DNA of 64,000 bases, from positions 1 through 64,000 of the forward strand of contig ONGA01000001.1 of the NCBI GenBank assembly GCA_900317285.1, given 5' to 3'. Under the pieces are notes generated by a model. It saw only the letters and a list, made by a program, of their open reading frames with translations, did not search any database and had not been told where the DNA came from. The position numbers were made by a program, and so were the translations under genes. Every line of letters begins with the position of its first letter. Position 1 is the stretch's first letter. This document shows, one piece after another, positions 1 to 64,000 of the stretch. The DNA is from an uncultured Bacteroidales bacterium. Its GTDB lineage: Bacteria > Bacteroidota > Bacteroidia > Bacteroidales > P3.

Positions 1-435
1 GAGCACAACAGCACCTATGCCATCTTCCGCCAGCTCAACAAAGACTGCTTCACCCCCGACGGCGAGATTAACCTCCCGCGTGTCATCGTCAGTCGCGGTT
101 CGGTGGAGCTGGTGGAAATCACTTCGGCCGGCATCGACAAAGGCATCCTCACCGTCACCTTCGACAACCATATTTATGGCGGCAAAGGCTCTGACGAGTT
201 CTTCCTCTTCGTCTACAGTCCCGCCCTTTGCACCGGTCGCCTCGCCACCCCCGTCCCACGCTCCTCCGGCCTCGTCACCGCCGTCCTCCCTCCAGAATGG
301 CTCCACCCTGCAGAACCCACCCAAGCATTCCCACAATCGGACAATCAATCACTCCACCTCTACGCCTTCCTCCGCTCCACCCGTGGCCGCACCTCCGACA
401 CCATCCACCTCTCCCTGCCTGTCTTCCCTTCATAA
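1..435 (+). CDS. DUF6266-like protein, C-terminal part (5' end outside window)
   Basis: The first reading frame is open from base 1 to the stop at 433-435 and encodes about 144 residues; the true start lies upstream of the window. The C-terminal part has the look of the Bacteroidetes DUF6266 family: a stretch around FFLFVYSPALCTGRL, a TPVPRSSG segment, a proline/tryptophan-rich PPEWLH and a final HLYAFLRSTRGRTSDT followed by a short beta strand. DUF6266 proteins are of unknown function and are scattered in accessory regions of Bacteroidales genomes. No catalytic motif is visible. The family assignment is from recall of the pattern and should be treated as tentative; that it is a real coding tail is much more certain. 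Confidence 0.6.
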   Translation, partial: EHNSTYAIFRQLNKDCFTPDGEINLPRVIVSRGSVELVEITSAGIDKGILTVTFDNHIYGGKGSDEFFLFVYSPALCTGRLATPVPRSSGLVTAVLPPEWLHPAEPTQAFPQSDNQSLHLYAFLRSTRGRTSDTIHLSLPVFPS

Positions 436-441
436 TAATGG

Positions 442-473
442 TTGTTTCTAAAGTGGACATAACCACATATTTG
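442..473 (+). promoter_or_regulatory. candidate promoter for the DUF5131 gene
   Basis: TTG at 442-444 and CATATTTG at 466-473, 21 nt apart, resemble the Bacteroidetes -33/-7 elements with one mismatch in the -7 box. It lies about 100 nt before the start at 575. Weak evidence. Confidence 0.25.
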
Positions 474-574
474 TAACATTTTCCAATAATCCCATACTAT
501 AAACATATGAGGAAAGAGAATGTTCGGGCAATAAAACCGGCAGTAATCCGTTAACCAAATGATTATGAGTTGTT

Positions 575-1318
575 ATGGCAACCAAGACCACCAAAATAGA
601 ATGGACTGACAAGACGTGGAACCCCATCACGGGTTGCACCAAGAAATCTGCCGGTTGTGCGCATTGCTATGCCGAGGTAATGGCGCGACGGCTGAAAGCC
701 ATGGGGTTAGAGAAATACCGCAACGGTTTCGGTCTGACGCTGCATGAGGATGACTTGGAGGAACCTATGCAATGGCGCAAGCCACATAACATCTTTGCCT
801 GCTCAATGAGCGACATCTTCCACGAGGAAGTCCCCTTTGAGTTCGTTGACCGTATCATGCGCACCATCACCCTGACCCCCCAGCACCGCTACCAGATACT
901 CACCAAACGTGCCGAACGAATGGCAGAGTATTTCTCCACAAGGCTGATTCCTCGCAATGTTTGGTTGGGCGTAACGGTTGAATGCGAAGTTTCCAAGACG
1001 CGAATTGACTATCTCAGAAAGCTGAATGCCGGCATCAAATTCCTCTCGTGCGAGCCGCTGATAGAGGACTTGGGCGATATGAACCTCGACGGTATCGACT
1101 GGGTCATCGTCGGAGGCGAGAGCGGCCCTCAGGCGCGTACCATGATGCCGGAATGGGTCATCAACATCAAGCGCCAGGTCGAGCAACAAGGTGCCGCTTT
1201 CTTCTTTAAGCAATGGGGCACTTGGGGCAGCGATGGCGTAAAGCGCAACAAACACGCTAATGGCAAACTCCTCTTTGGCGAAGTCATCCAGCAGATGCCG
1301 GAAAAGGTAGCCGTTTGA
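575..1318 (+). CDS. Gp37/Gp68 family protein (DUF5131)
   Basis: The 247-residue protein opens with the hallmark of the phage Gp37/Gp68 (DUF5131) family: IEWTDKTWNPITGC, then Cys21, Cys28 and Cys31 (C-x6-C-x2-C) in TGCTKKSAGCAHCYAE. The rest follows the family: MSDIFHEEVP, an ILTKRAERM segment, NVWLGVTVE, FLSCEPLIEDLG, WVIVGGESGP and a C-terminal FFFKQWG. The cysteine cluster resembles a radical-SAM iron-sulfur site, but the spacing is not the canonical CxxxCxxC and the substrate is unknown. Length is normal for the family. Such genes are common in phages and mobile islands, which fits its position beside RhuM and the defence operon. It is monocistronic: a 32-bp perfect palindrome with a T-run follows the stop. 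Confidence 0.85.
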   Translation: MATKTTKIEWTDKTWNPITGCTKKSAGCAHCYAEVMARRLKAMGLEKYRNGFGLTLHEDDLEEPMQWRKPHNIFACSMSDIFHEEVPFEFVDRIMRTITLTPQHRYQILTKRAERMAEYFSTRLIPRNVWLGVTVECEVSKTRIDYLRKLNAGIKFLSCEPLIEDLGDMNLDGIDWVIVGGESGPQARTMMPEWVINIKRQVEQQGAAFFFKQWGTWGSDGVKRNKHANGKLLFGEVIQQMPEKVAV

Positions 1319-1347
1319 GTAGTATACAGGTTATGTAATCACACATC

Positions 1348-1379
1348 TGACCATTTTCGTGAATTCACGAAAATGGTCA
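1348..1379. terminator. 32-bp perfect palindrome, probable terminator between convergent genes
   Basis: The two 16-nt halves, TGACCATTTTCGTGAA and its exact reverse complement, form an uninterrupted palindrome followed on the plus strand by TTTCTTTAT. It lies 30 nt after the DUF5131 stop and overlaps the stop codon of the small minus-strand gene, so it can terminate at least the plus-strand transcript. The EcoRI-like centre and absence of a loop would also suit a dimeric protein-binding site. Confidence 0.6.
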
Positions 1380-1655
1380 TTTCTTTATATCTCCAACCGT
1401 ATTTTTCATCAAAGTCAATATCCTCCGTCTCGCACGTTGATACGAGGCGGCCTCTTTCAGTATCATGGTGGCTTGAAGATATACCTTTCGGGGTATCGGC
1501 ACGAACCCATCAAAGCCGCCATCAGTTGCCATCATCGGGAACACCGAAGGGTACACCCTGTCTGTCGCCATCACGTGCCAGCGGACTTTATACACCTCTC
1601 TGCAGTCGTCAACGGTTTGAACATCATCGAGAACCTCCAGTAAGATTGGTGCCAT
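1377..1655 (-). CDS. small hypothetical protein, 92 aa
   Basis: I do not recognise this protein. Reading from ATG at 1655 gives MAPILLEVLDDVQTVDDCRE at the start and a basic end around YQRARRRILTLMKN. The composition is that of a real soluble protein (acidic start, mixed core, basic C-terminus), unlike the cysteine/proline-rich translation further upstream, which runs through an 11-bp repeat array. The start is chosen because a promoter-like pair (TTG at 1705-1703, TATTTTTG at 1683-1676, spacer 19) sits just before it. The gene is convergent with the DUF5131 gene and its stop lies inside the shared palindrome. The frame is open further upstream, to 1898. It could still be a chance frame; protein-level conservation would decide. 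Confidence 0.45.
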   Translation of the reverse strand: MAPILLEVLDDVQTVDDCREVYKVRWHVMATDRVYPSVFPMMATDGGFDGFVPIPRKVYLQATMILKEAASYQRARRRILTLMKNTVGDIKK

Positions 1656-1675
1656 ACGTCGTTCTTTCCTCCTCT

Positions 1676-1705
1676 CAAAAATATGCACGACCGCCATTAC
1701 GGCAA
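1676..1705 (-). promoter_or_regulatory. promoter for the small minus-strand gene
   Basis: On the minus strand TTG (1705-1703), 19 nt, then TATTTTTG (1683-1676) matches the Bacteroidetes sigma-ABfr consensus; the ATG at 1655 follows 20 nt later. Confidence 0.45.
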
Positions 1706-1800
1706 CATAAATGGTTGTGAACTTGAGGCTCTGCCGTAATCCTGGAGTAAGCCAGCAGTAATCCCGCTTAGGGGGGCGGCATACCCTTGCATCGGAGATG

Positions 1801-1866
1801 GCAAGCATTTGGCAAGTACCAGGCAAGCATCTCGCAAGCATTTCGCAAGCATTTCGCAAGCCCGTG
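1801..1866. repeat. 11-bp tandem array, unit GCAAGCATTTC
   Basis: Six successive 11-nt units begin with GCAAG at 1801, 1812, 1823, 1834, 1845 and 1856; units four and five are identical and the others differ at one to several positions. Looser copies continue to about 1895 in inverted sense (CTTGCC). Apart from this array, the array at 2061 and the rhuM promoter, I see no convincing gene in the 1656-2267 gap. Confidence 0.8.
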
Positions 1867-2060
1867 AGCTTGCCATATCCTTGCCTACACCTTGCCAATG
1901 GTATGCGAAATTGGGCACAAGTGCGGCAGAAGGGTAGGGCAATCCCCAGCCCTATCAGGGCGCCAAACCTTAGCCGTGGGTGTCAGCCCGCGGTATATGT
2001 GCCCCCTTCCTATACCCACCTTCTCGTGCTGGGTATTTCCCTTATTCCACCACGACTCTT

Positions 2061-2107
2061 CCTTTGGTGTTCCTTTGGCCCTCCTTTGGTCCTCCTTGGG
2101 TGTCCTT
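2061..2107. repeat. 11-bp tandem array, unit CCTTTGGTCCT
   Basis: Units CCTTTGGTGTT, CCTTTGGCCCT, CCTTTGGTCCT and CCTTGGGTGT begin at 2061, 2072, 2083 and 2094, then CCTT. The 11-nt phase is exact although the sequence varies. It has the same period as the arrays at 1801, 20353, 37201 and 59714. Confidence 0.75.
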
Positions 2108-2174
2108 ATCATAGGTAAACTGAATGATTCTGGGTGGATCATCACGCTATACTTGTCATGTCGACAAAAATTAA

Positions 2175-2206
2175 TTTGTTTATGTCGTGGAAAAAGCGTA
2201 ATTTTG
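2175..2206 (+). promoter_or_regulatory. promoter of the RhuM-family gene
   Basis: TTTG at 2175-2178, 20 nt spacer, TAATTTTG at 2199-2206: an exact Bacteroidetes-type promoter, about 60 nt before the ATG at 2268. Confidence 0.7.
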
Positions 2207-2218
2207 CAACGCAAAATT
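2202..2218. promoter_or_regulatory. operator-like inverted repeat over the rhuM -7 box
   Basis: ATTTTGC-AAC-GCAAAAT is a perfect 7+3+7 dyad that begins inside the -7 box and covers the expected transcription start. The position is ideal for repression; RhuM-family proteins themselves carry an N-terminal DNA-binding-like region, so autoregulation is possible. Confidence 0.45.
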
Positions 2219-2267
2219 AGCAAGTAATACTGGCACGAACAACTAATAAAAACGCAGATAGACAGCC

Positions 2268-3272
2268 ATGAGCAACGAGATACAATTCATACTCTACCAG
2301 CTGCCCGACGAGGAGGGCAAGGTGCAGGTGGTTATCAAAGACGAAACCATCTGGGCCACACAGAAAGCGATGGCGCAGCTGTTTGATGTGAACATTCCTG
2401 CCATTAGTAAGCACCTAAAAAACATCTTTGATGAAGGAGAACTAAAGCCTGATGCAACTGTTTCCAAAATGGAAATAGTTCAGATGGAGGGAGAGAGGGA
2501 GGTGGAAAGAGGAACAAGTTTCTATTCTCTCGATGCTATCATCGCCGTAGGCTATCGTGTTTCTTCTGCTCGTGCCACCAAGTTCCGTCAATGGGCGACA
2601 TCTGTACTCAAGGAGTTCATCAAGAAAGGTTTTGTGCTGGACGAGGAACGTCTGAAACAGGGCAATGAGGTATTTGGCAAGGACTATTTCCGTGAGCTAT
2701 TGGAGAAGGTGCGCAGCATCCGTGCCAGCGAGCGCCGCATCTGGCAACAGATCACCGACATCTATGCGGAGTGTTCGTTCGACTACGACCGCAATTCGCC
2801 CACCACACGCGAGTTCTACCAGATGGTGCAGAACCGTTTCCACTACGCCATCACAGGTCAGACTGCTCCTGAGATTATCTATACCCGTGCCGACCACACC
2901 AAAGACCACATGGGCTTGCAGACGTGGAAGAATGCGCCCGATGGCCGTGTGCTGCTCAGCGACACCAAGGTGGCCAAAAACTACCTGCCCGAAGTCGAGA
3001 TACGCCACTTGGAGCGTGCCGTATCCGGCTATTTTGATTATATCGAGGACCTGATAGAGCGTGAGAATGCCTTCAATATGGAGCAGTTCGCAGCCTCTGT
3101 CAACGAATTTCTGACCTTCCGTCGCTATGCCCTGTTGCCCGACAAGGGTAAGATTACTCGCGAGATGGCCGACAAGAAGGCCGAGGAAGAGTACAAACTC
3201 TTCAACCCCACTCAGCAGATCGACTCCGACTTTGACAAAGAGGTGAGAGGTCTGTTAGATGGAAGGGAGTAG
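2268..3272 (+). CDS. RhuM-family virulence/accessory protein
   Basis: The 334-residue protein has the full RhuM family pattern. An N-terminal wHTH-like part contains the signature IWATQKAMAQLFDVNIPAIS (about residues 28-47), followed by KHLKNIFDEGEL, FYSLDAIIAVGYRVSS and ATKFRQWATSVLKEF. The longer C-terminal part contains DYFRELLEKVRSIRASERR and the conserved DYDRNSPTTREFYQMVQN. RhuM was named in Salmonella pathogenicity island 3; its biochemical role is not established, but the family is common in mobile and defence islands of Bacteroidetes. The N-terminus resembles the Bro-N/KilA-N type of DNA-binding modules of phages. It has its own strong promoter and an operator-like dyad, and lies 149 nt upstream of the methyltransferase operon, making a regulatory or protective role toward that operon conceivable but unproven. 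Confidence 0.88.
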   Translation: MSNEIQFILYQLPDEEGKVQVVIKDETIWATQKAMAQLFDVNIPAISKHLKNIFDEGELKPDATVSKMEIVQMEGEREVERGTSFYSLDAIIAVGYRVSSARATKFRQWATSVLKEFIKKGFVLDEERLKQGNEVFGKDYFRELLEKVRSIRASERRIWQQITDIYAECSFDYDRNSPTTREFYQMVQNRFHYAITGQTAPEIIYTRADHTKDHMGLQTWKNAPDGRVLLSDTKVAKNYLPEVEIRHLERAVSGYFDYIEDLIERENAFNMEQFAASVNEFLTFRRYALLPDKGKITREMADKKAEEEYKLFNPTQQIDSDFDKEVRGLLDGRE

Positions 3273-3342
3273 CATAATAGGGTACCAATATTTGACAATC
3301 CATAAAAGACCAGAAAACGTTATGCGGAGACAACAGACACAT

Positions 3343-3403
3343 AGGCAACGCGAAAATGCAGCGATAGGTATTGGTCTACCTTTGGACGCTGCATGTGTTG
3401 CCT
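3343..3403. promoter_or_regulatory. nested inverted repeat upstream of the restriction operon
   Basis: Three pairs of arms nest around one centre: AGGCAAC (3343-3349) with GTTGCCT (3397-3403), TGCAGCG (3357-3363) with CGCTGCA (3387-3393), and AGGTA (3366-3370) with TACCT (3377-3381). The structure ends 18 nt before the methyltransferase ATG. A promoter-like pair, TTTG at 3381-3384 and TTATTTTG at 3403-3410 (spacer 18, one mismatch), overlaps its right arm. It may be an operator, an attenuator or a terminator for rhuM; no T-run follows the arms directly, which favours a regulatory role. Confidence 0.55.
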
Positions 3404-3421
3404 TATTTTGAATAATAGATA

Positions 3422-4714
3422 ATGGGGAAAAAGAAGAAATATACATTCATAGATTTATTTGCTGGAGCTGGTGGCCTTTCTGAAGGTTTTGTTAGAGCGG
3501 GATTTACACCAATCGCTCATATTGAAATGGATAAATATGCTTGTGACACATTAAGGACACGAGCTGCATATCACTATCTTTTGGAGAAGAAAGAGCTGGG
3601 TATTTATAAGAAATATCTCTCAGAGAAAAAAGAAGGTGAAAATGGTGAAAAGTTATGGAATAAAGTCCCCGCTACCGTTACGGACAGTGTTATCCACGAA
3701 ACAATAAGTTCATCGACTATTGAGCGCATTTTCCAGAAGATTGATTCTTTGAAAGGAAAAGATTCTATTGACTTAATCATTGGGGGGCCTCCTTGTCAGG
3801 CTTATTCTATTGTAGGTCGTTCAAGAATGGGAAAATCCGTAGAAGAAGATCCAAGGAATGAGTTATACAAGTTCTATGTAAAATTCCTTGAGAGATACAC
3901 TCCGAAGATGTTTGTTTTCGAAAATGTTTTGGGATTAAAGACGGCCAAAAATGGAGAACCGCTAAAAGATTTGGAACAATTGGTTCATAGCATTGGTTAT
4001 GACATGCAAATGCAAATACAGAATGCTTCGGAACTTGGTGTTTTACAGAGACGTCAGAGGCTGATTATTGTTGGTTGGAAAAGAGATGACGTAAATGCAA
4101 AGGGGGAAAAATATTGCTATCCGCAATTAGAAAAAGAAAAAAAAGGCTATGCAGTATTGAAAGACCTTTTTTCTGATCTTCCCCAACGTAAAGCAGGTGA
4201 AGGGAAACTGACGGAAATAGTTTCTTATACGATGCCACTGACGGAAATGCGTTATCTTAAAGAATCGGGCATCCGAAATGATCTTTTTGAGTTCACGACG
4301 CAACATGTAGCGCGACCTCACAATGTGAACGACAGGGAGATATATTGCTTAGCTATACGGCAATGGTATGATAAAAACAAACAATTAGATTATTCCAAAA
4401 TACCGTCACATTTACAGACCCACAACAATAAAAAATCATTCTTAGACCGATACTCCGTGGTTAATCCTGATGGTTGCAGTCATACAGTTGTGGCACATCT
4501 CTCAAAAGACGGTCATTACTATATTTATCCCACTCCTAATCCTACTGTGGAAACAGCTCGATCAATAACAGTGAGAGAAGCTGCAAGACTACAATCTTTC
4601 CCCGATGATTACTTTTTTGAGGGGAGTAGAGGTGCTGCTTTTAAGCAAATTGGAAATGCGGTCCCCGTGGTGTTAGCATATAAAATAGCAAAAGAATTAA
4701 AGAAGCAATTATAG
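3422..4714 (+). CDS. DNA (cytosine-5) methyltransferase
   Basis: The 430-residue protein is a type II C5-cytosine methyltransferase. Motif I is FIDLFAGAGGLSEGF (residues 9-23, AdoMet binding). Motif IV, IIGGPPCQAYS, carries the nucleophilic Cys near residue 124. Motif VI is FENVLG (about 163), motif VIII is LQRRQRL (about 208). The target-recognition region lies between roughly 225 and 370, and motifs IX/X read REAARLQSFPDDY and QIGNAVPVVLAYKIAKEL. It is the first gene of a seven-gene operon; the next start is 4 nt after its stop. Expected role: modification of host DNA to protect it from the nucleases encoded downstream. The recognition sequence cannot be read from the protein. The gene is AT-rich compared with flanking chromosomal genes, suggesting transfer. 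Confidence 0.95.
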   Translation: MGKKKKYTFIDLFAGAGGLSEGFVRAGFTPIAHIEMDKYACDTLRTRAAYHYLLEKKELGIYKKYLSEKKEGENGEKLWNKVPATVTDSVIHETISSSTIERIFQKIDSLKGKDSIDLIIGGPPCQAYSIVGRSRMGKSVEEDPRNELYKFYVKFLERYTPKMFVFENVLGLKTAKNGEPLKDLEQLVHSIGYDMQMQIQNASELGVLQRRQRLIIVGWKRDDVNAKGEKYCYPQLEKEKKGYAVLKDLFSDLPQRKAGEGKLTEIVSYTMPLTEMRYLKESGIRNDLFEFTTQHVARPHNVNDREIYCLAIRQWYDKNKQLDYSKIPSHLQTHNNKKSFLDRYSVVNPDGCSHTVVAHLSKDGHYYIYPTPNPTVETARSITVREAARLQSFPDDYFFEGSRGAAFKQIGNAVPVVLAYKIAKELKKQL

Positions 4715-4718
4715 GCCT

Positions 4719-6194
4719 ATGGATTACTCACGACTCCCTAAGACAGAAGCTGTTCCTGAAGCTTCATCAATGATAGAAACCTTCAGAGCAATAGGCTATA
4801 ACCTTGAAACAGCAGTAGCAGATATAATAGACAATTCAATATCTGCAGGAGCGAAGAATGTCTATATTGACAGGATTTGGGATGGAAGTAATACTGTCAT
4901 CACTATTAAGGATGATGGGTGCGGAATGAACAGCGATGAAATCGTTGAGGCTATGCGCCCTGGTTCACAGAATCCATTAGAGACACGCGCAACAAGTGAC
5001 TTGGGAAGATTTGGATTAGGGATGAAAACAGCATCTTTTTCTCAATGTCGAAAGTTGACCGTTATCAGTAAGAAGACTGGTTATCATTCTGCTTATTGGA
5101 CTTGGGATTTAGACTATGTGGCAATGACACATAAATGGGAATTAATAAGATGGTCGCCAGAAGCCTATGTTGATGCTGTTAACAATCAATGCTCAGGAAC
5201 AATGATTGTTTGGACGGACTTAGACAGGATTATTCCAATTTCAACTTCGGCAAATGATATTGGAGCAAAACAAAAGTTCTCTGATGCATGGGCAAGAGTT
5301 AAGTCGCATATAGCGATGACATTCCATCGCTTTATTGAAAGTGGTGAGATCACAATATATTGGGGCGAAAACAAAATTGACGCATGGAATCCATTTTGTC
5401 TAACTGAAAAGAAGACTCAGATTTTTCCCACAGAATCTTTGTATTTTGGTTTTCAAAAGGCTGAGGTAAAAGGTTATGTTCTACCACACAAGAATAATTT
5501 TAGTTCAGAGGAGAACTATAGAAAAGCAGAAGGGATGAACGGTTATCCAGCGGCCCAAGGTTTCTATATTTATCGCGGTAAGAGACTGTTGCTAGCTGGT
5601 AGTTGGCTTAATTTGTTTAGGAAAGAAGACCATTATAAACTTGTTCGTATCAGTATTGATTTGCCTAACACATTAGACTCTGAATGGCAGATTGATATCA
5701 AGAAATCTACAGCGACACCTCCTCTTTCTTGTCGCGAGCAACTTCGCTCCTATGCTCTTGATGTTCGAAATAAAGGAATGGAAGTTTATAGGCATCGAGG
5801 TAAGATATTGAAGAAAAAAGCTGGCGAAAATTTTCAGCCACTATGGCTTGAAAAGAAAAAGGGAAACAAATGGTCTTTTATTGTTAATAGAGATAACCAG
5901 TTAATAAAGAATCTCCAAGAAGATGCAAAAACGAATCCAGTTCCTGCAATTAACAAGTTGCTCCGAATTATAGAAGAGTCCATACCTACACCGACTATTT
6001 ACGTAAAGCAATCCAGTGAAGAAGAATTGCAGAAAGAACCATTCTCGGATATGGATATATCTCTCATTAAAGAAATGTTATGCCAGATGTATGAAAAACA
6101 AACATTATCCGGCCTTACATCAGAACAGGCGAAAGCCATTCTTAAGACTATTGAGCCATTTAACAATTACGAAGAACTAATCGAAGAACTATGA
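4719..6194 (+). CDS. GHKL (MutL/MORC-like) ATPase of restriction system
   Basis: This 491-residue protein has the GHKL ATPase fold. The N-box is ETAVADIIDNSISAGA (about residues 30-45), the G1 box is IKDDGCGM (about 62-69), and the G2 lid is GRFGLGMKTAS (about 97-107). An S5-like second half follows, with RGKRLLLAGSW and a conserved basic IDIKKSTATPP segment. GHKL ATPases of this kind, related to MutL and to eukaryotic MORC proteins, were described in multi-gene restriction-modification systems together with Z1, DUF4420 and AIPR proteins (Iyer, Abhiman and Aravind, 2008). ATP-driven dimer closure on DNA is the expected activity. It starts 4 nt after the methyltransferase and its last four bases overlap the next gene (ATGA), indicating translational coupling. 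Confidence 0.92.
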   Translation: MDYSRLPKTEAVPEASSMIETFRAIGYNLETAVADIIDNSISAGAKNVYIDRIWDGSNTVITIKDDGCGMNSDEIVEAMRPGSQNPLETRATSDLGRFGLGMKTASFSQCRKLTVISKKTGYHSAYWTWDLDYVAMTHKWELIRWSPEAYVDAVNNQCSGTMIVWTDLDRIIPISTSANDIGAKQKFSDAWARVKSHIAMTFHRFIESGEITIYWGENKIDAWNPFCLTEKKTQIFPTESLYFGFQKAEVKGYVLPHKNNFSSEENYRKAEGMNGYPAAQGFYIYRGKRLLLAGSWLNLFRKEDHYKLVRISIDLPNTLDSEWQIDIKKSTATPPLSCREQLRSYALDVRNKGMEVYRHRGKILKKKAGENFQPLWLEKKKGNKWSFIVNRDNQLIKNLQEDAKTNPVPAINKLLRIIEESIPTPTIYVKQSSEEELQKEPFSDMDISLIKEMLCQMYEKQTLSGLTSEQAKAILKTIEPFNNYEELIEEL

Positions 6195-8959
6195 ATATGG
6201 AATCATATCAGAAAGCAATCGAAGTCTGCAGAACACTTATTGGAATTAAGTCTTCTGTGGTTGATGAAGACATAGATAACGCTGTCAACAGTGTTGTAAT
6301 GATGTTTCCTAATCTTAGTAAGGAAATTCTCAAGGCCAAACTAATGTCGATATATAATGTTCGAGTGGAACCTATGCAGATATTGGAAGGCCGAGATAGG
6401 CGCAAACCATGGTTGATGGCTTTTAAAGCAGCAGAAACGAGCAAGTGGTCATTTTGGAATAGATATAAGTATTATCTTGAGCATCAAAAAGGCTTCGAAC
6501 CGGCTACAATCCAAGGCGTTGATGATATGACAGATAAGATTTTGGACAGGTTTTTTAATCCTCGAAAAACGGACGTGATTGTTAGTAAGAAGGGACTTGT
6601 TGTCGGACAGGTTCAATCAGGAAAAACAGCGAACTACACAGGATTGGTATGTAAGGCCGCTGACACAGGTTTCAACTTAATCATTGTGTTAGCAGGAATC
6701 CATAACAACCTACGTAGTCAGACACAATTAAGGCTTGATGAAGGATTCTTAGGTTTTGATACTCAATTTGAAAGAGCCAGTACAAAGGAGACAACCAAAA
6801 TTGGTGTAGGCTTAATTCCTAGTTTTGATGATGCGATAGCCAACTCATATACAACAAACGCTGAAAAGGGGGATTTTACTAGTCGCTCTGCAAATACAGC
6901 AGGCTTTAACTTTAATGCTCCTCAACCAGCTTTGCTCGTCGTGAAGAAGAATGCTTCGGTATTAAAGCGCTTGAACACTTGGCTAAATACCCATGCTGAA
7001 AACGGAAAAATAAACAACAAATCACTTTTGATGATAGATGACGAAGCTGATAACGCCTCTATTAATACAAATGCCTCTGGTGATGATCCAACAACAATCA
7101 ATAAGCATATCTGTTCAATATTAGCCAAGTTTAATCGTTCTGCATACGTTGGATATACGGCTACTCCATTTGCTAATATTTTTATTCCGTTGGATGATTC
7201 AAATTTATTCCCACGAGATTTCATTATAAATCTTCCTGCCCCATCAACATATATAGGACCTGATAAGGTTTTTGGTACTTCATTAATACCAGATGATTCT
7301 AATGATGAATTATTGCCAATTGTTACCCCTATAAACGATTTCCAAGATTTTGTTCCCAATAAGCATAAAAAGGATGATGCAAAGCCGTCGTTAAATGAGG
7401 TGCCCGAATCTTTACGGCTGGCTATAAAGTGTTTTATCGTGACATGTGCAATTAGGAATCTTCGTGGGCAAGAGCACAAACATAACTCGATGTTGATTCA
7501 CGTTAGCAGATTCCAATCATGGCAAAACCACATCAAAGATTTGGTTGTCAGAATTTTCAATTACTATAAGCAAGAAATTGAGGTTGGCGATAAAATGGTT
7601 CTTGAAGAACTGCGTCTGGTATTTGAGGTAGATAGAGACGTTTATAAATCATATAAGACAACAACGCAATCTATTCTAGAATCAAAATATAAGGATATAG
7701 ATGATTCACTTATTGTTCATAGTTGGGAAGACGTTAAAGGCCAGTTGTTTAAAGCGGTACAGAAAATAACAGTCAAATCTATTAATGGCTCTTCAAATGA
7801 TGCCTTGACATATTATGACAATAAAGAAGACGGCATTTCTGTAATTGCTATTGGGGGCGATAAGCTATCCAGAGGTCTCACTTTGGAAGGGTTGTCAATT
7901 AGTTATTTCCTAAGAGCTTCAAAGATGTATGACACATTGATGCAGATGGGAAGATGGTTTGGTTATAGGTCTGGATATGTTGACCTGTGTAGACTCTTTA
8001 CTAGTAGTGAACTTAATGAATGGTATCGTCATATCACATTAGCCAGTGAGGAACTTCGTGAAGAATTTAGTTATCTCTATGAAGTTGGTGGAACTCCAGA
8101 AGATTATGCATTACGAGTAAGGAATCACCCAGGTGTTCTGCAAATTACCTCTTTGGCCAAAATGAGATATGCAAATACCGTTGAAGTGTCATGGGCCGGA
8201 CGTTTAGTTGAAACATATCAATTACTGAAAGATAGAGAAAATAGACATGCTAATTTTGTTGATGCAGACAATCTATTGTGTAAGCTTGGTGAGTATGAGT
8301 TGAAAGGAAATAACTATTTATGGCGTAATGTGGCTGTTGGCAATGTGATAACCTTCTTTGAAGATTATCGTCTTCCTGCTTCAATGGTCAAGGTCAATTT
8401 AAGGGCAATAACAGATTATGTGAAACAAGTTAATAATTCTGGCGAATTATCTAACTGGAATATCGTTCTTATGAATAAGCCTACAGGTGAGAGGGAGCAA
8501 GAATACGACGGATATTTGTCAAATGGACTTGGCTTCAATTTTTTTCTTCGTGTTCCGTCTAACGATTCAACAGATCACTACTTGTTAAGGAAAAACCATA
8601 TTTTGGGTAATCCTCGTGATGAATTTGTTGATTTGAGTGAAGAAACGCTTCTAAAGGCTTTGGAAGAAACTAATCAGAAATTGAAAGACAGGAATCAAAC
8701 CTATCCTAGTCCTAAATTAGTAAGAGAGAAATATCGTGACGTTAAGCATCCGTTATTAATCGTCTATCCAATTAAGCCTTCACCTGATTATGTCACGAGT
8801 AACAGTGATGGGAATGAACCATTTATGAGTTTCGCAATCTCGTTCCCTCACACTAATACTGGTGTTGCGGTATCATATTCTGTCAATCAAGTAAATGATT
8901 TTGCAGATACTGAAGATATTTTTGAATCAGAAAACGACAATGTGTATGAACAAGGTTAA
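6191..8959 (+). CDS. Z1-domain protein, SF2 helicase-like motor
   Basis: The 922-residue protein has the Z1 domain layout. Motif I is VVGQVQSGKTANYTGL (about residues 137-152), motif II is LLMIDDEADNAS (about 280), and motif III is VGYTATPFANIF (about 319). The C-terminal RecA-like half has IGGDKLSRGLTLEG (about 552) and the arginine-finger motif LMQMGRWFGYRSGY (about 583-596). Z1 proteins are superfamily II-type ATPases tied to GHKL/DUF4420/AIPR restriction systems and are thought to translocate on or remodel DNA to deliver cleavage. All motor motifs are intact, so the protein is probably active. The start overlaps the GHKL stop by 4 nt; the next gene begins right after its stop. AT-rich like its neighbours. 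Confidence 0.95.
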   Translation: MNMESYQKAIEVCRTLIGIKSSVVDEDIDNAVNSVVMMFPNLSKEILKAKLMSIYNVRVEPMQILEGRDRRKPWLMAFKAAETSKWSFWNRYKYYLEHQKGFEPATIQGVDDMTDKILDRFFNPRKTDVIVSKKGLVVGQVQSGKTANYTGLVCKAADTGFNLIIVLAGIHNNLRSQTQLRLDEGFLGFDTQFERASTKETTKIGVGLIPSFDDAIANSYTTNAEKGDFTSRSANTAGFNFNAPQPALLVVKKNASVLKRLNTWLNTHAENGKINNKSLLMIDDEADNASINTNASGDDPTTINKHICSILAKFNRSAYVGYTATPFANIFIPLDDSNLFPRDFIINLPAPSTYIGPDKVFGTSLIPDDSNDELLPIVTPINDFQDFVPNKHKKDDAKPSLNEVPESLRLAIKCFIVTCAIRNLRGQEHKHNSMLIHVSRFQSWQNHIKDLVVRIFNYYKQEIEVGDKMVLEELRLVFEVDRDVYKSYKTTTQSILESKYKDIDDSLIVHSWEDVKGQLFKAVQKITVKSINGSSNDALTYYDNKEDGISVIAIGGDKLSRGLTLEGLSISYFLRASKMYDTLMQMGRWFGYRSGYVDLCRLFTSSELNEWYRHITLASEELREEFSYLYEVGGTPEDYALRVRNHPGVLQITSLAKMRYANTVEVSWAGRLVETYQLLKDRENRHANFVDADNLLCKLGEYELKGNNYLWRNVAVGNVITFFEDYRLPASMVKVNLRAITDYVKQVNNSGELSNWNIVLMNKPTGEREQEYDGYLSNGLGFNFFLRVPSNDSTDHYLLRKNHILGNPRDEFVDLSEETLLKALEETNQKLKDRNQTYPSPKLVREKYRDVKHPLLIVYPIKPSPDYVTSNSDGNEPFMSFAISFPHTNTGVAVSYSVNQVNDFADTEDIFESENDNVYEQG

Positions 8960-8960
8960 C

Positions 8961-9965
8961 ATGATAAAAGATATATGGCATGAGCTTGCAGATGCTTCTG
9001 TCTCAGGGGTAATTAAAAGAGCCCTTGACATACCGTCAGGTATTAAAATGTTCTGTACTTTTAAAAGTCCAGATGGCTTTTGCGGAATAGCTTTTTCCTT
9101 TAGTCAAGAAATAAATCTTGATATCTCCCCGTTTCATAGCTTGTCCGAAATAGAGGTTTCCTTATTTAAGGACAATTCTTTTCCCGACTCAAAGTTCTTG
9201 TTGATTCAGTTAGTAAATAGAGAAAGTCGTGTACGGGACATTTTTGCAGCTATATGTGAGAACATTGCTAATGCGATACAATCTGCAGCATCTGAAAAAG
9301 AAGCTGTTAAACTTGTTATAAGCCAGATGCGTAAATGGCAAGATTTGTTTTCTAAGAAGGTGAAGAATACTTTATCTGTTCAAGAACAGCAAGGATTGTT
9401 TGGGGAACTGTCATTTCTTCAGAAAATGGTCTGTTCTTCAATGAGCACAGTATGTGCAGTTCGCTCGTGGGTTGGGCCAAACATGTCTCCACAAGATTTC
9501 CAAGGTGAGTTATGGTCTGTTGAGGTAAAAGCAATAGCAGCTAATAAGTTTCCCAGTGTGTCCATAAATGGCGAACTGCAATTAGACGAGACTCCTATAG
9601 AAAAACTATATTTATATAATCTTGTGGTTGATATTGTTCCTGTTGAAGGTAAGAATTTGCCAGAACTTGTTGGTGAATTGCGGAACAGTCTAAGTCGAGA
9701 CACCAACGCATTGAACCTGTTTGAAAACAAATTAATATATTATGGCTATTTCGATATAGATGTTAACGATTACCAGGAGCGTCGGTATCAAATTCGCAAA
9801 GAAAATTATTATTTAGTTCAAGGTGAATTCCCAAGAATTAAGAAAGATGATTTATTGTTAGGCGTAAGTGATGTGAGGTATTCAATAAATCTTGCCGTAC
9901 CAATAGAGAATATAGTTGAAGAAAGTAGTGTCTTAAACACCATTCTGTCTTATGAAAGAAATTAG
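8961..9965 (+). CDS. PD-(D/E)XK motif protein (DUF4420 nuclease)
   Basis: The protein is 334 residues from the ATG at 8961 and matches the DUF4420 family of PD-(D/E)XK nucleases. The nuclease core lies in the middle of the protein: EQQGLFGELSFL, then WVGPNMSPQDFQ, then LWSVEVKA, giving the E...D...ExK constellation; the strand IEKLYLYNLVVDIVP follows. In multi-gene restriction systems this protein is the expected DNA-cutting subunit working with the Z1 motor. In-frame ATGs also exist at 8895 and 8946, which would overlap the Z1 gene; 8961 is preferred because MIKDIWHELA fits the family start. The next gene overlaps its end by 14 nt. Confidence 0.9.
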   Translation: MIKDIWHELADASVSGVIKRALDIPSGIKMFCTFKSPDGFCGIAFSFSQEINLDISPFHSLSEIEVSLFKDNSFPDSKFLLIQLVNRESRVRDIFAAICENIANAIQSAASEKEAVKLVISQMRKWQDLFSKKVKNTLSVQEQQGLFGELSFLQKMVCSSMSTVCAVRSWVGPNMSPQDFQGELWSVEVKAIAANKFPSVSINGELQLDETPIEKLYLYNLVVDIVPVEGKNLPELVGELRNSLSRDTNALNLFENKLIYYGYFDIDVNDYQERRYQIRKENYYLVQGEFPRIKKDDLLLGVSDVRYSINLAVPIENIVEESSVLNTILSYERN

Positions 9966-12318
9966 TAAATTCTATAAATCCTTGGTCCAAGAAGTTGTTA
10001 CTCGACAAATAGCAAATGAAGAGGGAGACAACCAAGAACAAACCTTTACCCGTTTGTGCTTGGAACTATTGAGTGAAGCTGGTGAAACCGAAAACTCTGA
10101 TGTGGCATTCTATGAGAGAGACTTAGGTACACCTAATCAGCAAAAAATAAACGGTTATGCAATTGCCGACAATTATGAAACTGTTGATTTGTTCCTGTCT
10201 ATATATGAAGGTACTGAAGAGTCTGTAACAATACTTAAAAGAGATATAGATAATGCAGCAAAACGTTTGACTAATTTCTTTAGAAATGCCATCTATTCGG
10301 ACTTTGGTAATGAGATTGAAGAATCTTCTTCAATATTCGAATTTGTAAACACATTAGGAAACTATAAAGAGTTACGAGAATCGTTAGTTAGAGTAAATGC
10401 TTTTATTCTTACGAATGGAACTTATAAGGGAGAGATTCCTGCAAGCAAAGAGATTTGTGGTTATAAAATCTATTTCCGAATCGTTGACATCAATTATCTA
10501 TATCAAATATCAGAGCAGTCGCATGCTCCAATATTTATTGATTTCAAGGAAGAAGGATGGGAAGTGCCATGTCTTCACGCTACATCAAGCAATCCAGATT
10601 ATGAAGCGTATGTTGCTATCCTCCCAGGTAAATGCTTGTCAAGTTTATATGAACGATATGGAGGACGTTTGCTAGAACAAAATGTCAGGTCTTTCCTTCA
10701 GTTTACTGGAAAGATAAATAAAAAAATTCGAGAGACTATAAAAGAAAAGCCACACATGTTCTTAGCGTATAACAATGGAATCGCAGCCACAGCAGATGCC
10801 ATGGATTTAGATGAAAAAGGTTGTATAAAAAGTATATCTAATCTCCAGATTGTAAACGGTGGACAAACAACAGCATCCATATACCATACAGAAAAGAAAG
10901 ATAAAGCGGACATTTCTGAGATTTTTGTTCAAGTAAAATTCTCCATCGTTAAAAAGAAAGACGATTATGCAAATATTGTCTCAGATATATCGAAGTATGC
11001 AAATACTCAGAATAAAGTAAATAACGCTGATTTCTCTGCAAACAATTCCATCTTGGTTGAACTGGAGAAAGTGTCTCGATATGTTATGACACCTATTACA
11101 CCAGAAAGGTCTATGCAAACATATTGGTTCTTTGAACGTGCTAGGTCGCAGTACAAAAACATCCGTCAGAAGGAAGGATTTACCAAGTCAAGGCAAAAAG
11201 CATTTGACTTGAAATATCCAAAAAATCAAATGTTCACAAAAGTGGAATTGGCAAAATACATCAACTGTTATGAGGAAGTGTATGAAGGAAGCAAATTGGT
11301 AATAGCACCCCATATAGTTGTTAGAGGTTCCGAGAAGAATTATGCGCAGTTCATTGCCAAGAATCTGCCTTCTAGTGCGAAGAAAGTTACTAATGTGTAT
11401 TTTGAGGATACTATAGCCAAAGCTATTCTTTTCAAAGCCGCAGACCAGTTGTATGGAACTAAACGAACAGGCAACAATATAGGTGAATTGAAATCCGTTG
11501 TAGTTCCCTATACCATAGGTTTGATTAGTCATTTGACAAGTGGTCGAATTGATTTGTATAGGATATGGAAGAATCAGAAGGTTTCAGATGCTCTGTCTAA
11601 ATTAATCTATTCGCTGATGCTGCAAGTTAACCCGTTCATTATGAAGATGTCACCATCAAATAACTATTTAGAATGGGCAAAGAAAGAAGAGTGCTGGCTT
11701 GCTGTACGAGATAATAAAGATTGGGAGTATGATTTGGATTCTATTGAAGATGATTTAATAGACCCAAATCATCCGGTGGTTAGAAAAGTTACAGTAAATA
11801 CATCTGTAAATGATAAGTCTGAGCATGATTTGAAGATAGTCAAATCAATACCATACAAGCTTTGGCTAATAATTGCGGATTGGGGTGCAGAGTCTGGAGA
11901 ATTGAGTCTAAACTTGCAATCCAAGGCAAGAGAGATTGCTAATGATCTAAAGTATAATCACAAATTATCTTCAGCTAATGTCGCTCGTGGAATGGCTATA
12001 TTTGACAAGGTATGTGAAGAGAATTATGAACTACTTGAAGAAATCGACAGATTACGTGATGAAGAGCAGGAAGAGAAGGATCTGAAAGCAAAAGAACGCA
12101 ATACTGTCAAGAATATTAATATCAATGAGGTTGATATTGACATTGAGTTAGTAAAACGAATGGTTGAATGGGACAGGCACCATCGTGTTTTGGAGAGTTG
12201 GAAGTTTAAAGTCATGCAGGATGTCGCAATTGGCCTAAAGCCTTTGAATGAAAAGTTGAAATGGGGATTCAGATTTAATCTTAAGACTTTGCTCTTGCAT
12301 GGTTTTGATGAATTATAG
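9952..12318 (+). CDS. AIPR family protein (abortive infection/phage resistance)
   Basis: The 788-residue protein shows the AIPR signature: KPHMFLAYNNGIAATADAM (about residues 264-282) followed by ISNLQIVNGGQTTASIYH (about 294-311), then the IFVQVKFSIV and ISKYANTQNKVNNADFSAN segments typical of the family. AIPR proteins were named for the AbiR-type abortive-infection locus and are recurrent partners of GHKL-Z1-DUF4420 restriction operons; their molecular activity is not settled. The first 150 residues are alpha-helical and could be an adaptor. The long C-terminal part has a charged coiled-coil-like segment (LLEEIDRLRDEEQEEKDLKA). The start overlaps the DUF4420 gene by 14 nt, so the two are coupled. 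Confidence 0.92.
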   Translation: MKEISKFYKSLVQEVVTRQIANEEGDNQEQTFTRLCLELLSEAGETENSDVAFYERDLGTPNQQKINGYAIADNYETVDLFLSIYEGTEESVTILKRDIDNAAKRLTNFFRNAIYSDFGNEIEESSSIFEFVNTLGNYKELRESLVRVNAFILTNGTYKGEIPASKEICGYKIYFRIVDINYLYQISEQSHAPIFIDFKEEGWEVPCLHATSSNPDYEAYVAILPGKCLSSLYERYGGRLLEQNVRSFLQFTGKINKKIRETIKEKPHMFLAYNNGIAATADAMDLDEKGCIKSISNLQIVNGGQTTASIYHTEKKDKADISEIFVQVKFSIVKKKDDYANIVSDISKYANTQNKVNNADFSANNSILVELEKVSRYVMTPITPERSMQTYWFFERARSQYKNIRQKEGFTKSRQKAFDLKYPKNQMFTKVELAKYINCYEEVYEGSKLVIAPHIVVRGSEKNYAQFIAKNLPSSAKKVTNVYFEDTIAKAILFKAADQLYGTKRTGNNIGELKSVVVPYTIGLISHLTSGRIDLYRIWKNQKVSDALSKLIYSLMLQVNPFIMKMSPSNNYLEWAKKEECWLAVRDNKDWEYDLDSIEDDLIDPNHPVVRKVTVNTSVNDKSEHDLKIVKSIPYKLWLIIADWGAESGELSLNLQSKAREIANDLKYNHKLSSANVARGMAIFDKVCEENYELLEEIDRLRDEEQEEKDLKAKERNTVKNININEVDIDIELVKRMVEWDRHHRVLESWKFKVMQDVAIGLKPLNEKLKWGFRFNLKTLLLHGFDEL

Positions 12319-12382
12319 AAAGAACATTATTAATAAGCGTTTCTCAAATAAAAAAAGCAACCTTAACATAGTCGCAATAACC

Positions 12383-14101
12383 ATGATTCAAAAACTGGTC
12401 ATAAAGAATTTTCGTTGTTACGAGAAAAGCACGATATATTTCAACGACACTTCCATTCTAGTTGGAAAAAACAATGCAGGGAAGTCAACATTGATTGAGG
12501 CGTTGAAAATCATTTCTTCAATAACAAGGAAGTACCGTGCTTTGCGTTTTGTTACACCTCCCTATTGGGTTTCAAATGTTGATACGTATGGGGTGTCTCC
12601 TAACGTCGAAAATATGAACATTTCGGATCGTGGTATTTTTTATTTGTATGGAAATCCTCCTGCTATTATTGAGGCTCAGTTTTCTAATGGTACTTCAGTT
12701 AAAGCATATGTTGGTGAAGGATTAGCAATTTTTGCCTTATTGTTTGACGAAAATGGAATACCAATACACAATAGTAAAGAGGCAAAATGTGTAGACATCC
12801 CGATTGTTGAAGTACTCCCGCAAATATCAGCAGTTCTTGATTCCGAAAAGGTCATAAAGAAAGCAACTGTTGATGGTAACAGGTCAACTCGTCTCGCTTC
12901 CCGCAATTTTAGGAATCAACTGTTTTATTACAAAGAAGCATTCCCGGCATTTAAAAATTTAGTAGAATCCACTTGGGAGGAACTGCAGGTCAAACCCGTA
13001 GAATCCGTTTTTGTAAATGATGGACAGTTGCTTCAGTTTTTTGTTCGTGTACGTGCATTTGAAGCAGAATTGGGCTGGATGGGGCATGGGTTGCAAATGT
13101 GGATTCAAACAATGTGGTTCATTTCCCAATGTCCAAGTAATTCGATAGTAGTACTTGATGAACCGGATGTCTATATGCATGCCGATCTTCAAAGACGTTT
13201 GGTTCGGTTGATAACCCCCATGTTTCCGCAAATCATTATTGCCACCCACTCGCTAGAAATCATCGAAGAAGTTCCGTCCGATTGTATTATTCCCATCGAT
13301 TCTCTTAAACGTAAAATAAATTCGATTGGTGACGAAACGGCTCTCTATACCATTTCAGAGGAACTCGGTTGCCCCCTAAATATTGACCTCGCTCGTATTT
13401 TTATATCGAATCGCTTTATTATTTGGGATGGGGGTGATTCTGACAGGGCAATATTATCAGCCTTTCAATCTGTTCTTTACCCCCAAGACTTACATCCATT
13501 AATAACATATCCTAAAGCATATGTGGGAGGTTGGAACGACTGGGAAAAGAGCATTACTATTGCAAGTATTTTTTCTCTAAATAAAATACCTGTAGAATTA
13601 TTTTGTATATCCAATTCTGGATTTCATACAATAAAAGAAATTCAGGAACGAGAGGAAGATGCTTCGTCTCGCGGCATAAATCTTCATGTGTGGACAAAAA
13701 ATGAGATCGACAATTATGCCATCAATATAAATGTCATTTGTAGATATCTGGAAGCCGTGAGCCGAACGGGTGAAGTTAATAAAATAACGATTATTGAGAA
13801 AATCAAAGAGATTCTTTCTTCCTACTATAAAAAGATAGAGAAAGCAGTATGCGGCGAAGATGGAAAGACAAAAGATAACGAGGTTTATTTCCGTCTTGAT
13901 GAACCATTGAATATTATTTCAGGAAAAGCCTTTTTTAAAACTCTTTCGACATGGACATATAAAGAATTTGGCGTACGAATTAGCGCCAGAAAGATTGTTC
14001 CATACTTCTCGGAGAATGAAATACCTCAAGAAATAAAAGATGTTATTGAATCTCTAATGAAGGGAGAAAAATTCAAACAGAGTGAATATAACGAATTGTA
14101 A
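12383..14101 (+). CDS. AAA ATPase with OLD/Toprim-like C-terminus
   Basis: From ATG at 12383 the protein (572 aa) begins MIQKLVIKNFRCYEKS, the usual start of SMC/OLD-type AAA ATPases. Walker A is VGKNNAGKSTLIEAL (about residues 26-40), Walker B is SIVVLDEPDVYMHADL (about 254), and the H-switch is IIIATHSLEII. After the ATPase comes NRFIIWDGGDSDRAILSAF, at the place where OLD nucleases have the Toprim EGxxD motif, and later VWTKNEIDNYAI, an arrangement common in OLD-like defence proteins. The canonical glutamate is replaced, so nuclease activity is uncertain. An upstream in-frame ATG at 12299 overlaps the AIPR gene, but the extra 28 residues look non-conserved. It lies 64 nt after AIPR and 29 nt before vsr, in the same operon. 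Confidence 0.85.
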   Translation: MIQKLVIKNFRCYEKSTIYFNDTSILVGKNNAGKSTLIEALKIISSITRKYRALRFVTPPYWVSNVDTYGVSPNVENMNISDRGIFYLYGNPPAIIEAQFSNGTSVKAYVGEGLAIFALLFDENGIPIHNSKEAKCVDIPIVEVLPQISAVLDSEKVIKKATVDGNRSTRLASRNFRNQLFYYKEAFPAFKNLVESTWEELQVKPVESVFVNDGQLLQFFVRVRAFEAELGWMGHGLQMWIQTMWFISQCPSNSIVVLDEPDVYMHADLQRRLVRLITPMFPQIIIATHSLEIIEEVPSDCIIPIDSLKRKINSIGDETALYTISEELGCPLNIDLARIFISNRFIIWDGGDSDRAILSAFQSVLYPQDLHPLITYPKAYVGGWNDWEKSITIASIFSLNKIPVELFCISNSGFHTIKEIQEREEDASSRGINLHVWTKNEIDNYAININVICRYLEAVSRTGEVNKITIIEKIKEILSSYYKKIEKAVCGEDGKTKDNEVYFRLDEPLNIISGKAFFKTLSTWTYKEFGVRISARKIVPYFSENEIPQEIKDVIESLMKGEKFKQSEYNEL

Positions 14102-14130
14102 AACGTATACTCACGACGATTATTGTCAAT

Positions 14131-14682
14131 ATGACCGACACGATGACACCTGAGCAGCGGCACCGATGCATGTCGCACATCCGCAGCAAGGACACGAAGC
14201 CTGAGCTGAAGGTGCGGCGGTGGCTGTGGAGTCACGGGTACCGCTATCGGCTCAACGTAAAGAGTGTGCCGGGGAAGCCGGATATCGTGATGCGGCCCTA
14301 CCGCACGGCGATATTCGTGAACGGATGCTTCTGGCATGGACACAAAACCGAATTGAAAATTGAAAATGGAGAATTGAAAATTATCGGCTCGTGTTGCTGC
14401 AAGATTCCGACGACGAACCGGGAGTTCTGGGTGGAGAAGATTCGGAGGAACCAAAAGCGCGACCAGGAGAACTACCGAGTGCTGCAGGAGAACGGATGGC
14501 AGGTCATCGTTATCTGGGAATGCCAACTGAAGCCCGCCCTCATCGACCACACCATGCGCGAGGTGGAGCTGCTGCTGAACGAGAACATGCTGTCGCTGTA
14601 CCGCCACCACGCACCCATCCCATACAGCAACGACGAGGAGGAGACGCCTCTGCCAATGGCTGCTGAATCAAATCAAACTTAG
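14131..14682 (+). CDS. vsr: Very short patch repair (Vsr) endonuclease
   Basis: The 183-residue protein is a Vsr-family nuclease. MTPEQRHRCMSHIRSKDTKP (zinc/DNA-contact start) and VPGKPDIV with catalytic Asp51 are present, followed by FVNGCFWHGH with His69; the position of E. coli His64 is Asn64 here. The C-terminal half reads NREFWVEKIRRNQKRD and GWQVIVIWEC. Vsr nicks T:G mismatches produced by deamination of 5-methylcytosine and normally accompanies a C5-methyltransferase, as here; in GHKL/Z1 operons it may also act as an effector. About 16 residues encoded by a 7-bp repeat array interrupt the loop after WHGH. The gene is GC-richer than the preceding six and ends before a clear terminator. 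Confidence 0.93.
   Translation: MTDTMTPEQRHRCMSHIRSKDTKPELKVRRWLWSHGYRYRLNVKSVPGKPDIVMRPYRTAIFVNGCFWHGHKTELKIENGELKIIGSCCCKIPTTNREFWVEKIRRNQKRDQENYRVLQENGWQVIVIWECQLKPALIDHTMREVELLLNENMLSLYRHHAPIPYSNDEEETPLPMAAESNQT
14350..14382. repeat. 7-bp array inside vsr (GAATTGA units)
   Basis: Units GAATTGA, AAATTGA, AAATGGA, GAATTGA, AAATTA run from 14350 in 7-nt steps. They translate as part of an extra loop between the metal-site motif WHGH and the conserved cysteine/proline segment of Vsr. Confidence 0.8.
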
Positions 14683-14706
14683 AGAATTTCAACGAAGATG
14701 CAAGAA

Positions 14707-14732
14707 AAAGCCCCACCATTTGGCGGGGCTTT
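14707..14732 (+). terminator. intrinsic terminator after vsr
   Basis: AAGCCCC and GGGGCTT arms around a short inner stem and TT loop, followed by TTATTGTTA, 25 nt after the vsr stop. With A-runs on the left arm it may also act for minus-strand transcripts. Confidence 0.75.
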
Positions 14733-14756
14733 ATTGTTACAATATTTTAAGTATTA

Positions 14757-14872
14757 AATCATGCTCTCGTCGAGGGTGCGCTCGATGTACTCGCGGTCGA
14801 TGTGCTGGCCGATGAAGACGAGATTCTGCATGCGGTCGCCGTAGTATTCATCCCAGTCGCGCTGCAGCCGCA
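14757..14872 (-). pseudogene. 3' remnant of a second cobW-type gene
   Basis: The minus strand reads LQRDWDEYYGDRMQNLVFIG...RTLDESMI and a TAA at 14757-14759. This is the C-terminal tail of the neighbouring CobW protein (LQRDWDDFYGDRMQKLVFIG...). At the DNA level about 107 bp match 16445-16551 with roughly six mismatches. Nothing homologous to CobW precedes 14872, so only the last ~37 codons survive. Several of the differences change amino acids (D/E, F/Y, K/N, L/I, CLV/SMI), which suggests a diverged paralogue that was later deleted from its 5' side rather than a fresh duplication. It sits exactly between the defence operon and the conserved chromosome. Confidence 0.8.
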
Positions 14873-14917
14873 AGCATTATGAGTATCAACCGTCTAAAGG
14901 ACATACTTCTTTTGGGA

Positions 14918-16381
14918 TCAGTCCTTGCGGATAGGCTCCGACGTCAATCCGACGCCGAGTTTCTTGAAGATTTTGCGGTCGACTTCGCTGGTCATCACAG
15001 TGGTGTGCATCTGGCAACCGTCGAGGAGCGGCAGGCAGTCGAGGGCGCGGCGGCAGTTGTCGTCGAGGAGGCTAAGGATGGAGAGCGTCACCAGCACCTC
15101 GTCGGTGTGGAGGCGCGGATTGCTGCCGTGCAGCATGTTGACTTTGGTGTGCTGGATAGGCTCTATCATCTTCTGCGAGATGAGCTTGACGCTGTGGTTG
15201 ATGCCTGCAAGGTGCTTGAGGGCGTTGAGCAGCAGGGCGGCGCAAGCGCCGAGCAGGTCGCTGGTGGTGGCTGTGATGATGGTGCCGTCGGCCAGCTCGA
15301 TGGCGGCAGAAGGAGCATTTTCCTTATCGCGGCGCTCCTTGGCGGCCACGGTGGTGCGGCGGTCATCGGTACTGATCTTGGCCTGCTTCATAAGCAGGGC
15401 TATCTTGTTGATTTCGCTGTCGGTGGCTTTGCCGTTGGCGTAGTCGCAGAGGGTGGTGTAGTAGCGGCGGATAATCTCGTCCTTGGAGGCCTTGCAGCAG
15501 ACGTCGTCGTCGCAGATGCAAAAGCCAGCCATGTTGACACCCATGTCGGTAGGCGACTTGTAGGGGTTCTCACCGTAGATACCGTCGAAGATGGCGTTGA
15601 GCACGGGGAATATCTCGATGTCGCGGTTGTAGTTGACGGCGGTCTTGCCGTAGGCTTCGAGGTGGAAGGGGTCGATCATGTTGACGTCGTTGAGGTCGGC
15701 GGTGGCAGCCTCGTAGGCGATGTTGACGGGATGCTTCAGAGGAATGCTCCAGATGGGGAAGGTCTCGAACTTGGCGTAGCCGGCCTTGATGCCGCGACGG
15801 TTCTCGTTGTAGAGCTGGCTGAGGCATACGGCCATCTTGCCGCTGCCGGGACCTGGGGCGGTGATGACCACCAGCGGGCGTGTGGTCTCGACGTAGTCGT
15901 TCTTGCCGAAGCCGTCGTCGGAGTCGATGAGTTCGACATTGGTGGGGTAGCCCTCGATAATATAATGATAGTAGGCCTTGATGCCCATGCGTTCGAGACG
16001 CTCGCGGTAGGCAGTGGCGGAGGGCTGGCCGCTGTAGTGGGTAATGACGACGCCGGAGACCAGGAAGCCGCGCTCCATGAAGACCTCGCGCAGACGCAGC
16101 ACGTCCTCGTCGTAGGTGATGCCGAGGTCGCCGCGTTTCTTGTTCTTCTCGATGTCGACGGCGCTGATGACGATGACGATTTCGGCATCGTCTTTCAGCT
16201 GGGTGAGCATCTTCAACTTACTGTCGGGCTGGAAGCCGGGCAGCACACGACTGGCGTGGTAGTCGTCGAACAGTTTACCGCCAAATTCAAGATAAAGCTT
16301 ATTGCCGAACTTGGAGATGCGCTCCTTGATGTGTTCGGACTGTATCCGCAGATACTTCTCGTTGTCAAACCCGTATTTCAT
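14918..16381 (-). CDS. DUF1846 (UPF0371) family protein
   Basis: The 487-residue protein matches DUF1846 throughout: MKYGFDNEKYLRIQSEHIKE start, LYLEFGGKLFDDYHASRVLP, VIVISAVDIEKNKKRGDLGI, and the nucleotide-binding-like ITAPGPGSGKMAVCLSQLYN (about residues 170-190). Typical length is about 490-510 residues. Family members are cytosolic and of unproven function; the P-loop-like glycine-rich motif and ATP-dependent-enzyme appearance suggest a nucleotide-dependent activity. It lies 51 nt downstream of cobW on the same strand and is probably cotranscribed. No frameshift or truncation is seen. Confidence 0.92.
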   Translation of the reverse strand: MKYGFDNEKYLRIQSEHIKERISKFGNKLYLEFGGKLFDDYHASRVLPGFQPDSKLKMLTQLKDDAEIVIVISAVDIEKNKKRGDLGITYDEDVLRLREVFMERGFLVSGVVITHYSGQPSATAYRERLERMGIKAYYHYIIEGYPTNVELIDSDDGFGKNDYVETTRPLVVITAPGPGSGKMAVCLSQLYNENRRGIKAGYAKFETFPIWSIPLKHPVNIAYEAATADLNDVNMIDPFHLEAYGKTAVNYNRDIEIFPVLNAIFDGIYGENPYKSPTDMGVNMAGFCICDDDVCCKASKDEIIRRYYTTLCDYANGKATDSEINKIALLMKQAKISTDDRRTTVAAKERRDKENAPSAAIELADGTIITATTSDLLGACAALLLNALKHLAGINHSVKLISQKMIEPIQHTKVNMLHGSNPRLHTDEVLVTLSILSLLDDNCRRALDCLPLLDGCQMHTTVMTSEVDRKIFKKLGVGLTSEPIRKD

Positions 16382-16432
16382 ATTGTTGTGTTATTAAACT
16401 TCAGGGGATAGTGCCGTAGCTTCTGTTGCCGG

Positions 16433-17605
16433 TCACACCAGGCACTCGTCGAGGGTGCGCTCGATGTACTCGCGGTCGAGGTGCTGGCCGATGAAGACGA
16501 GCTTCTGCATGCGGTCGCCGTAGAAGTCGTCCCAGTCGCGCTGCAGCTGCTTGTCGCGTTCCAATGCCTCGCGGAGTTCGGTGGGGGGCATGGTGGCGAA
16601 CCACTGTCCCACGTCGCGCAGGCTCACCTGCTTGCCAGCCTGCTCGAAGAGATAGCACTTGTCCCGCTCGTCGTCGAAGTAGCAGATGCCCTTGGCGCGG
16701 ATGATGCCCTTGGGCCAACGGTTTGCCACCCAGTTGTCGAAAGCGCGAATGTCGAAAGCGCGGCGGCGGTAGTAGACATAGGTGCCGATGCCATACTCCT
16801 CGGCCTCGCCCTCGTCGTGATCGTGATGGTGGTGGTGCTCATGCTCGTCGTGGTCGTGGTGGTGATGGACGTCGGCGCCGCTCTCCACCTCCTGAATCCA
16901 TGTGGCAGAAGTAGCTGTGGCGTCGAAGTCGAAGAGGTGCGTGTCGAGGATGCTGTCGAAGTCCACATCGCCGTAGTTGCATTCGACAATCTCGGCCTTG
17001 GGCTGGAGGGTGCGAACAATCTGGCGCGTGCGTCCCAGTTCCTCGGGTGACACCTCGGCGGCCTTGTTGAGGAGCACGATGTTGCAGAACTCAATCTGCT
17101 GCACCACGAGGTTCTCGATGTCATCCTCGTCGAGATTAGGCCGAGTGAGCTGCAGACCTCCCTCGAACTCGTCGCGCATGCGGAGTGCGTCGACAACGGT
17201 GATGATGCAGTCGAGACGCGGCATCACATGGAAGCCTGTGGCGACCCGCGGGATGGAGACCAGGGTCTGTGCGATGGGCTCGGGCTCGCAGATGCCGCTG
17301 GCCTCGATGACGATATAGTCGAAGCGCTCGGTGTTCGCGATGTCGCGCAGCTGGTCGATAAGGTCGTTCTTGAGGGTGCAGCAGATGCATCCGTTCTGGA
17401 GAGCCACGAGACTGTCGTCGGTCTGGTTGACGATGCCGCCCTGCTGGATGAGGGTGGCGTCGATGTTCACCTCGCCGATGTCGTTGACGATGACGGCGAA
17501 GCGTATGCCGCGGTTGTTGGAGAGGATGCGGTTGAGGAGGGTGGTTTTGCCGCTACCGAGGTAGCCGGTGAGCAACAGTACGGGTATTTCGTTCTTGTTA
17601 TTCAT
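16433..17605 (-). CDS. CobW/COG0523 family GTPase, zinc metallochaperone type
   Basis: The 390-residue protein is a G3E-family GTPase. Walker A is LTGYLGSGKTTLLNRIL (about residues 16-32), the metal-binding CxCC is NGCICCTLKNDL (about 71-82), and NKAAE provides the base-recognition motif. A histidine/aspartate-rich linker of about 25 residues (HHHHDHDEHEHHHHHDHDE) separates the GTPase from the CobW C-terminal domain. COG0523 proteins with CxCC and His-rich stretches hand zinc to client enzymes; the specific client is unknown, and cobalt or another metal is possible. A 3' remnant of a paralogue lies at 14757-14872. Its neighbour 12 nt upstream encodes DUF4159 and the set is likely one minus-strand operon. 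Confidence 0.9.
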   Translation of the reverse strand: MNNKNEIPVLLLTGYLGSGKTTLLNRILSNNRGIRFAVIVNDIGEVNIDATLIQQGGIVNQTDDSLVALQNGCICCTLKNDLIDQLRDIANTERFDYIVIEASGICEPEPIAQTLVSIPRVATGFHVMPRLDCIITVVDALRMRDEFEGGLQLTRPNLDEDDIENLVVQQIEFCNIVLLNKAAEVSPEELGRTRQIVRTLQPKAEIVECNYGDVDFDSILDTHLFDFDATATSATWIQEVESGADVHHHHDHDEHEHHHHHDHDEGEAEEYGIGTYVYYRRRAFDIRAFDNWVANRWPKGIIRAKGICYFDDERDKCYLFEQAGKQVSLRDVGQWFATMPPTELREALERDKQLQRDWDDFYGDRMQKLVFIGQHLDREYIERTLDECLV

Positions 17606-17617
17606 GAAGGTGATGTT

Positions 17618-18271
17618 TTACTGCATAAAGACATAGCGCACAATGTTCGAGCCCATGCGGAGGGCTTTCTGGCGCGTGGCCTGGGAGTCGTTGTGCACGT
17701 CGGGGTCCTCCCAGCCGTCGCCGAGGTCGCACTCCCACGTGAAGAAGCAGACGAGACGACCCTCCCAGATGAGGCCGTAGCCTTTGGGGGGCTTGTTGTC
17801 GTGCTCGTGGATTTTGGGCAATCCGTTGGGGAAGTCGTATTTCTGATGATAGATGGGGTGGCTGAAGGGGAGCTCGACCCATTCGAGTTCGGGGAAGACA
17901 CGCTTCATCTGAGGCATGACAAAGTCCTTCAGGCCGTAGTTGTCGTCGATGTGGAGGAATCCGCCGCCGATGAGGTAGTTGCGGAGGTTCTGGGCCTCAC
18001 GGTCGGAGAAGACCACGTTGCCGTGACCGGTCATGTGGAGAAGGGGATAGTTGAAGAGTTCAGTGCTGCCGACGTCGACGGTGGCGTACTGCGGATTGAG
18101 ACCCATCTGCTGGTCCTGGTTGCAGAAAGCGATGAGGTTGGTGAGTGAGGTGGGGTTGGCGTACCAATCGCCGCCACCGCCGTATTTGAGTAGGGCGATT
18201 TGGGGCTGGGCATTTATTTGTCCGAATAATCCGAGTAATCCGAGTAATCCGAATATTCTGAGTTTTTTCAT
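17618..18271 (-). CDS. DUF4159 domain protein, secreted
   Basis: The 217-residue protein carries a signal peptide and then a DUF4159 domain: IALLKYGGGGDWYANPTSL, LHMTGHGNVVFSDREAQNLR, GGGFLHIDDNYG, and the final WECDLGDGWEDPDVHND. DUF4159 resembles glutamine-amidotransferase-like folds and often occurs with aerotolerance/MoxR operons, but its function is unknown; here no such partners are present. The hydrophobic core of the signal peptide, IFGLLGLLGLFG, is encoded by a 9-bp tandem array. The start overlaps the rsmE stop by 4 nt, so translation is coupled. Export to the periplasm is expected from the signal peptide (cleavage near INA|Q). Confidence 0.88.
   Translation of the reverse strand: MKKLRIFGLLGLLGLFGQINAQPQIALLKYGGGGDWYANPTSLTNLIAFCNQDQQMGLNPQYATVDVGSTELFNYPLLHMTGHGNVVFSDREAQNLRNYLIGGGFLHIDDNYGLKDFVMPQMKRVFPELEWVELPFSHPIYHQKYDFPNGLPKIHEHDNKPPKGYGLIWEGRLVCFFTWECDLGDGWEDPDVHNDSQATRQKALRMGSNIVRYVFMQ
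18221..18265. repeat. 9-bp array encoding a signal-peptide core
   Basis: Five consecutive 9-nt units, TCCGAATAA, TCCGAGTAA, TCCGAGTAA, TCCGAATAT and TCTGAGTTT, read on the minus strand as repeated G-L-L. This is the whole hydrophobic region of the DUF4159 signal peptide. Confidence 0.85.
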
Positions 18272-18990
18272 CGGTCGTTGATTAGGTTAAAAGCTGTGAC
18301 GGCGTAGAGGGCGGCGGTCTCGGTGCGGAGGCGGCTGGGGCCGAGGCTCACGGGCTGGAAGCCGCATTCGAGGGCGAGGGCTATCTCCTCGGGGGAGAAA
18401 TCGCCTTCGGGGCCAATCAGCACCACAGCATCTTTGCCGGGCGTCAAGGCTGTCGCCAAGGGGGTACGGGGCTTGTCGGATTCGCAGTGGGCGATGAATT
18501 TTAATTGAGAATTGACAATTGACAATTGAGAATTGAGCCAATCGCGGAGGGAAACGGCGGGGTGGATCTCGGGGAGGAGGGTGTGGAGGCTCTGCTTCAT
18601 GGCGCTGACGGCCAGCTTCTCGAGACGGTCGGTCTTGAGGAAAGTGCGCTCGGAGTGGTCGCAGTTGAGGAGGGTTATCTCCCCCACCCCAATCTCGACG
18701 GCCTTCTCCACGAGCCACTCCATGCGGGAGGGATTCTTGGTGGGGGCGACAGCGAGATGAATGGAGAATGGAGAATGGAGAGCTGAGAATTCTTGCTCTG
18801 CCGCCTCTATGACGCAGGCGCGGTCGTCGGAGGTAACGATGCGGCAGCGGTAGAGGTTGCCGCGGCCGTCGGTGACGTTCAGCTCATCGCCCTCGCGGAG
18901 GCGGAGGACACGCACGGCATGGCGGCTCTCCTCGGCATCGAGGGTGCAGAAGGCATTGGGGGTTATATCTTTACAATAGAATAGCTGCAT
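18268..18990 (-). CDS. rsmE: 16S rRNA (uracil-1498-N3) methyltransferase
   Basis: The 240-residue protein has an N-terminal PUA-like part (EESRHAVRVLRLREGDELN and DGRGNLYRC) and a SPOUT knot (VVLIGPEGDFSPEEIALA, then SLGPSRLRTETAALYAVTAF) as in RsmE, which methylates U1498 of 16S rRNA using AdoMet. AVAPTKNPSRMEWLVEKAVE and MKQSLHTLLPEI are family-typical. Two stretches are encoded by 7-bp tandem arrays and look foreign to the family: SALHSPFSIH after residue 66 and NSQLSIVNSQL near residue 155. Both preserve the frame and sit in loops between conserved blocks, so the enzyme is likely active. It overlaps the DUF4159 gene by 4 nt. Confidence 0.95.
   Translation of the reverse strand: MQLFYCKDITPNAFCTLDAEESRHAVRVLRLREGDELNVTDGRGNLYRCRIVTSDDRACVIEAAEQEFSALHSPFSIHLAVAPTKNPSRMEWLVEKAVEIGVGEITLLNCDHSERTFLKTDRLEKLAVSAMKQSLHTLLPEIHPAVSLRDWLNSQLSIVNSQLKFIAHCESDKPRTPLATALTPGKDAVVLIGPEGDFSPEEIALALECGFQPVSLGPSRLRTETAALYAVTAFNLINDR
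18503..18537. repeat. 7-bp array inside rsmE (AATTGAG/AATTGAC)
   Basis: Five perfectly phased 7-mers: AATTGAG, AATTGAC, AATTGAC, AATTGAG, AATTGAG. They encode NSQLSIVNSQL on the minus strand. Confidence 0.88.
18759..18792. repeat. 7-bp array inside rsmE (GAATGGA)
   Basis: Three identical GAATGGA units, then GAGCTGA and GAATTC, in 7-nt phase; encodes ALHSPFSIH in RsmE. Confidence 0.85.
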
Positions 18991-18997
18991 AATTATT

Positions 18998-19030
18998 AGT
19001 AGTTAAGTAGACAGTAGTTAAGTAGTTAAG
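18998..19030. repeat. TAGTTAAG tandem array between rsmE and mnmA
   Basis: Units AGTAGTTAAG, TAGACAG, TAGTTAAG, TAGTTAAG with 7-8 nt period fill about half of the 58-nt gap between the two genes. The same AGTTAA core recurs at 20165-20205. Confidence 0.7.
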
Positions 19031-19048
19031 CCAATAGTATCGTATTCG

Positions 19049-20113
19049 TTAAATAATCATCCCGCTGGCGACGACGAGGTGGGCGTCGCGGTCGTAGATG
19101 GTGGCGTACTGGCCGGCGGCGATGCCCTGGATGCGGTCGGCGCTCTCTATCTCCACCAGCCCGTTGGGCAGGGGGCGAAGCACACCGGGGTGGAACTCCG
19201 GCGTGTGGCGGATCTTAAATTTTATCTCCTGCTCTGCGAAATCTCCCCATATATCGGTGCTGAGGTAGCGGAAGCCCATGAGGGTTACCTTGTGGCCGTG
19301 GGCGGCGTCGGGGTCGTAGCCCTGGGAGACGTAGAGCACATTCTCGTCGATGTCCTTGCGGACGACGAACCATGGACCGCCGCTGAGGAAGAGCCCTTTG
19401 CGCTGGCCGATGGTGTGGAACCAGTAGCCCTTGTGTGTGCCGAGCACCTTGCCGGATTCAAGTTCCACAATCTTTCCCTCGCGCTCGCCGAGGTAGCGGC
19501 GGATGAAGTCGTTGTAGTTGATTTTGCCGAGAAAGCAGATGCCCTGCGAGTCCTTGCGGTCAGCACTGGGCAGATGGGCGGCATGCGCCACTTCGCGCAC
19601 CTCACTCTTCATCATGCCGCCAATGGGGAACATCAGCTTGCGTATCTGTCTGTATTCCAGCTGCGAAAGAAAGTCGGTCTGGTCTTTGATGGGATCAACG
19701 GCGGTTGATAGGAACGCCGTACCGTCGATGTCGGCAGTGCGGGCATAGTGGCCGGTGGCGATGCGGTCGTAGTCGTGGCCGCGCCTGTCCTCGAAGGCAC
19801 CGAACTTGATGAGTTTGTTGCACATCACGTCGGGGTTGGGGGTGAGGCCGCGGCGGACGGTCTCGATGGTGTAGGAGACGACGTTGTCCCAGTATTCCTT
19901 GTGGAGGTTGACTTCCTCGAAGCGGCAGCCATAGTGACGGGCTATCCATTGGGTAATCTCGATGTCCTCCTCGGCGGGGCAGTCGATATAGCCTTCCTCA
20001 TCTTCCATACCGATGCGGATGTAGAAGATGTCAGGCGTGAAGCCCTGTTCCTTAAGCAGGTGCACCACGACGGAGCTGTCGACGCCTCCCGAGACCAGTG
20101 CTGCGATGTTCAT
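19049..20113 (-). CDS. mnmA: tRNA 2-thiouridine(34) synthase MnmA
   Basis: The 354-residue protein starts [20 protein letters not shown], the PP-loop ATP-pyrophosphatase motif. The two catalytic cysteines are visible in [11 protein letters not shown] (about 95-105) and [10 protein letters not shown] (about 192-201). The C-terminal half has [15 protein letters not shown] and the substrate-binding barrel. MnmA adenylates U34 of Lys, Glu and Gln tRNAs and inserts sulfur. Length and motifs are normal for the family. The start at 20113 is supported by a promoter-like TATTTTTG 23 nt upstream. The gene stands alone between two repeat arrays, with rsmE downstream. Confidence 0.96.
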
Positions 20114-20135
20114 TGTTGTTAGTTATTTCGGGCTG

Positions 20136-20143
20136 CAAAAATA
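20136..20143 (-). promoter_or_regulatory. -7 box of mnmA promoter
   Basis: TATTTTTGCAG on the minus strand, 23 nt before the ATG, matches TAnnTTTG; no clear TTTG at -33. Confidence 0.45.
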
Positions 20144-20164
20144 CAACTTTTTCCAGAGATAAAG

Positions 20165-20205
20165 GTGGTTAAAGTAGTTAAGGGTAGTTAAAAGAAGTTA
20201 AAGGG
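20165..20205. repeat. 9-10-bp array, core AGTTAA
   Basis: GTGGTTAAA, GTAGTTAAG, GGTAGTTAAA, AGAAGTTAAA: four units with 9-10 nt spacing, upstream of mnmA. Related in sequence to the array at 18998-19030. Confidence 0.6.
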
Positions 20206-20352
20206 CAAATGAATCAAAAAAATCTTCGTACCTTTGCCGGTGCAAAACGTAAGGAAAATCCATGCGAAAATCAAAATAGAGGCTGATTATCAGATAGATA
20301 ATTATGAACAGCATTGATTTTCAAAACAATACATCGCTTTAATTCACAGAAA

Positions 20353-20462
20353 ACTATGTACGGTAGGTCTATGCTAGGTCTATGGTACCTCTATTGTAAC
20401 TCTATGGTAGGTCTATGGATGATAGTATGTCGCTCCTATGTCGCTACCTAGTTTCTACCTTG
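20353..20462. repeat. 11-bp tandem array, consensus TAGGTCTATGG
   Basis: Ten successive units start at 20353 and repeat every 11 nt without a slip, for example TAGGTCTATGC, TAGGTCTATGG, TACCTCTATTG, TAACTCTATGG, TAGGTCTATGG, TCGCTCCTATG. A CTATG core keeps the same phase in most units. The array fills the end of the 356-nt gap between mnmA and the EamA gene and ends just before the stop codon of the latter. The rest of the gap holds the mnmA promoter and the array at 20165; I see no gene in it. Confidence 0.9.
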
Positions 20463-20469
20463 CAAAAAG

Positions 20470-21359
20470 TCAACTAGCGGAGGGTCGACGGGACTTGGCG
20501 AGAACGACGATGGAGACGGACGCCAGGACGAGGAGAATGCCGAGGAGTAGGCGCAGGGTGAAGGGTTCGGCAAAGACGAGGACGCCGATGAGGACGGCGG
20601 TGGTGGGCTCGAGGGCACCTAGGATGGCGGTGGGCGTGGAGCCGATGTATTTGGCGGCATAGACCATCATAACGAGTGCCATGATGGCCGGGACTATGGC
20701 GAGCCAGGAGACCCAGAGCCACGCCGTGGGCGTGGGCGGCAGCATGAGCGGCTGACCGCTGAGGAGGGCAAAGAGCGCCATGCCGACGGCACAGTAGAGG
20801 AGGACGTAGAAGTTGATTTTGAACGACGACATCTGGAGGGGACTCTTGTCGACGACGATAATGTAGAGGGCATAGGTGAGTGCCGACACGAGGACGAGAA
20901 TCACGCCTCCGAGGTGGAGTGCGCCGGTGCCGTCGCCCCAATAGAGGAGGAGCACTCCCGCCATTGCCAGGACGATGGAACTGACGGTGGAGAGGGTGAT
21001 TTTCTCGCGGAAGAAGAGTGCCATGATGGCAGCCGTCATGACGGGGTAGGTGAAGAGGATGGTGGAGGCGACGCCAGCGGGCATGAGGCGGAAGCTGAGG
21101 TAGAGGGTGAGAGAGGAGCCGATGAAGAGGAGGCCGAGGGCGGAGAGGGTGAGGAACTCGCGGCGGTCGACGCGGAGGCTTTCCCTACGGAAGAGCATGA
21201 CGGCGGCGATGATGAGCCATGCCAGGCCGAAGCGGTAAAAAAGCACCGAGGGGGTGTTCATCCCCTCGGCGTATAGGTTGAGCGCCCCCAGCGGGTTGGT
21301 ACCGTAGCAGACGGCGGCTCCGATGGCACAGGCTGTGCCTATGAGTTTCTTGTTCACAA

Positions 21360-21384
<25 letters not shown>
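20470..21384 (-). CDS. EamA/DMT-family transporter
   Basis: About 300 residues with ten predicted membrane helices in two EamA halves (for example GTACAIGAAVCYGTNPLGAL, VASTILFTYPVMTAAIMALF, ILVLVSALTYALYIIVVD, ILGALEPTTAVLIGVLVF). Such drug/metabolite transporters export small metabolites across the inner membrane; the substrate cannot be deduced. The ATG at 21384 overlaps the last codons of ftsZ by 25 nt; an in-frame GTG at 21357, right after the ftsZ stop, gives VNKKLIGTACAIG and is an equally good start. It follows ftsZ closely on the same strand and may be read through from it. Confidence 0.88.
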
Positions 21385-23027
<1,643 letters not shown>

Positions 23028-23180
23028 GTGCTTGTATTTTTCTATCTTATTGATTATGAGTACAAATACAAAATCTTACTATATTTGTTTTGCAGTGTAA
23101 AATTACTAATAATCATTGAGATACGATTGCATGTACGCGAATAGTTATCAACTCTGTTATCAACAGGTGGCGGATAGTCA

Positions 23181-23214
23181 GGAAAAAGAAGCCGCCCCCG
23201 AGGGAGGGAGCGGC
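23181..23214 (-). terminator. hairpin with T-run downstream of ftsA
   Basis: On the minus strand GCCGCTCCC pairs with GGGGGCGGC around a TCCCTC loop (23214-23191), followed by TTCTTTTTCC. It lies about 25 nt after the ftsA stop, in the 211-nt ftsA-ftsZ gap, and would separate ftsZ transcription from the rest of the dcw cluster. Confidence 0.65.
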
Positions 23215-23238
23215 AGGAGATTTTCTATGCGCAGGGGA

Positions 23239-24633
23239 TCAGTCGTCGATGCCTTCGTCAAAGACCTGGCCGAAGAAGCGTCCGATGACAGACTGGAAGT
23301 TGTCGCCGCCGGATTTTTTCTTTTCCTTGTCTTTCTTTTTCTTCTTTTCGGGTTCGGGCTGCTCGACGGGTTCGGCAACGGGTTCGGGCTCGCTGCCCAT
23401 GTTGGCGAAGATATCGATTTTGCCGTCGTTCATTTTCTCCTCGGGCTCCTGTTCGCCGCGCTGTTCGAGTTCGGACTGCTCGATGCCGTAGAGCACGAGG
23501 CCGATACCGGTGGCGTACATGGGGTGCGCCAGTTCGGGGAAGGAGACACTGTCGGGCGAGAGATGCTCGTTGGGCACGCCGATGCGGGTGTCGGTGGCGG
23601 TGATGAGCTCGCAGAGTTCCTTGATATTCTTGAGCTGTGCGCCGCCGCCGGTGAGGGTGATGCCGGCGATAAGCTTCTTGTTATAGCCCGAGAGGCTTAT
23701 CTCGTAGGCCACCTGCTCGAGAATCATCTTGGTGCGGGCGTTGATGATGCCTGCAAGCGTCTTGACATAGATTTCGCGTGCCGCCTGACTGCGGATGCCG
23801 GGGATGGAGATGACATCGTTCTCGGAGACTGCGGAGACGAGGCAGGAGCCGAACTTGACCTTGAGGCTCTCGGCCTGGCGCTTGAGGATGTTGCAGCCCT
23901 CGCGGATGTCGTTGGTGATGGCGTTGCCGGCGAGCGGGAGGACGGAGGTGTGGCGGATGATGCCGTCGTGGAAGATGGCGATATCGGTGGTGCCGCCGCC
24001 GATGTCGACCATGGCGACTCCAGCATCACGGTCGCTGTCGTCGAGGACAGCTTTGGCGGAAGCCACAGGTTCGAGGACCACGCCCTTGATGTGGAGACCT
24101 GCATCCTGGACGGCGTACTTGATATACTGGAGATTCTGGACGTTGGCAGTGACCATGTGGAAATCGGCCTCGAGAGTCTTGCCGGCGACGCCGACGGGCG
24201 ACACCTCACGGCTGAGGGCTTCGCGGTCGACAATGAACTGCTGGGGGAAGATGTGGATAATTTCCTCACCGGGCTCGAGCATGGTGTTGTATTGCTCGGC
24301 CACGAGGCGGTCGACATCCTCCTGGGCGATGAGGCGGTGGTCGGTGGGAATCATGACGCTGCCGTGGGAGGGGCGCGACTTGATGTGCTGACCGGCGATG
24401 CCTACCCATACCTCGTCGATGTCGACATCGGCCTGGTCGGCGGCTTCGCCCACAGCGCGACGGATGGATTCGGCGGTGTCGGAGATATTCTTCACGACGC
24501 CATGCTCGACACCCTTGGAGTCGGTCTTGCCGAAACCGAGAATCTTGACCTTGTCGTTGTCGGTGCGGATACCGACGAAGCAGGCGATTTTGGTGGTACC
24601 AATGTCGAGACCTACGATAATTTCATTTTCCAT
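23239..24633 (-). CDS. ftsA: cell division protein FtsA
   Basis: The 464-residue protein is the actin-like membrane tether of FtsZ. It begins MENEIIVGLDIGTTKIACFV (phosphate-1), and has VAMVDIGGGTTDIAIF (phosphate-2, about 207-222) and LIAGITLTGGGAQLKNI (adenosine site, about 331-347). The 1C domain lies between the first two actin subdomains, as usual. The C-terminus has an acidic stretch, a lysine-rich segment EKKKKKDKEKKKSGG and a final amphipathic-looking FQSVIGRFFGQVFDE, which would serve as the membrane-targeting helix. Located between ftsQ and ftsZ in the dcw cluster. Confidence 0.97.
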   Translation of the reverse strand: MENEIIVGLDIGTTKIACFVGIRTDNDKVKILGFGKTDSKGVEHGVVKNISDTAESIRRAVGEAADQADVDIDEVWVGIAGQHIKSRPSHGSVMIPTDHRLIAQEDVDRLVAEQYNTMLEPGEEIIHIFPQQFIVDREALSREVSPVGVAGKTLEADFHMVTANVQNLQYIKYAVQDAGLHIKGVVLEPVASAKAVLDDSDRDAGVAMVDIGGGTTDIAIFHDGIIRHTSVLPLAGNAITNDIREGCNILKRQAESLKVKFGSCLVSAVSENDVISIPGIRSQAAREIYVKTLAGIINARTKMILEQVAYEISLSGYNKKLIAGITLTGGGAQLKNIKELCELITATDTRIGVPNEHLSPDSVSFPELAHPMYATGIGLVLYGIEQSELEQRGEQEPEEKMNDGKIDIFANMGSEPEPVAEPVEQPEPEKKKKKDKEKKKSGGDNFQSVIGRFFGQVFDEGIDD

Positions 24634-24655
24634 GACTGTTATGTTTTATTGATTA

Positions 24656-25414
24656 TTATTTCTTTGTGCAGACCACCTGGTCTTTGAATTTGAGGCTTAT
24701 CTTGGAATAGGTGTCCCATCCGGCGCGCGGCATGCCCTTGCGGTAGAAGGCAAGGAGGTTGTCGAACTTGCTGTCGAGGTCGTCGGGCGAACCGAGTTCG
24801 ATGACATGGTCGCCGATTTTGGGAACCATCATGAGGTCGCCGTTGCGGAGAACATAAATCTGGTCGATGAGGGCGAGGAACTCGTCGTGGCTGTCGAGCC
24901 ATGCGGCGAGGGTGACCAGCGACTGCATCTGCGAGTTGAGGCTGTCGACGCGAAGAGGCTCGGTGAAATCACCACCTGCGACGAGAACATTGCAGTCGCC
25001 GCGCGGAGAGACCGGGAACACCGCCCCTGCAGCGTCGAAATAGTACTCGCGGGGGCCATAGAAGAGACGCGCTATGGGACGGCGCTGCTCAGCGCGTACC
25101 ACGACTTTGCCGCTGACAGAAAGCGAAGCGGAGACATTGTCAAGATAAGGCACATGCGCCGCTGCCGCTGCCACACGGTCGCAGTCGACCGACTTGACAA
25201 GGCGCTGGAGGAGGTTGGGATAGCCAGCCAGGATGCTGTCAACCACCACCTGGCTGCCCACCAACTCAGGGGTATGCCCGTAGCGTATGGAGACTTCGAC
25301 CCCCTGCACCTGGGACCGCGAGCGCGAGATGTTGGCGACAATGACCAGCAGGGCAAGCAGGACGGCTCCGGCGAGGATGAACAGTATCTTGACTGAACGC
25401 TTGAGGGGTTTCAT
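24656..25414 (-). CDS. ftsQ: cell division protein FtsQ
   Basis: The 252-residue protein has a basic N-terminus (MKPLKRSVK), one membrane span ILFILAGAVLLALLVIVAN (about residues 9-27) and a periplasmic part with a FtsQ/POTRA-like layout: VEVSIRY at the first strand, PYLDNVSASLSVSGKVVVRAEQRRPIARL, then YYFDAAGAVFPVSP and a second beta domain. FtsQ bridges cytoplasmic and periplasmic division proteins. Identity rests on synteny (murC-ftsQ-ftsA) plus topology, since FtsQ is poorly conserved. Its start overlaps the murC stop by 4 nt, so the two are translationally coupled. Confidence 0.88.
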   Translation of the reverse strand: MKPLKRSVKILFILAGAVLLALLVIVANISRSRSQVQGVEVSIRYGHTPELVGSQVVVDSILAGYPNLLQRLVKSVDCDRVAAAAAHVPYLDNVSASLSVSGKVVVRAEQRRPIARLFYGPREYYFDAAGAVFPVSPRGDCNVLVAGGDFTEPLRVDSLNSQMQSLVTLAAWLDSHDEFLALIDQIYVLRNGDLMMVPKIGDHVIELGSPDDLDSKFDNLLAFYRKGMPRAGWDTYSKISLKFKDQVVCTKK

Positions 25415-26841
25415 AACATTTGTTCTCTAAGGGTGTTTTCCAAACGTGGCACAAGGCGGTCAATATCTCCGGCTCCGAGAGTCAGCACCACATCCGGACA
25501 TAGGGCGGGAACCAGCTCGAGAACCTGGTCGGGGGTGCAGAGATACTTCGACATGGAGTCGATTTTGCGGAGGACCATGGAGGAGGTGACGCCGAGGATG
25601 GGTTTCTCGCGGGCAGGATAGATGGGGAGCATGACAATCTCGTCGAGCGTGCCGAGCACACGGGCGAAATCGTCGGCGAGGTCGCGCGTGCGGGTGTAGA
25701 GATGAGGCTGGAAGATGCCCACGACGCGCTTGCCGGGATAGAGGTAGCGCACAGACTCGATGGTGCGACCGATCTCCTCGGGATGGTGGGCATAATCATC
25801 GATATAGACGAGATTCTTCTCACGGATGCGGTAGTCGAAGCGGCGACGCACACCTGAGAAGGTCTTCAGTCCATGACGCAGTTGGAACTGGTCGAGACCG
25901 CAGCCCAAGGCGACAGCCGAAGCGGCGACGGCATTCTCGACATTGACCAGCGGAGCACCGTCGAGCTCGAGGTCGAAGAGGACGCCGTCGGGAGTGCGGA
26001 GGTCGAAGAAGATGTTGCCGTTATAGTTGCGGACATTGATGGCATAATAGTCGGCCTCGATGCCACGGGCGGTATAGGTATGGATATTGGGATTGGTTAA
26101 ATGGGCCGAATGAGCCGAATGGGCATCATCGTCGTGATGGTCGTGATGATGTTCATGACCATATTCGACAAAAGGCTCGCCGTCGAGGGTGCGGAAGATA
26201 TTCTCCTTGAGGATGAGAGCACCGTCGGAGTCAACCTGGTTGGCAAACTGGAGGTAAGCCTCAAGCATGTGCTCATGAGTGCCATAGATGTCGAGGTGGT
26301 CGGGGTCGGTGGCGGTGATGACGGCAATATGGGGATGGAGTTGGAGGAAGGAGCGGTCGTACTCGTCGGCTTCGACAACGACGTATTCACTGTCGGGATT
26401 GACAAGGAGGTTGCTGTTAAAATTCTTGCTGATACCGCCAAGGAAGGCGCTGCACCCGCAAGGGGCGCCGTTGAGGAGGTGCGCGATGAGGGTGGTGGTG
26501 GTCGTCTTGCCGTGGCTACCGGCGACTGCAATACATTTCTTGCCGTGTGTCAGTTCACCAAGCATTTGCGAACGCTTCTCCATACGGAGACCGCGAGCGA
26601 CACACGCCTGGAACTCGCGCGTATCGGCAGGGACAGCGGGTGTGTAAACCACCAGGTCAACATCGGCAGGAATGAGGTCGGGGTTGTCCTCGTAATGGAT
26701 GGCGATGCCCTCTGCCTCAAGTTCAGCCGTCAAAGGACTAGGAGTGCGGTCGTAACCTGCCACACGGTCGCCACGACGGTGGAAGAAGCGCGCCAAGGCG
26801 CTCATGCCAATACCTCCTATGCCTAAAAAGTAGTAGTTCAT
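25411..26841 (-). CDS. murC: UDP-N-acetylmuramate--L-alanine ligase
   Basis: Beginning at ATG 26841 (MNYYFLGIGGIGMSALARFF), the 476-residue protein is MurC, which adds L-alanine to UDP-MurNAc. The ATP loop is AVAGSHGKTTTTTLIAHLL (about 102-120); EADEYDRSFLQLHP and VRRRFDYR are family-typical, and IDDYAHHPEEIGRTIESVR is the C-terminal ligase signature. An ATG at 26880 would overlap murG and adds thirteen residues before the Rossmann start, so it is not favoured. An unusual insertion at about 224-250 is rich in His and Asp (GHEHHHDHHDDD) and ends in AHSAHSAHLTNP, encoded by a 9-bp array. It is the only departure from the normal family. Confidence 0.96.
   Translation of the reverse strand: MNYYFLGIGGIGMSALARFFHRRGDRVAGYDRTPSPLTAELEAEGIAIHYEDNPDLIPADVDLVVYTPAVPADTREFQACVARGLRMEKRSQMLGELTHGKKCIAVAGSHGKTTTTTLIAHLLNGAPCGCSAFLGGISKNFNSNLLVNPDSEYVVVEADEYDRSFLQLHPHIAVITATDPDHLDIYGTHEHMLEAYLQFANQVDSDGALILKENIFRTLDGEPFVEYGHEHHHDHHDDDAHSAHSAHLTNPNIHTYTARGIEADYYAINVRNYNGNIFFDLRTPDGVLFDLELDGAPLVNVENAVAASAVALGCGLDQFQLRHGLKTFSGVRRRFDYRIREKNLVYIDDYAHHPEEIGRTIESVRYLYPGKRVVGIFQPHLYTRTRDLADDFARVLGTLDEIVMLPIYPAREKPILGVTSSMVLRKIDSMSKYLCTPDQVLELVPALCPDVVLTLGAGDIDRLVPRLENTLREQML
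26091..26126. repeat. 9-bp array inside murC
   Basis: GATTGGTTA, AATGGGCCG, AATGAGCCG, AATGGGCAT are consecutive 9-mers; the minus-strand translation gives AHSAHSAHLTNP at the end of the His-rich insertion of MurC. Confidence 0.75.
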
Positions 26842-26866
26842 TTCTTTTCTTGGGTTTCCTATATCT

Positions 26867-28054
26867 CTAGTTTTTGCCAATCAGGTCAAGCTTTTCGAGG
26901 TCGCTCAATTCTTTTGGGGTGGAGGCAGCCTTGGGTTTGACAACAAGCGAGGCTATCTGGTCGACAATCTTGTCGGCTGCATGACGCACCGCCATGCGGC
27001 TGATAGCGACGCTCATCTTCTGCCGACGCTCGGGAGAGTCGAAAAGCTCCTTGACCGTGGACAGACCCTGGCTGTTGCAGTCGGCATCCTTGACCATCAC
27101 GGCAGCACCGCGATCGACAAGGGCGAGTGCATTCTTGGTCTGATGATCCTCAGCGACATTGGGAGAAGGAATCAGCACTACCGGCTTGCCCACAAGACAG
27201 AGCTCGCTGATGGCAATAGCGCCAGCACGCGACACCACGATATCGGCGGCGGCATACGCCATATCCATACGGCTGATGAACTGGTGCACCTTGACCCACT
27301 CGGAAGCCTGGGCACGTTCTACGGCAGCCACAGCTTCGTCATACATCCAACGACCCGTCTGCCAGAGAATCTGGATACGGTTCTCGCGGAAGAAATGGAG
27401 GTGATTGAGCACCATCTCGTTGATGCTGCGTGCGCCGAGACTGCCTCCCACAGAGAGCAACACCCGACCATCGGGACGCAGGCCAAAATGCTCGCGACCT
27501 TCGGCCGTGCTGACGTTCATCTGCTCAATATCGGCACGCACAGGATTGCCTGTAAAGACAATCTTCTCGCGCGGGAAGAAGCGGTCCATTCCCTCGTAGG
27601 CGACACATATCTTGCAGGCTTTACGGGCGAGAATTTTGTTGGTAAGACCAGCATAGGAGTTCTGCTCCTGCAAAAGAGTCTTGTAGCCCATGGCGGCAGC
27701 GGCCTTGAGAGTAGGCTCGCTGGCGAAACCGCCCACACCCACAACAATGTCGGGAGCGAAATCCCTGATAACAGCCTTCACCATCTGGCGGCTCTTGAGG
27801 ATGCGGAAGGGAAGCTGGAGATTCTTGACGATATTGGCCGGGGTGAGCTTGCGTTGCAGACCTGCGATGGGCAAACCTACAATCTTGTAGCCTGCCGCAG
27901 GCACTTTCTCCATCTCCATGCGTCCTTCGGCACCTACAAAGAGAATCTCAACGTCGCTCCAACGAGCCTTGACGGCATTGGCAATTGCCACTGCGGGGAA
28001 TATGTGTCCGCCGCTGCCTCCACCACTGATGATTATTTTCATATTGCTTGACAA
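26867..28054 (-). CDS. murG: UDP-GlcNAc--lipid I N-acetylglucosaminyltransferase MurG
   Basis: The 395-residue protein carries the GT28 MurG motifs: MKIIISGGGSGGHIFPAVAI (diphosphate loop), DIVVGVGGFASEPTLKAAAA, and KTLLQEQNSYAGLTNKILA. The UDP-GlcNAc site is VLLSVGGSLGARSINEM and DIVVSRAGAIAISELCLVGK, with the final VLIPSPNVAEDHQTKNA. It makes lipid II at the cytoplasmic face of the membrane. ATG at 28054 or 28042 are both possible. It sits 10 nt after ftsW and 25 nt before murC. Confidence 0.97.
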   Translation of the reverse strand: MSSNMKIIISGGGSGGHIFPAVAIANAVKARWSDVEILFVGAEGRMEMEKVPAAGYKIVGLPIAGLQRKLTPANIVKNLQLPFRILKSRQMVKAVIRDFAPDIVVGVGGFASEPTLKAAAAMGYKTLLQEQNSYAGLTNKILARKACKICVAYEGMDRFFPREKIVFTGNPVRADIEQMNVSTAEGREHFGLRPDGRVLLSVGGSLGARSINEMVLNHLHFFRENRIQILWQTGRWMYDEAVAAVERAQASEWVKVHQFISRMDMAYAAADIVVSRAGAIAISELCLVGKPVVLIPSPNVAEDHQTKNALALVDRGAAVMVKDADCNSQGLSTVKELFDSPERRQKMSVAISRMAVRHAADKIVDQIASLVVKPKAASTPKELSDLEKLDLIGKN

Positions 28055-28064
28055 TTTTGATTGC

Positions 28065-29282
28065 TTAACTGTTTAAAGGTTCCAAAGCCGGATTGGCAGG
28101 CTCTTCAGTTGCCTCTGCCTCGGGAACGGGAGCATCCTCTTCTTTATAGACATCGGCGGCCACCGACTGGATAACCCCCAGACCGCAGCCAAGGAAGAGA
28201 TAGGCGGTACCACCATAGCTTATGAATGGCAACGTCTGTCCAGTGACAGGCAGCACACCCACCGCCACACACATGTTTGCCAGTGCCTGGAGATAAATCA
28301 TGGTACCGAAACCCGCTACGGTGAGGGCTCCGAAACGGCCCTTACACTTCCACGAGAGGCGTATACACCGGAAATAGAACACGCTATAGAGTACAAATAC
28401 CAGCAAACCGCCGATCATGCCTGTCTCCTCGATAATGATGGCATAGATGAAGTCGTTGTGTGCCTGTGTCATGAGGCGGGCATGAACAGTGTTGCCGGGG
28501 CCCTTTCCCACAAGACCGCCACGGGCGATAGCCATTCGGGCCATATTCTCCTGTGAGAGTTCATCGGGATCGGGATTTATCCAGGAATAGATGCGGTGGC
28601 CCCACGTGGAGGAACGTTCGAGAAGCTGTTCCTGACGAGGTTCGTCTTGTCCTGCATACTGGCTTTTCTCATACTTCATATAAGTAATCCCCAGTCCAAT
28701 GCCCACCAGCAGCAATCCGCCCAACATGAGACGCCACCACCAACGGCGGTTGACACCTCCGAAGAGCATCATCAGGTAGCAGGAGAGGAATATCAGGGCA
28801 GCCGTGGAAAAATTCTCGGGCAACACAAGGACAACCACCAAAAGGATATAGATGAGCAACGAGAGAAATGACCCAAGGTCTGCCACCTGTTCTTTCTTGA
28901 GTGCAATGACACGTGCCACAAAAAGGACAAGCATCACCTTGGCGACTTCTGAGGGCTGGAACTGTCCAACGACAGGCATCCTCACCCATCGTCCTCCCAT
29001 CATCAGCACCACCGCCAGCATCACCACCGAAATCCAGAATCCCAGCAATGCAAAACGGGAGAAATAGCGATAGTTCACATGAGAAGCGGCAATAACCACA
29101 CCCCAGGTGGCGACCACGATGAGAAGATGCTTGAGAAAGAACCCTGCGGGCGATCCGCCCCCCGCCATGGAATAGGCGAAGAGTCCGATGGAACTGTACA
29201 CTTCCACCAACGACACAATGCTGAGCAGCATAAACACCACCCAGATTGTACGGTCGCCACGGAACACCTTGGATATCTTCAT
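28065..29282 (-). CDS. ftsW: SEDS-family lipid II polymerase FtsW
   Basis: The 405-residue membrane protein has about ten hydrophobic segments and SEDS signatures: GRWVRMPVVGQFQPSEVAKV, VLVLPENFSTAALIFLSCYL, GKGPGNTVHARLMTQAHNDF, IIIEETGMIGGLLV and TGQTLPFISYGGTAYLF. FtsW polymerises glycan strands at the septum with its partner FtsI. It ends with a charged tail of about 25 residues. Only 3 nt separate it from the upstream MurD-like reading frame; murG follows 10 nt later. Confidence 0.95.
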   Translation of the reverse strand: MKISKVFRGDRTIWVVFMLLSIVSLVEVYSSIGLFAYSMAGGGSPAGFFLKHLLIVVATWGVVIAASHVNYRYFSRFALLGFWISVVMLAVVLMMGGRWVRMPVVGQFQPSEVAKVMLVLFVARVIALKKEQVADLGSFLSLLIYILLVVVLVLPENFSTAALIFLSCYLMMLFGGVNRRWWWRLMLGGLLLVGIGLGITYMKYEKSQYAGQDEPRQEQLLERSSTWGHRIYSWINPDPDELSQENMARMAIARGGLVGKGPGNTVHARLMTQAHNDFIYAIIIEETGMIGGLLVFVLYSVFYFRCIRLSWKCKGRFGALTVAGFGTMIYLQALANMCVAVGVLPVTGQTLPFISYGGTAYLFLGCGLGVIQSVAADVYKEEDAPVPEAEATEEPANPALEPLNS

Positions 29283-29285
29283 AAT

Positions 29286-29825
29286 TTATAATTCGTTTAC
29301 TTCATGACGGAACAATTCGCCCTCGTCGCTGACGGGGACACCATTGTCGCAAGCAGGGGAATAGAGTACTTTCACGTCGTCGGCCTCATAAAGACAAGCT
29401 TTCTGCAATGCCGCCGCCATGGTAGGACACGCCTCGATGACAGGGATAACGCCACCGAAGGCCTTTCGGAGCCGCTCGCTGTCGCCACCCAGGATAAGGA
29501 GCATGCGCACCTTGCGCAACGCCGGGGGTACCAGACGGCTGTAGTCGGCATCCTCCACTGGAGCATCGGCAATCCATATCAGACCACCCTGGATACTCTC
29601 GAGGGCGTACCAAGTGGAATTGATGGAGCGGGAAGCAGCGTCGTTGATATACTCACGTCCGTAGACACGAGCCACAAATTCCATACGGTAACTCGTTTCC
29701 TCGAGCCGCTGGAAACAGGCTCGGAGAGATGCGTTGCGCATAGCCTTCAGGCGTTGGGTATCAATACCCGCCAACCCGGTGTGCACTCTGTCACGCCCCT
29801 GCTTTGCCAAAGTTTCAATAGTCAT
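29286..29825 (-). CDS. degenerate MurD C-terminal-domain protein, 179 aa
   Basis: This frame occupies the murD slot between mraY and ftsW but encodes only 179 residues; MurD is usually about 440-460. Its sequence aligns with the end of the central domain and all of domain 3 of MurD: GIDTQRLKAMRNASL, then YRMEFVARVYGREYINDAAS, NSTWYALESIQGGLIWIAD, VRMLLILGG and VLYSPACDNG. The Rossmann UDP-binding domain and the ATPase P-loop are absent. Usual domain-3 residues are also altered: NDSKATN became NDAASRS, GGxDKG became ADAPVED, SPACASFD became SPACDNGV. The frame is nevertheless intact and closely spaced with ftsW. It cannot be an active ligase alone; it is either decaying or has a structural or regulatory role, with MurD activity supplied elsewhere. 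Confidence 0.8.
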   Translation of the reverse strand: MTIETLAKQGRDRVHTGLAGIDTQRLKAMRNASLRACFQRLEETSYRMEFVARVYGREYINDAASRSINSTWYALESIQGGLIWIADAPVEDADYSRLVPPALRKVRMLLILGGDSERLRKAFGGVIPVIEACPTMAAALQKACLYEADDVKVLYSPACDNGVPVSDEGELFRHEVNEL

Positions 29826-29865
29826 ATCGTGTTATTGCTTAAATGTGTTAAAAAGTTAAGAAATT

Positions 29866-29935
29866 CCTCTTTTAATCTTTTCCTCCCTTAATCTTTTCCT
29901 CTTTTAATCTTTCCCTCTTTCAATCTTTTCGCCTT
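29866..29935. repeat. 16-bp tandem array between mraY and the murD remnant
   Basis: CCTCTTTTAATCTTTT, CCTCCCTTAATCTTTT, CCTCTTTTAATCTTT and CCCTCTTTCAATCTTTT follow each other and run up to the mraY stop codon. The same unit forms the array at 32634-32697. Confidence 0.88.
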
Positions 29936-31114
29936 TTATCTCAGTTTCAGTGTCGAGAGGGTGAAAATTGCCAGCAGAATGGCAATAATGATGAAACGCA
30001 GCACCACCTTCTCCTCTGCCACACCCTTCTTCTGGTAGTGGTGATGGAGGGGAGTCATGAGGAATGGACGCTTCTCGACCGGCACCATCTGGTCGGGGGG
30101 CAACTTGTGCTTGCGTCGGTAGAACTTGCAGTAGGAGGTCTGGATGATGACCGAGAGATTCTCGACCACATAGATGCCGCACAGCACCGGCAAGAGGAGC
30201 TCCTTCTTGATAAGCACTGCGAAAACGGCGATGATGCTTCCGATGGCGAGCGAGCCAGTGTCGCCCATGAAAATCTCGGCGGGATGTGCATTGAACCACA
30301 GGAAGCCCAGGGTGGCTCCCACAAAGGCGGTGCTGAACACAGCAAGCTCGCCGATATTGGGAAGATACATGATGTTGAGGTAAGTCGCCATCACAACGTT
30401 GCCGCTCACCCATGCCAGCAGTGCCAGTGCGCCACCGTTGACCGCTGCCACACCCGTGGCGATGCCGTCGATGCCGTCGGTGAGATTCGAGGCATTGCTG
30501 ATGGCGGTGACGATGAAAATGATGATGAGCACATAGACCACCCATATCAAATCGTGCGACCAGGAGCCCAGCCATGTGACCAGCCAGGCATAATCGAACT
30601 CGTTGTTTTTCACAAAGGGAATGGTAGTGGTGGTGGAGCCGCTGATGTCGGGATGATGGATGATGAGCAAACCCACCACAAGGCCCAGGAGCACCTGCCC
30701 CAGCACCTTGTATTTGCCGGGAAGACCCGCTTTGCCGCGGGTTTTCTTCAAGTAATCGTCGAGGAATCCCACCATACCCATCCACACCGTGGTGCCGAGC
30801 ATGATGAGCACATAGATGTTGTCGAGCTTGGCGAAAAGGAGCGTGGGAATGATGATTGCCGACAGGATGAGCAAGCCGCCCATGGTGGGAGTCTGGCTCT
30901 TACGGCTGGCGCCCTCGAGCCCTAATTCGGTGCGGACCTCATCCATCATGCCGAGACGGTTCTTCATCCAGCGGATGAAGCGCTTGCCGAGAAGCAGCAT
31001 AATCAGCAGCGAAGTCACCATGCTCGCCGCCGCGCGGACAGAGATATACTGGAAAGCACCCGCTCCCGGCACATCCATCGCCTTATCCAACCAATCGAAA
31101 AGATAGTATAACAT
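29936..31114 (-). CDS. mraY: phospho-N-acetylmuramoyl-pentapeptide transferase
   Basis: The 392-residue polytopic protein is MraY, which makes lipid I from UDP-MurNAc-pentapeptide and undecaprenyl phosphate. Family motifs are visible: KSQTPTMGGLLILSAIIIPT, MVGFLDDYLKKTRGKAGLPG, SNASNLTDGIDGIATGVAA (catalytic Asp pair), FMGDTGSLAIGSIIAV and MTPLHHHYQKKG. About ten membrane spans. It is slightly longer than E. coli MraY (360) because of a periplasmic loop, typical for Bacteroidetes. Located between murE and the murD remnant, with repeat arrays on both sides. Confidence 0.97.
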   Translation of the reverse strand: MLYYLFDWLDKAMDVPGAGAFQYISVRAAASMVTSLLIMLLLGKRFIRWMKNRLGMMDEVRTELGLEGASRKSQTPTMGGLLILSAIIIPTLLFAKLDNIYVLIMLGTTVWMGMVGFLDDYLKKTRGKAGLPGKYKVLGQVLLGLVVGLLIIHHPDISGSTTTTIPFVKNNEFDYAWLVTWLGSWSHDLIWVVYVLIIIFIVTAISNASNLTDGIDGIATGVAAVNGGALALLAWVSGNVVMATYLNIMYLPNIGELAVFSTAFVGATLGFLWFNAHPAEIFMGDTGSLAIGSIIAVFAVLIKKELLLPVLCGIYVVENLSVIIQTSYCKFYRRKHKLPPDQMVPVEKRPFLMTPLHHHYQKKGVAEEKVVLRFIIIAILLAIFTLSTLKLR

Positions 31115-31147
31115 AATTCTTATTATAAGATTAAAAGACGAATTTCT

Positions 31148-31196
31148 TAACTCATAACTCTTAACTCATAACTCTTAACTCTTAACTCTCAACTCT
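31148..31196. repeat. 7-bp array overlapping the murE stop codon
   Basis: Seven 7-mers in phase: TAACTCA, TAACTCT, TAACTCA, TAACTCT, TAACTCT, TAACTCT, CAACTCT. The last residues of MurE (about ELRVKS) and its TAA at 31177-31175 are written by the array. Confidence 0.88.
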
Positions 31197-32626
31197 CTCT
31201 CCACCTCCTCGACATCGTCGAAATGGCTTCGCACCCCGTTCACTTCCTGATACTTCTCGTGCCCTTTGCCGGCAATGAGGATAATGTCGCCTTCCCGGGC
31301 CATCATGCAGGCTGTGCGGATAGCCTGACGGCGGTCGGTGATGCGGACAGTGTGACAAAGCTGTTCCGGGGAGAGACCCGCCTCCATGTCGTCGAGGATG
31401 CTTTCGGGATTCTCGCTGCGGGGGTTGTCGGATGTGAGCACCAGCTTGTCGCTGCCCTTCGAGGCTATCTGTGCCATCTCGGGGCGTTTGGTCTTGTCGC
31501 GGTCGCCGCCGCATCCCACCACGGTGATGAGCTGCTGGTTCTTTCGGCGGATATCGTTGATGGTGCCTATCACGTTCTCGAGGGCGTCGGGAGTGTGGGC
31601 ATAGTCGACGATGGCGGTGATGCCCTTGCCGCTGACATACTGGAAACGGCCGGGAGCGGGCTCGAGGAGCGTCAGCAAACGCACCGCTTCCGCGGGCTCG
31701 ATACCCGACAACACGGCGGCACCGTAGATGGCCAGGAGGTTGTAGGCGTTGAAGCGCCCCACCAGGCGGCTCCACAATTCGTTGCCGTTGACATTCAGAT
31801 GCATCCCTTCGAAGCCTTCCTCCAACACCCTGCAATGGAAATCGCCCAGGTGGTTCAGGCCGTAGGTGTGCACCTCGGCGCGGGTGTTCTGCACCATCAC
31901 CCTGCCGTTCCTGTCGTCGACGTTGGTGAGAGCCCATGCCGACGGGGGGAGGGCGTCGAAGAAGCCCTTCTTGGCGGCGATGTAGTTGGCCATCGTCTTG
32001 TGGAAGTCGAGGTGGTCGTGGGTGATGTTGCTGAAAATGGCACCGGAGAATTCCAATCCCGCTATGCGCTGCTGCACCACGGAATGCGAGCTCACCTCCA
32101 TGAAACAGAACCCACATCCCGCCTGCACCATGCGGCCCAACAGCCCGTTGAGCTCGAGGGCGTCGGGAGTGGTGTGACCCGTGGGGATCTCCTCTTCGTC
32201 GATTTTGTTGACGATAGTGGAAATCAGGCCCACATGATTGCCCGCCAGGCGGAACATGCGATGCAGCAGGGTGACCGTGGTGGTCTTGCCGTTGGTGCCC
32301 GTGATGCCTACCAGCTTCAGCTGCCGCGAGGGATGACCGTAGTAGTTTGCCGCCGCTTCACCGAGGGCACGGTCGCTGTTGTCCACAACGACATAGGTGA
32401 CACCATCGGGAGCTCCCTCGGGGATGCGCTGGCAGAGAACGGCGACAGCCCCCGACGCCACCGCCCTCGCGATGAAGTCGTGACCGTCGACCTTCGTTCC
32501 CACCTGCGCCACGAAGAGGGTTCCGGCGGTGACTTTGCGGGAGTCGAACTGAAGGTCCTTCACTTCGACCTCTGCCGGGCCCTGCAGACGGCATTCTATT
32601 CCTTTTAATATATCTTTCAGTTTCAT
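31175..32626 (-). CDS. murE: UDP-MurNAc-L-Ala-D-Glu--meso-diaminopimelate ligase
   Basis: The 483-residue protein has the Mur ligase pattern: LQFDSRKVTAGTLFVAQVGT, P-loop VGITGTNGKTTTVTLLHRMF (about 107-126), HTTPDALELNGLL, FMEVSSHSV, NITHDHLDFHKTM, and the C-terminal IVDYAHTPDALENVI. TSDNPRSENPESILDDM contains the DNPR signature that selects meso-diaminopimelate, so the peptidoglycan should be mDAP-type. The stop codon and last few residues fall in a 7-bp tandem array, so the natural C-terminus may have been altered there. Confidence 0.97.
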   Translation of the reverse strand: MKLKDILKGIECRLQGPAEVEVKDLQFDSRKVTAGTLFVAQVGTKVDGHDFIARAVASGAVAVLCQRIPEGAPDGVTYVVVDNSDRALGEAAANYYGHPSRQLKLVGITGTNGKTTTVTLLHRMFRLAGNHVGLISTIVNKIDEEEIPTGHTTPDALELNGLLGRMVQAGCGFCFMEVSSHSVVQQRIAGLEFSGAIFSNITHDHLDFHKTMANYIAAKKGFFDALPPSAWALTNVDDRNGRVMVQNTRAEVHTYGLNHLGDFHCRVLEEGFEGMHLNVNGNELWSRLVGRFNAYNLLAIYGAAVLSGIEPAEAVRLLTLLEPAPGRFQYVSGKGITAIVDYAHTPDALENVIGTINDIRRKNQQLITVVGCGGDRDKTKRPEMAQIASKGSDKLVLTSDNPRSENPESILDDMEAGLSPEQLCHTVRITDRRQAIRTACMMAREGDIILIAGKGHEKYQEVNGVRSHFDDVEEVERELRVKS

Positions 32627-32633
32627 ACTTTTC

Positions 32634-32697
32634 CTCTTTTAATCTTTTCCTCTTTCAATCTTTTCCTCTTTCAATCTTTTCCTCTTTCAATCTTTCT
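32634..32697. repeat. 16-bp tandem array between murE and ftsI
   Basis: Four units, CCTCTTTTAATCTTTT then three of CCTCTTTCAATCTTTT (last base differs in the final copy), fill the gap between the murE start and the ftsI stop. Same unit as at 29866-29935. Confidence 0.9.
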
Positions 32698-32698
32698 C

Positions 32699-34957
32699 TT
32701 ACTTTAAATTCAACACCACACGCGAGCCTCTCTTTGCTGTTGCACCACCCTTGGGCAACTGCGACCGCACCTTGCCGTAGCCGTTCACGCTGACGCGATA
32801 GCCAACCGAATGCAGCAACTCGACAGCATCCTTTGCCGTCATGCCGTAGCAATTGGGCACACGCCCTTTGACGGGTGCGTAAGGCTGATAGGTTGCCTGC
32901 GTGGAATCGGTGGCGGCATGGTAGCAGACCCACTGGCTTTCAGGGTTGGAGGTGACATAAGGCTGCTTCACCAGCTTGTAGACCTCCATCAGCTCCTTCT
33001 GACTGCCCTTCTCCAGTATGGGGCGCTGCTGCGCTTTGGCACTGTCGTCCTCCAAACGGGGCCATACCGACTTCACACCGCCTTCGCTAAGGCGCTTGTC
33101 GACAGCCACCACACAGTCGGAAATGGACTTGAAGACCAATGCCGCCTGGCGTCCATAATAAGGTATGTTCTCAAGCACCACAAGACAGGTGTAGCGGGGA
33201 TTCTCCGAGGGGAAGAAGCCGCAGAACGAGGCATTGTAGCTGTGCTTGTTGGCATAACTGTGGACGGCGGTACCCGTCTTGCCAGCAATGCCGTAGGTGC
33301 TGTTCCTGATATTGTTGCCCGTGCCGCGTTCCACCACACTTTCCAGTATCTCGCGCATCAGCAGGGCGCTCTCGCGGCTGCAGATGCGCTCGTTGAGCAC
33401 TATCGGCTTGTTCTCCAACAGTTTCTCGCCACGCAGCACCCCCTTGCAGAACTGGGGTTTCACCATGCGGCCGCCAGCGCCTAGGGCATTGTAGAAAGTG
33501 ATGAGCTGGAGGGCCGAGATACGGGTGGAATAGCCGTAGCAGAAGTTGAGGAAGTCGCGGTTGGAGGCATGGAGGTCGTTCACATAGGTCTTGTACTCCT
33601 GTGCCTTGACGTCGGGATGCAGCTTGCCATAGGGGAACATGCGCTCCACGGTGTGGCGCAGGGTGTCGCGACGGGTGTTGTAGTACATCCAACCCAGTTC
33701 GCACATGCCGACATTCGACGACTCTTCCATCACCTCCTTGACACTCAGAGAGTCGCGCTTCTTGTGGGAGTCCTTGATTTCACCGTACTTGCCGCCGAAG
33801 TTCTTGTAGTAGGCCTGGACCTTCAAGGAGGTGTCGATATGGATGGCGGGGTCGTTGAGCATGGCGGTAAGAATGACTGTCTTGAAGGTGGAGCCCGGCT
33901 CGTAGACGTCGCTGACTGCCACATTGCGGTCGCGCACCTCGAGGTAGTCATGAGCGAAAGTGTCGACGGCCAGATTGGCGCATGCCAGCACATAGCCAGT
34001 CTCCATTTCCATCAGGATGGCGCAACCTGCCGTGCCGCCGTACTGGCGCAGGGCTTTGCGCAGCGAACTCTCGGCAATGTCCTGGTAGCGGGTGTCGATG
34101 GTGGAGACTATGCTCAACCCGTCAATCTTATTCTGCACCACCACGGTGTCGACCGTCTCGTTGTCGGTGCGCTGCGGGACTTCCTTGCGTCCGCGCGGTT
34201 CGTCGGGCAGCCAGATACCCTTGGTGAGGCGGCGGCAGTTGAAGATGCCGTCCTGGCCGCAAAGGATAGAGTCGTAGTAGCCTTCAAGACCGGTATAGGA
34301 TTTGCTCTCCCATTGATTGCGAAAGCCTATGGTGTTGCCGGCCATGTTGCCGTAGATGTGTGCACGGACCTGACGGATGACGCTGCGGCCGTCGACCTGC
34401 TTCACCACACCGGCTTTCCATCCGGGCAGGCGGGAGATCTCGAGCCATGTGGAATAGGGCACGCCGCGCTGGATGAGGTAGCAGCGGCTTGCCTTTGCCT
34501 TGGAGCGCTCATTGACCATGCGGTCGTAGAAGTATTGTTTGGATTTGGAGGGCACTGCCTTGTGGAGCATCAGGCTCACGGTGTCGACATAGCGCTTGAA
34601 GCAGGAGTCGACGATGGAGCCAGTCTCCTTGGCGGCATGAGTGCGCTTGTCGAGGACGGGCTCGCCCTTGGCATCCAGCTCGACGCCATTGCGGAGGTCG
34701 AGGTAGAGGTCGCACTCGGTGACCGTGGTGGCGAGGATTTTGCCGTCGCTGGAATAGATGTTGCCGCGACGTGCGGGGTCAGTACGGAGACCTGCCTCGC
34801 GCTTTCCGCCGCGGGCGCGCCACTCGTCGCCATGCACCCACTGGATGCTGGCCATAGCGGCGAAGACGGCGATCCCGCCGCCGAGAGTCAGCAGCAGGTA
34901 AAGGGCGGTCATGCCCTTGGTCATCCTCATATTCCTCTTATGTTCTTCTTTTTTCAC
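32699..34957 (-). CDS. ftsI: division transpeptidase FtsI (PBP3) with C-terminal PASTA domain
   Basis: The 752-residue class B penicillin-binding protein has one N-terminal membrane span (MTALYLLLTLGGGIAVFAAM), a dimerisation region starting LRTDPARRGNIYSSDGKILA, and a transpeptidase domain. Active-site motifs are EPGSTFK (Ser near 356), ESSNVG (SxN near 414) and AGKTGTAVH (KTG near 564). The last 55 residues form a PASTA domain (VPNCYGMTAKDAVELLHSVG). Translation could start at GTG 34957, inside a 7-bp array that also contains the ftsL stop, or at a downstream ATG near 34930-34924; the membrane span is kept in all cases. FtsI crosslinks septal peptidoglycan with FtsW. Confidence 0.96.
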   Translation of the reverse strand: MKKEEHKRNMRMTKGMTALYLLLTLGGGIAVFAAMASIQWVHGDEWRARGGKREAGLRTDPARRGNIYSSDGKILATTVTECDLYLDLRNGVELDAKGEPVLDKRTHAAKETGSIVDSCFKRYVDTVSLMLHKAVPSKSKQYFYDRMVNERSKAKASRCYLIQRGVPYSTWLEISRLPGWKAGVVKQVDGRSVIRQVRAHIYGNMAGNTIGFRNQWESKSYTGLEGYYDSILCGQDGIFNCRRLTKGIWLPDEPRGRKEVPQRTDNETVDTVVVQNKIDGLSIVSTIDTRYQDIAESSLRKALRQYGGTAGCAILMEMETGYVLACANLAVDTFAHDYLEVRDRNVAVSDVYEPGSTFKTVILTAMLNDPAIHIDTSLKVQAYYKNFGGKYGEIKDSHKKRDSLSVKEVMEESSNVGMCELGWMYYNTRRDTLRHTVERMFPYGKLHPDVKAQEYKTYVNDLHASNRDFLNFCYGYSTRISALQLITFYNALGAGGRMVKPQFCKGVLRGEKLLENKPIVLNERICSRESALLMREILESVVERGTGNNIRNSTYGIAGKTGTAVHSYANKHSYNASFCGFFPSENPRYTCLVVLENIPYYGRQAALVFKSISDCVVAVDKRLSEGGVKSVWPRLEDDSAKAQQRPILEKGSQKELMEVYKLVKQPYVTSNPESQWVCYHAATDSTQATYQPYAPVKGRVPNCYGMTAKDAVELLHSVGYRVSVNGYGKVRSQLPKGGATAKRGSRVVLNLK

Positions 34958-34974
34958 TGTTCACTGTTTACTTT
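34954..34974. repeat. 7-bp array at the ftsL/ftsI junction
   Basis: TCACTGT, TCACTGT, TTACTTT: short array holding the ftsL stop codon (34970-34968) and the GTG start candidate of ftsI (34957-34955). Confidence 0.6.
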
Positions 34975-35450
34975 TCAATCTCGTAGGGCGGACCGCTGGT
35001 GATACCCACACCGGTCTCGGAGAGGTCGTCGGCGATGTGGGAGATCTTGACGCTCTCCTGATACTGTTTCTGCATCTGGATGCGGTGTTCGCGGAGGTCG
35101 TTGATGCGTTCCATCGTTGCGATTTTCTCGCGGCTGAGGCTTTCCACACGGTAGCGGTTTGCCACTAGGAGGAGGAGGAAGAACAGGCAGAGGAGCAGCA
35201 GAGGGATCTGGCGGAGCACCATCTTGTCGGCCAGGATGTCGCCGCCCAGTACTTTGGCGACGCCGCGTGCCGCGCGTCCTCCCCTACCCTTGCTTTCCTT
35301 GGGCATGTCGTCGCGCTCGACCTCGTCGTTGGCGAAGAGGGCAGCATCAGCAGCGGCACTGGCTTCCGTTTCGGAAGCGACGCTCTCCTGACGCTGTTCC
35401 TCGCTCTCGAGACCTTCCTCGACGACCTTCTCTCTGAACCTGTTTCCCAT
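34968..35450 (-). CDS. ftsL: FtsL-like division protein
   Basis: The 160-residue protein has an acidic, disordered cytoplasmic N-terminus (about 85 residues), one membrane span IPLLLLCLFFLLLLVANRYR (about 88-107), and a short periplasmic coiled coil beginning VESLSREKIATMERINDLRE, ending near GPPYEIEK. This topology and the position between rsmH and ftsI identify it as the Bacteroidetes FtsL equivalent, which joins FtsB/FtsQ in the divisome. Sequence similarity between FtsL proteins is low, so synteny is the main evidence. The stop codon lies in a 7-bp array. Confidence 0.85.
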   Translation of the reverse strand: MGNRFREKVVEEGLESEEQRQESVASETEASAAADAALFANDEVERDDMPKESKGRGGRAARGVAKVLGGDILADKMVLRQIPLLLLCLFFLLLLVANRYRVESLSREKIATMERINDLREHRIQMQKQYQESVKISHIADDLSETGVGITSGPPYEIEK

Positions 35451-35458
35451 ATACTATA

Positions 35459-36412
35459 TTATAATGTCTGTTTTTTTATGTCCACTTTCTCTGCGACCCT
35501 CAGGCGGGCGCTGCGTGCACGGCTGTTGGAGGCCGTTTCGGCGTCGGAGGCCTGGAGGGCACCGCGGCTGACGGGCTTCATGGGCGACAGCACGTTGCCG
35601 TAGAAGTCCTTCTCCACCTCGCCGTCGAAGTTGCCGCTGCGCATGAAATTTTTCACCAGACGGTCCTCAAGCGAATGGTAGCTGATGACCACAAGGCGCC
35701 CGGAGGGCACAAGGACCTCGGAGGCCTGGACAAGCATTTCGCGCAGGGCGTCCAACTCGCCGTTCACCTCGATGCGCAAGGCCTGAAAGAGCATTGCCAG
35801 GTATTTGTTCTCCATGCCGCGGGGCAGGTGGTGGGCGACGGCCTCGCGGAGGTCGAAGGTGGTGACGATTTCCTTCTGGCCGCGGGACTTGACGATGGCG
35901 CGGGCCATCTGGCGTGCGTTGGGCAGTTCGCCGTAGAGCTTGAATATGCGTGTCAGGGCGTCCTCGTCGAGGGTGTTGACGAGGTCGCGTGCGGTGACGT
36001 CGGCACGGCGGTCCATGCGGAGGTCGAGTTCGCCGTTGAAGCGTGTGGAGAATCCCCGTTCGGCGACGTCGAACTGGTGGCTGCTGACACCGAGATCGGC
36101 GAGGATGCCGTCGACCTGCCTGACGCCGTGGAGACGGAGGAAGTTTCTGAGGTAGCGGAAGTTCTCACCGATGAGTGTGAAGCGGGGGTCGTCGATGGCG
36201 TTGGCGCGGGCGTCCTCGTCCTGGTCGAACGCCAGGAGGCGCCCCTCGGGACCGAGGCGGTCGATGATGGCACGGGAATGGCCGCCACCGCCGAAGGTCA
36301 CGTCGACATAGACGCCGTCGGGGCGTATCGCCAAGCCCTGGAGGGATTCGGCGAGCATCACCGGCACGTGGTACCGGGAGGTGGTGGATGGTGACTGGCT
36401 AGTGCTCTCCAT
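35459..36412 (-). CDS. rsmH: 16S rRNA (cytosine-1402-N4) methyltransferase
   Basis: The 317-residue protein is RsmH (MraW). Motifs: RYHVPVMLAESLQGL, VYVDVTFGGGGHSRAIIDRL (AdoMet site), LLAFDQDEDA, VDGILADLGVSSHQFD, RGFSTRFNGELDLRMD and ISYHSLEDRLVKNFMRSG. It methylates C1402 of 16S rRNA. The start overlaps the end of mraZ by 14 nt, as is common in dcw clusters. Length and motifs are normal. Confidence 0.97.
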   Translation of the reverse strand: MESTSQSPSTTSRYHVPVMLAESLQGLAIRPDGVYVDVTFGGGGHSRAIIDRLGPEGRLLAFDQDEDARANAIDDPRFTLIGENFRYLRNFLRLHGVRQVDGILADLGVSSHQFDVAERGFSTRFNGELDLRMDRRADVTARDLVNTLDEDALTRIFKLYGELPNARQMARAIVKSRGQKEIVTTFDLREAVAHHLPRGMENKYLAMLFQALRIEVNGELDALREMLVQASEVLVPSGRLVVISYHSLEDRLVKNFMRSGNFDGEVEKDFYGNVLSPMKPVSRGALQASDAETASNSRARSARLRVAEKVDIKKQTL

Positions 36413-36866
36413 GGTTGTCGACTCGGCTTATGCCCAGGAGAGACTCGGCCTTGGCGGCGTAGTCACCTCCGGTGCTGTTCATACGGTCGTAGGCGGCACG
36501 GTCCCAGAGCTCGATGAACTTGCCAGTCGATTGAAGAACAATCTCTTTCGCCGAAGCAATGAGGTGCTTCTGTTCTGCGGGGACAAGGAGGCGGTCGTTC
36601 GAGTCGAGCTCGACGACGTTGCCCTCGGTCAGCTTGCGCAGGATGTCGCGTTCCTCACGGCGATAAGGGTTGAGCATGCCTTGGAGTTTCTCGACTTCCT
36701 CCCTGAAACTGGCATAGGTCCACAGCTCCAAACACTCGGCATAGACACTTTCGCGGATGACGAAACGGCCGTCCTCGGTCTCCAACTGCCTCTTGAGGGC
36801 AATTGGGAACTTGAACCGACCGTTCGAGTCCACCTTACAGTACTCTTTACCAAGTATTAACGCCAT
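36399..36866 (-). CDS. mraZ: MraZ transcriptional regulator
   Basis: The 155-residue protein has two SpoVT/AbrB-like MraZ repeats: LGKEYCKVDSNGRFKFPIAL with RFVIRESVYAECLELW, and VVELDSNDRLLVPAEQKHLI with GKFIELWDRAAYDR. MraZ forms rings that bind direct repeats upstream of its own gene and regulates the dcw cluster. Here it is the first gene of the cluster. I did not find an obvious set of TGGGN-type repeats in the 540 nt upstream, though the 11-bp-spaced array at 37124-37288 is an intriguing alternative target. Confidence 0.95.
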   Translation of the reverse strand: MALILGKEYCKVDSNGRFKFPIALKRQLETEDGRFVIRESVYAECLELWTYASFREEVEKLQGMLNPYRREERDILRKLTEGNVVELDSNDRLLVPAEQKHLIASAKEIVLQSTGKFIELWDRAAYDRMNSTGGDYAAKAESLLGISRVDNHGEH

Positions 36867-36890
36867 TTTTACCTACTATTTTTCAGGTTG

Positions 36891-36924
36891 TAAAATTACG
36901 AAGAAATTTCCAATTTCTGCCAAA
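36891..36924 (-). promoter_or_regulatory. candidate promoter of the dcw cluster
   Basis: Minus strand TTTG (36924-36921), 22 nt, TAATTTTA (36898-36891): one mismatch to TAnnTTTG; 24 nt before the mraZ start. Confidence 0.4.
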
Positions 36925-37123
36925 AAAATCCTTTTTTTGTTTTTTTTAACCAATTTTTGTTGTTCATAACTTAAAACGGAGGTTTTTGAAAAAAGTTTCA
37001 CTTCGGTGGAAATATTTTTTCTTTTGCCCGAAAACAGACGGGATGCGGGGTGCGGGGCGGGGGTGACGTCGGGCGGGGGGAGGGCGGCGGGGTGCTGTTG
37101 AAAACTTTTTTTCGGTGGAGGGG

Positions 37124-37288
37124 TGTCCTATGTAGGAGAAAAAAAATGTCCTATGTCGGGGAGACCAAAGGAGAAATTTCTCCTATGTCGAAAAAATTCC
37201 CTCCTATGGTTGTACTACCATTCTCCTATACTTCTCCTTGGGTTCTCCTATGATGCGTATATGATGCGTCTATGATGCGTCTATGTCA
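37124..37288. repeat. 11-bp array, CTCCTATG type, upstream of the T9SS gene
   Basis: From 37201 eight units of exactly 11 nt follow: CTCCTATGGTT, GTACTACCATT, CTCCTATACTT, CTCCTTGGGTT, CTCCTATGATG, CGTATATGATG, CGTCTATGATG, CGTCTATGTCA. Looser copies of TCCTATGTCG occur from 37124. Positions 37200-37267 match the reverse complement of 59735-59802 at 66 of 68 positions. The array lies in the 543-nt gap between divergent mraZ and the gene at 37410; the gap also holds both promoters and otherwise no gene that I can see. Confidence 0.92.
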
Positions 37289-37342
37289 GGGGGAAAAATG
37301 CGGTGGGACGGGGCGTTGTTAATTTTTTTTCTCTTTTCTCCA

Positions 37343-37373
37343 TTTGATATTTTTATAATAATTTGTATATTTG
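37343..37373 (+). promoter_or_regulatory. promoter of the T9SS surface-protein gene
   Basis: TTTG (37343-37346), 19 nt, TATATTTG (37366-37373): full match to the Bacteroidetes consensus, 36 nt before the ATG. Confidence 0.75.
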
Positions 37374-37409
37374 TGCACGAATTAAAAATCATTTAACTCA
37401 CACAACTAC

Positions 37410-40400
37410 ATGTCACACAAAGGTTTGCACAAACTCTTATTGATATTCGGGTTTTTATTCCCGTGGATTTCCCCTCTTTCGGCTCAAAACAACCGCCTCA
37501 TGCTGCTCAACGAGGAATGGGACTCCTATAGCCAAACCAGCAACCGCCACGTCAACGGCTGGGACTTCTGCAAAAGCGGCATCAACGACCCATCCATCGT
37601 CCAGCGCGGCAACCTCCATGCATTCCTTAGCACTGGTTCCTCCGCAGGCAGCGGCACCACCATCGCTACCCCCTGGCTGGACCAGATAGCCGACACCTTT
37701 TCCTTCTACATCTATGGTTCCACCCTCAATGGGCACACCGCACAAGTGGAGTTCGGCTTCATCCCCGACAATGCCACCATCTCTGACCCCTCCGACATCT
37801 GCACCTGTTTCATCCCCTACGACACCGTCAACCTCTCTGTCTCCAACCAATGGCAACGCACCACACGCGACATGCGCCCCTACTACGCCATCCACGGCAC
37901 CACCCATCGCCTCGCCATACGCTTGATTAACAGCTACGACCAGAAAATCTACCTCGACGAAATCCGTGCCTGGATACCAAAAGGCAATACCTCCACCTGC
38001 CCGGAAATCACTTCTGCAAGTCGCGACTTCTGGGCAACATTCATATACAACACCCACGAAACCTACAACTATCTCAATCCAGGAGAATTGCGGCTCACCG
38101 CCCTGAGCACACAAGACTGCGAACTGGATATCTACGACAACCTAAACGGACATTACACCACACAACTGAACGCTTCCAACAATCACTATACAAGAAGAGT
38201 GGTGGGCACCAACGCTTCACTGCCCGTGGCAACGGTGTACGACGGGGGCTATCACATCACATCGACAGAAGACATCTGGCTGTATGCCACCAATTATGTG
38301 CAAGAGACACAAGACGTGGCAACCGTCATCCCCACCTCGGTGCTTGACACCCACTACATTGTGCAGGATTATCCTGCGTGGCAATTTGGAGCACAGGTGG
38401 CTTTTGTGGCCACGGAGGACAATACCGTGCTGACAATGACGGTGCCGTGCAACATCCAAGGCACCACCATCACCGCTGGCACAACACTGACTCCCACACT
38501 GATGCAGGGACAGTCGTATCTCTTAATTAGCAACGGCAACAACTCTTCCTTCTCTGGAATGGAAGTCTCTTCCAACGGGAAGCCCTTTGCAATGTTTCAA
38601 GGCGGCCGCCGCGTCAAAGTGCCCACCAACGGGTCAAACAGCGACCTTCTTTTCGAGCAGGCGCTTCCACCCAGCCAGTGGGGAAATGAATTCATCGTTG
38701 CCGGCGTCACTGGGCAGTCGGGCAAATGCTATATCCGTATCACCTCCGCAGAAAACAATTGTTCTGTCTCCATCAACGGGGCAACGGTCACCAACCTCAA
38801 TGCAAGACAAACATACGAGACAACCATAACTTCCACAACGGGAAAACACATTGTGACCTCCAAGCCCTGCTGTGTCATTCTCTACTTGGCCAGCAACACT
38901 CAGGCTGGTTATGAAGGCGACCCCTCCACCATCACCATACCCCCAGTGAACAAGGGAGTGTGCAGCAGCCGTTTCCAAACCCATAATTCTCCAAAAGTAG
39001 AAAACAACAGACACAAGGTCACCATTATCTGCGATACGGTGTGGAGCGACTTCATGCTGCTCGACGGGGATCCCTTGCCGAGCACAAATTCACTCATTGA
39101 CGGGTACAAGATGTATCAAATCACATTACCCTATTCATCAGCCAACAATGGGATTCATCATGTGGAAAACAGCCATGGACCCTTTATAGCATATGCCTAT
39201 GGCATGGGCTACGAATGGGAGAGTTACGCTTTCCCACTCGGCTTTTCATTCAATCCCGTCATTGCCAGGATTCACCGCGACACTGTCGCCTACTACGATA
39301 GCGTCTGCCAGGGGCATGCCTACAACAGCAACGGCTTCAGTATCGGTGCGGACGTGACGCAGGTCGCCGCAACCCTCTCGCGGATGGATTCCACCGTGGT
39401 GGACGACACCGTCATCCACTACCGCAGCCTCACGCTCACTGTGTTGCCCACGCCCAACGTGGAGATTCACCAAACGCTTCCCCCAAACGGAAGTCTTAAC
39501 TTTGCCGGCACGACCATCACCGATACCGGCACCTATGTTTTCCACCTCACCGCCGCCAACGGCTGCGATTCAACACTGACCCTCCATGTGTATGCCCACG
39601 ATGGCACCTGCCCGAACAACACCTCTGCGGGCCGCGACTTCTGGGTGATGTTCCTCTACAATCACAACTATGGTACAGGATTTCTTACTGAGGAGCAGCG
39701 TCTCTACTTCCTTGGCGACCAGGCCTCCTCTGTCACCATCAGCAACAACAACTCCGGAAGTACCTCCGCAACCCTTTCTTCCCCCTCCTTTTCTGCCACA
39801 CAACTCTGTGGCACCAATCAACAGATAGTCGGCACCGTCTATGAAGGCGGCTACCACATCACCTCCTCGGAGGATATCTGGGTCTATGCAGACGATTTTA
39901 TCGATTGCAACCAGGATGTCGCTACCATCCTCCCCACCGAAGCTCTCGGCACCCACTACATTGTCCAGAGCTACCCTTCTACCAACGACTATGGAGCTGA
40001 GGTGGGATTTCTAGCCACACAGGACGGCACCACACTCTCTTTTACCGTCCCCTGCGACGTCCTCGGTACCTCCATCACCGCCGGCACCCCGCTCACAATC
40101 ACCCTCAACAGCGGACAGACCTACATGCTTATGGCTTCGGCTGGCGGAAGTTTCAGCGGCATGGAAGTATCCTCTAATGGAAAACCCTTTGCGCTCTTCG
40201 TGGCTGGCCAAAACACCGCCGTTCCTCTCGACGGCATCGGCCGCGACTATACATACGAGCAGGCGCTGCCTGTCAACCTTTGGGGCACCGAATTCATCGT
40301 CTCCAGCACCATACAGCAGAACTACAACCGCCTTCTGATTACAGCCTCCGCCGACGGATGTATAATAATGAAGGACGGCACTCCCCTCGCCGGACCACTC

Positions 40401-41774
40401 GCCGCTGGTCAAACTTGGGAAGGTGTCATGCCTACCTCCACCCAGTGGCATCTCACCGCCTCCTCACCCATACAAGTAATCCTCTACTTCGGTTCCTACC
40501 AGACAGTCGGCAACATCGGCGATCCCTCGGCCGTCACCATTCCGCCCCTCAACCACGGCATCTGTGATGCCAGGTTCATCAGCATAGGCACTCCCGAAAT
40601 ACCTTCCAGCAACCACTACATCAACATCATCTGCCATCAAGACCTCGACGTTGGTCTTCAACTCGACGACAGTCCCCTCCCCACAAGCGAAATCGTCGCC
40701 ACCCTCGGCGACTACCGTTGCCACCAAGTCCGCCTCACCCCTGGCGAACACCGTCTCCACAACAACCTCGGCCCCTTCATCGCCTATGCCTACGGCCTCG
40801 GCTTGTGGGAAAGTTACGCCTACCCCCTAGGCTTCGCTGTCGACACCATCCCAGTTGAGCCGCAACCGCAGCCTCTCCAACACGACACCATCACATACTC
40901 CGACAGCATCTGCATGGGCCAGCCCTACTTGTTGCCAGAGGAATTCTTCTGCGACGGAATCACCTACACTCCACCTTCGGGACTCATCTATGTGCGTCCC
41001 TCAGAGACTGCGGAGGCAGGCACTCTGGAGCACTGGTCCAACTGGGTGGAGGGCGACACCCTAGTACACCATATCCACCTAATACTCACCATACTTCCAT
41101 CATTCAGCGAAGAAGTCTATGTCACCCTCCCACCGGACGACAGCATTGCCTTCGCTGACACCGTCATCGGCGACACCGGCACCTATGTTTTCCACCTGAC
41201 CGCCACCAACGGATGCGATTCAACGGTGACGCTCCATGTGCATGCGTGCGTTGTTACTCTCTGCGTTGAATTCACGGGACGCACCTTCATCGACTTCGAC
41301 TACCCCGTCGTCACACTGCGCGACTGTTCCCCCGACCGGCACACCACACGATGGGAATTCAGCGACGGATACCGCTCCAATGGCGAACGCGTACGACGTC
41401 AGTTCCAGTATCCGCTGCCCGACACCGTCATCGCCACCATGACCACCTGCGACAATGACGGCTGCTGCGGCGACACCACCTTCGGGTTCGCCCCGAAGAT
41501 TCGCTCCGTGTGGTTCCCCAACATCTTCTTCCCCGACCAGGAGAGCAACAACCGCTTCGGCTGCTACACCAGCCATCAGGTGGTAGACTTTGAGTTGGAG
41601 ATATACAACCGCTGGGGTCTCCTTGTGTGGCGAACCACCGACATCGCCACCCCATGGGACGGTACCCACGATGGGACGCCCGTGACTCAAGGTGCATACG
41701 TCTACAGGTGGTTCCTCGAGGACATCTACGGCGACCGCAAAGCCGGTACAGGCACTGTCACTCTTATCCGGTAA
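37410..41774 (+). CDS. T9SS type-B surface protein with two IgGFc-binding-like domains
   Basis: The 1454-residue protein has a signal peptide (LLLIFGFLFPWISPLSAQ), a first beta-rich region, and then two copies of an IgGFc-binding-protein-like domain (about 204-610 and 739-1130). Each copy starts RDFW, then has GGYHITSxEDIW, QDVATxxPT, LGTHYIVQ, a FSGMEVSSNGKPFA block and EQALPxxxWGxEFIV. Short segments TGTYVFHLTAxNGCDSTxTL follow each copy. A PKD-like domain (about 1285-1360) leads to a gliding-motility-associated C-terminal domain, VWFPNIFFPDQ...LEIYNRWGLLVWRT, the type-B sorting signal of the type IX secretion system. The mature protein should be exported and anchored at the outer surface. 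Ligand unknown; the domain name does not prove antibody binding. Confidence 0.88.
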   Translation: MSHKGLHKLLLIFGFLFPWISPLSAQNNRLMLLNEEWDSYSQTSNRHVNGWDFCKSGINDPSIVQRGNLHAFLSTGSSAGSGTTIATPWLDQIADTFSFYIYGSTLNGHTAQVEFGFIPDNATISDPSDICTCFIPYDTVNLSVSNQWQRTTRDMRPYYAIHGTTHRLAIRLINSYDQKIYLDEIRAWIPKGNTSTCPEITSASRDFWATFIYNTHETYNYLNPGELRLTALSTQDCELDIYDNLNGHYTTQLNASNNHYTRRVVGTNASLPVATVYDGGYHITSTEDIWLYATNYVQETQDVATVIPTSVLDTHYIVQDYPAWQFGAQVAFVATEDNTVLTMTVPCNIQGTTITAGTTLTPTLMQGQSYLLISNGNNSSFSGMEVSSNGKPFAMFQGGRRVKVPTNGSNSDLLFEQALPPSQWGNEFIVAGVTGQSGKCYIRITSAENNCSVSINGATVTNLNARQTYETTITSTTGKHIVTSKPCCVILYLASNTQAGYEGDPSTITIPPVNKGVCSSRFQTHNSPKVENNRHKVTIICDTVWSDFMLLDGDPLPSTNSLIDGYKMYQITLPYSSANNGIHHVENSHGPFIAYAYGMGYEWESYAFPLGFSFNPVIARIHRDTVAYYDSVCQGHAYNSNGFSIGADVTQVAATLSRMDSTVVDDTVIHYRSLTLTVLPTPNVEIHQTLPPNGSLNFAGTTITDTGTYVFHLTAANGCDSTLTLHVYAHDGTCPNNTSAGRDFWVMFLYNHNYGTGFLTEEQRLYFLGDQASSVTISNNNSGSTSATLSSPSFSATQLCGTNQQIVGTVYEGGYHITSSEDIWVYADDFIDCNQDVATILPTEALGTHYIVQSYPSTNDYGAEVGFLATQDGTTLSFTVPCDVLGTSITAGTPLTITLNSGQTYMLMASAGGSFSGMEVSSNGKPFALFVAGQNTAVPLDGIGRDYTYEQALPVNLWGTEFIVSSTIQQNYNRLLITASADGCIIMKDGTPLAGPLAAGQTWEGVMPTSTQWHLTASSPIQVILYFGSYQTVGNIGDPSAVTIPPLNHGICDARFISIGTPEIPSSNHYINIICHQDLDVGLQLDDSPLPTSEIVATLGDYRCHQVRLTPGEHRLHNNLGPFIAYAYGLGLWESYAYPLGFAVDTIPVEPQPQPLQHDTITYSDSICMGQPYLLPEEFFCDGITYTPPSGLIYVRPSETAEAGTLEHWSNWVEGDTLVHHIHLILTILPSFSEEVYVTLPPDDSIAFADTVIGDTGTYVFHLTATNGCDSTVTLHVHACVVTLCVEFTGRTFIDFDYPVVTLRDCSPDRHTTRWEFSDGYRSNGERVRRQFQYPLPDTVIATMTTCDNDGCCGDTTFGFAPKIRSVWFPNIFFPDQESNNRFGCYTSHQVVDFELEIYNRWGLLVWRTTDIATPWDGTHDGTPVTQGAYVYRWFLEDIYGDRKAGTGTVTLIR

Positions 41775-41794
41775 ACTCTCTCTCCCCTTTTTAT

Positions 41795-41838
41795 ACTCCA
41801 AACAGGAAAATTATTTTTACCAGTGTGGAGTTTTTTTT
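41795..41838 (+). terminator. hairpin with T8 tract
   Basis: ACTCCA (41795-41800) pairs with TGGAGT (41826-41831) and is followed by a run of T. The loop is long (25 nt), so it is a modest terminator for the upstream gene. Confidence 0.4.
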
Positions 41839-41839
41839 G

Positions 41840-41847
41840 TATTTTTG
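41840..41847 (+). promoter_or_regulatory. -7 box of the S46 peptidase promoter
   Basis: TATTTTTGCAG matches TAnnTTTG, 46 nt before the ATG; no clear TTTG at -33. Confidence 0.45.
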
Positions 41848-41893
41848 CAGTTTCGATACAATTAATTTATTATAAATAAAAACACTTAAAACA

Positions 41894-44068
41894 ATGAAAA
41901 TTCGCACCTTAGTTATCGCCTTGGCGCTTTCCGTGATGCTTCCCAACACGGTGCGCGCCGACGAAGGCATGTGGCTTCTGAGCCTGATTGGCAAGAACTA
42001 CCAGGACATGCAGAAAGCCGGTTTCAAACTCACCCCCGAGGACATCTACAACATCAACCAGTCGTGCCTGAAAGACGCCATTGTGGGTCTGGGCAACGCA
42101 GGCCAGCCCTTCTGGCACTTCTGCACGGGTGAGATTATCAGCAGCAAGGGCCTGATGAGCACCAACCACCACTGCGGCTACGGCAAGCTGCAGGAGCACT
42201 CGACCGTAGAACACGACTATCTGCGCGACGGTTTCTGGGCCTACTCGATGGACCAGGAACTTCCCAACCCGGGTCTGACGGCATCGATTCTTGTACGCAT
42301 GGAGGATGTGACGGACAGAGTGAAGGAGGTTCTCAGCGACGAGATGAGCGAGACGGACCGCCAGGCTGCCATCGAGAAAGTGTGCACCGAGATTGAGGAG
42401 AAGGCTGTCGACGGCACGCAGTACAGTGCCAAAGTGAAACCCATGTTCAACGGCAACCAGTTCTTCCTGTTTGTGCACATCATCTACCGCGACGTGCGCC
42501 TTGTGGGTGCTCCCCCGTCGTCGATGGGCAAGTTCGGTGGCGACACTGACAACTGGGTCTGGCCGCGCCACACCTGCGACTTCTCGATGTTCCGCATCTA
42601 CACCGCCCCCGACGGCAGCCCCGCCGACTACAGCAAGGACAACGTGCCCCTGGAGCCGAAACACCACCTGCCCGTGAACGCTGGCGAAATCAACGACGGC
42701 GACTTTGCAATGGTGATGGGCTTCCCCGGCACCACCGACCACTTCCTGACGAGCTATGGCCTCGAGGAGACATTGAACATCACCAACAAGCTGCGCTATG
42801 AGATCCGCACCGTGAAAATCAACATCCTCCGCGAGGAAATGGCCGCCGACCAGGCCACGCGCATCAAATACGCTTCGAAGTATGCCTCGTGCTCGAACTA
42901 CTGGAAATACAGCTACGAGCAGAACAAGGCCCTCAAGGCACTGAACACCATGGGCGTGAAGAAAGAGGTGGAGAAGGAATACATGGATTGGGCCCGCAAG
43001 CAGAACAATCCCAAGTACCGTCGTGCCCTCGACCTGATACAACGCGGTTACGACCAGCGCAAGGAAATCGAAGCCGCCAACCAGTACATCGTCGAAGGAC
43101 TGCTGACCGGTCCGGAACTGTTGCTGCAGGCCGTGCGCGTATACAACAGCCTCGAAGCCTCCGACAACCCCGATTATGCCGCCTACCGCGACCAGATTAT
43201 CGACGGTCTGAAGACCCGCGGTGCCAACTTCTACAAAGACTACAACCAGCAGACCGAGAAGCGCGTTATGGCCGCCCTCTTTGCCCACGTCTACAAACAC
43301 ATGGACGCGAAGAACATGCCGGAATTCCTCGTCAATGCCGGCAAGAAATATAAAGGCAACTTCGAGAAATATGTCGAGGACATGTTCAAGAAGTCCATCT
43401 TTGCCAGCGAGGAGAGCTTCAACAAATTCATGGAGAAACCCAGCGTAAAGAAACTCGCCAAAGACCCCCTGTACCTGGCCGGACAGAGCGCCTACGACAA
43501 ATACATGGAGGTCAACCAGATGCTTCCCGCCGAAGTTGAAGAAGGCTTGCAGCGCGGCATCCGCGATTTCACCGACGGTATCCTCCAAATCAACAACGGC
43601 AAGAAACTCATGTCGCCCGACGCCAACTCGACCATCCGCCTGACCTACGGCAATGTAATGTCGTACCAGCCGCGCGACGGTGTGGACTACCACTACTACA
43701 CCACCATGAAGGGTGTCATCGAGAAAGAGGACCCCGACAATGCCGAGTTCAACGTGCCCGCACGTCTCAAAGAGCTCTACAACAAGAAAGAGTTCGGCAA
43801 ATACACCAACGCCAAAGGCGAACTTCCCACTTGCTTCATCACCAATAACGATATCACCGGCGGCAACAGCGGCTCTCCCGTCATCGACGGCCGCGGACGC
43901 CTCATCGGACTGGCCTTCGACGGCAACAGCGAGGCCATGAGCGGCGACATCGACTTTGAAGAGAACCTGCAGCGCTGCATCTGCCTCGACAGCCGCTACA
44001 TGCTGTGGGTCATCGACGTCTTCGCCGGTGCCAAAAACCTGATTGAGGAAATGGATATCGTGAGATAA
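41894..44068 (+). CDS. S46 family dipeptidyl-peptidase, DPP7 type
   Basis: The 724-residue protein starts with a signal peptide (TLVIALALSVMLPNTVRA) and DEGMWLL, the mature start typical of S46 peptidases. Catalytic motifs: MSTNHHCGYGKLQ (His, about residue 93), WPRHTCDFSMFRIY (Asp) and NDITGGNSGSPVIDGRGRLIG (Ser, about 659). The residue 18 positions after the catalytic Ser is Gly. This is the DPP7 state, whereas DPP11 has Arg there and prefers acidic P1 residues; preference for hydrophobic P1 is therefore expected. These periplasmic enzymes release dipeptides from oligopeptides for amino-acid catabolism, as in Porphyromonas. The gene has its own promoter and ends 13 nt before rpoN. Confidence 0.95.
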   Translation: MKIRTLVIALALSVMLPNTVRADEGMWLLSLIGKNYQDMQKAGFKLTPEDIYNINQSCLKDAIVGLGNAGQPFWHFCTGEIISSKGLMSTNHHCGYGKLQEHSTVEHDYLRDGFWAYSMDQELPNPGLTASILVRMEDVTDRVKEVLSDEMSETDRQAAIEKVCTEIEEKAVDGTQYSAKVKPMFNGNQFFLFVHIIYRDVRLVGAPPSSMGKFGGDTDNWVWPRHTCDFSMFRIYTAPDGSPADYSKDNVPLEPKHHLPVNAGEINDGDFAMVMGFPGTTDHFLTSYGLEETLNITNKLRYEIRTVKINILREEMAADQATRIKYASKYASCSNYWKYSYEQNKALKALNTMGVKKEVEKEYMDWARKQNNPKYRRALDLIQRGYDQRKEIEAANQYIVEGLLTGPELLLQAVRVYNSLEASDNPDYAAYRDQIIDGLKTRGANFYKDYNQQTEKRVMAALFAHVYKHMDAKNMPEFLVNAGKKYKGNFEKYVEDMFKKSIFASEESFNKFMEKPSVKKLAKDPLYLAGQSAYDKYMEVNQMLPAEVEEGLQRGIRDFTDGILQINNGKKLMSPDANSTIRLTYGNVMSYQPRDGVDYHYYTTMKGVIEKEDPDNAEFNVPARLKELYNKKEFGKYTNAKGELPTCFITNNDITGGNSGSPVIDGRGRLIGLAFDGNSEAMSGDIDFEENLQRCICLDSRYMLWVIDVFAGAKNLIEEMDIVR

Positions 44069-44081
44069 AACAGTTAATTCA

Positions 44082-46415
44082 GTGAAACAGATTCAGCGAC
44101 AGCAACTGCAGCAGAAGCTATCACCGCAACAGCTACAACTGATGCGGCTGCTGCAGTTGCCAGTCACTGAACTCGAACAAGCCATCAAGGAGGAAATCGA
44201 GAAAAATCCCCTCCTCGAGGCCGAAGCGCCTGCCGACGAAGACATCGACCGCATCGTCTCTGCCGACAACAACCGCTCGGACTGGGATACCGACGAGGAG
44301 GATTTCGACTACGACTACCGCGAACACGAGGAGCACGACCCCAATACACCGCGACGCGAATTCATCGTCGCCGACAGCCAGACCTTTGCCGACCGGCTTG
44401 CAGCGCAGCTCGTCACCAGAAACCTCGACGAACGGCAACGTCTCATTGCCGACGAACTTATCGGCTCGCTCGACGAGGCAGGCTATCTCGGTCGCGACCT
44501 TGCCCTCATTGCCAACGACATGGCATTCCGCCAAGGTATCGACACCTCACAGGAAGAGGTCCTCGCCGTGCTCCGCATCATCCAGAGTCTAGACCCTGCG
44601 GGCATCGGTGCACGCAGCCTGCAGGAATGCCTGCTACTGCAACTGGAAAGAATGACATCAGGAAATTCAGAACATTCCGATTACTCAGACATTCTTTCCA
44701 CCGCCACTGCCATCATACGCGACCATTTCGACGACTTCGCCAACCATCGCTACGAGCGCATCCGTGATGCACTCGGCATCGACGAGCAGCGTCTCAACGA
44801 TGCCGCCACCTTTATCCGCCACCTCAACCCCAAACCCGGCGGATCGGAAGCCGAAAGCGACATCGCCGCCACGGCTTTGACACCCGACATCGTCCTTCAC
44901 CAGCACGACGGAGAACTGCAGTTCTACATCAACGACGGTCACCTGCCGCAGCTCAGCCTCAACAGCTACTATACCGACATGCTGGCGGAAATGGAGAAGA
45001 ACGCCGCCCATGCCTCGCGCGGAGAGAAGGAAACCCTCGCCTTCCTACGCACCAAACAGAGCGATGCGCAAGGATTCATCGACCTTCTGCAGCAGCGGCA
45101 CGACACCATCACACGGGTGATGAAATACATCCTCCACCACCAAAAGCTGTTCCTTCTCACTGGCAATCCCACCCTCCTCATGCCGTTGCGCCAGCGCGAA
45201 GTGGCAGAAGCCACAGGACTCGACATTTCCACGGTGTCGCGCATGGCGAACAGCAAATACCTGCAGACCGATTTCGGCACCATCCCGCTGAAAGAGTGCT
45301 TTTCTCTCGGCATCGCCAACGACGAGGGTGAGGAAGTGTCGACAGAAAGCATCAAGCAGCGCCTCTCCGACGCCATACAGGCCGAGGACAAGCAGGCGCC
45401 CCTCTCCGACGACGCATTGGCACAAATGCTTAATGCACAAGGAATTCCTCTGGCCCGACGCACCGTGGCGAAATACCGTGAACAACTCGGGATCCCCGTG
45501 GCACGGCTGCGCAGGACGCTGATGCTGGCAATCCTGCTTCTTTCTGGCATCGTCACCGGACAAGGTCAGGTGTCCTACTACGACTCGCTCATCGCCGTAC
45601 GTCTGGAAAAGGCCAAACGCCAAAGCACCCCGAAGACTGAGGCGAAGAAGCCCGAAACTCCCAAAGCGGCAGTGGGCAAGAAAGCCGCCTCCCCAACAGA
45701 CAACACATCCAATAAAAGCGTCGAGACCGCCGTCGCACCGACCTCTTCTTTGGAGGCTTACATGGTTCCTCTTTGGTACGACGCCTTCCCTTCGTACCGT
45801 GTCAACCCCCTCGGACGCACCCGTCTCGACAATCTGCCAGACGAAATCAACATCAAGCTGGTGTCCGACTCCTCCGACTTCTGTTTCCCCATCAAAAAGC
45901 CTAAAACTTCCAACTACGGTTGGCGATGGCAACGCGGACATCACGGCGTCGACATTGGTCTGAATACCGGGGATCCCATCCGCGCCGCTTTCAGCGGTGT
46001 AGTGCGCGTAGCGACACGCATGGGAGGCTACGGCAACTGCATCGTCATACGCCATCCCAACGGGCTCGAAACGCTCTACGGACACCTCTCCAAAATCAAC
46101 GTCAAACCCAACCAGGAGATTGCTGCCGGCGACATCATAGGACTCGGTGGCAACACCGGAAACTCCACCGGACCGCACCTCCACTTCGAATGTCGATTCC
46201 TCTACCAGACATTCGACCCGGAATGGATTCTCGATTTCACCAATTACACTCTCCGCACCCGTCGGCTACACCTCGACAAAAGCTACTTCGGAATCCATCA
46301 GCCCCGAAAAGGGCAAACCCTTGACTACAAAGCCGACCAAAGCATCATCAAAGAAACCAAGAAAGGGAAGAAGCGCAACAGCAATCCCCCCGCATACAAT
46401 ATCAACGACTTTTAA
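44082..46415 (+). CDS. rpoN: sigma-54 (RpoN) fused in frame to an M23 peptidase
   Basis: One 777-codon frame carries two proteins. Residues 1-480 are sigma-54: the glutamine-rich activator region (KQIQRQQLQQKLSPQQLQLM), core-binding region, HTH (LRQREVAEATGLDISTVSRM, near 370) and RpoN box (ARRTVAKYREQLGIP, about 458-472). Directly after LRR comes a hydrophobic stretch TLMLAILLLSGIVTG (479-493), a Lys/Pro/Thr-rich linker and a complete M23/LytM domain with HHGVDIG (about 620) and GPHLHFE (about 697), the zinc ligands of an active endopeptidase. Normally these would be separate genes. Read as one, the product would be a sigma factor anchored in the inner membrane with a periplasmic wall hydrolase. 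GTG at 45498 or ATG at 45522 could start the peptidase separately. A single-base indel would also separate the genes, so the fusion needs confirmation. Confidence 0.85.
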   Translation: MKQIQRQQLQQKLSPQQLQLMRLLQLPVTELEQAIKEEIEKNPLLEAEAPADEDIDRIVSADNNRSDWDTDEEDFDYDYREHEEHDPNTPRREFIVADSQTFADRLAAQLVTRNLDERQRLIADELIGSLDEAGYLGRDLALIANDMAFRQGIDTSQEEVLAVLRIIQSLDPAGIGARSLQECLLLQLERMTSGNSEHSDYSDILSTATAIIRDHFDDFANHRYERIRDALGIDEQRLNDAATFIRHLNPKPGGSEAESDIAATALTPDIVLHQHDGELQFYINDGHLPQLSLNSYYTDMLAEMEKNAAHASRGEKETLAFLRTKQSDAQGFIDLLQQRHDTITRVMKYILHHQKLFLLTGNPTLLMPLRQREVAEATGLDISTVSRMANSKYLQTDFGTIPLKECFSLGIANDEGEEVSTESIKQRLSDAIQAEDKQAPLSDDALAQMLNAQGIPLARRTVAKYREQLGIPVARLRRTLMLAILLLSGIVTGQGQVSYYDSLIAVRLEKAKRQSTPKTEAKKPETPKAAVGKKAASPTDNTSNKSVETAVAPTSSLEAYMVPLWYDAFPSYRVNPLGRTRLDNLPDEINIKLVSDSSDFCFPIKKPKTSNYGWRWQRGHHGVDIGLNTGDPIRAAFSGVVRVATRMGGYGNCIVIRHPNGLETLYGHLSKINVKPNQEIAAGDIIGLGGNTGNSTGPHLHFECRFLYQTFDPEWILDFTNYTLRTRRLHLDKSYFGIHQPRKGQTLDYKADQSIIKETKKGKKRNSNPPAYNINDF
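44664..44694. repeat. 9-bp array inside rpoN
   Basis: AATTCAGAA, CATTCCGAT, TACTCAGAC, ATTC in 9-nt phase encodes SEHSDYSD in the sigma-54 core-binding region. Its reverse complement matches the array in the DUF4159 gene at 21 of 24 positions. Confidence 0.7.
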
Positions 46416-46419
46416 GACA

Positions 46420-46905
46420 ATGAAAAAGACCAATCTCTCTGAATACGATTCCACGGCAGTGCCCGACGGCAACGGCTACCGCATCGGCGTCATCGCCGCC
46501 GAATGGAACCCGGAAGTGACCGGTGCCCTCCTGAAAGGCGCCGTCGACACCCTACGTGAACACGGCGTAAAAGAAGAAAACATCCTGGTACGCCATGTGC
46601 CCGGCACATTCGAGCTCTCCTCGGCAGCCGACATGATGCTCCGCCACCAGAATCCCGACGCCGTCATCTGCATCGGATGCGTTATCCAAGGCGAAACACG
46701 CCACTTCGAGTTCATCTGCCAGGCTGTGTCGCAGGGCATCACCAACGTGGCTCTCAAACACGAACGTCCCGTCATCTTCAGTGTCCTGACCACCGACACC
46801 ATGCAGCAGGCCCTCGACCGTGCTGGCGGAAAACACGGCAACAAAGGCATCGAGGGTGCCGTCACCGCCCTCAAAATGATTGCCTACCGACAATCACTCC
46901 TCTAG
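46420..46905 (+). CDS. ribH: 6,7-dimethyl-8-ribityllumazine synthase
   Basis: From ATG 46420 the protein is 161 residues. Lumazine synthase motifs are clear: IGVIAAEWNPEVTGALLKGA, VRHVPGTFELSSAADMM, DAVICIGCVIQGETRHFEFI, HERPVIFSVLTTDTMQQALD and AGGKHGNKGIEGAVTALKM (the GNKG phosphate loop). It condenses ribityl-aminouracil with dihydroxybutanone phosphate in riboflavin synthesis and assembles as a capsid-like oligomer. The frame is open upstream, but the start is set by family length and by the rpoN-M23 stop at 46413-46415, four bases before. Followed 17 nt later by fmt. Confidence 0.96.
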   Translation: MKKTNLSEYDSTAVPDGNGYRIGVIAAEWNPEVTGALLKGAVDTLREHGVKEENILVRHVPGTFELSSAADMMLRHQNPDAVICIGCVIQGETRHFEFICQAVSQGITNVALKHERPVIFSVLTTDTMQQALDRAGGKHGNKGIEGAVTALKMIAYRQSLL

Positions 46906-46922
46906 CAAATGCTTTCTAAACC

Positions 46923-47858
46923 ATGCGAATAGTCTATTTCGGAACCCCGGAATTTGCCGTCGAAAGCCTCGACGCCATCATGCAATCCAGCCACAAGGTG
47001 GCGGCGGTGGTCACCGTCCCCGACCGGCAAGCCGGACGTGGGCAGAAAATCATCTACAGCGCCGTCAAGCAGTATGCCCTTGACCACAACCTGCCCCTGC
47101 TGCAGCCCGAGAAACTGCGCGAACCCAATTTTCTGGAAAAACTGCGTTCCTTTGCCGCCGACATGTTCGTCGTGGTGGCTTTCCGCATGCTTCCCGAAGC
47201 GGTATGGAACATGCCGCCCCACGGCACATTCAATCTCCATGCCTCTCTCCTCCCCCGCTACCGCGGCGCAGCGCCCATCAACTGGGCCATCATCAACGGA
47301 GACTCGGAAACTGGTGTCACCACCTTCCTCCTAAACCATCAAATCGACGAAGGGAAGATTCTCCTCCAGGAGCGCACCGCCATCACGCCTAACGACAATG
47401 CCGGCACCCTGCACGACCGACTCGCTGCCATGGGACGAACCCTCGTGGTACGCACCCTCGACGGCATCGAGCAAGGCACCCTGACGCCGCATGAGCAAAC
47501 AGGCACCGCCACCGCAGCACCCAAGATTTTCAAGGAAGATACCCGCATCGATTTCCACCGTCCCGCACAGCAGGTCGTCGACTTCATCCGCGGTCTCTCA
47601 CCCTACCCTGCCGCCACCCTGTCGCTCCAGAACCCCAAGGGCGAGATCATTCCCTTCAAAATATTCGAAGCCAACGCCGAAACCTCTTCAGGGAGCATCC
47701 CGGGAGCCCTTTTCAGCGACGGAAAGAGGGTCATAAAAATAGGAACAGCTGACGGATTTATCAACATTTTGTGCCTGCAAATGAGCGGGAAACGAAAAAA
47801 TAGCACAAAAGAGTTTCTTTTAGGAAATAATATAAGTGATTGGAAATTAGCAGAATAG
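46923..47858 (+). CDS. fmt: methionyl-tRNA formyltransferase
   Basis: The 311-residue protein starts MRIVYFGTPEFAVESLDAI and has AVVTVPDRQAGRGQKI, the catalytic loop LHASLLPRYRGAAPINWAII (formyl-folate site) and ETGVTTFLLNHQIDEGKIL. A C-terminal OB-like domain (DFIRGLSPYPAATLSL) follows. It formylates initiator Met-tRNA. Length is normal; the final segment GKRKNSTKEFLLGN is basic as in tRNA-binding tails. Likely cotranscribed with ribH. Confidence 0.97.
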   Translation: MRIVYFGTPEFAVESLDAIMQSSHKVAAVVTVPDRQAGRGQKIIYSAVKQYALDHNLPLLQPEKLREPNFLEKLRSFAADMFVVVAFRMLPEAVWNMPPHGTFNLHASLLPRYRGAAPINWAIINGDSETGVTTFLLNHQIDEGKILLQERTAITPNDNAGTLHDRLAAMGRTLVVRTLDGIEQGTLTPHEQTGTATAAPKIFKEDTRIDFHRPAQQVVDFIRGLSPYPAATLSLQNPKGEIIPFKIFEANAETSSGSIPGALFSDGKRVIKIGTADGFINILCLQMSGKRKNSTKEFLLGNNISDWKLAE

Positions 47859-47899
47859 AATATTGCCCGTAAGAAAAGGTTAAAAAAATCAAAAAAAAA

Positions 47900-47932
47900 T
47901 TTGGTGTGGATAAAAAATTATTCATATATTTG
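47900..47932 (+). promoter_or_regulatory. promoter of the HU gene
   Basis: TTTG (47900-47903), 21 nt, TATATTTG (47925-47932): full consensus match, 44 nt before the ATG at 47977. Confidence 0.8.
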
Positions 47933-47976
47933 CATCGTCAAAATCAAATGATTATTAACCTTTAAACATTATCAGC

Positions 47977-48240
47977 ATGAACAAAACCGAACTTGTTAAC
48001 GCAATGGCCGAAAAGACCGGCATGACCAAAGTCGCCGCCAAACAGGCAATGACCGCTTGCTTCGACAGCATTCAGGAGCAGCTCAAGAAAGGCGAGAAAG
48101 TGACCCTTATCGGCTTCGGCACCTTCAGCGTTGTGAAGCGTAAAGCCCGCACCGCCAAGAACCCCCGCACCGGCAAAGCCGTCAAAGTGCCCGCCAAGAA
48201 GGTCGCCAAATTCAAAGCCGGCAGCAACCTGCTCAAATAG
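47977..48240 (+). CDS. HU family DNA-binding protein
   Basis: The 87-residue protein is a classic HU: MNKTELVNAMAEKTGMTKVA helices, KVTLIGFGTFSVVKRKARTA saddle, and the beta-arm and tail KNPRTGKAVKVPAKKVAKFK. It bends DNA as a dimer and compacts the nucleoid. Strong promoter upstream, terminator 25 nt downstream, so it is a single-gene unit with expected high expression. The longer antisense frames here are shadows. Confidence 0.97.
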   Translation: MNKTELVNAMAEKTGMTKVAAKQAMTACFDSIQEQLKKGEKVTLIGFGTFSVVKRKARTAKNPRTGKAVKVPAKKVAKFKAGSNLLK

Positions 48241-48264
48241 TACAGCAGTAGCGCCAAGCATTTA

Positions 48265-48289
48265 GAGGACAGGTCTGAGACCTGCCCTC
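48265..48289 (+). terminator. intrinsic terminator after HU
   Basis: GAGGACAGGTC and GACCTGCCCTC arms (one mismatch) around a TGA loop, followed by TTCTTTTATT. Confidence 0.85.
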
Positions 48290-48369
48290 TTCTTTTATTC
48301 CATTAGACACTCACTACAAGCATCTTACATAGGGAACCATACTTTTATTGCAACACTTTTTCAAAAAAA

Positions 48370-48401
48370 GTTGCAAAAGATATTTTTATTTCATATACTT
48401 G
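48370..48401 (+). promoter_or_regulatory. promoter of the giant T9SS gene
   Basis: TTG (48371-48373), 20 nt, TATACTTG (48394-48401); one mismatch in the -7 box. The ATG at 48517 is 116 nt away, leaving a long leader. Confidence 0.6.
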
Positions 48402-48516
48402 CATTTGATGGGGAAGCCTTCTTTTCACCAGAAGTGCTTATACCCAAAAGATTAGGACAAAAAGGACATTTTATAAACTGAATCTTATAATAAAAATATC
48501 TAAACATATCCACGCT

Positions 48517-51500
48517 ATGAAAAAAATGTTTAGACGATTGATAATGGCAACCCTGCTCTCAACCCCGACAGGCTTATGGGGGCAGAGCGTAGTGAACAGC
48601 TATCCTTATACTTGTGGTTTCGAGACTGAAGCAGAAGCCAGCCAATGGCAGTTGGTGAACTCCAATAACAACGCCTGGGTGATAGGCACAGCCACACAGC
48701 ATGCCGGCCAACGGAGCCTCTACATCTCCGATGATGCTGGCGAGAACAACGCCTACACCAACATAGCGGCATCGGCATCGTATGCCTACTTGACGCTGTA
48801 CATGGAATCCACCTCCGACTATGAGATCAGTTTCGATTGGCAAGGCTACGGCGAGAGCAACTACGACTACATGCGGGCATGGATAGTACCCGAAGAATAC
48901 CTGCTATCCGCCAATGTGCTCCCCAACGGCGGCTCGGTGACCTCATCCTCACAGCTGTCGACAAACGCCACCTACAATCCTCCCACAGCCATCGACCTCG
49001 CCAACGGAAAGATTAACCAGAGCAGCGTATGGAGACACCTTGAGTCACATGTTAGTGTCGCCACCAGCGGCTACTATAAATTGGTCCTGATGTGGGCGAA
49101 CGATGCCTCTCTGGGCAGCAATCCCCCTGCAGCCATCGACCAGGTAAAAATCAGGGCAATTCCCTGCCGCAGCGTCACCAACCTCCGCATCGCGGCTGTC
49201 GGAGCGGAATCGGTCACCTTGTCGTGGAACGCCTCTCCCAGCAACCCCGAACGCTATATCATCAACTATTCCAACAGCGGCTACGCCGAAACCACCGATA
49301 CAAGCATCGTTATCGGAGATCTCGATCCCAACACACAATACTCCTTTGAAGTGTTGGCACAGTGCTCGTCCGAATCCCGTTCTCTCTCCGCCGCAATAGA
49401 TGTACACACAGCCTGCGCCGCAAGGGATCTTCCTTACACCGTCGACTTCGAAAGCGACCTGAACGACGAAACCTACACGCTACCCTACTGCTGGAACAGA
49501 CTGGTTGTCGGCAATCCCTACTACGACCACTATCCCTATGTCTACGAAGATTATTCCCAGTACAGCTATTCCGGAGAGAATGCGCTCTACTACTACGCCT
49601 ATAGTTCCAACTACTATGCCGACACTGTTCTGATGGTGTTGCCACAGGTCAACGTCGAAGAATTCCCGATGATAAACAACCAGATTGTCTTCTGGGGTCA
49701 GACCTCCTCCTACTATGGCAACCTGGTGAAACTCATCGTGGGTACCATGAGCAACCCCAGCGACATACACTCCTTCGTCCCGGGGCGTGAGATTACCTTT
49801 GCCTCCGACGAATACACCGAACTGAAAGCCCCCCTCTCCCCCCAGCGCGAGACCTCTAACGCCTTCCCCGCCATCATGATGCTGAAGCCCACCTCCGGCA
49901 GCATCTCGATGTATATCGACGATGTGACGGTGCGCGTGGCTCCCGACTGCGACTATCCCTCCGCCTTCCGCAGCACCGGCCGCACCTCCAACTCCATCGA
50001 CCTGGATTGGTTCAACACCTGCATCAATCCCACGCAATGGCTGCTCGAAATAAGCCACAACGGTGACACCTCCACTCTAGTGTTGGACGACAACGAGGTA
50101 TCGTACACCATCGTCGACTCCTCCTATGCCAACCCCCGCATGGGTGCTTTGGTGCGCTATACCCTCGAGGGTCTCACCCACAACACCACCTACAACATCC
50201 GCCTCCGCTGCATCAGCGGCAACGATACCACCGGTTGGGCGCAGAATCCCCTGCGAGTGAGAACCAGCAACACCGAGAGCGACATTCTCGCATTCGAGCT
50301 TTATGATGACGAAATTCGCCGTGGCGATGCCATCATCGACTCTGTCGAGCACCGCGTCACCGTCCCCATCTACTACACCGAAAGTCTCGAGGATTCCTGG
50401 GGCAACTTCACGCTCTCCGACTATGCCGAGATGTTCCTCTTCGATGGCGACGAACTCATCGACATCTACAGTTTCTACAACCTCCTTGAATATGCAGAGC
50501 CGAATGTATCGCTATATGTCCGCGTCATGGCCGAGGACGGCGAGAACTACACCGACTGGGAGATTATCTTCGAGACCGAAGCATGCTCCTCGCCCCGCAA
50601 TCTTGAGGTGGAGCCCGGACGCACCTTCCTGCACGCCTTCTGGACCAACCTCGACCCCTCCGTGCTAGGCTATGCCGCCATCTGCAGCCCCGTGCCGCTC
50701 GACTCCGCAGCCCTCGCCAACGCCGAATACATTGAGGTCAATGCCGACGAGTACACCTTCACAGGTCTCGAACGCGAAACCCTCTACCATATCTACCTCC
50801 GCTCGCTGTGCGCCACCGACAACTCCAGCTGGGTTAACGCCGATATCCGCACCGTGGGCCTGGTTTTCTGCGACACCGTGGTCATCGCCAACGACACCCT
50901 GCAGAACAGCCACGTCCCCATGTACAGCGACGCGCAGGACAACCACTATCGCATGCAGGCCGTCTACCCGGCATCCATGCTGAAAGACCTCAAGGGCGAA
51001 GAACTGCGCAACCTCACCTTCTTCCCGGTGGGCACCTCCGTGGGTGAAGAGGGCGACTGGGCAGGCCCCCTTGGCAATGTCTTCACTGTCAAACTGGCTA
51101 CAACCACCCAGAACGATGTCTCCCGCAACTGGGTCAACGGCGATGCCGTCACCGTCTTCCACGGCACCATCGCCACCGTCACCCCCGAGGGAGGCATGAC
51201 GTTCACCTTCAACACCCCCTTCACCTACACCGGCGGCAACCTCGTGGTGGAACTCCTGAGTGAGCATGCCAAGCAGTACTCCGAGTGTCCCTTCTACGGC
51301 ACCGCACGCACTGGTGCCAGCCGTCATGAATACGGCAACAGCTACCTGACCGGCGCCGGCATCGACGAGGACTTCCTTCCCAAGTTCATGACCGCCCTGT
51401 GTGTCAACGACACCGCCTGCCCCACTGTGAGGAACGTCACTTTCAGCGACATCGACGAGCATGACGTCACCATCAGCTGGACCGCCTCCGACGGCGACTA

Positions 51501-54500
51501 TGCCATCGGTTGCGACGTCATCATGTCCACCACCGAAATCGACGACCTCGACAACTACTCCGGCGAGATTGCCTACTCTGGCTCCGACACCACCTTCACG
51601 GCCACCGGCCTCCTCGACTATACGCTCTACCATGTCTACATCCGCACCAACTGCAACGACGGGCTCGGTCACGACGACGGCACCAGCCAGTGGGTCTACC
51701 GCCAGGTGCATACGGCTTCCGAATGCCGTATCGCCGACTCCATCACCCCCGTCATCACCAGCCGCACCACAGCAACCATCAAATGGGTCAACACCGGCGC
51801 CAGCCTTGGCCAGACCGACCACTTCGGATGCTTCTTCTCCGACACCCCGCTCGACGAAAGCACACTCGATAGCGATGTCCCTCACTACCACTCCTCCGTC
51901 GACAGCCTTAATCTCGACAACCTTCTGCCCGGCCACACCTACTACTTCTACATCCACAACCACTGCACCGACATCGGCACCCACTCGCCCTGGACCTCCC
52001 TGGTCTTCTCCATGTACGACTCCATGCCCGCCGTCGTCAACCTCCACGGCGACCCCGTCGCCCACACCTCCATCCGCGCTGTCTGGGAGACCGACACCGC
52101 CCGTTTCGCCGACGAGACCGCCTGGCAGGTAGCCATCACCACCCCCGGTGGTACTCCGGCTGAAGGCGACTGGATTGTTGTCACCGAACGCAACCACACC
52201 TTTATCGGCCTCTCCAGCGCCACAGCCTACGACATCCATGTGCGCCCCTACAACATCCTCACCCTCCAACACGGCAGCTCCACAGTGGAAACCATAACCA
52301 CCCACCTTTTGCCCTCTACGTGTATCGACCAGGGATTCGACCATTCTGGAGGTTTCAATTTCTCCACCAGCTACTACACTCCCATCTACGGCTACTGGGC
52401 CGACACCCGCCAACGCACCCAGTCCATCTATCCCGCCTCTATGCTCTCCAACCTTGTCGGCAAAACAATCACCTCCCTCCGCTACTACCCCATCGACGAA
52501 TATGACTATTACGGAATCGAGGGCTTGCCTGACAACACCTTCACCGTCTGGATGACCACCACCGACATCGATAGCTTTGATGAAGAGAACATGGAATTCA
52601 TCGACGACAACCTCACTCAGGTCTATACGGGAACCCTGCCGGCTAGCGAAGAGGACGGCATGTTAGTCCTTTTCGACACCCCCTTCACATACACAGGCGG
52701 CAACCTGGTGATTGAATTCAAAAAAGATTATGAAGGAGGCGCCTACACCAGCATGGCATTCCAAGGCATCGAAATGACTGGTGCCAGCCTTCTGCAGTAC
52801 GAATACGATTCTTACTACGGCACTGAATCAGAAGAGATTGTCGACGACTTCCTCCCCATCTTCCAGGCATGCTATGCAGGCTCTGAAGAGAGCTGCTACC
52901 AGGAAGCCAATCTGACAGCCGACGACATTGAAAACAACAGCGCCACCGTTTTTTGGATGCCCGGCAACCAGGAAACCTCCTGGCAATATGCCTACGGCAC
53001 CGAGGAAATGGACGACGCCACCCTCGAGGCCAACAGCCTTTCCACCACCGTCACTTCTGTCAGGCTCACCGGTCTGCTTGGCGACAAGGACTACTACTTC
53101 TATGTGCGCCACCAGTGCAACGATGCCAGCTATACCCCCTGGCAAAGCATCCGTTTCGCCACTCTACCCACCTGCGGGCTGCCTACGCTGCTGGAAGCCG
53201 ACAACATCACCGACACAAGCGCCGCCCTGCATGCCGAACCCTCGGAGATTGGCAGCCCTGAAGGGTACCTCTTCCGCTATTGGACCGAGGGTGGTCCAGA
53301 GTTGGTCCAGCCTTCCTCCAGCGAAGATGCAGAGATCACTGGTCTGCTTCCCAACACCGTCTACTTCTACGACGTGCAGGCCATTTGCGGCATCGGCGAC
53401 TCGAGCCGCCGCACCGCCCCATTATCTTTCCTCACCCCGTGCACCCCGGCCGCTCTTCCTCTCGTCTCCAGTTTCGAGGACGACGATGCCGTCCTCCCCT
53501 GCTGGCGTACCGTCTCGATGGATCCTGACGAAAAGAACCCAATAGAGATTTACGAGGATTACATTGAAGGAAGGAAATACCTGCGTTTCTCCTCCTACAA
53601 TTCCTCCCCCGACTACAACCAGTATGCCTTCTCTCCCCTGTTCTCCGGCGAGGCGGAGATGAGAGCCTCCATCAAGTACTACACCGAGAGAAGCAGCGAC
53701 CATCTGTGGTTCGGTTATTCCACCGGATGGACCACCAACCCCGACGACTTTATTTGGACCGACAAATACTACACCTCTTCCAGCGAGACATTCTACCATA
53801 CCGTATTGCCCGCCGATGCCAAGCGCATTGCCATCCACTACTATGGCGATTACGCCTACTATGCCTACATCGATTCCGTGTTTGTCGACATCATTCACGA
53901 CTACACTGTCAATGCGGAAAGTGCCAATACCAGCATGGGCTCTGTCGACGGTCAGACGGGAACTCTGCGGGAGCTCTCCGTCGACACCCTGACAGCCATT
54001 GAAAACGAAGGCTACCACTTCGACCACTGGGCCGATGCCAGCGGCAACATCGTCAGCACCGACAATCCCTATGTCTTCACCGTGCTTAGCAACCGCGACC
54101 TCTTTGCGCACTTCGCCCCCAACGTCTACACCATCAGCGTCATGCTGCCGCCCCGTCAGGACAGCCGCGGCACCCGCTCGGGCGGCGGTAGCTACAACTA
54201 CCTCGACACCGCCGTCATCGCCGTCACTCCCGCCACAGGCTTCCAGTTCCTCCGTTGGAACGATGGCGACACCAACAATCCGCGTAGCGTGGTGGTCACC
54301 GGCGACGCCATGTTCATGGCCACGCTTGACACCGCCGTCTACCCCGTCACCACCGCCGCACGCGAACCCGAGATGGGCTCCGTCGTGGCTCCCGCCATTG
54401 TCAAGCACTTCACCTCGGTCACCCTCCGTGCGCTCACCAACTACGGCTACCACTTCACCCACTGGAGCAATGTCAACGAAGACGCCGTCAGCACCGACAC

Positions 54501-57500
54501 CTTCTTCACCGTCAACCCCGTTATAGGCCCCATCATCGCCTATGCCAACTACGACTACAACCAGTACACCGTCAACGCCGTCAGCAACAACAACGCCTGG
54601 GGCGCCGCCTTCGGCTCCCGCAGCGTCAACTACCTCACCCCCGTCACCCTCACCGCCAACCCCAACCCGGGCTTCCACCTGGTGCGTTGGAGCAACGGCG
54701 AGACCTCGCGCACCATCTCGGTCAACGCCACTGCCAACCTCACGCTCACGGCCATCTTCGACACCAATATATATGTAGTGTCCGCACATCCCCGCGACAC
54801 CGCCATGGGCATCGTCCACAGTGTTGACTCGGCACGCCACTTCACCTCCGTCGCCATCCTCGCCGAAGAGAAGTACGGCTACTCCTTCGTCAACTGGACC
54901 GACAACTCGGGCCGCGTGGTCGGCACCGACCGTCTCTATGAGGTCGACTCAGTGATGGGAGCCATCCATGTCACCGCCAACTTCACGCCCCTGCGCTTCA
55001 CCGTCGCCGGCCATACCAGCAATCCCACGCGTGGCAGCGTGCGCGGCACCTCGACGGTCTCCTACCTCTTCCCCGTCATCCTCACCGCCTCCGCCAATCC
55101 GGGCTATACCTTCAGCCACTGGAGCAACGGCAGCACCGACAACCCCGTGACCATCATAGCCACATGCGACAGCAATCTCACCGCCATCTTCGACAAGATG
55201 GACTACACCATCCAGCTCACCAGTGCCGACACCACCATGGGCTATGTCACAGGTTCCGGCCACTACCCCTACGGCGCTTCCGCCACCGCCACCGCCATCC
55301 CCTACTATGGCTACCACTTCCTCCGCTGGAGCAACGGCATCACCAGCGCCTCCGCGACCTTCAGCGTCAAGGAGAACGTCAACGTGACGGCCTACTTCGA
55401 CTATAACCAGTACACTGTCAACGGCAGCGCCAACAATCCCGCCATGGGCTCCGTCAGCGGCAGCGGCCGCACCAACTACCTCTCCGCCGTCACCCTCACC
55501 GCCAATGCCAATCCGGGCTACCACCTCTCGCATTGGAGCACGGGCGACACCACCGTCACCATCAACGTCACTGCCCTGCGCGACACTGTCGTCACCGCCT
55601 TCTTCGCCCCCAACCGCTATGCCATCCGCGGCATCAGCGACAACCCCGCCATGGGTTCCGTCGCGGGCTCCGACACGGCCGACTACGCCACCTCCGTCAC
55701 CCTCACCGCCGTCCCCGCCACAGGCTACCACTTCACCGCCTGGAATGACGACAATAGCGACAACCCGCGCGTCGTCACCGCCATCGCCGACTCGCTGCTC
55801 ACAGCCTCCTTCGCCATCAACAGCTACACCGTCGTCGTGCGCTACAACAGCGCCCAGGGTTCCATAGCCGACAGCACCGGCATGCCCGTCGCCGACGAGA
55901 CCTCCTTCCCCGTCCTCCACGGCGACACCCTGGTCTTCGTCGCCACCCCCGCCACCAGCTACCGCACTGGCGGCTGGAGCGACGGCATCCACACCTTCGC
56001 CGGTAGCGACACCCTCCGCTACGTGGCCCTCCGCAATGCCACCCTCAACGCCATCTTCACCGATGCCGGCAGCGCCGTGGTATCCGTCACCGCCAACGAT
56101 CCCGCCATGGGTGTCGTCATCGGCAGCGGCGCCTACCACCGCGACAACGAGGTGCACATCTTGGCCATTCCCAATGCCAACTACCACTTCCTCCACTGGC
56201 TCGTCAACGGCAACGAGGGCACCGTCGACTCTGCCGACCACCGCTTCGTCCTTGCCGACGACATCACCTTCCAGGCCGTCTTCGCCATCGACACCCACAG
56301 CGTGACCCTTGCCGCCGACCCGACCATGGGCTCTGTCAGCGGCAGCGGTCTCTATCCCTACGGCTCCTCAGCCACCATCAGCGCTGCGGGCATCAACCAC
56401 CACCACTTCACCCATTGGAACGACGGCAATGCCGACAATCCCCGTAGCGTCACGGTGAACCGCAGCCTCTCCTTCTCCGCGCTCTTCGCCATCGACCGCC
56501 ACGCTGTCAACGTCGCCGCCAACGACACGCTCATGGGTTCCGCCACAGCGGTCGACTCGGCCGACTACGGCACCTCCGTCACCCTCCACGCCACTCCCAA
56601 CCACGGCTACCACTTCCTCCGCTGGAGCAACAACAGCACCGACAGCACGCTCACCCTCACCGTGGACGGCGACATCAACCTCACAGCCCTCTTCGCACCC
56701 GACAGCTACAGCGTCACCGCCGTCAGCGACAACACCCTCATGGGTACCGTCGCCGGAAGCACCTCGGCCGATTACCTCTCCACCGTCACCCTCGTCGCCA
56801 CGCCCAACTACGGCTACCGCTTCGACCACTGGAGCAACGGCAGCACCGACAGCCTCATATATATTGAAGTGCTGCGCGACAGCACCCTCACCGCCTTCTT
56901 CAGCCATCAGGCGTTCACCGTCAGCATCGACCACGACACCGCCATGGGCTCCGTCCTCGGTGTCGGCACCTACGACTACCTCTCCACCGTCACCCTCCGC
57001 GCCATGCCCAACACCGGCTACCGCTTCGTCGACTGGAGCACCGGTGAGGAGACCGACACCCTCGACATCGTCGTCAACGGCAACATCCATCTCAGTGCCA
57101 CCTTCGCCGCGAGAGTCTATACCGTCAGCGCACACGCCGACGCCACCATGGGCCATGTCGCCGGTTCCGGCAGCATCGCCCACTTCCAGTCCACCACCCT
57201 TGAGGCCACCGCCAACACAGGCTACCACTTCACCGGCTGGGCCACCACCGGCGGCACCATTCTCTCCACCGAGAGCACCCTCGTGGTCTTCCCCGTCAGC
57301 GACACCGCCTTCACCGCGCTCTTCGCCCCCAACCGCTACGCCGTCAACCTCAGCTGCAACGACACCCTCATGGGCACCGTCGCCGGTCCCGACAGCGCCG
57401 ACTTCCGCTCCTCGGTCACCGTCACCGCCACACCCCACTACGGCTACCACCTCGACCGCTGGAACAACGGTCTCGGCAGCGAGAGCCTGCTCGTGGAGGT

Positions 57501-59469
57501 TGAAAGCGACACCACGCTCATAGCCTCCTTCGCACCCAACACCTACACCGTCACCGGTCGCAGCGACAACACCGGCCTCGGCACCGTCACCGGTACCGCC
57601 AGCGTCAGCTACCTCACTCCCGTCACCCTCGTGGCGCACCCCGCCGAGGGTCACCACCTCGTGAAGTGGAGCGACGGCAGCACCGCCGAGTCCCTCACCG
57701 TCATCGCCGACAGCAACAAGACGCGCACCGCCTTCTTCGCCATCGACACCCACCATGTTGTCCTCCTCTGCAATACCGACCTCGGCACCGTCAGCGGCAG
57801 CGGCACCTACACCTACGGCACCACCGTAACCCTCGCCGTCACCCCCGCCGCCCACCACCACTTCCTCCGTTGGAGCGACGGCGTCACCGACAACCCGCGC
57901 ACCTATGTCGTCACCGCCGACACCACCCTCACCGCCATCCTCGACGTCGACAGCTGCACCGTGGCGCTCTCCGTCAGCTCCTCCAACGGCACCGTCAGCG
58001 GCAGCGGCACCTACCCCTATGGCTCCTCCGTCATCATCTCCGCCACTCCCGCCGAGCACTTCTCCTTCCTCCAGTGGTCCGACAACATCACCGACAACCC
58101 GCGCACACTCATCGTCACCTCCAACATCAGCCTCACGGCCATCTTCAGTGCCGAGCACTACACCGTGGCAGCCTCCTGCGACACCACCATGGGCACTGTC
58201 TCCGGTGTCGGCTCCTATGCCTATGGCGCTCGCGCCACCCTCACCGCCCTCCCCAAGACCCACTACCACTTCCTCCGCTGGAGCGACGGCAGCACCGTCA
58301 ACCCGCGTGAGTTCACTGTCGAGAACGATGTCAACCTCACCGCCTTCTTCGCCATCGACAGCTTCACCGTAGCCCTCTCCACCGACGCCTCCACAGGCTC
58401 CGTCAACGGCAGCGGCACCTACCCCTATGGCAGCACCGTCACCCTCGCCGCCACGCCCGCGCCCCACTACCACTTCGTCAGCTGGAGCGACGGCAACACC
58501 GTCAACCCGCGTAGCGTCACCCTCCATAGCGACATCACCCTCTCCGCGCTCTTCGCCATCGACAGCTTCACCGTCACCCTCCTCTGCGACACCACGGCGG
58601 GCACCGTCGGCGGCAGCGGCACCTACCCCTATGGCACCTCGCTCAGCCTCGTGGCAACGCCCAAGGGCTACCACACCTTCCAGGGCTGGAGCGACGGCAA
58701 CAGCGACAACCCGCGCGCCTTCACCGTGGAGAGCAACACCACACTCACCGCACTCTTCACCATCGACAGCTTCTACGTCAGCGTCAACTACAACGCCTCG
58801 CGCGGCAAGGTCACCGGCACAGGCCTCTATGCCAAGGGCGAGACCGCCACACTCACCGCCACGGGGCACAACCGCTTCCACTTCGTACGCTGGAACGACG
58901 GCAGCACCGTCAACCCGCGCTCCATCACCGTCATGAGCGACGTTGTCCTCACCGCCACCTTCGAGTACGACAGCATCCTCCTCATCGTCGACGTCAACAA
59001 CAGCGCCTGGGGCACCACCAGCCCTGAACCCGGCACACACGTCTACCATGTGGGCGACGAAGTGGTGCTCACCGCCACACCCTACGACGGCAGCACCTTC
59101 GTCAACTGGAGCATCCAGGGTGCCAACTTCGACCTTATCGGCAACAACGCCTACGGAACCCTCAACGCCGCCCTCGCTGGCGCCACCATCCATGCCACCG
59201 CCAACTTCAACAGCAGCGTGGGCATCGACGAGGCGGAAAGCGTCGACATCGTCCTCTTCCCCAACCCCGCCAGCGGCAACGTCACCCTCCAAGGGGTCCG
59301 CTCCGGTAGCCAGGTCTCCGTGGTCGACATGAACGGCCGCACCGTCCGCGACTTCGAAGCCGCCACCGACAACGTCCGCATCGACATCAGCGACCTCGCC
59401 CAGGGTGCCTACTTCGTCCGCATCACCGACGGCGGCACCAACACCATCCGCAAACTCATTGTCAAATAA
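48517..59469 (+). CDS. giant T9SS type-A surface protein with about 25 InlB-B-like repeats
   Basis: The 3650-residue protein has a signal peptide (MKKMFRRLIMATLLSTPTGL...), then about 1790 residues of mixed beta modules. These include MAM-like or jelly-roll segments (YPYTCGFETEAEASQW; DFESDLNDETYTLPYCW), fibronectin-III-like domains (RIAAVGAESVTLSWNASPSN) and two related blocks beginning SMLKDLKGEELRNLTFFP and SMLSNLVGKTITSLRYYP. Residues about 1795-3566 are tandem repeats of 65-80 residues of the divergent InlB-B type, with the pattern xMGxVxGSGxYxYGxxVTLxA, GYHFLRWSDGNxDNPR, LTAxFA. The end is a T9SS type-A sorting domain: VLFPNPASGN, VSVVDMNGR and a final GAYFVRITDGG. It should be secreted and displayed on the surface as a long fibre; an adhesin role is inferred. 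Single-gene unit with terminator. Confidence 0.9.
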   Translation: MKKMFRRLIMATLLSTPTGLWGQSVVNSYPYTCGFETEAEASQWQLVNSNNNAWVIGTATQHAGQRSLYISDDAGENNAYTNIAASASYAYLTLYMESTSDYEISFDWQGYGESNYDYMRAWIVPEEYLLSANVLPNGGSVTSSSQLSTNATYNPPTAIDLANGKINQSSVWRHLESHVSVATSGYYKLVLMWANDASLGSNPPAAIDQVKIRAIPCRSVTNLRIAAVGAESVTLSWNASPSNPERYIINYSNSGYAETTDTSIVIGDLDPNTQYSFEVLAQCSSESRSLSAAIDVHTACAARDLPYTVDFESDLNDETYTLPYCWNRLVVGNPYYDHYPYVYEDYSQYSYSGENALYYYAYSSNYYADTVLMVLPQVNVEEFPMINNQIVFWGQTSSYYGNLVKLIVGTMSNPSDIHSFVPGREITFASDEYTELKAPLSPQRETSNAFPAIMMLKPTSGSISMYIDDVTVRVAPDCDYPSAFRSTGRTSNSIDLDWFNTCINPTQWLLEISHNGDTSTLVLDDNEVSYTIVDSSYANPRMGALVRYTLEGLTHNTTYNIRLRCISGNDTTGWAQNPLRVRTSNTESDILAFELYDDEIRRGDAIIDSVEHRVTVPIYYTESLEDSWGNFTLSDYAEMFLFDGDELIDIYSFYNLLEYAEPNVSLYVRVMAEDGENYTDWEIIFETEACSSPRNLEVEPGRTFLHAFWTNLDPSVLGYAAICSPVPLDSAALANAEYIEVNADEYTFTGLERETLYHIYLRSLCATDNSSWVNADIRTVGLVFCDTVVIANDTLQNSHVPMYSDAQDNHYRMQAVYPASMLKDLKGEELRNLTFFPVGTSVGEEGDWAGPLGNVFTVKLATTTQNDVSRNWVNGDAVTVFHGTIATVTPEGGMTFTFNTPFTYTGGNLVVELLSEHAKQYSECPFYGTARTGASRHEYGNSYLTGAGIDEDFLPKFMTALCVNDTACPTVRNVTFSDIDEHDVTISWTASDGDYAIGCDVIMSTTEIDDLDNYSGEIAYSGSDTTFTATGLLDYTLYHVYIRTNCNDGLGHDDGTSQWVYRQVHTASECRIADSITPVITSRTTATIKWVNTGASLGQTDHFGCFFSDTPLDESTLDSDVPHYHSSVDSLNLDNLLPGHTYYFYIHNHCTDIGTHSPWTSLVFSMYDSMPAVVNLHGDPVAHTSIRAVWETDTARFADETAWQVAITTPGGTPAEGDWIVVTERNHTFIGLSSATAYDIHVRPYNILTLQHGSSTVETITTHLLPSTCIDQGFDHSGGFNFSTSYYTPIYGYWADTRQRTQSIYPASMLSNLVGKTITSLRYYPIDEYDYYGIEGLPDNTFTVWMTTTDIDSFDEENMEFIDDNLTQVYTGTLPASEEDGMLVLFDTPFTYTGGNLVIEFKKDYEGGAYTSMAFQGIEMTGASLLQYEYDSYYGTESEEIVDDFLPIFQACYAGSEESCYQEANLTADDIENNSATVFWMPGNQETSWQYAYGTEEMDDATLEANSLSTTVTSVRLTGLLGDKDYYFYVRHQCNDASYTPWQSIRFATLPTCGLPTLLEADNITDTSAALHAEPSEIGSPEGYLFRYWTEGGPELVQPSSSEDAEITGLLPNTVYFYDVQAICGIGDSSRRTAPLSFLTPCTPAALPLVSSFEDDDAVLPCWRTVSMDPDEKNPIEIYEDYIEGRKYLRFSSYNSSPDYNQYAFSPLFSGEAEMRASIKYYTERSSDHLWFGYSTGWTTNPDDFIWTDKYYTSSSETFYHTVLPADAKRIAIHYYGDYAYYAYIDSVFVDIIHDYTVNAESANTSMGSVDGQTGTLRELSVDTLTAIENEGYHFDHWADASGNIVSTDNPYVFTVLSNRDLFAHFAPNVYTISVMLPPRQDSRGTRSGGGSYNYLDTAVIAVTPATGFQFLRWNDGDTNNPRSVVVTGDAMFMATLDTAVYPVTTAAREPEMGSVVAPAIVKHFTSVTLRALTNYGYHFTHWSNVNEDAVSTDTFFTVNPVIGPIIAYANYDYNQYTVNAVSNNNAWGAAFGSRSVNYLTPVTLTANPNPGFHLVRWSNGETSRTISVNATANLTLTAIFDTNIYVVSAHPRDTAMGIVHSVDSARHFTSVAILAEEKYGYSFVNWTDNSGRVVGTDRLYEVDSVMGAIHVTANFTPLRFTVAGHTSNPTRGSVRGTSTVSYLFPVILTASANPGYTFSHWSNGSTDNPVTIIATCDSNLTAIFDKMDYTIQLTSADTTMGYVTGSGHYPYGASATATAIPYYGYHFLRWSNGITSASATFSVKENVNVTAYFDYNQYTVNGSANNPAMGSVSGSGRTNYLSAVTLTANANPGYHLSHWSTGDTTVTINVTALRDTVVTAFFAPNRYAIRGISDNPAMGSVAGSDTADYATSVTLTAVPATGYHFTAWNDDNSDNPRVVTAIADSLLTASFAINSYTVVVRYNSAQGSIADSTGMPVADETSFPVLHGDTLVFVATPATSYRTGGWSDGIHTFAGSDTLRYVALRNATLNAIFTDAGSAVVSVTANDPAMGVVIGSGAYHRDNEVHILAIPNANYHFLHWLVNGNEGTVDSADHRFVLADDITFQAVFAIDTHSVTLAADPTMGSVSGSGLYPYGSSATISAAGINHHHFTHWNDGNADNPRSVTVNRSLSFSALFAIDRHAVNVAANDTLMGSATAVDSADYGTSVTLHATPNHGYHFLRWSNNSTDSTLTLTVDGDINLTALFAPDSYSVTAVSDNTLMGTVAGSTSADYLSTVTLVATPNYGYRFDHWSNGSTDSLIYIEVLRDSTLTAFFSHQAFTVSIDHDTAMGSVLGVGTYDYLSTVTLRAMPNTGYRFVDWSTGEETDTLDIVVNGNIHLSATFAARVYTVSAHADATMGHVAGSGSIAHFQSTTLEATANTGYHFTGWATTGGTILSTESTLVVFPVSDTAFTALFAPNRYAVNLSCNDTLMGTVAGPDSADFRSSVTVTATPHYGYHLDRWNNGLGSESLLVEVESDTTLIASFAPNTYTVTGRSDNTGLGTVTGTASVSYLTPVTLVAHPAEGHHLVKWSDGSTAESLTVIADSNKTRTAFFAIDTHHVVLLCNTDLGTVSGSGTYTYGTTVTLAVTPAAHHHFLRWSDGVTDNPRTYVVTADTTLTAILDVDSCTVALSVSSSNGTVSGSGTYPYGSSVIISATPAEHFSFLQWSDNITDNPRTLIVTSNISLTAIFSAEHYTVAASCDTTMGTVSGVGSYAYGARATLTALPKTHYHFLRWSDGSTVNPREFTVENDVNLTAFFAIDSFTVALSTDASTGSVNGSGTYPYGSTVTLAATPAPHYHFVSWSDGNTVNPRSVTLHSDITLSALFAIDSFTVTLLCDTTAGTVGGSGTYPYGTSLSLVATPKGYHTFQGWSDGNSDNPRAFTVESNTTLTALFTIDSFYVSVNYNASRGKVTGTGLYAKGETATLTATGHNRFHFVRWNDGSTVNPRSITVMSDVVLTATFEYDSILLIVDVNNSAWGTTSPEPGTHVYHVGDEVVLTATPYDGSTFVNWSIQGANFDLIGNNAYGTLNAALAGATIHATANFNSSVGIDEAESVDIVLFPNPASGNVTLQGVRSGSQVSVVDMNGRTVRDFEAATDNVRIDISDLAQGAYFVRITDGGTNTIRKLIVK
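53902..59220 (+). repeat. coding tandem repeats (about 25 units of 200-240 bp)
   Basis: Counting by eye from YTVNAESANTSMGSVDG to the module ending ATANFNSS gives 25 units. Units 19-24 (about 57.7-59.0 kb) are the most alike (GSGTYPYGS, RWSDG, DNPR), earlier units are more diverged and unit 25 is atypical. This gradient suggests recent duplication near the C-terminal end. The region is GC-rich with strong codon bias, which produces long antisense frames that are not genes. Confidence 0.85.
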
Positions 59470-59499
59470 ACCCTACCGACAATCCGTAATACCCCCCCC

Positions 59500-59530
59500 G
59501 CAGGGGCGGCGCCTGTGGCGCCGCCCCTGC
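59500..59530 (+). terminator. strong intrinsic terminator
   Basis: A perfect 14-bp stem, GCAGGGGCGGCGCC with its complement, around a TGT loop, followed by TTCTTTTCTG; 31 nt after the giant gene's stop. Confidence 0.9.
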
Positions 59531-59632
59531 TTCTTTTCTGTTCTCCCGCTCGCCTCAATTCTCCTGCTCGCTTCGCTCACGAAATCCATAAATCTTTTTT
59601 TTCTCAATCAAAACTAAAAGAACTATCAAAAC

Positions 59633-59672
59633 TTCTCGAAGTCTCGATGTCCTGAAGTCTTGATGTCTACTT
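59633..59672. repeat. 8-bp array, GTCTCGAT type
   Basis: After CTTCTCGAA, units GTCTCGAT, GTCCTGAA, GTCTTGAT and GTCTACTT follow in exact 8-nt phase from 59641. Confidence 0.75.
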
Positions 59673-59706
59673 AAACCATAAACCTTAAACTTTAAACCTT
59701 AAACCG
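59671..59706. repeat. 7-bp array, TTAAACC type
   Basis: TTAAACC, ATAAACC, TTAAACT, TTAAACC, TTAAACC starting at 59671, directly after the 8-bp array. Confidence 0.85.
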
Positions 59707-59713
59707 TACCCCC

Positions 59714-59801
59714 CGACATAGGAGCAACTAAGAAGCATCATATACGCATCATAGGAGAACCCAAGGAGAAGTATAGGAAAATGGTAGTACAAGCATAGGA
59801 G
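59714..59801. repeat. 11-bp array, inverted copy of the one at 37.2 kb
   Basis: Read on the minus strand: CTCCTATGCTT, GTACTACCATT, TTCCTATACTT, CTCCTTGGGTT, CTCCTATGATG, CGTATATGATG, CTTCTTAGTTG, CTCCTATGTCG, each exactly 11 nt. The first six units are the same, in order, as those at 37201-37266. The 506-nt gap 59470-59975 otherwise holds a terminator, the 8-bp and 7-bp arrays and the gpsA promoter, with no gene visible. Confidence 0.92.
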
Positions 59802-59907
59802 GCGTTTTTTCCGGATTTCGTCCCACTTTCTCCTATCCTTCGTCCCACCCCTAAATTGTGTTAACGAATTTTAACAAAAGAATGTTATCAATTCTAAAAA
59901 CAATTCG

Positions 59908-59915
59908 TAATTTTG
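59908..59915 (+). promoter_or_regulatory. -7 box of the gpsA promoter
   Basis: TAATTTTG matches TAnnTTTG, 60 nt before the ATG at 59976; the -33 box is unclear. Confidence 0.45.
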
Positions 59916-59975
59916 CAAAATGATTATGCCTTCCTGTATTGGCACAATCCATTTATAATAAAGTATATATACAAT

Positions 59976-60968
59976 ATGATAGGAGTAATTGGGAGTGGCA
60001 CTTGGGCCACCGCAATTGTAAAAATACTGCTTGAACAGCAAGACCGCAAGGTCAACTGGTGGGTCCGCAGCGAAGAAGTCCGCAACGGCATCCAGCAAAA
60101 CGGGCGCAACCCCAAATACCTGCCCGACGTGCAACTCGACGCCAGCCGCCTCAACCTCAGCGGCGACCTCGCCACCGTCGTCGGCGACAGCGAATACCTC
60201 TTCCTCGTCACCCCCTCAGCCTACATCGCCAGCGTACTCGAACAACTTCCCAAAGCTGCCTACAAAGGCAAGAAATTCGTCTCCGCCATCAAGGGCGTCA
60301 TCCCCGACAAGCGCGTCTCCGTCTCCGTCTACCTCCAGAACATGCTCAAGATCAAGCGCAGCAACATCTGCGTCATCTCCGGCCCCACCCACGCCGAAGA
60401 AGCCTCGCACGGCATGCCCACCTTCCTCACCATGGCCTCCAGCAGCCCTTCCCTCGCCATCGAAGTCGAGCAGATGATGCAGTGCCCCTACCTCCACACC
60501 ACCCACACCACCGAGATCTGGTTCCTCGAGCGCGTCGGCCTGCTAAAAAACATCTACGCCATCTGCGCCGGCATCTGCCAGGGCCTTGGCTACGGCGACA
60601 ACCTCAACGCCGTCATGGTCAGCTCCGCCGTCCGCGAACTCAACAAACTCACACGCAGCTTCGGCCCCTCCACTATCAACTTCTTCGAAAACTGCCACCT
60701 CGGCGACATCATGGTCACCTGCTGGTCGCACCACAGCCGCAACCGCCGCCTCGGCGAAGCCATCGCCAAAGGCAAGCCCCTCCAGGAAATCTTCGACGAG
60801 ATGGGCATGGTGGCGGAAGGCTACTACTCCGCCAAGAACTTCCATGAACTCGGCCTCATGACAGGCAAAACCGACGAGATGCCCATCGCCGAAGCCGTCT
60901 ACCGCATCCTCTACGAAGATGCCGACCCGAAAACAGAAATCGACTACCTCATCGACAACGTCTTCTAA
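59976..60968 (+). CDS. gpsA: NAD(P)H-dependent glycerol-3-phosphate dehydrogenase
   Basis: From ATG 59976 the 330-residue protein starts MIGVIGSGTWATAIVKILLE, the GxGxxA nucleotide fold of GpsA. It continues with FLVTPSAYIASVLEQLPK, SAIKGVIPDKR, ICVISGPTHAEEASHGMPTF, EIWFLERVGLLKNIYAICAG (substrate Lys), GYGDNLNAVMVSSAVREL and GDIMVTCWSHHSRNRRLG. It reduces dihydroxyacetone phosphate to glycerol-3-phosphate for phospholipid synthesis. An open frame reaches 59913, but those 21 codons precede the Rossmann start and overlap the promoter. TAATG overlap joins it to the acyltransferase gene, so the pair forms a lipid-synthesis operon. Confidence 0.96.
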   Translation: MIGVIGSGTWATAIVKILLEQQDRKVNWWVRSEEVRNGIQQNGRNPKYLPDVQLDASRLNLSGDLATVVGDSEYLFLVTPSAYIASVLEQLPKAAYKGKKFVSAIKGVIPDKRVSVSVYLQNMLKIKRSNICVISGPTHAEEASHGMPTFLTMASSSPSLAIEVEQMMQCPYLHTTHTTEIWFLERVGLLKNIYAICAGICQGLGYGDNLNAVMVSSAVRELNKLTRSFGPSTINFFENCHLGDIMVTCWSHHSRNRRLGEAIAKGKPLQEIFDEMGMVAEGYYSAKNFHELGLMTGKTDEMPIAEAVYRILYEDADPKTEIDYLIDNVF

Positions 60969-62065
60969 TGGAAACACCCAACTTTGACGACATCCGTCCC
61001 TACGTGGACGCCGAAATACCCGCCGCACTGGCACGCATCGCCCAGTCCGAGCTCATCCCGCAGGTGCTGCGCTTCATCTATCCGCAGACCAAAGTCGAGG
61101 ACAGCCTCCAGCGCCTCCGTCAGGTCAACACCGTGCGTGAACTCCAGACCACCTTCATGCGCGACGCCATCGAGCGCATCCTCGAAACCACCTCCACAGG
61201 CTTCACCGCCTCGGGCTTCGAACACATCAAGCGCGGCCACCCCTACCTCTACGTCTCCAACCACCGCGACATCACCCTCGACGCCTTCCTGCTCCAGAAA
61301 GTCTTCATCGACCGCCTCAGCGACACCTCCTATATCGTCTTCGGCAACAACCTCATCGACACCCCCCTCATGAAGGACCTCTTCCTGAGCAACAAACTCA
61401 TCCAGATGGAACGCGGCGGCAACCCCATGGCATTCTACCGCAGCCTGCAGCACCTCTCGCAATACCTCCACAAGATCATCACCGAAGAGCACCAGTCCGT
61501 CTGGATTGCACAGAAAAACGGCCGCAGCAAAGACGGCATCGACTCCACCGCCCCCGCCATCGTCAAGATGCTCACCCTCGGCAGCGACAAAGCCCCCGCC
61601 GAAGCCCTCGCCGACCTCCACATCGTGCCCATGGCCATCTCCTACGAATGGGACCCCTGCGACACCATGAAAGCCAACGAGCTCTACCTCAAGGCCCATG
61701 GCGGATACCAGAAAGCCGAAGGCGAAGACACCAACAGCGTCGTCACCGGCATCATCGGCGAAAAGGGACAGATCCACCTCGCCCTCGGCAAGCCCCTCAC
61801 CGCCGCCGAGCTCACCGTCGACGACAGCCGCGACCTCGCCGAGCATGTGGCTTCGGTGCTCGACAACCGCATCCAGAAGCTCTATCGCCTCATGCCCACC
61901 AACTACCTCGCCTACGACATGCTCACCGGAGGCTCACGCTACCGCCAACACTACAGCGCCGACGTCAAGAACGCCTTCCTCCAGCGCATGAACCACCTCG
62001 ACAGCGAGCGTCAGAAGGTAATGCTCGAAATGTACGCCAATCCGGTCGTCACTTCGAAGGCTTGA
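60968..62065 (+). CDS. glycerolipid acyltransferase (PlsB/PlsC-like)
   Basis: The 365-residue protein has an acyltransferase core with the HX4D motif VSNHRDITLDAFLLQ (about residues 96-110), followed by LIQMERGGNP (motif II-like) and VWIAQKNGRSKDGID (motif III-like, about 178-192), then VPMAISYEWDPCDTM (motif IV). N- and C-terminal helical extensions are typical of the Bacteroidetes version. It lacks an obvious membrane span. Together with gpsA, which it overlaps by one base, it probably acylates glycerol-3-phosphate or lysophosphatidate; which of the two is not clear. Its last 17 nt overlap the 3' end of the convergent helicase gene. Confidence 0.9.
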   Translation: METPNFDDIRPYVDAEIPAALARIAQSELIPQVLRFIYPQTKVEDSLQRLRQVNTVRELQTTFMRDAIERILETTSTGFTASGFEHIKRGHPYLYVSNHRDITLDAFLLQKVFIDRLSDTSYIVFGNNLIDTPLMKDLFLSNKLIQMERGGNPMAFYRSLQHLSQYLHKIITEEHQSVWIAQKNGRSKDGIDSTAPAIVKMLTLGSDKAPAEALADLHIVPMAISYEWDPCDTMKANELYLKAHGGYQKAEGEDTNSVVTGIIGEKGQIHLALGKPLTAAELTVDDSRDLAEHVASVLDNRIQKLYRLMPTNYLAYDMLTGGSRYRQHYSADVKNAFLQRMNHLDSERQKVMLEMYANPVVTSKA

Positions 62066-63485
62066 AAAATGTAGCGTCGAAATTCAGCAGATACACTTTC
62101 TCCGTCGCACGCGTGAAAGCGGTGTACAGCCACCGCAAGTAGTCGCGGTCGACAGGATTCTCCCCCAGAAAGCCTTGGTCCACAATCACCGTGCGCCACT
62201 GCCCGCCCTGCGTCTTGTGGCAGGTCAGCGCATAGGCGAACTTCACCTGCAGCGCATTGTAGTAGGGGTTCTGCCGCAGCTCACGCAGCCTGTCGGCCTT
62301 GTGCGGCAGCTCGGCATAATCCTCCATGACAGTGTTGAACAGCCGCTCCGACTCCTCGTGCGTCAGCGACGGCGACTCGGAATAAAGCGTGGAGAGCATC
62401 AGCTTGCAGTCGCGCGGCTCCTCGTCGGGATAGTCCACAAAGCGCACCGTGGCATCGGCGAAGCGGAAGCCATACAGTTCCTGCACGTTGCGCACGCTCA
62501 GCACCTCCACGATGTCGCCGTTGGCGATGAAGCCGATGGTGGATTCCTCGTCCAGCCAGAAATAGTTGTTCTTCACCACCATCAGGTAGTCTCCGGCGTT
62601 CACCTCCTCCTCACGGAAGAGCACGCTGTTGCGGATACCCTGGTTGAACAGGTTGGCGCGCTTGTTCGACCGCGTCACCACCACGACATCCTCCAGCGCA
62701 TACGACCCATACTCGCGGAAGAGCGTCTCCATCAGGTCCTCGCCCGACAGAGGCACCACATCCGTCGCCCCACCCACATCGAACAGCGGCAGTTGCGCCG
62801 CCTCGCCGGGCGACAGCAGCGCTATCTGTGAGCGCAAGGCTGTGGCGTTGCCCAGGATGCCCGAGAGCTGCTGCTGACGCACCACCTCGGTAAGCTCGCA
62901 ACTGATAAGGTTCAGACTGAAAGAAGCGGCAAGGAAGCGCTCATCCAGGGCAGGACTCTCGCTCTGCCCCACCGGCGGCAGCTGCGCCGTGTCGCCGATG
63001 AGCATCAGGCGGCAATGGTTACCGTCGTACACATAATCCACCAAGTCCTCCAGCAGGCTCTGTCTCGTCGAAGTGGGCTCCACCCCAATCATCGACGCCT
63101 CGTCAACGATGAAAAGCGTATAGGCATGCTTATTGATGGCCCGCACCGTGCGGATCGCTCCGCCGGCATCGGTAACGGTGATGTAAATCTTCTTGTGGAT
63201 GGTATACGCCTGACGCCCCGAATAGCCCGCAATCACCTTGGCGGCACGCCCCGTGGGCGCCAGCAGCACCGTATTGACACGCAACTGCGGCAACACCTGT
63301 ATCAAAGCCGAAACAAGCGACGTCTTACCCGTGCCCGCATAGCCCTTCATCAGGAACAGCGACCGCGGGTCGGCATCATAAAGAAAATGTGCCATGGAGG
63401 CACAAGCATCCCGCTGTCCGACGGTTGGTTCGTGCGGAAAGCGGGATATGATAAGGTTCTGTACTTTACGTTCTAAGCCGTCCAC
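62049..63485 (-). CDS. Dda/RecD-like SF1 DNA helicase
   Basis: The 478-residue protein has helicase motif I FLMKGYAGTGKTSLVSALIQ (about residues 44-63), Ia VLLAPTGRAAKVIA, II LFIVDEASMIG, III LMLIGDTAQLPPVGQ and, at the C-terminus, the UvrD_C2 motifs FAYALTCHKTQGGQW and WLYTAFTRATEKVYLL. Between them lies an SH3-like insertion (NAGDYLMVVKNNYFWL; FIANGDIVEVLSV). This is the compact RecD2/Dda-type 5'-3' helicase common in Bacteroidetes, without the RecBC partners. Converges with the acyltransferase gene (17-nt overlap) and follows secG by 3 nt. Confidence 0.94.
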   Translation of the reverse strand: MDGLERKVQNLIISRFPHEPTVGQRDACASMAHFLYDADPRSLFLMKGYAGTGKTSLVSALIQVLPQLRVNTVLLAPTGRAAKVIAGYSGRQAYTIHKKIYITVTDAGGAIRTVRAINKHAYTLFIVDEASMIGVEPTSTRQSLLEDLVDYVYDGNHCRLMLIGDTAQLPPVGQSESPALDERFLAASFSLNLISCELTEVVRQQQLSGILGNATALRSQIALLSPGEAAQLPLFDVGGATDVVPLSGEDLMETLFREYGSYALEDVVVVTRSNKRANLFNQGIRNSVLFREEEVNAGDYLMVVKNNYFWLDEESTIGFIANGDIVEVLSVRNVQELYGFRFADATVRFVDYPDEEPRDCKLMLSTLYSESPSLTHEESERLFNTVMEDYAELPHKADRLRELRQNPYYNALQVKFAYALTCHKTQGGQWRTVIVDQGFLGENPVDRDYLRWLYTAFTRATEKVYLLNFDATFFKPSK

Positions 63486-63488
63486 GAC

Positions 63489-63842
63489 TTACTGCTGGTC
63501 AGCCTCCGGAGCAGGAGCCTCAGCGGGGGTAGCAGTGGCAGCGGCGGCGGGAGCCTGCTGCACAGGGCTCAGGTCACCCACCTGCACCTCGGTCTGGAGA
63601 GGATTCTCGGCGTGACCGCGATGGATGGAAACGGTAGCGGCAAGGCTCAGCGCCACAAGGATTCCGGCGAGCCACCAGGTAGCTTTCTCAAGGAAATCGG
63701 CGGTCTGGCGCACACCCATCACCTGGGTGGGAGCAGAGAAATTGGCGGCAAGTCCGCCACCCTTCGAGTTCTGTACAAGCACAACAAGTCCGAGCAGAAC
63801 GCAGACAATGATAATCAGGATAACAATAATTGTATAAACCAT
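63489..63842 (-). CDS. secG: preprotein translocase subunit SecG
   Basis: The 117-residue protein has two membrane spans (VYTIIVILIIIVCVLLGLVV and TWWLAGILVALSLAATVSI) with the conserved cytoplasmic loop LVQNSKGGGLAANFS between them. A 35-residue Ala/Pro/Glu-rich tail follows, as often in Bacteroidetes. SecG is the small auxiliary subunit of the SecYEG channel. It lies 12 nt downstream of the TPR gene and is probably cotranscribed with it. Confidence 0.95.
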   Translation of the reverse strand: MVYTIIVILIIIVCVLLGLVVLVQNSKGGGLAANFSAPTQVMGVRQTADFLEKATWWLAGILVALSLAATVSIHRGHAENPLQTEVQVGDLSPVQQAPAAAATATPAEAPAPEADQQ

Positions 63843-63854
63843 ATAACTTTTTAT

Positions 63855-64000
63855 TTATTTTCTGTTTAACAATGATTCCAACTTCTCAATTCGGGGTGCA
63901 AAAATACTACTTTTTTCGGGATTACGCGCCAATAAATTCCTATAAATTGCCAGCGCACGAGAATAATTGCCCTGCTTCTCCAGTATAACAGCAAGAGTTT
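63855..64000 (-). CDS. TPR-repeat protein, C-terminal end (start outside window)
   Basis: The minus strand is open from the window end to TAA at 63857-63855 and encodes about 48 residues: LEKQGNYSRALAIYRNLL, ARNPEKSSIFAPRIEKLESL, LNRK. The first part is a tetratricopeptide helix pair (GNYSRALAIYRNLL) and the PEKSS-FA-IEKLE ending is what Bacteroidales TPR proteins just upstream of secG commonly show. The function of these proteins is not established. Partial because the window ends. Confidence 0.8.
   Translation of the reverse strand, partial: TLAVILEKQGNYSRALAIYRNLLARNPEKSSIFAPRIEKLESLLNRK

Follow-up and report, generated by a model that had tools for sequence, protein, structure and literature searches.

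In the window, the whole 64,000-nucleotide stretch of uncultured Bacteroidales DNA (contig ONGA01000001.1) that was analysed here, sigma-54 and an M23 peptidase are encoded in one open reading frame. This fusion looks genuine, long kept, conserved and unusual. The reading we favour, with somewhat more confidence than doubt, is that of a polyprotein, i.e. one precursor from which SPase I would free the peptidase, leaving sigma-54 with a membrane stub. Many species carry their only sigma-54 in one frame, through the RpoN box, with a wall enzyme whose export is predicted, and the DNA-binding tail of sigma-54 doubles as a putative signal-peptide n-region. The rpoN frames of other sampled Bacteroidota end soon after the RpoN box.

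Architecture and distribution of the fused frame

The initial annotation had described an RpoN box that runs stop-free into a hydrophobic segment and a LytM-type peptidase, and this description holds: the frame of 777 aa contains four Pfam domains, all above cut-off. The same ORF scored 404 bits against the NCBIfam model rpoN_sigma (TIGR02395; cut-off 277). Its features are as follows.

44082..46415, + strand: rpoN–M23 fusion ORF, 777 aa, GTG start (translation without internal stop; Pfam)
44085..44219, + strand: Sigma54_AID, the activator-interacting region, residues 2–46 (Pfam PF00309, E 1.2e-12)
44364..44972, + strand: Sigma54_CBD, the core-binding domain, residues 95–297 (Pfam PF04963, E 3.5e-53)
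45042..45515, + strand: Sigma54_DBD, residues 321–478 (Pfam PF04552, E 9.7e-48)
45453..45482, + strand: ARRTVAKYRE, the RpoN box, residues 458–467 (invariant in 36 aligned fused rows)
45498..45500, + strand: in-frame GTG, a disfavoured candidate internal start (GTG at the matching Val in 41/53 fused rows)
45504..45515, + strand: RLRR, the end of sigma-54 and putative signal-peptide n-region (kept in fused rows)
45516..45566, + strand: hydrophobic core and c-region of the putative internal signal peptide (small residue–Gln pattern)
45520..45524, + strand: TGATG, a +1-frame TGA (45520–45522) overlapping the in-frame ATG at 45522 (sequence)
45567 or 45561, + strand: expected SPase I cut, before Q496 or before Q494, respectively (predicted from sequence)
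45570..45761, + strand: variable linker that follows the putative signal peptide, residues 497–560 (dN/dS ~0.35 over residues 505–560)
45936..46220, + strand: Peptidase_M23, residues 619–713 (Pfam PF01551, E 3e-31)

After the box, the order in the window is QLGIPVARLRR, the hydrophobic stretch TLMLAILLLSGIVT and then GQGQ. The window's sigma-54 runs ~300 aa past the RpoN box, unlike the usual ending shortly after it. To place these features among relatives, 36 of 45 fused ORFs (the window plus the 44 fused among 68 named loci) were aligned. All 36 had the three sigma-54 domains in order with an intact box (Pfam), and the start position of the ORF was nearly invariant. The M23 residues H620, D624, H699 and H701, which fit the HxxxD (H620/D624) and HxH (H699/H701) zinc ligands, were invariant. 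Sequence relatives in the PDB included 3slu, 6muk, 5j1l and LytM (2b0p), and the M23 part looks like an intact LytM-type peptidase whose activity is predicted. Pfam detected only sigma-54 and M23 domains in the ORF, with no anti-sigma or further sensing domain.

The gene 5′ of the fusion encodes an S46 peptidase and those 3′ of it lumazine synthase, then a formyl transferase. Further along the window (48517–59469) lies a gene for a protein of 3650 aa, probably a giant surface or secreted protein sorted by the T9SS; it contains 20 divergent stretches of InlB B-repeats, three of fn3 and the C-terminal sorting domain of a secretion system.

We sought the fusion protein first in 61 genomes and then in 190 genomes of the family. 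Fusions were called by a stop-free match and not by frame length; frame lengths can join across a stop (in G074, 799 = 492 + 1 + 306). Relatives, where the initial annotation had suggested looking for the same fusion, do carry it: rpoN and M23 were fused in 85 of 120 genomes of the window's genus (g1), which are drafts of at least 20 contigs. In 79 of the 120, a single stop-free match covered both domains, extending down to 45% identity, and those of the 79 that were fetched as loci were also translated. Six more fusions (G014, G075, G078, G083, G088, G097), which had come out of the search as two split matches, were recovered by stop-split translation. Nor did relatives consistently have two genes with a TGATG overlap, the arrangement that had been set against a fusion; the 79 best-scoring matches in the family were all fused. 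The rest of g1 comprised 29 genomes that were read and unfused (25 with two adjacent genes, two with a gene between them and rpoN and M23 ~500–700 bases apart, and two without M23 in the fetched stretch), four without a match at E ≤ 1e-60, and two that matched and were left unread (G126, G138).

Outside g1, where 26 loci from other genera of the family were read one by one, there was one fusion, in G204 (locus L117) of genus g34. Several locus titles give sheep, goat, deer or yak rumen or gut, and the fusion carriers are a group of gut Bacteroidales, many of them from ruminants. An order-wide search at E ≤ 1e-120, too strict for distant fusions, matched 3/393 genomes, of which the window's own alone spans both domains stop-free. 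Apart from the window, no best-match frame was longer than 594 aa in an order sample (Sigma54_DBD match in 141/148 genomes) or 642 aa in a phylum sample (148/148); frames of 550–642 aa in these samples were judged by length, and a few are incomplete or cut at a contig end. Apparent rpoN fusions in G081, G206 and G207 (frames of 990–1043 aa) were rejected, stop-split translation giving an rpoN of 477–488 aa. The open-licence PMC papers searched contained no report of sigma-54 joined to a peptidase, M23 included. Annotation as a plain sigma-54 would hide the peptidase.

Constraint and apparent use of the fused sigma-54

Both fused halves are under strong purifying selection. Median dN/dS was 0.14 for the AID and CBD, 0.09 for the DBD and 0.07 for M23, and reached 0.47 in the signal-peptide region and 0.35 in the linker. 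These values come from 46 pairs that share sequences and are not independent, with dS saturation dropping eight pairs for the signal-peptide region and six for the linker.

The fused sigma-54 appears functional and in use, because rpoN is single-copy, activators are present, and −24/−12 motifs are enriched, with one conserved upstream of a clp gene. One Sigma54_DBD match was found in 59/60 genomes and none in the remaining one (G003). This genome is 93% complete and has strong activator matches, so that either rpoN was lost or the assembly has a gap there. The activator domain (PF00158) matched at E ≤ 1.2e-64 in 40/40 genomes; as it matched in each of the 14 control genomes too, weaker matches say little and only the strong ones are counted. 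The motif TGGCAC-N5-TTGC occurred on average 13.7 times per genome in 34 fused genomes, compared with 5.4 in a control whose spacer was lengthened by two bases and 4.5 when the pattern was reversed, and exceeded the spacing control in 30/34 (two ties). The excess is not confined to fused genomes: five two-gene genomes gave 10.8 versus 5.4, and G003, without an rpoN match, gave 7 versus 4. Among the 40 genomes searched, G015 had the most exact sites (38, versus three with wrong spacing), possibly reflecting a large sigma-54 regulon.

The window's genome has 12 exact motif sites, only one of which lies outside every frame of at least 120 codons. This lone site (G000:C2:10892-10906, L205) is 48 bases upstream of a Clp_N-domain gene that is present in 38/40 genomes. 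Sites matching at 9–10 of 10 positions within 200 bases upstream of the Clp_N gene were found in 19/30 regions read and in 0/600 shuffles; they occurred in 16/25 fused genomes (absent in 9/25) plus three two-gene genomes. From these motifs, the Clp_N gene is a candidate sigma-54-controlled Clp chaperone. The overlap of motif sites with frames and the motif counts in two-gene genomes and G003 left our weighting of the readings unchanged, as did the two-base context test at the junction (below).

The junction and the start codons around it

For the hydrophobic piece at the junction, a cleavable signal peptide is the best reading. Across a junction set of 63 non-redundant fused rows, the box was followed by RLRR or RLRK, with one KLRR (L135). 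A small residue–Gln pair, a pattern short enough that chance may contribute, lay 12–29 residues past RLRR/K in 63/63 rows; it was A–Q in 59/63 or 56/63, by the pattern used. Q496 was nearly invariant in the 36-row alignment. With a basic n-region, a hydrophobic core and Gln behind a small residue, the fused junctions have the Q-rule SPase I pattern. In the excerpts of PMC5837995, cleavage by the Bacteroidetes SPase I exposes Gln in most substrates (>60% in P. gingivalis). The fusion resembles those Q-rule substrates in having Gln straight after the signal peptide, and differs from them, as far as the excerpts describe them, in that its signal peptide is internal, behind a whole cytoplasmic protein (PMC5837995).

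Acidic residues were scarce right behind RLRR/K in fused rows, as an n-region would demand. One was found within two positions after RLRR/K in 1/63 fused rows versus 22/26 adjacent two-gene rows, and in 39/68 unfused rows, after exclusion of two unfused rows in which no box could be recognised. This scarcity fits an n-region role, whether the product is a polyprotein or comes from nested genes. In the two-gene relatives that were read, most M23 frames have their own signal-peptide-like stretch at the start.

Taken as a cleavable signal peptide, the hydrophobic piece points to a polyprotein cut by SPase I in preference to a permanently anchored sensor. For such a polyprotein we infer single-chain translation, export, cleavage and a membrane stub that is later trimmed. 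The ribosome would make the whole of sigma-54 (residues 1–478), folding in the cytoplasm, and its terminal basic RLRR would provide the internal signal peptide with an n-region. The Sec machinery would then insert the hydrophobic stretch N-in/C-out and export the peptidase, and SPase I would cut before Gln 494 or 496, releasing the M23 peptidase to the periplasm. Sigma-54 would keep a hydrophobic tail of ~15–17 residues as a tether to the inner membrane, brief or lasting, which a site-2 protease or another protease would probably trim.

The alternative that survives best is that of nested in-frame genes sharing the RpoN tail, in which an internal start (GTG 45498, ATG 45522 or another) would make the peptidase with its own signal peptide, the long frame being made too or only little. 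Both codons are in frame, and a TGA at 45520–45522 overlaps the ATG one frame away, all as the initial annotation had stated. The listing of start codons ran from the box to the fifth codon past RLRR. By the end of RLRR, 59/63 fused rows offer some in-frame ATG, GTG or TTG (the exceptions being L026, L031, L066 and L133), but no such position is common to all 63, 35/63 have no ATG near the junction, and L026 is without any candidate from codon −50 to +11. Neither did the internal candidates bear an initiation signature in upstream A, GC or folding. The 191 candidates in fused rows lie in a GC-rich, A-poor, structured context (upstream 17% A, 67% GC, mean MFE −18.1), unlike 78 rpoN ATG starts from fused and two-gene rows (40% A, 39% GC, MFE −5.2) and 18 separate M23 ATG starts (39% A, 39% GC, MFE −6.0).

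Codon usage at the Val before RLRR was also considered. This Val is GTG in 41/53 fused rows versus 29.1 expected from gene-wide usage, an excess confined to the fused rows (observed versus expected in the other groups: 9 vs 8.5, 0 vs 2.1 and 5 vs 4.4). The excess had P = 0.005 with next-base context, but P = 0.11 once the next two bases (GC) were taken as context, and GTG makes up 0.89 of another conserved Val column. We do not favour selection for GTG 45498 as a start. A further Val, at −17, was rejected as a start; its GTG excess was seen in all four groups and is therefore not start-related.

In 11/27 adjacent two-gene relatives, the 30 codons ahead of the hydrophobic core of M23 contain no ATG, which makes a non-ATG internal start thinkable; these frames may reflect non-ATG starts, recoding or draft errors. 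In one of the two-gene loci (L126, G080), the signal peptide of the peptidase is in frame after the rpoN TAA, with no ATG, GTG or TTG before the hydrophobic core. Because of the candidates in 59/63 rows, the GTG excess and these ATG-less relatives, we keep nested genes as a contender, though an unlikely one; the in-frame GTG is there, but a shared start codon and an initiation signature are not. As the long frame is stop-free, the fusion protein would still be made even under nested starts.

Proposed fate of the sigma-54, known systems and probable origin

On the polyprotein reading, sigma-54 would be left at the membrane. E. coli RseP eliminates signal peptides from the membrane according to the abstract of PMC8144685, and a site-2 protease is encoded in the genome, making release of sigma-54 by such a protease plausible. 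That sigma-54 is tethered with its release dependent on export (SPase I first, then the site-2 protease), tying secretion and wall growth to a sigma-54 regulon that includes the Clp-domain gene, is a more doubtful extension which we would not expect to hold. The fusion makes it testable whether sigma-54 works while tethered, whether a signal peptide is cleaved behind a large folded cytoplasmic protein and whether the leftover signal peptide is removed by a site-2 protease.

It is improbable, and more so than nested genes, that sigma-54 stays joined to the peptidase as a membrane-anchored factor, to be released when the state of the cell wall triggers regulated proteolysis. Such a sensor would share its order of sigma factor, hydrophobic segment and periplasmic domain with IutY and ECF52/SCO4117 as these appear in the excerpts of PMC8999054 and PMC5826349, and a site-2 protease is encoded. 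Against it stand the short core and the small residue–Gln pair in 63/63 rows, which give the segment a cleavable look, the variability of the signal-peptide region (dN/dS 0.47), the lack of an anti-sigma or additional sensing domain by Pfam, and the signal-peptide-like stretches that open most two-gene M23 frames. The anchored sigma factor of the initial annotation survives in part: sigma-54 does share a frame with a membrane-type segment, but a cleavable signal peptide is likelier than a permanent anchor.

A neutral, idle fusion, in which a single chain is made, the tail is quickly trimmed and neither function is affected, would suit the strong constraint and motifs retained by both halves, and also the unfused two-gene and three-gene neighbourhoods of relatives. 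The fusion has nevertheless been kept across a deep clade and has a further origin, most simply a separate one, and we consider idleness highly improbable; it would in any case oppose a regulatory meaning only and is compatible with the polyprotein mechanism. Artefactual loss of a stop through a sequencing or assembly error, raised in the initial annotation as a one-base error or mutation and conceivable in a draft-genome window with a TGA one frame away, is ruled out for practical purposes because the same frame recurs in 85/120 genomes of the genus and in 44/68 named loci.

The fbcH cytochrome b/c1 precursor of Bradyrhizobium is a bacterial polyprotein that is cleaved at an internal signal peptide; its products are both respiratory-chain subunits, unlike those of the fusion. 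Pro-sigma-K, another point of comparison, is of the sigma-70 type. Together with SpoIVFB it parallels the proposed polyprotein model in having a membrane-held sigma factor, a terminal segment and release by a site-2 protease, and differs from the fusion in its N-terminal pro-region and, within the excerpts of PMC10202637, in having no exported partner. RsiV/sigma-V is likewise similar in that signal peptidases (SipS/SipT) act first and a site-2 protease (RasP) second, but the substrate described in the same excerpts is an anti-sigma factor and not a sigma factor (PMC10202637). IutY (ECF243) and ECF52/SCO4117 have a sigma factor, a membrane segment and an extracytoplasmic part in one chain, like the fusion, and IutY is processed by Prc and RseP (excerpts of PMC8999054 and PMC5826349). 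These are ECF sigma factors with an anti-sigma or zinc-finger part and, in those excerpts, no peptidase (PMC8999054, PMC5826349), whereas the fusion combines sigma-54 with a segment resembling a signal peptide and a peptidase that looks intact.

We further considered the origin of the fusion. In eight loci that were viewed, including ones from genera g28, g34 and g35, rpoN is followed first by the gene of a multi-spanning membrane protein (~200 aa) and then by M23; one such membrane protein was scanned and had no Pfam match. The membrane-protein gene is mostly absent in g1, where rpoN and M23 abut or overlap. The in-frame share of adjacent two-gene pairs was discarded as a clue, since 11/27 in frame is near one third and therefore uninformative.

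In a FastTree phylogeny of sigma-54 alone (133 sequences, long branches), 62/63 fused rows shared one branch with four unfused rows, and the g34 fusion (L117) lay inside a supported clade of nine rows with a gene between rpoN and M23. At least four changes of fusion state are needed on the tree, and the starred branches force two. The simplest reading would be two independent gains, the g34 fusion being separate, although tree counts cannot separate gain from loss; reversals inside g1 are unsure because the tree is a quick, single-gene and long-branched one. The fusion probably arose through gene loss followed by stop loss: once the intervening membrane-protein gene had gone, rpoN and the peptidase gene would have abutted, and the rpoN stop codon would then have disappeared.
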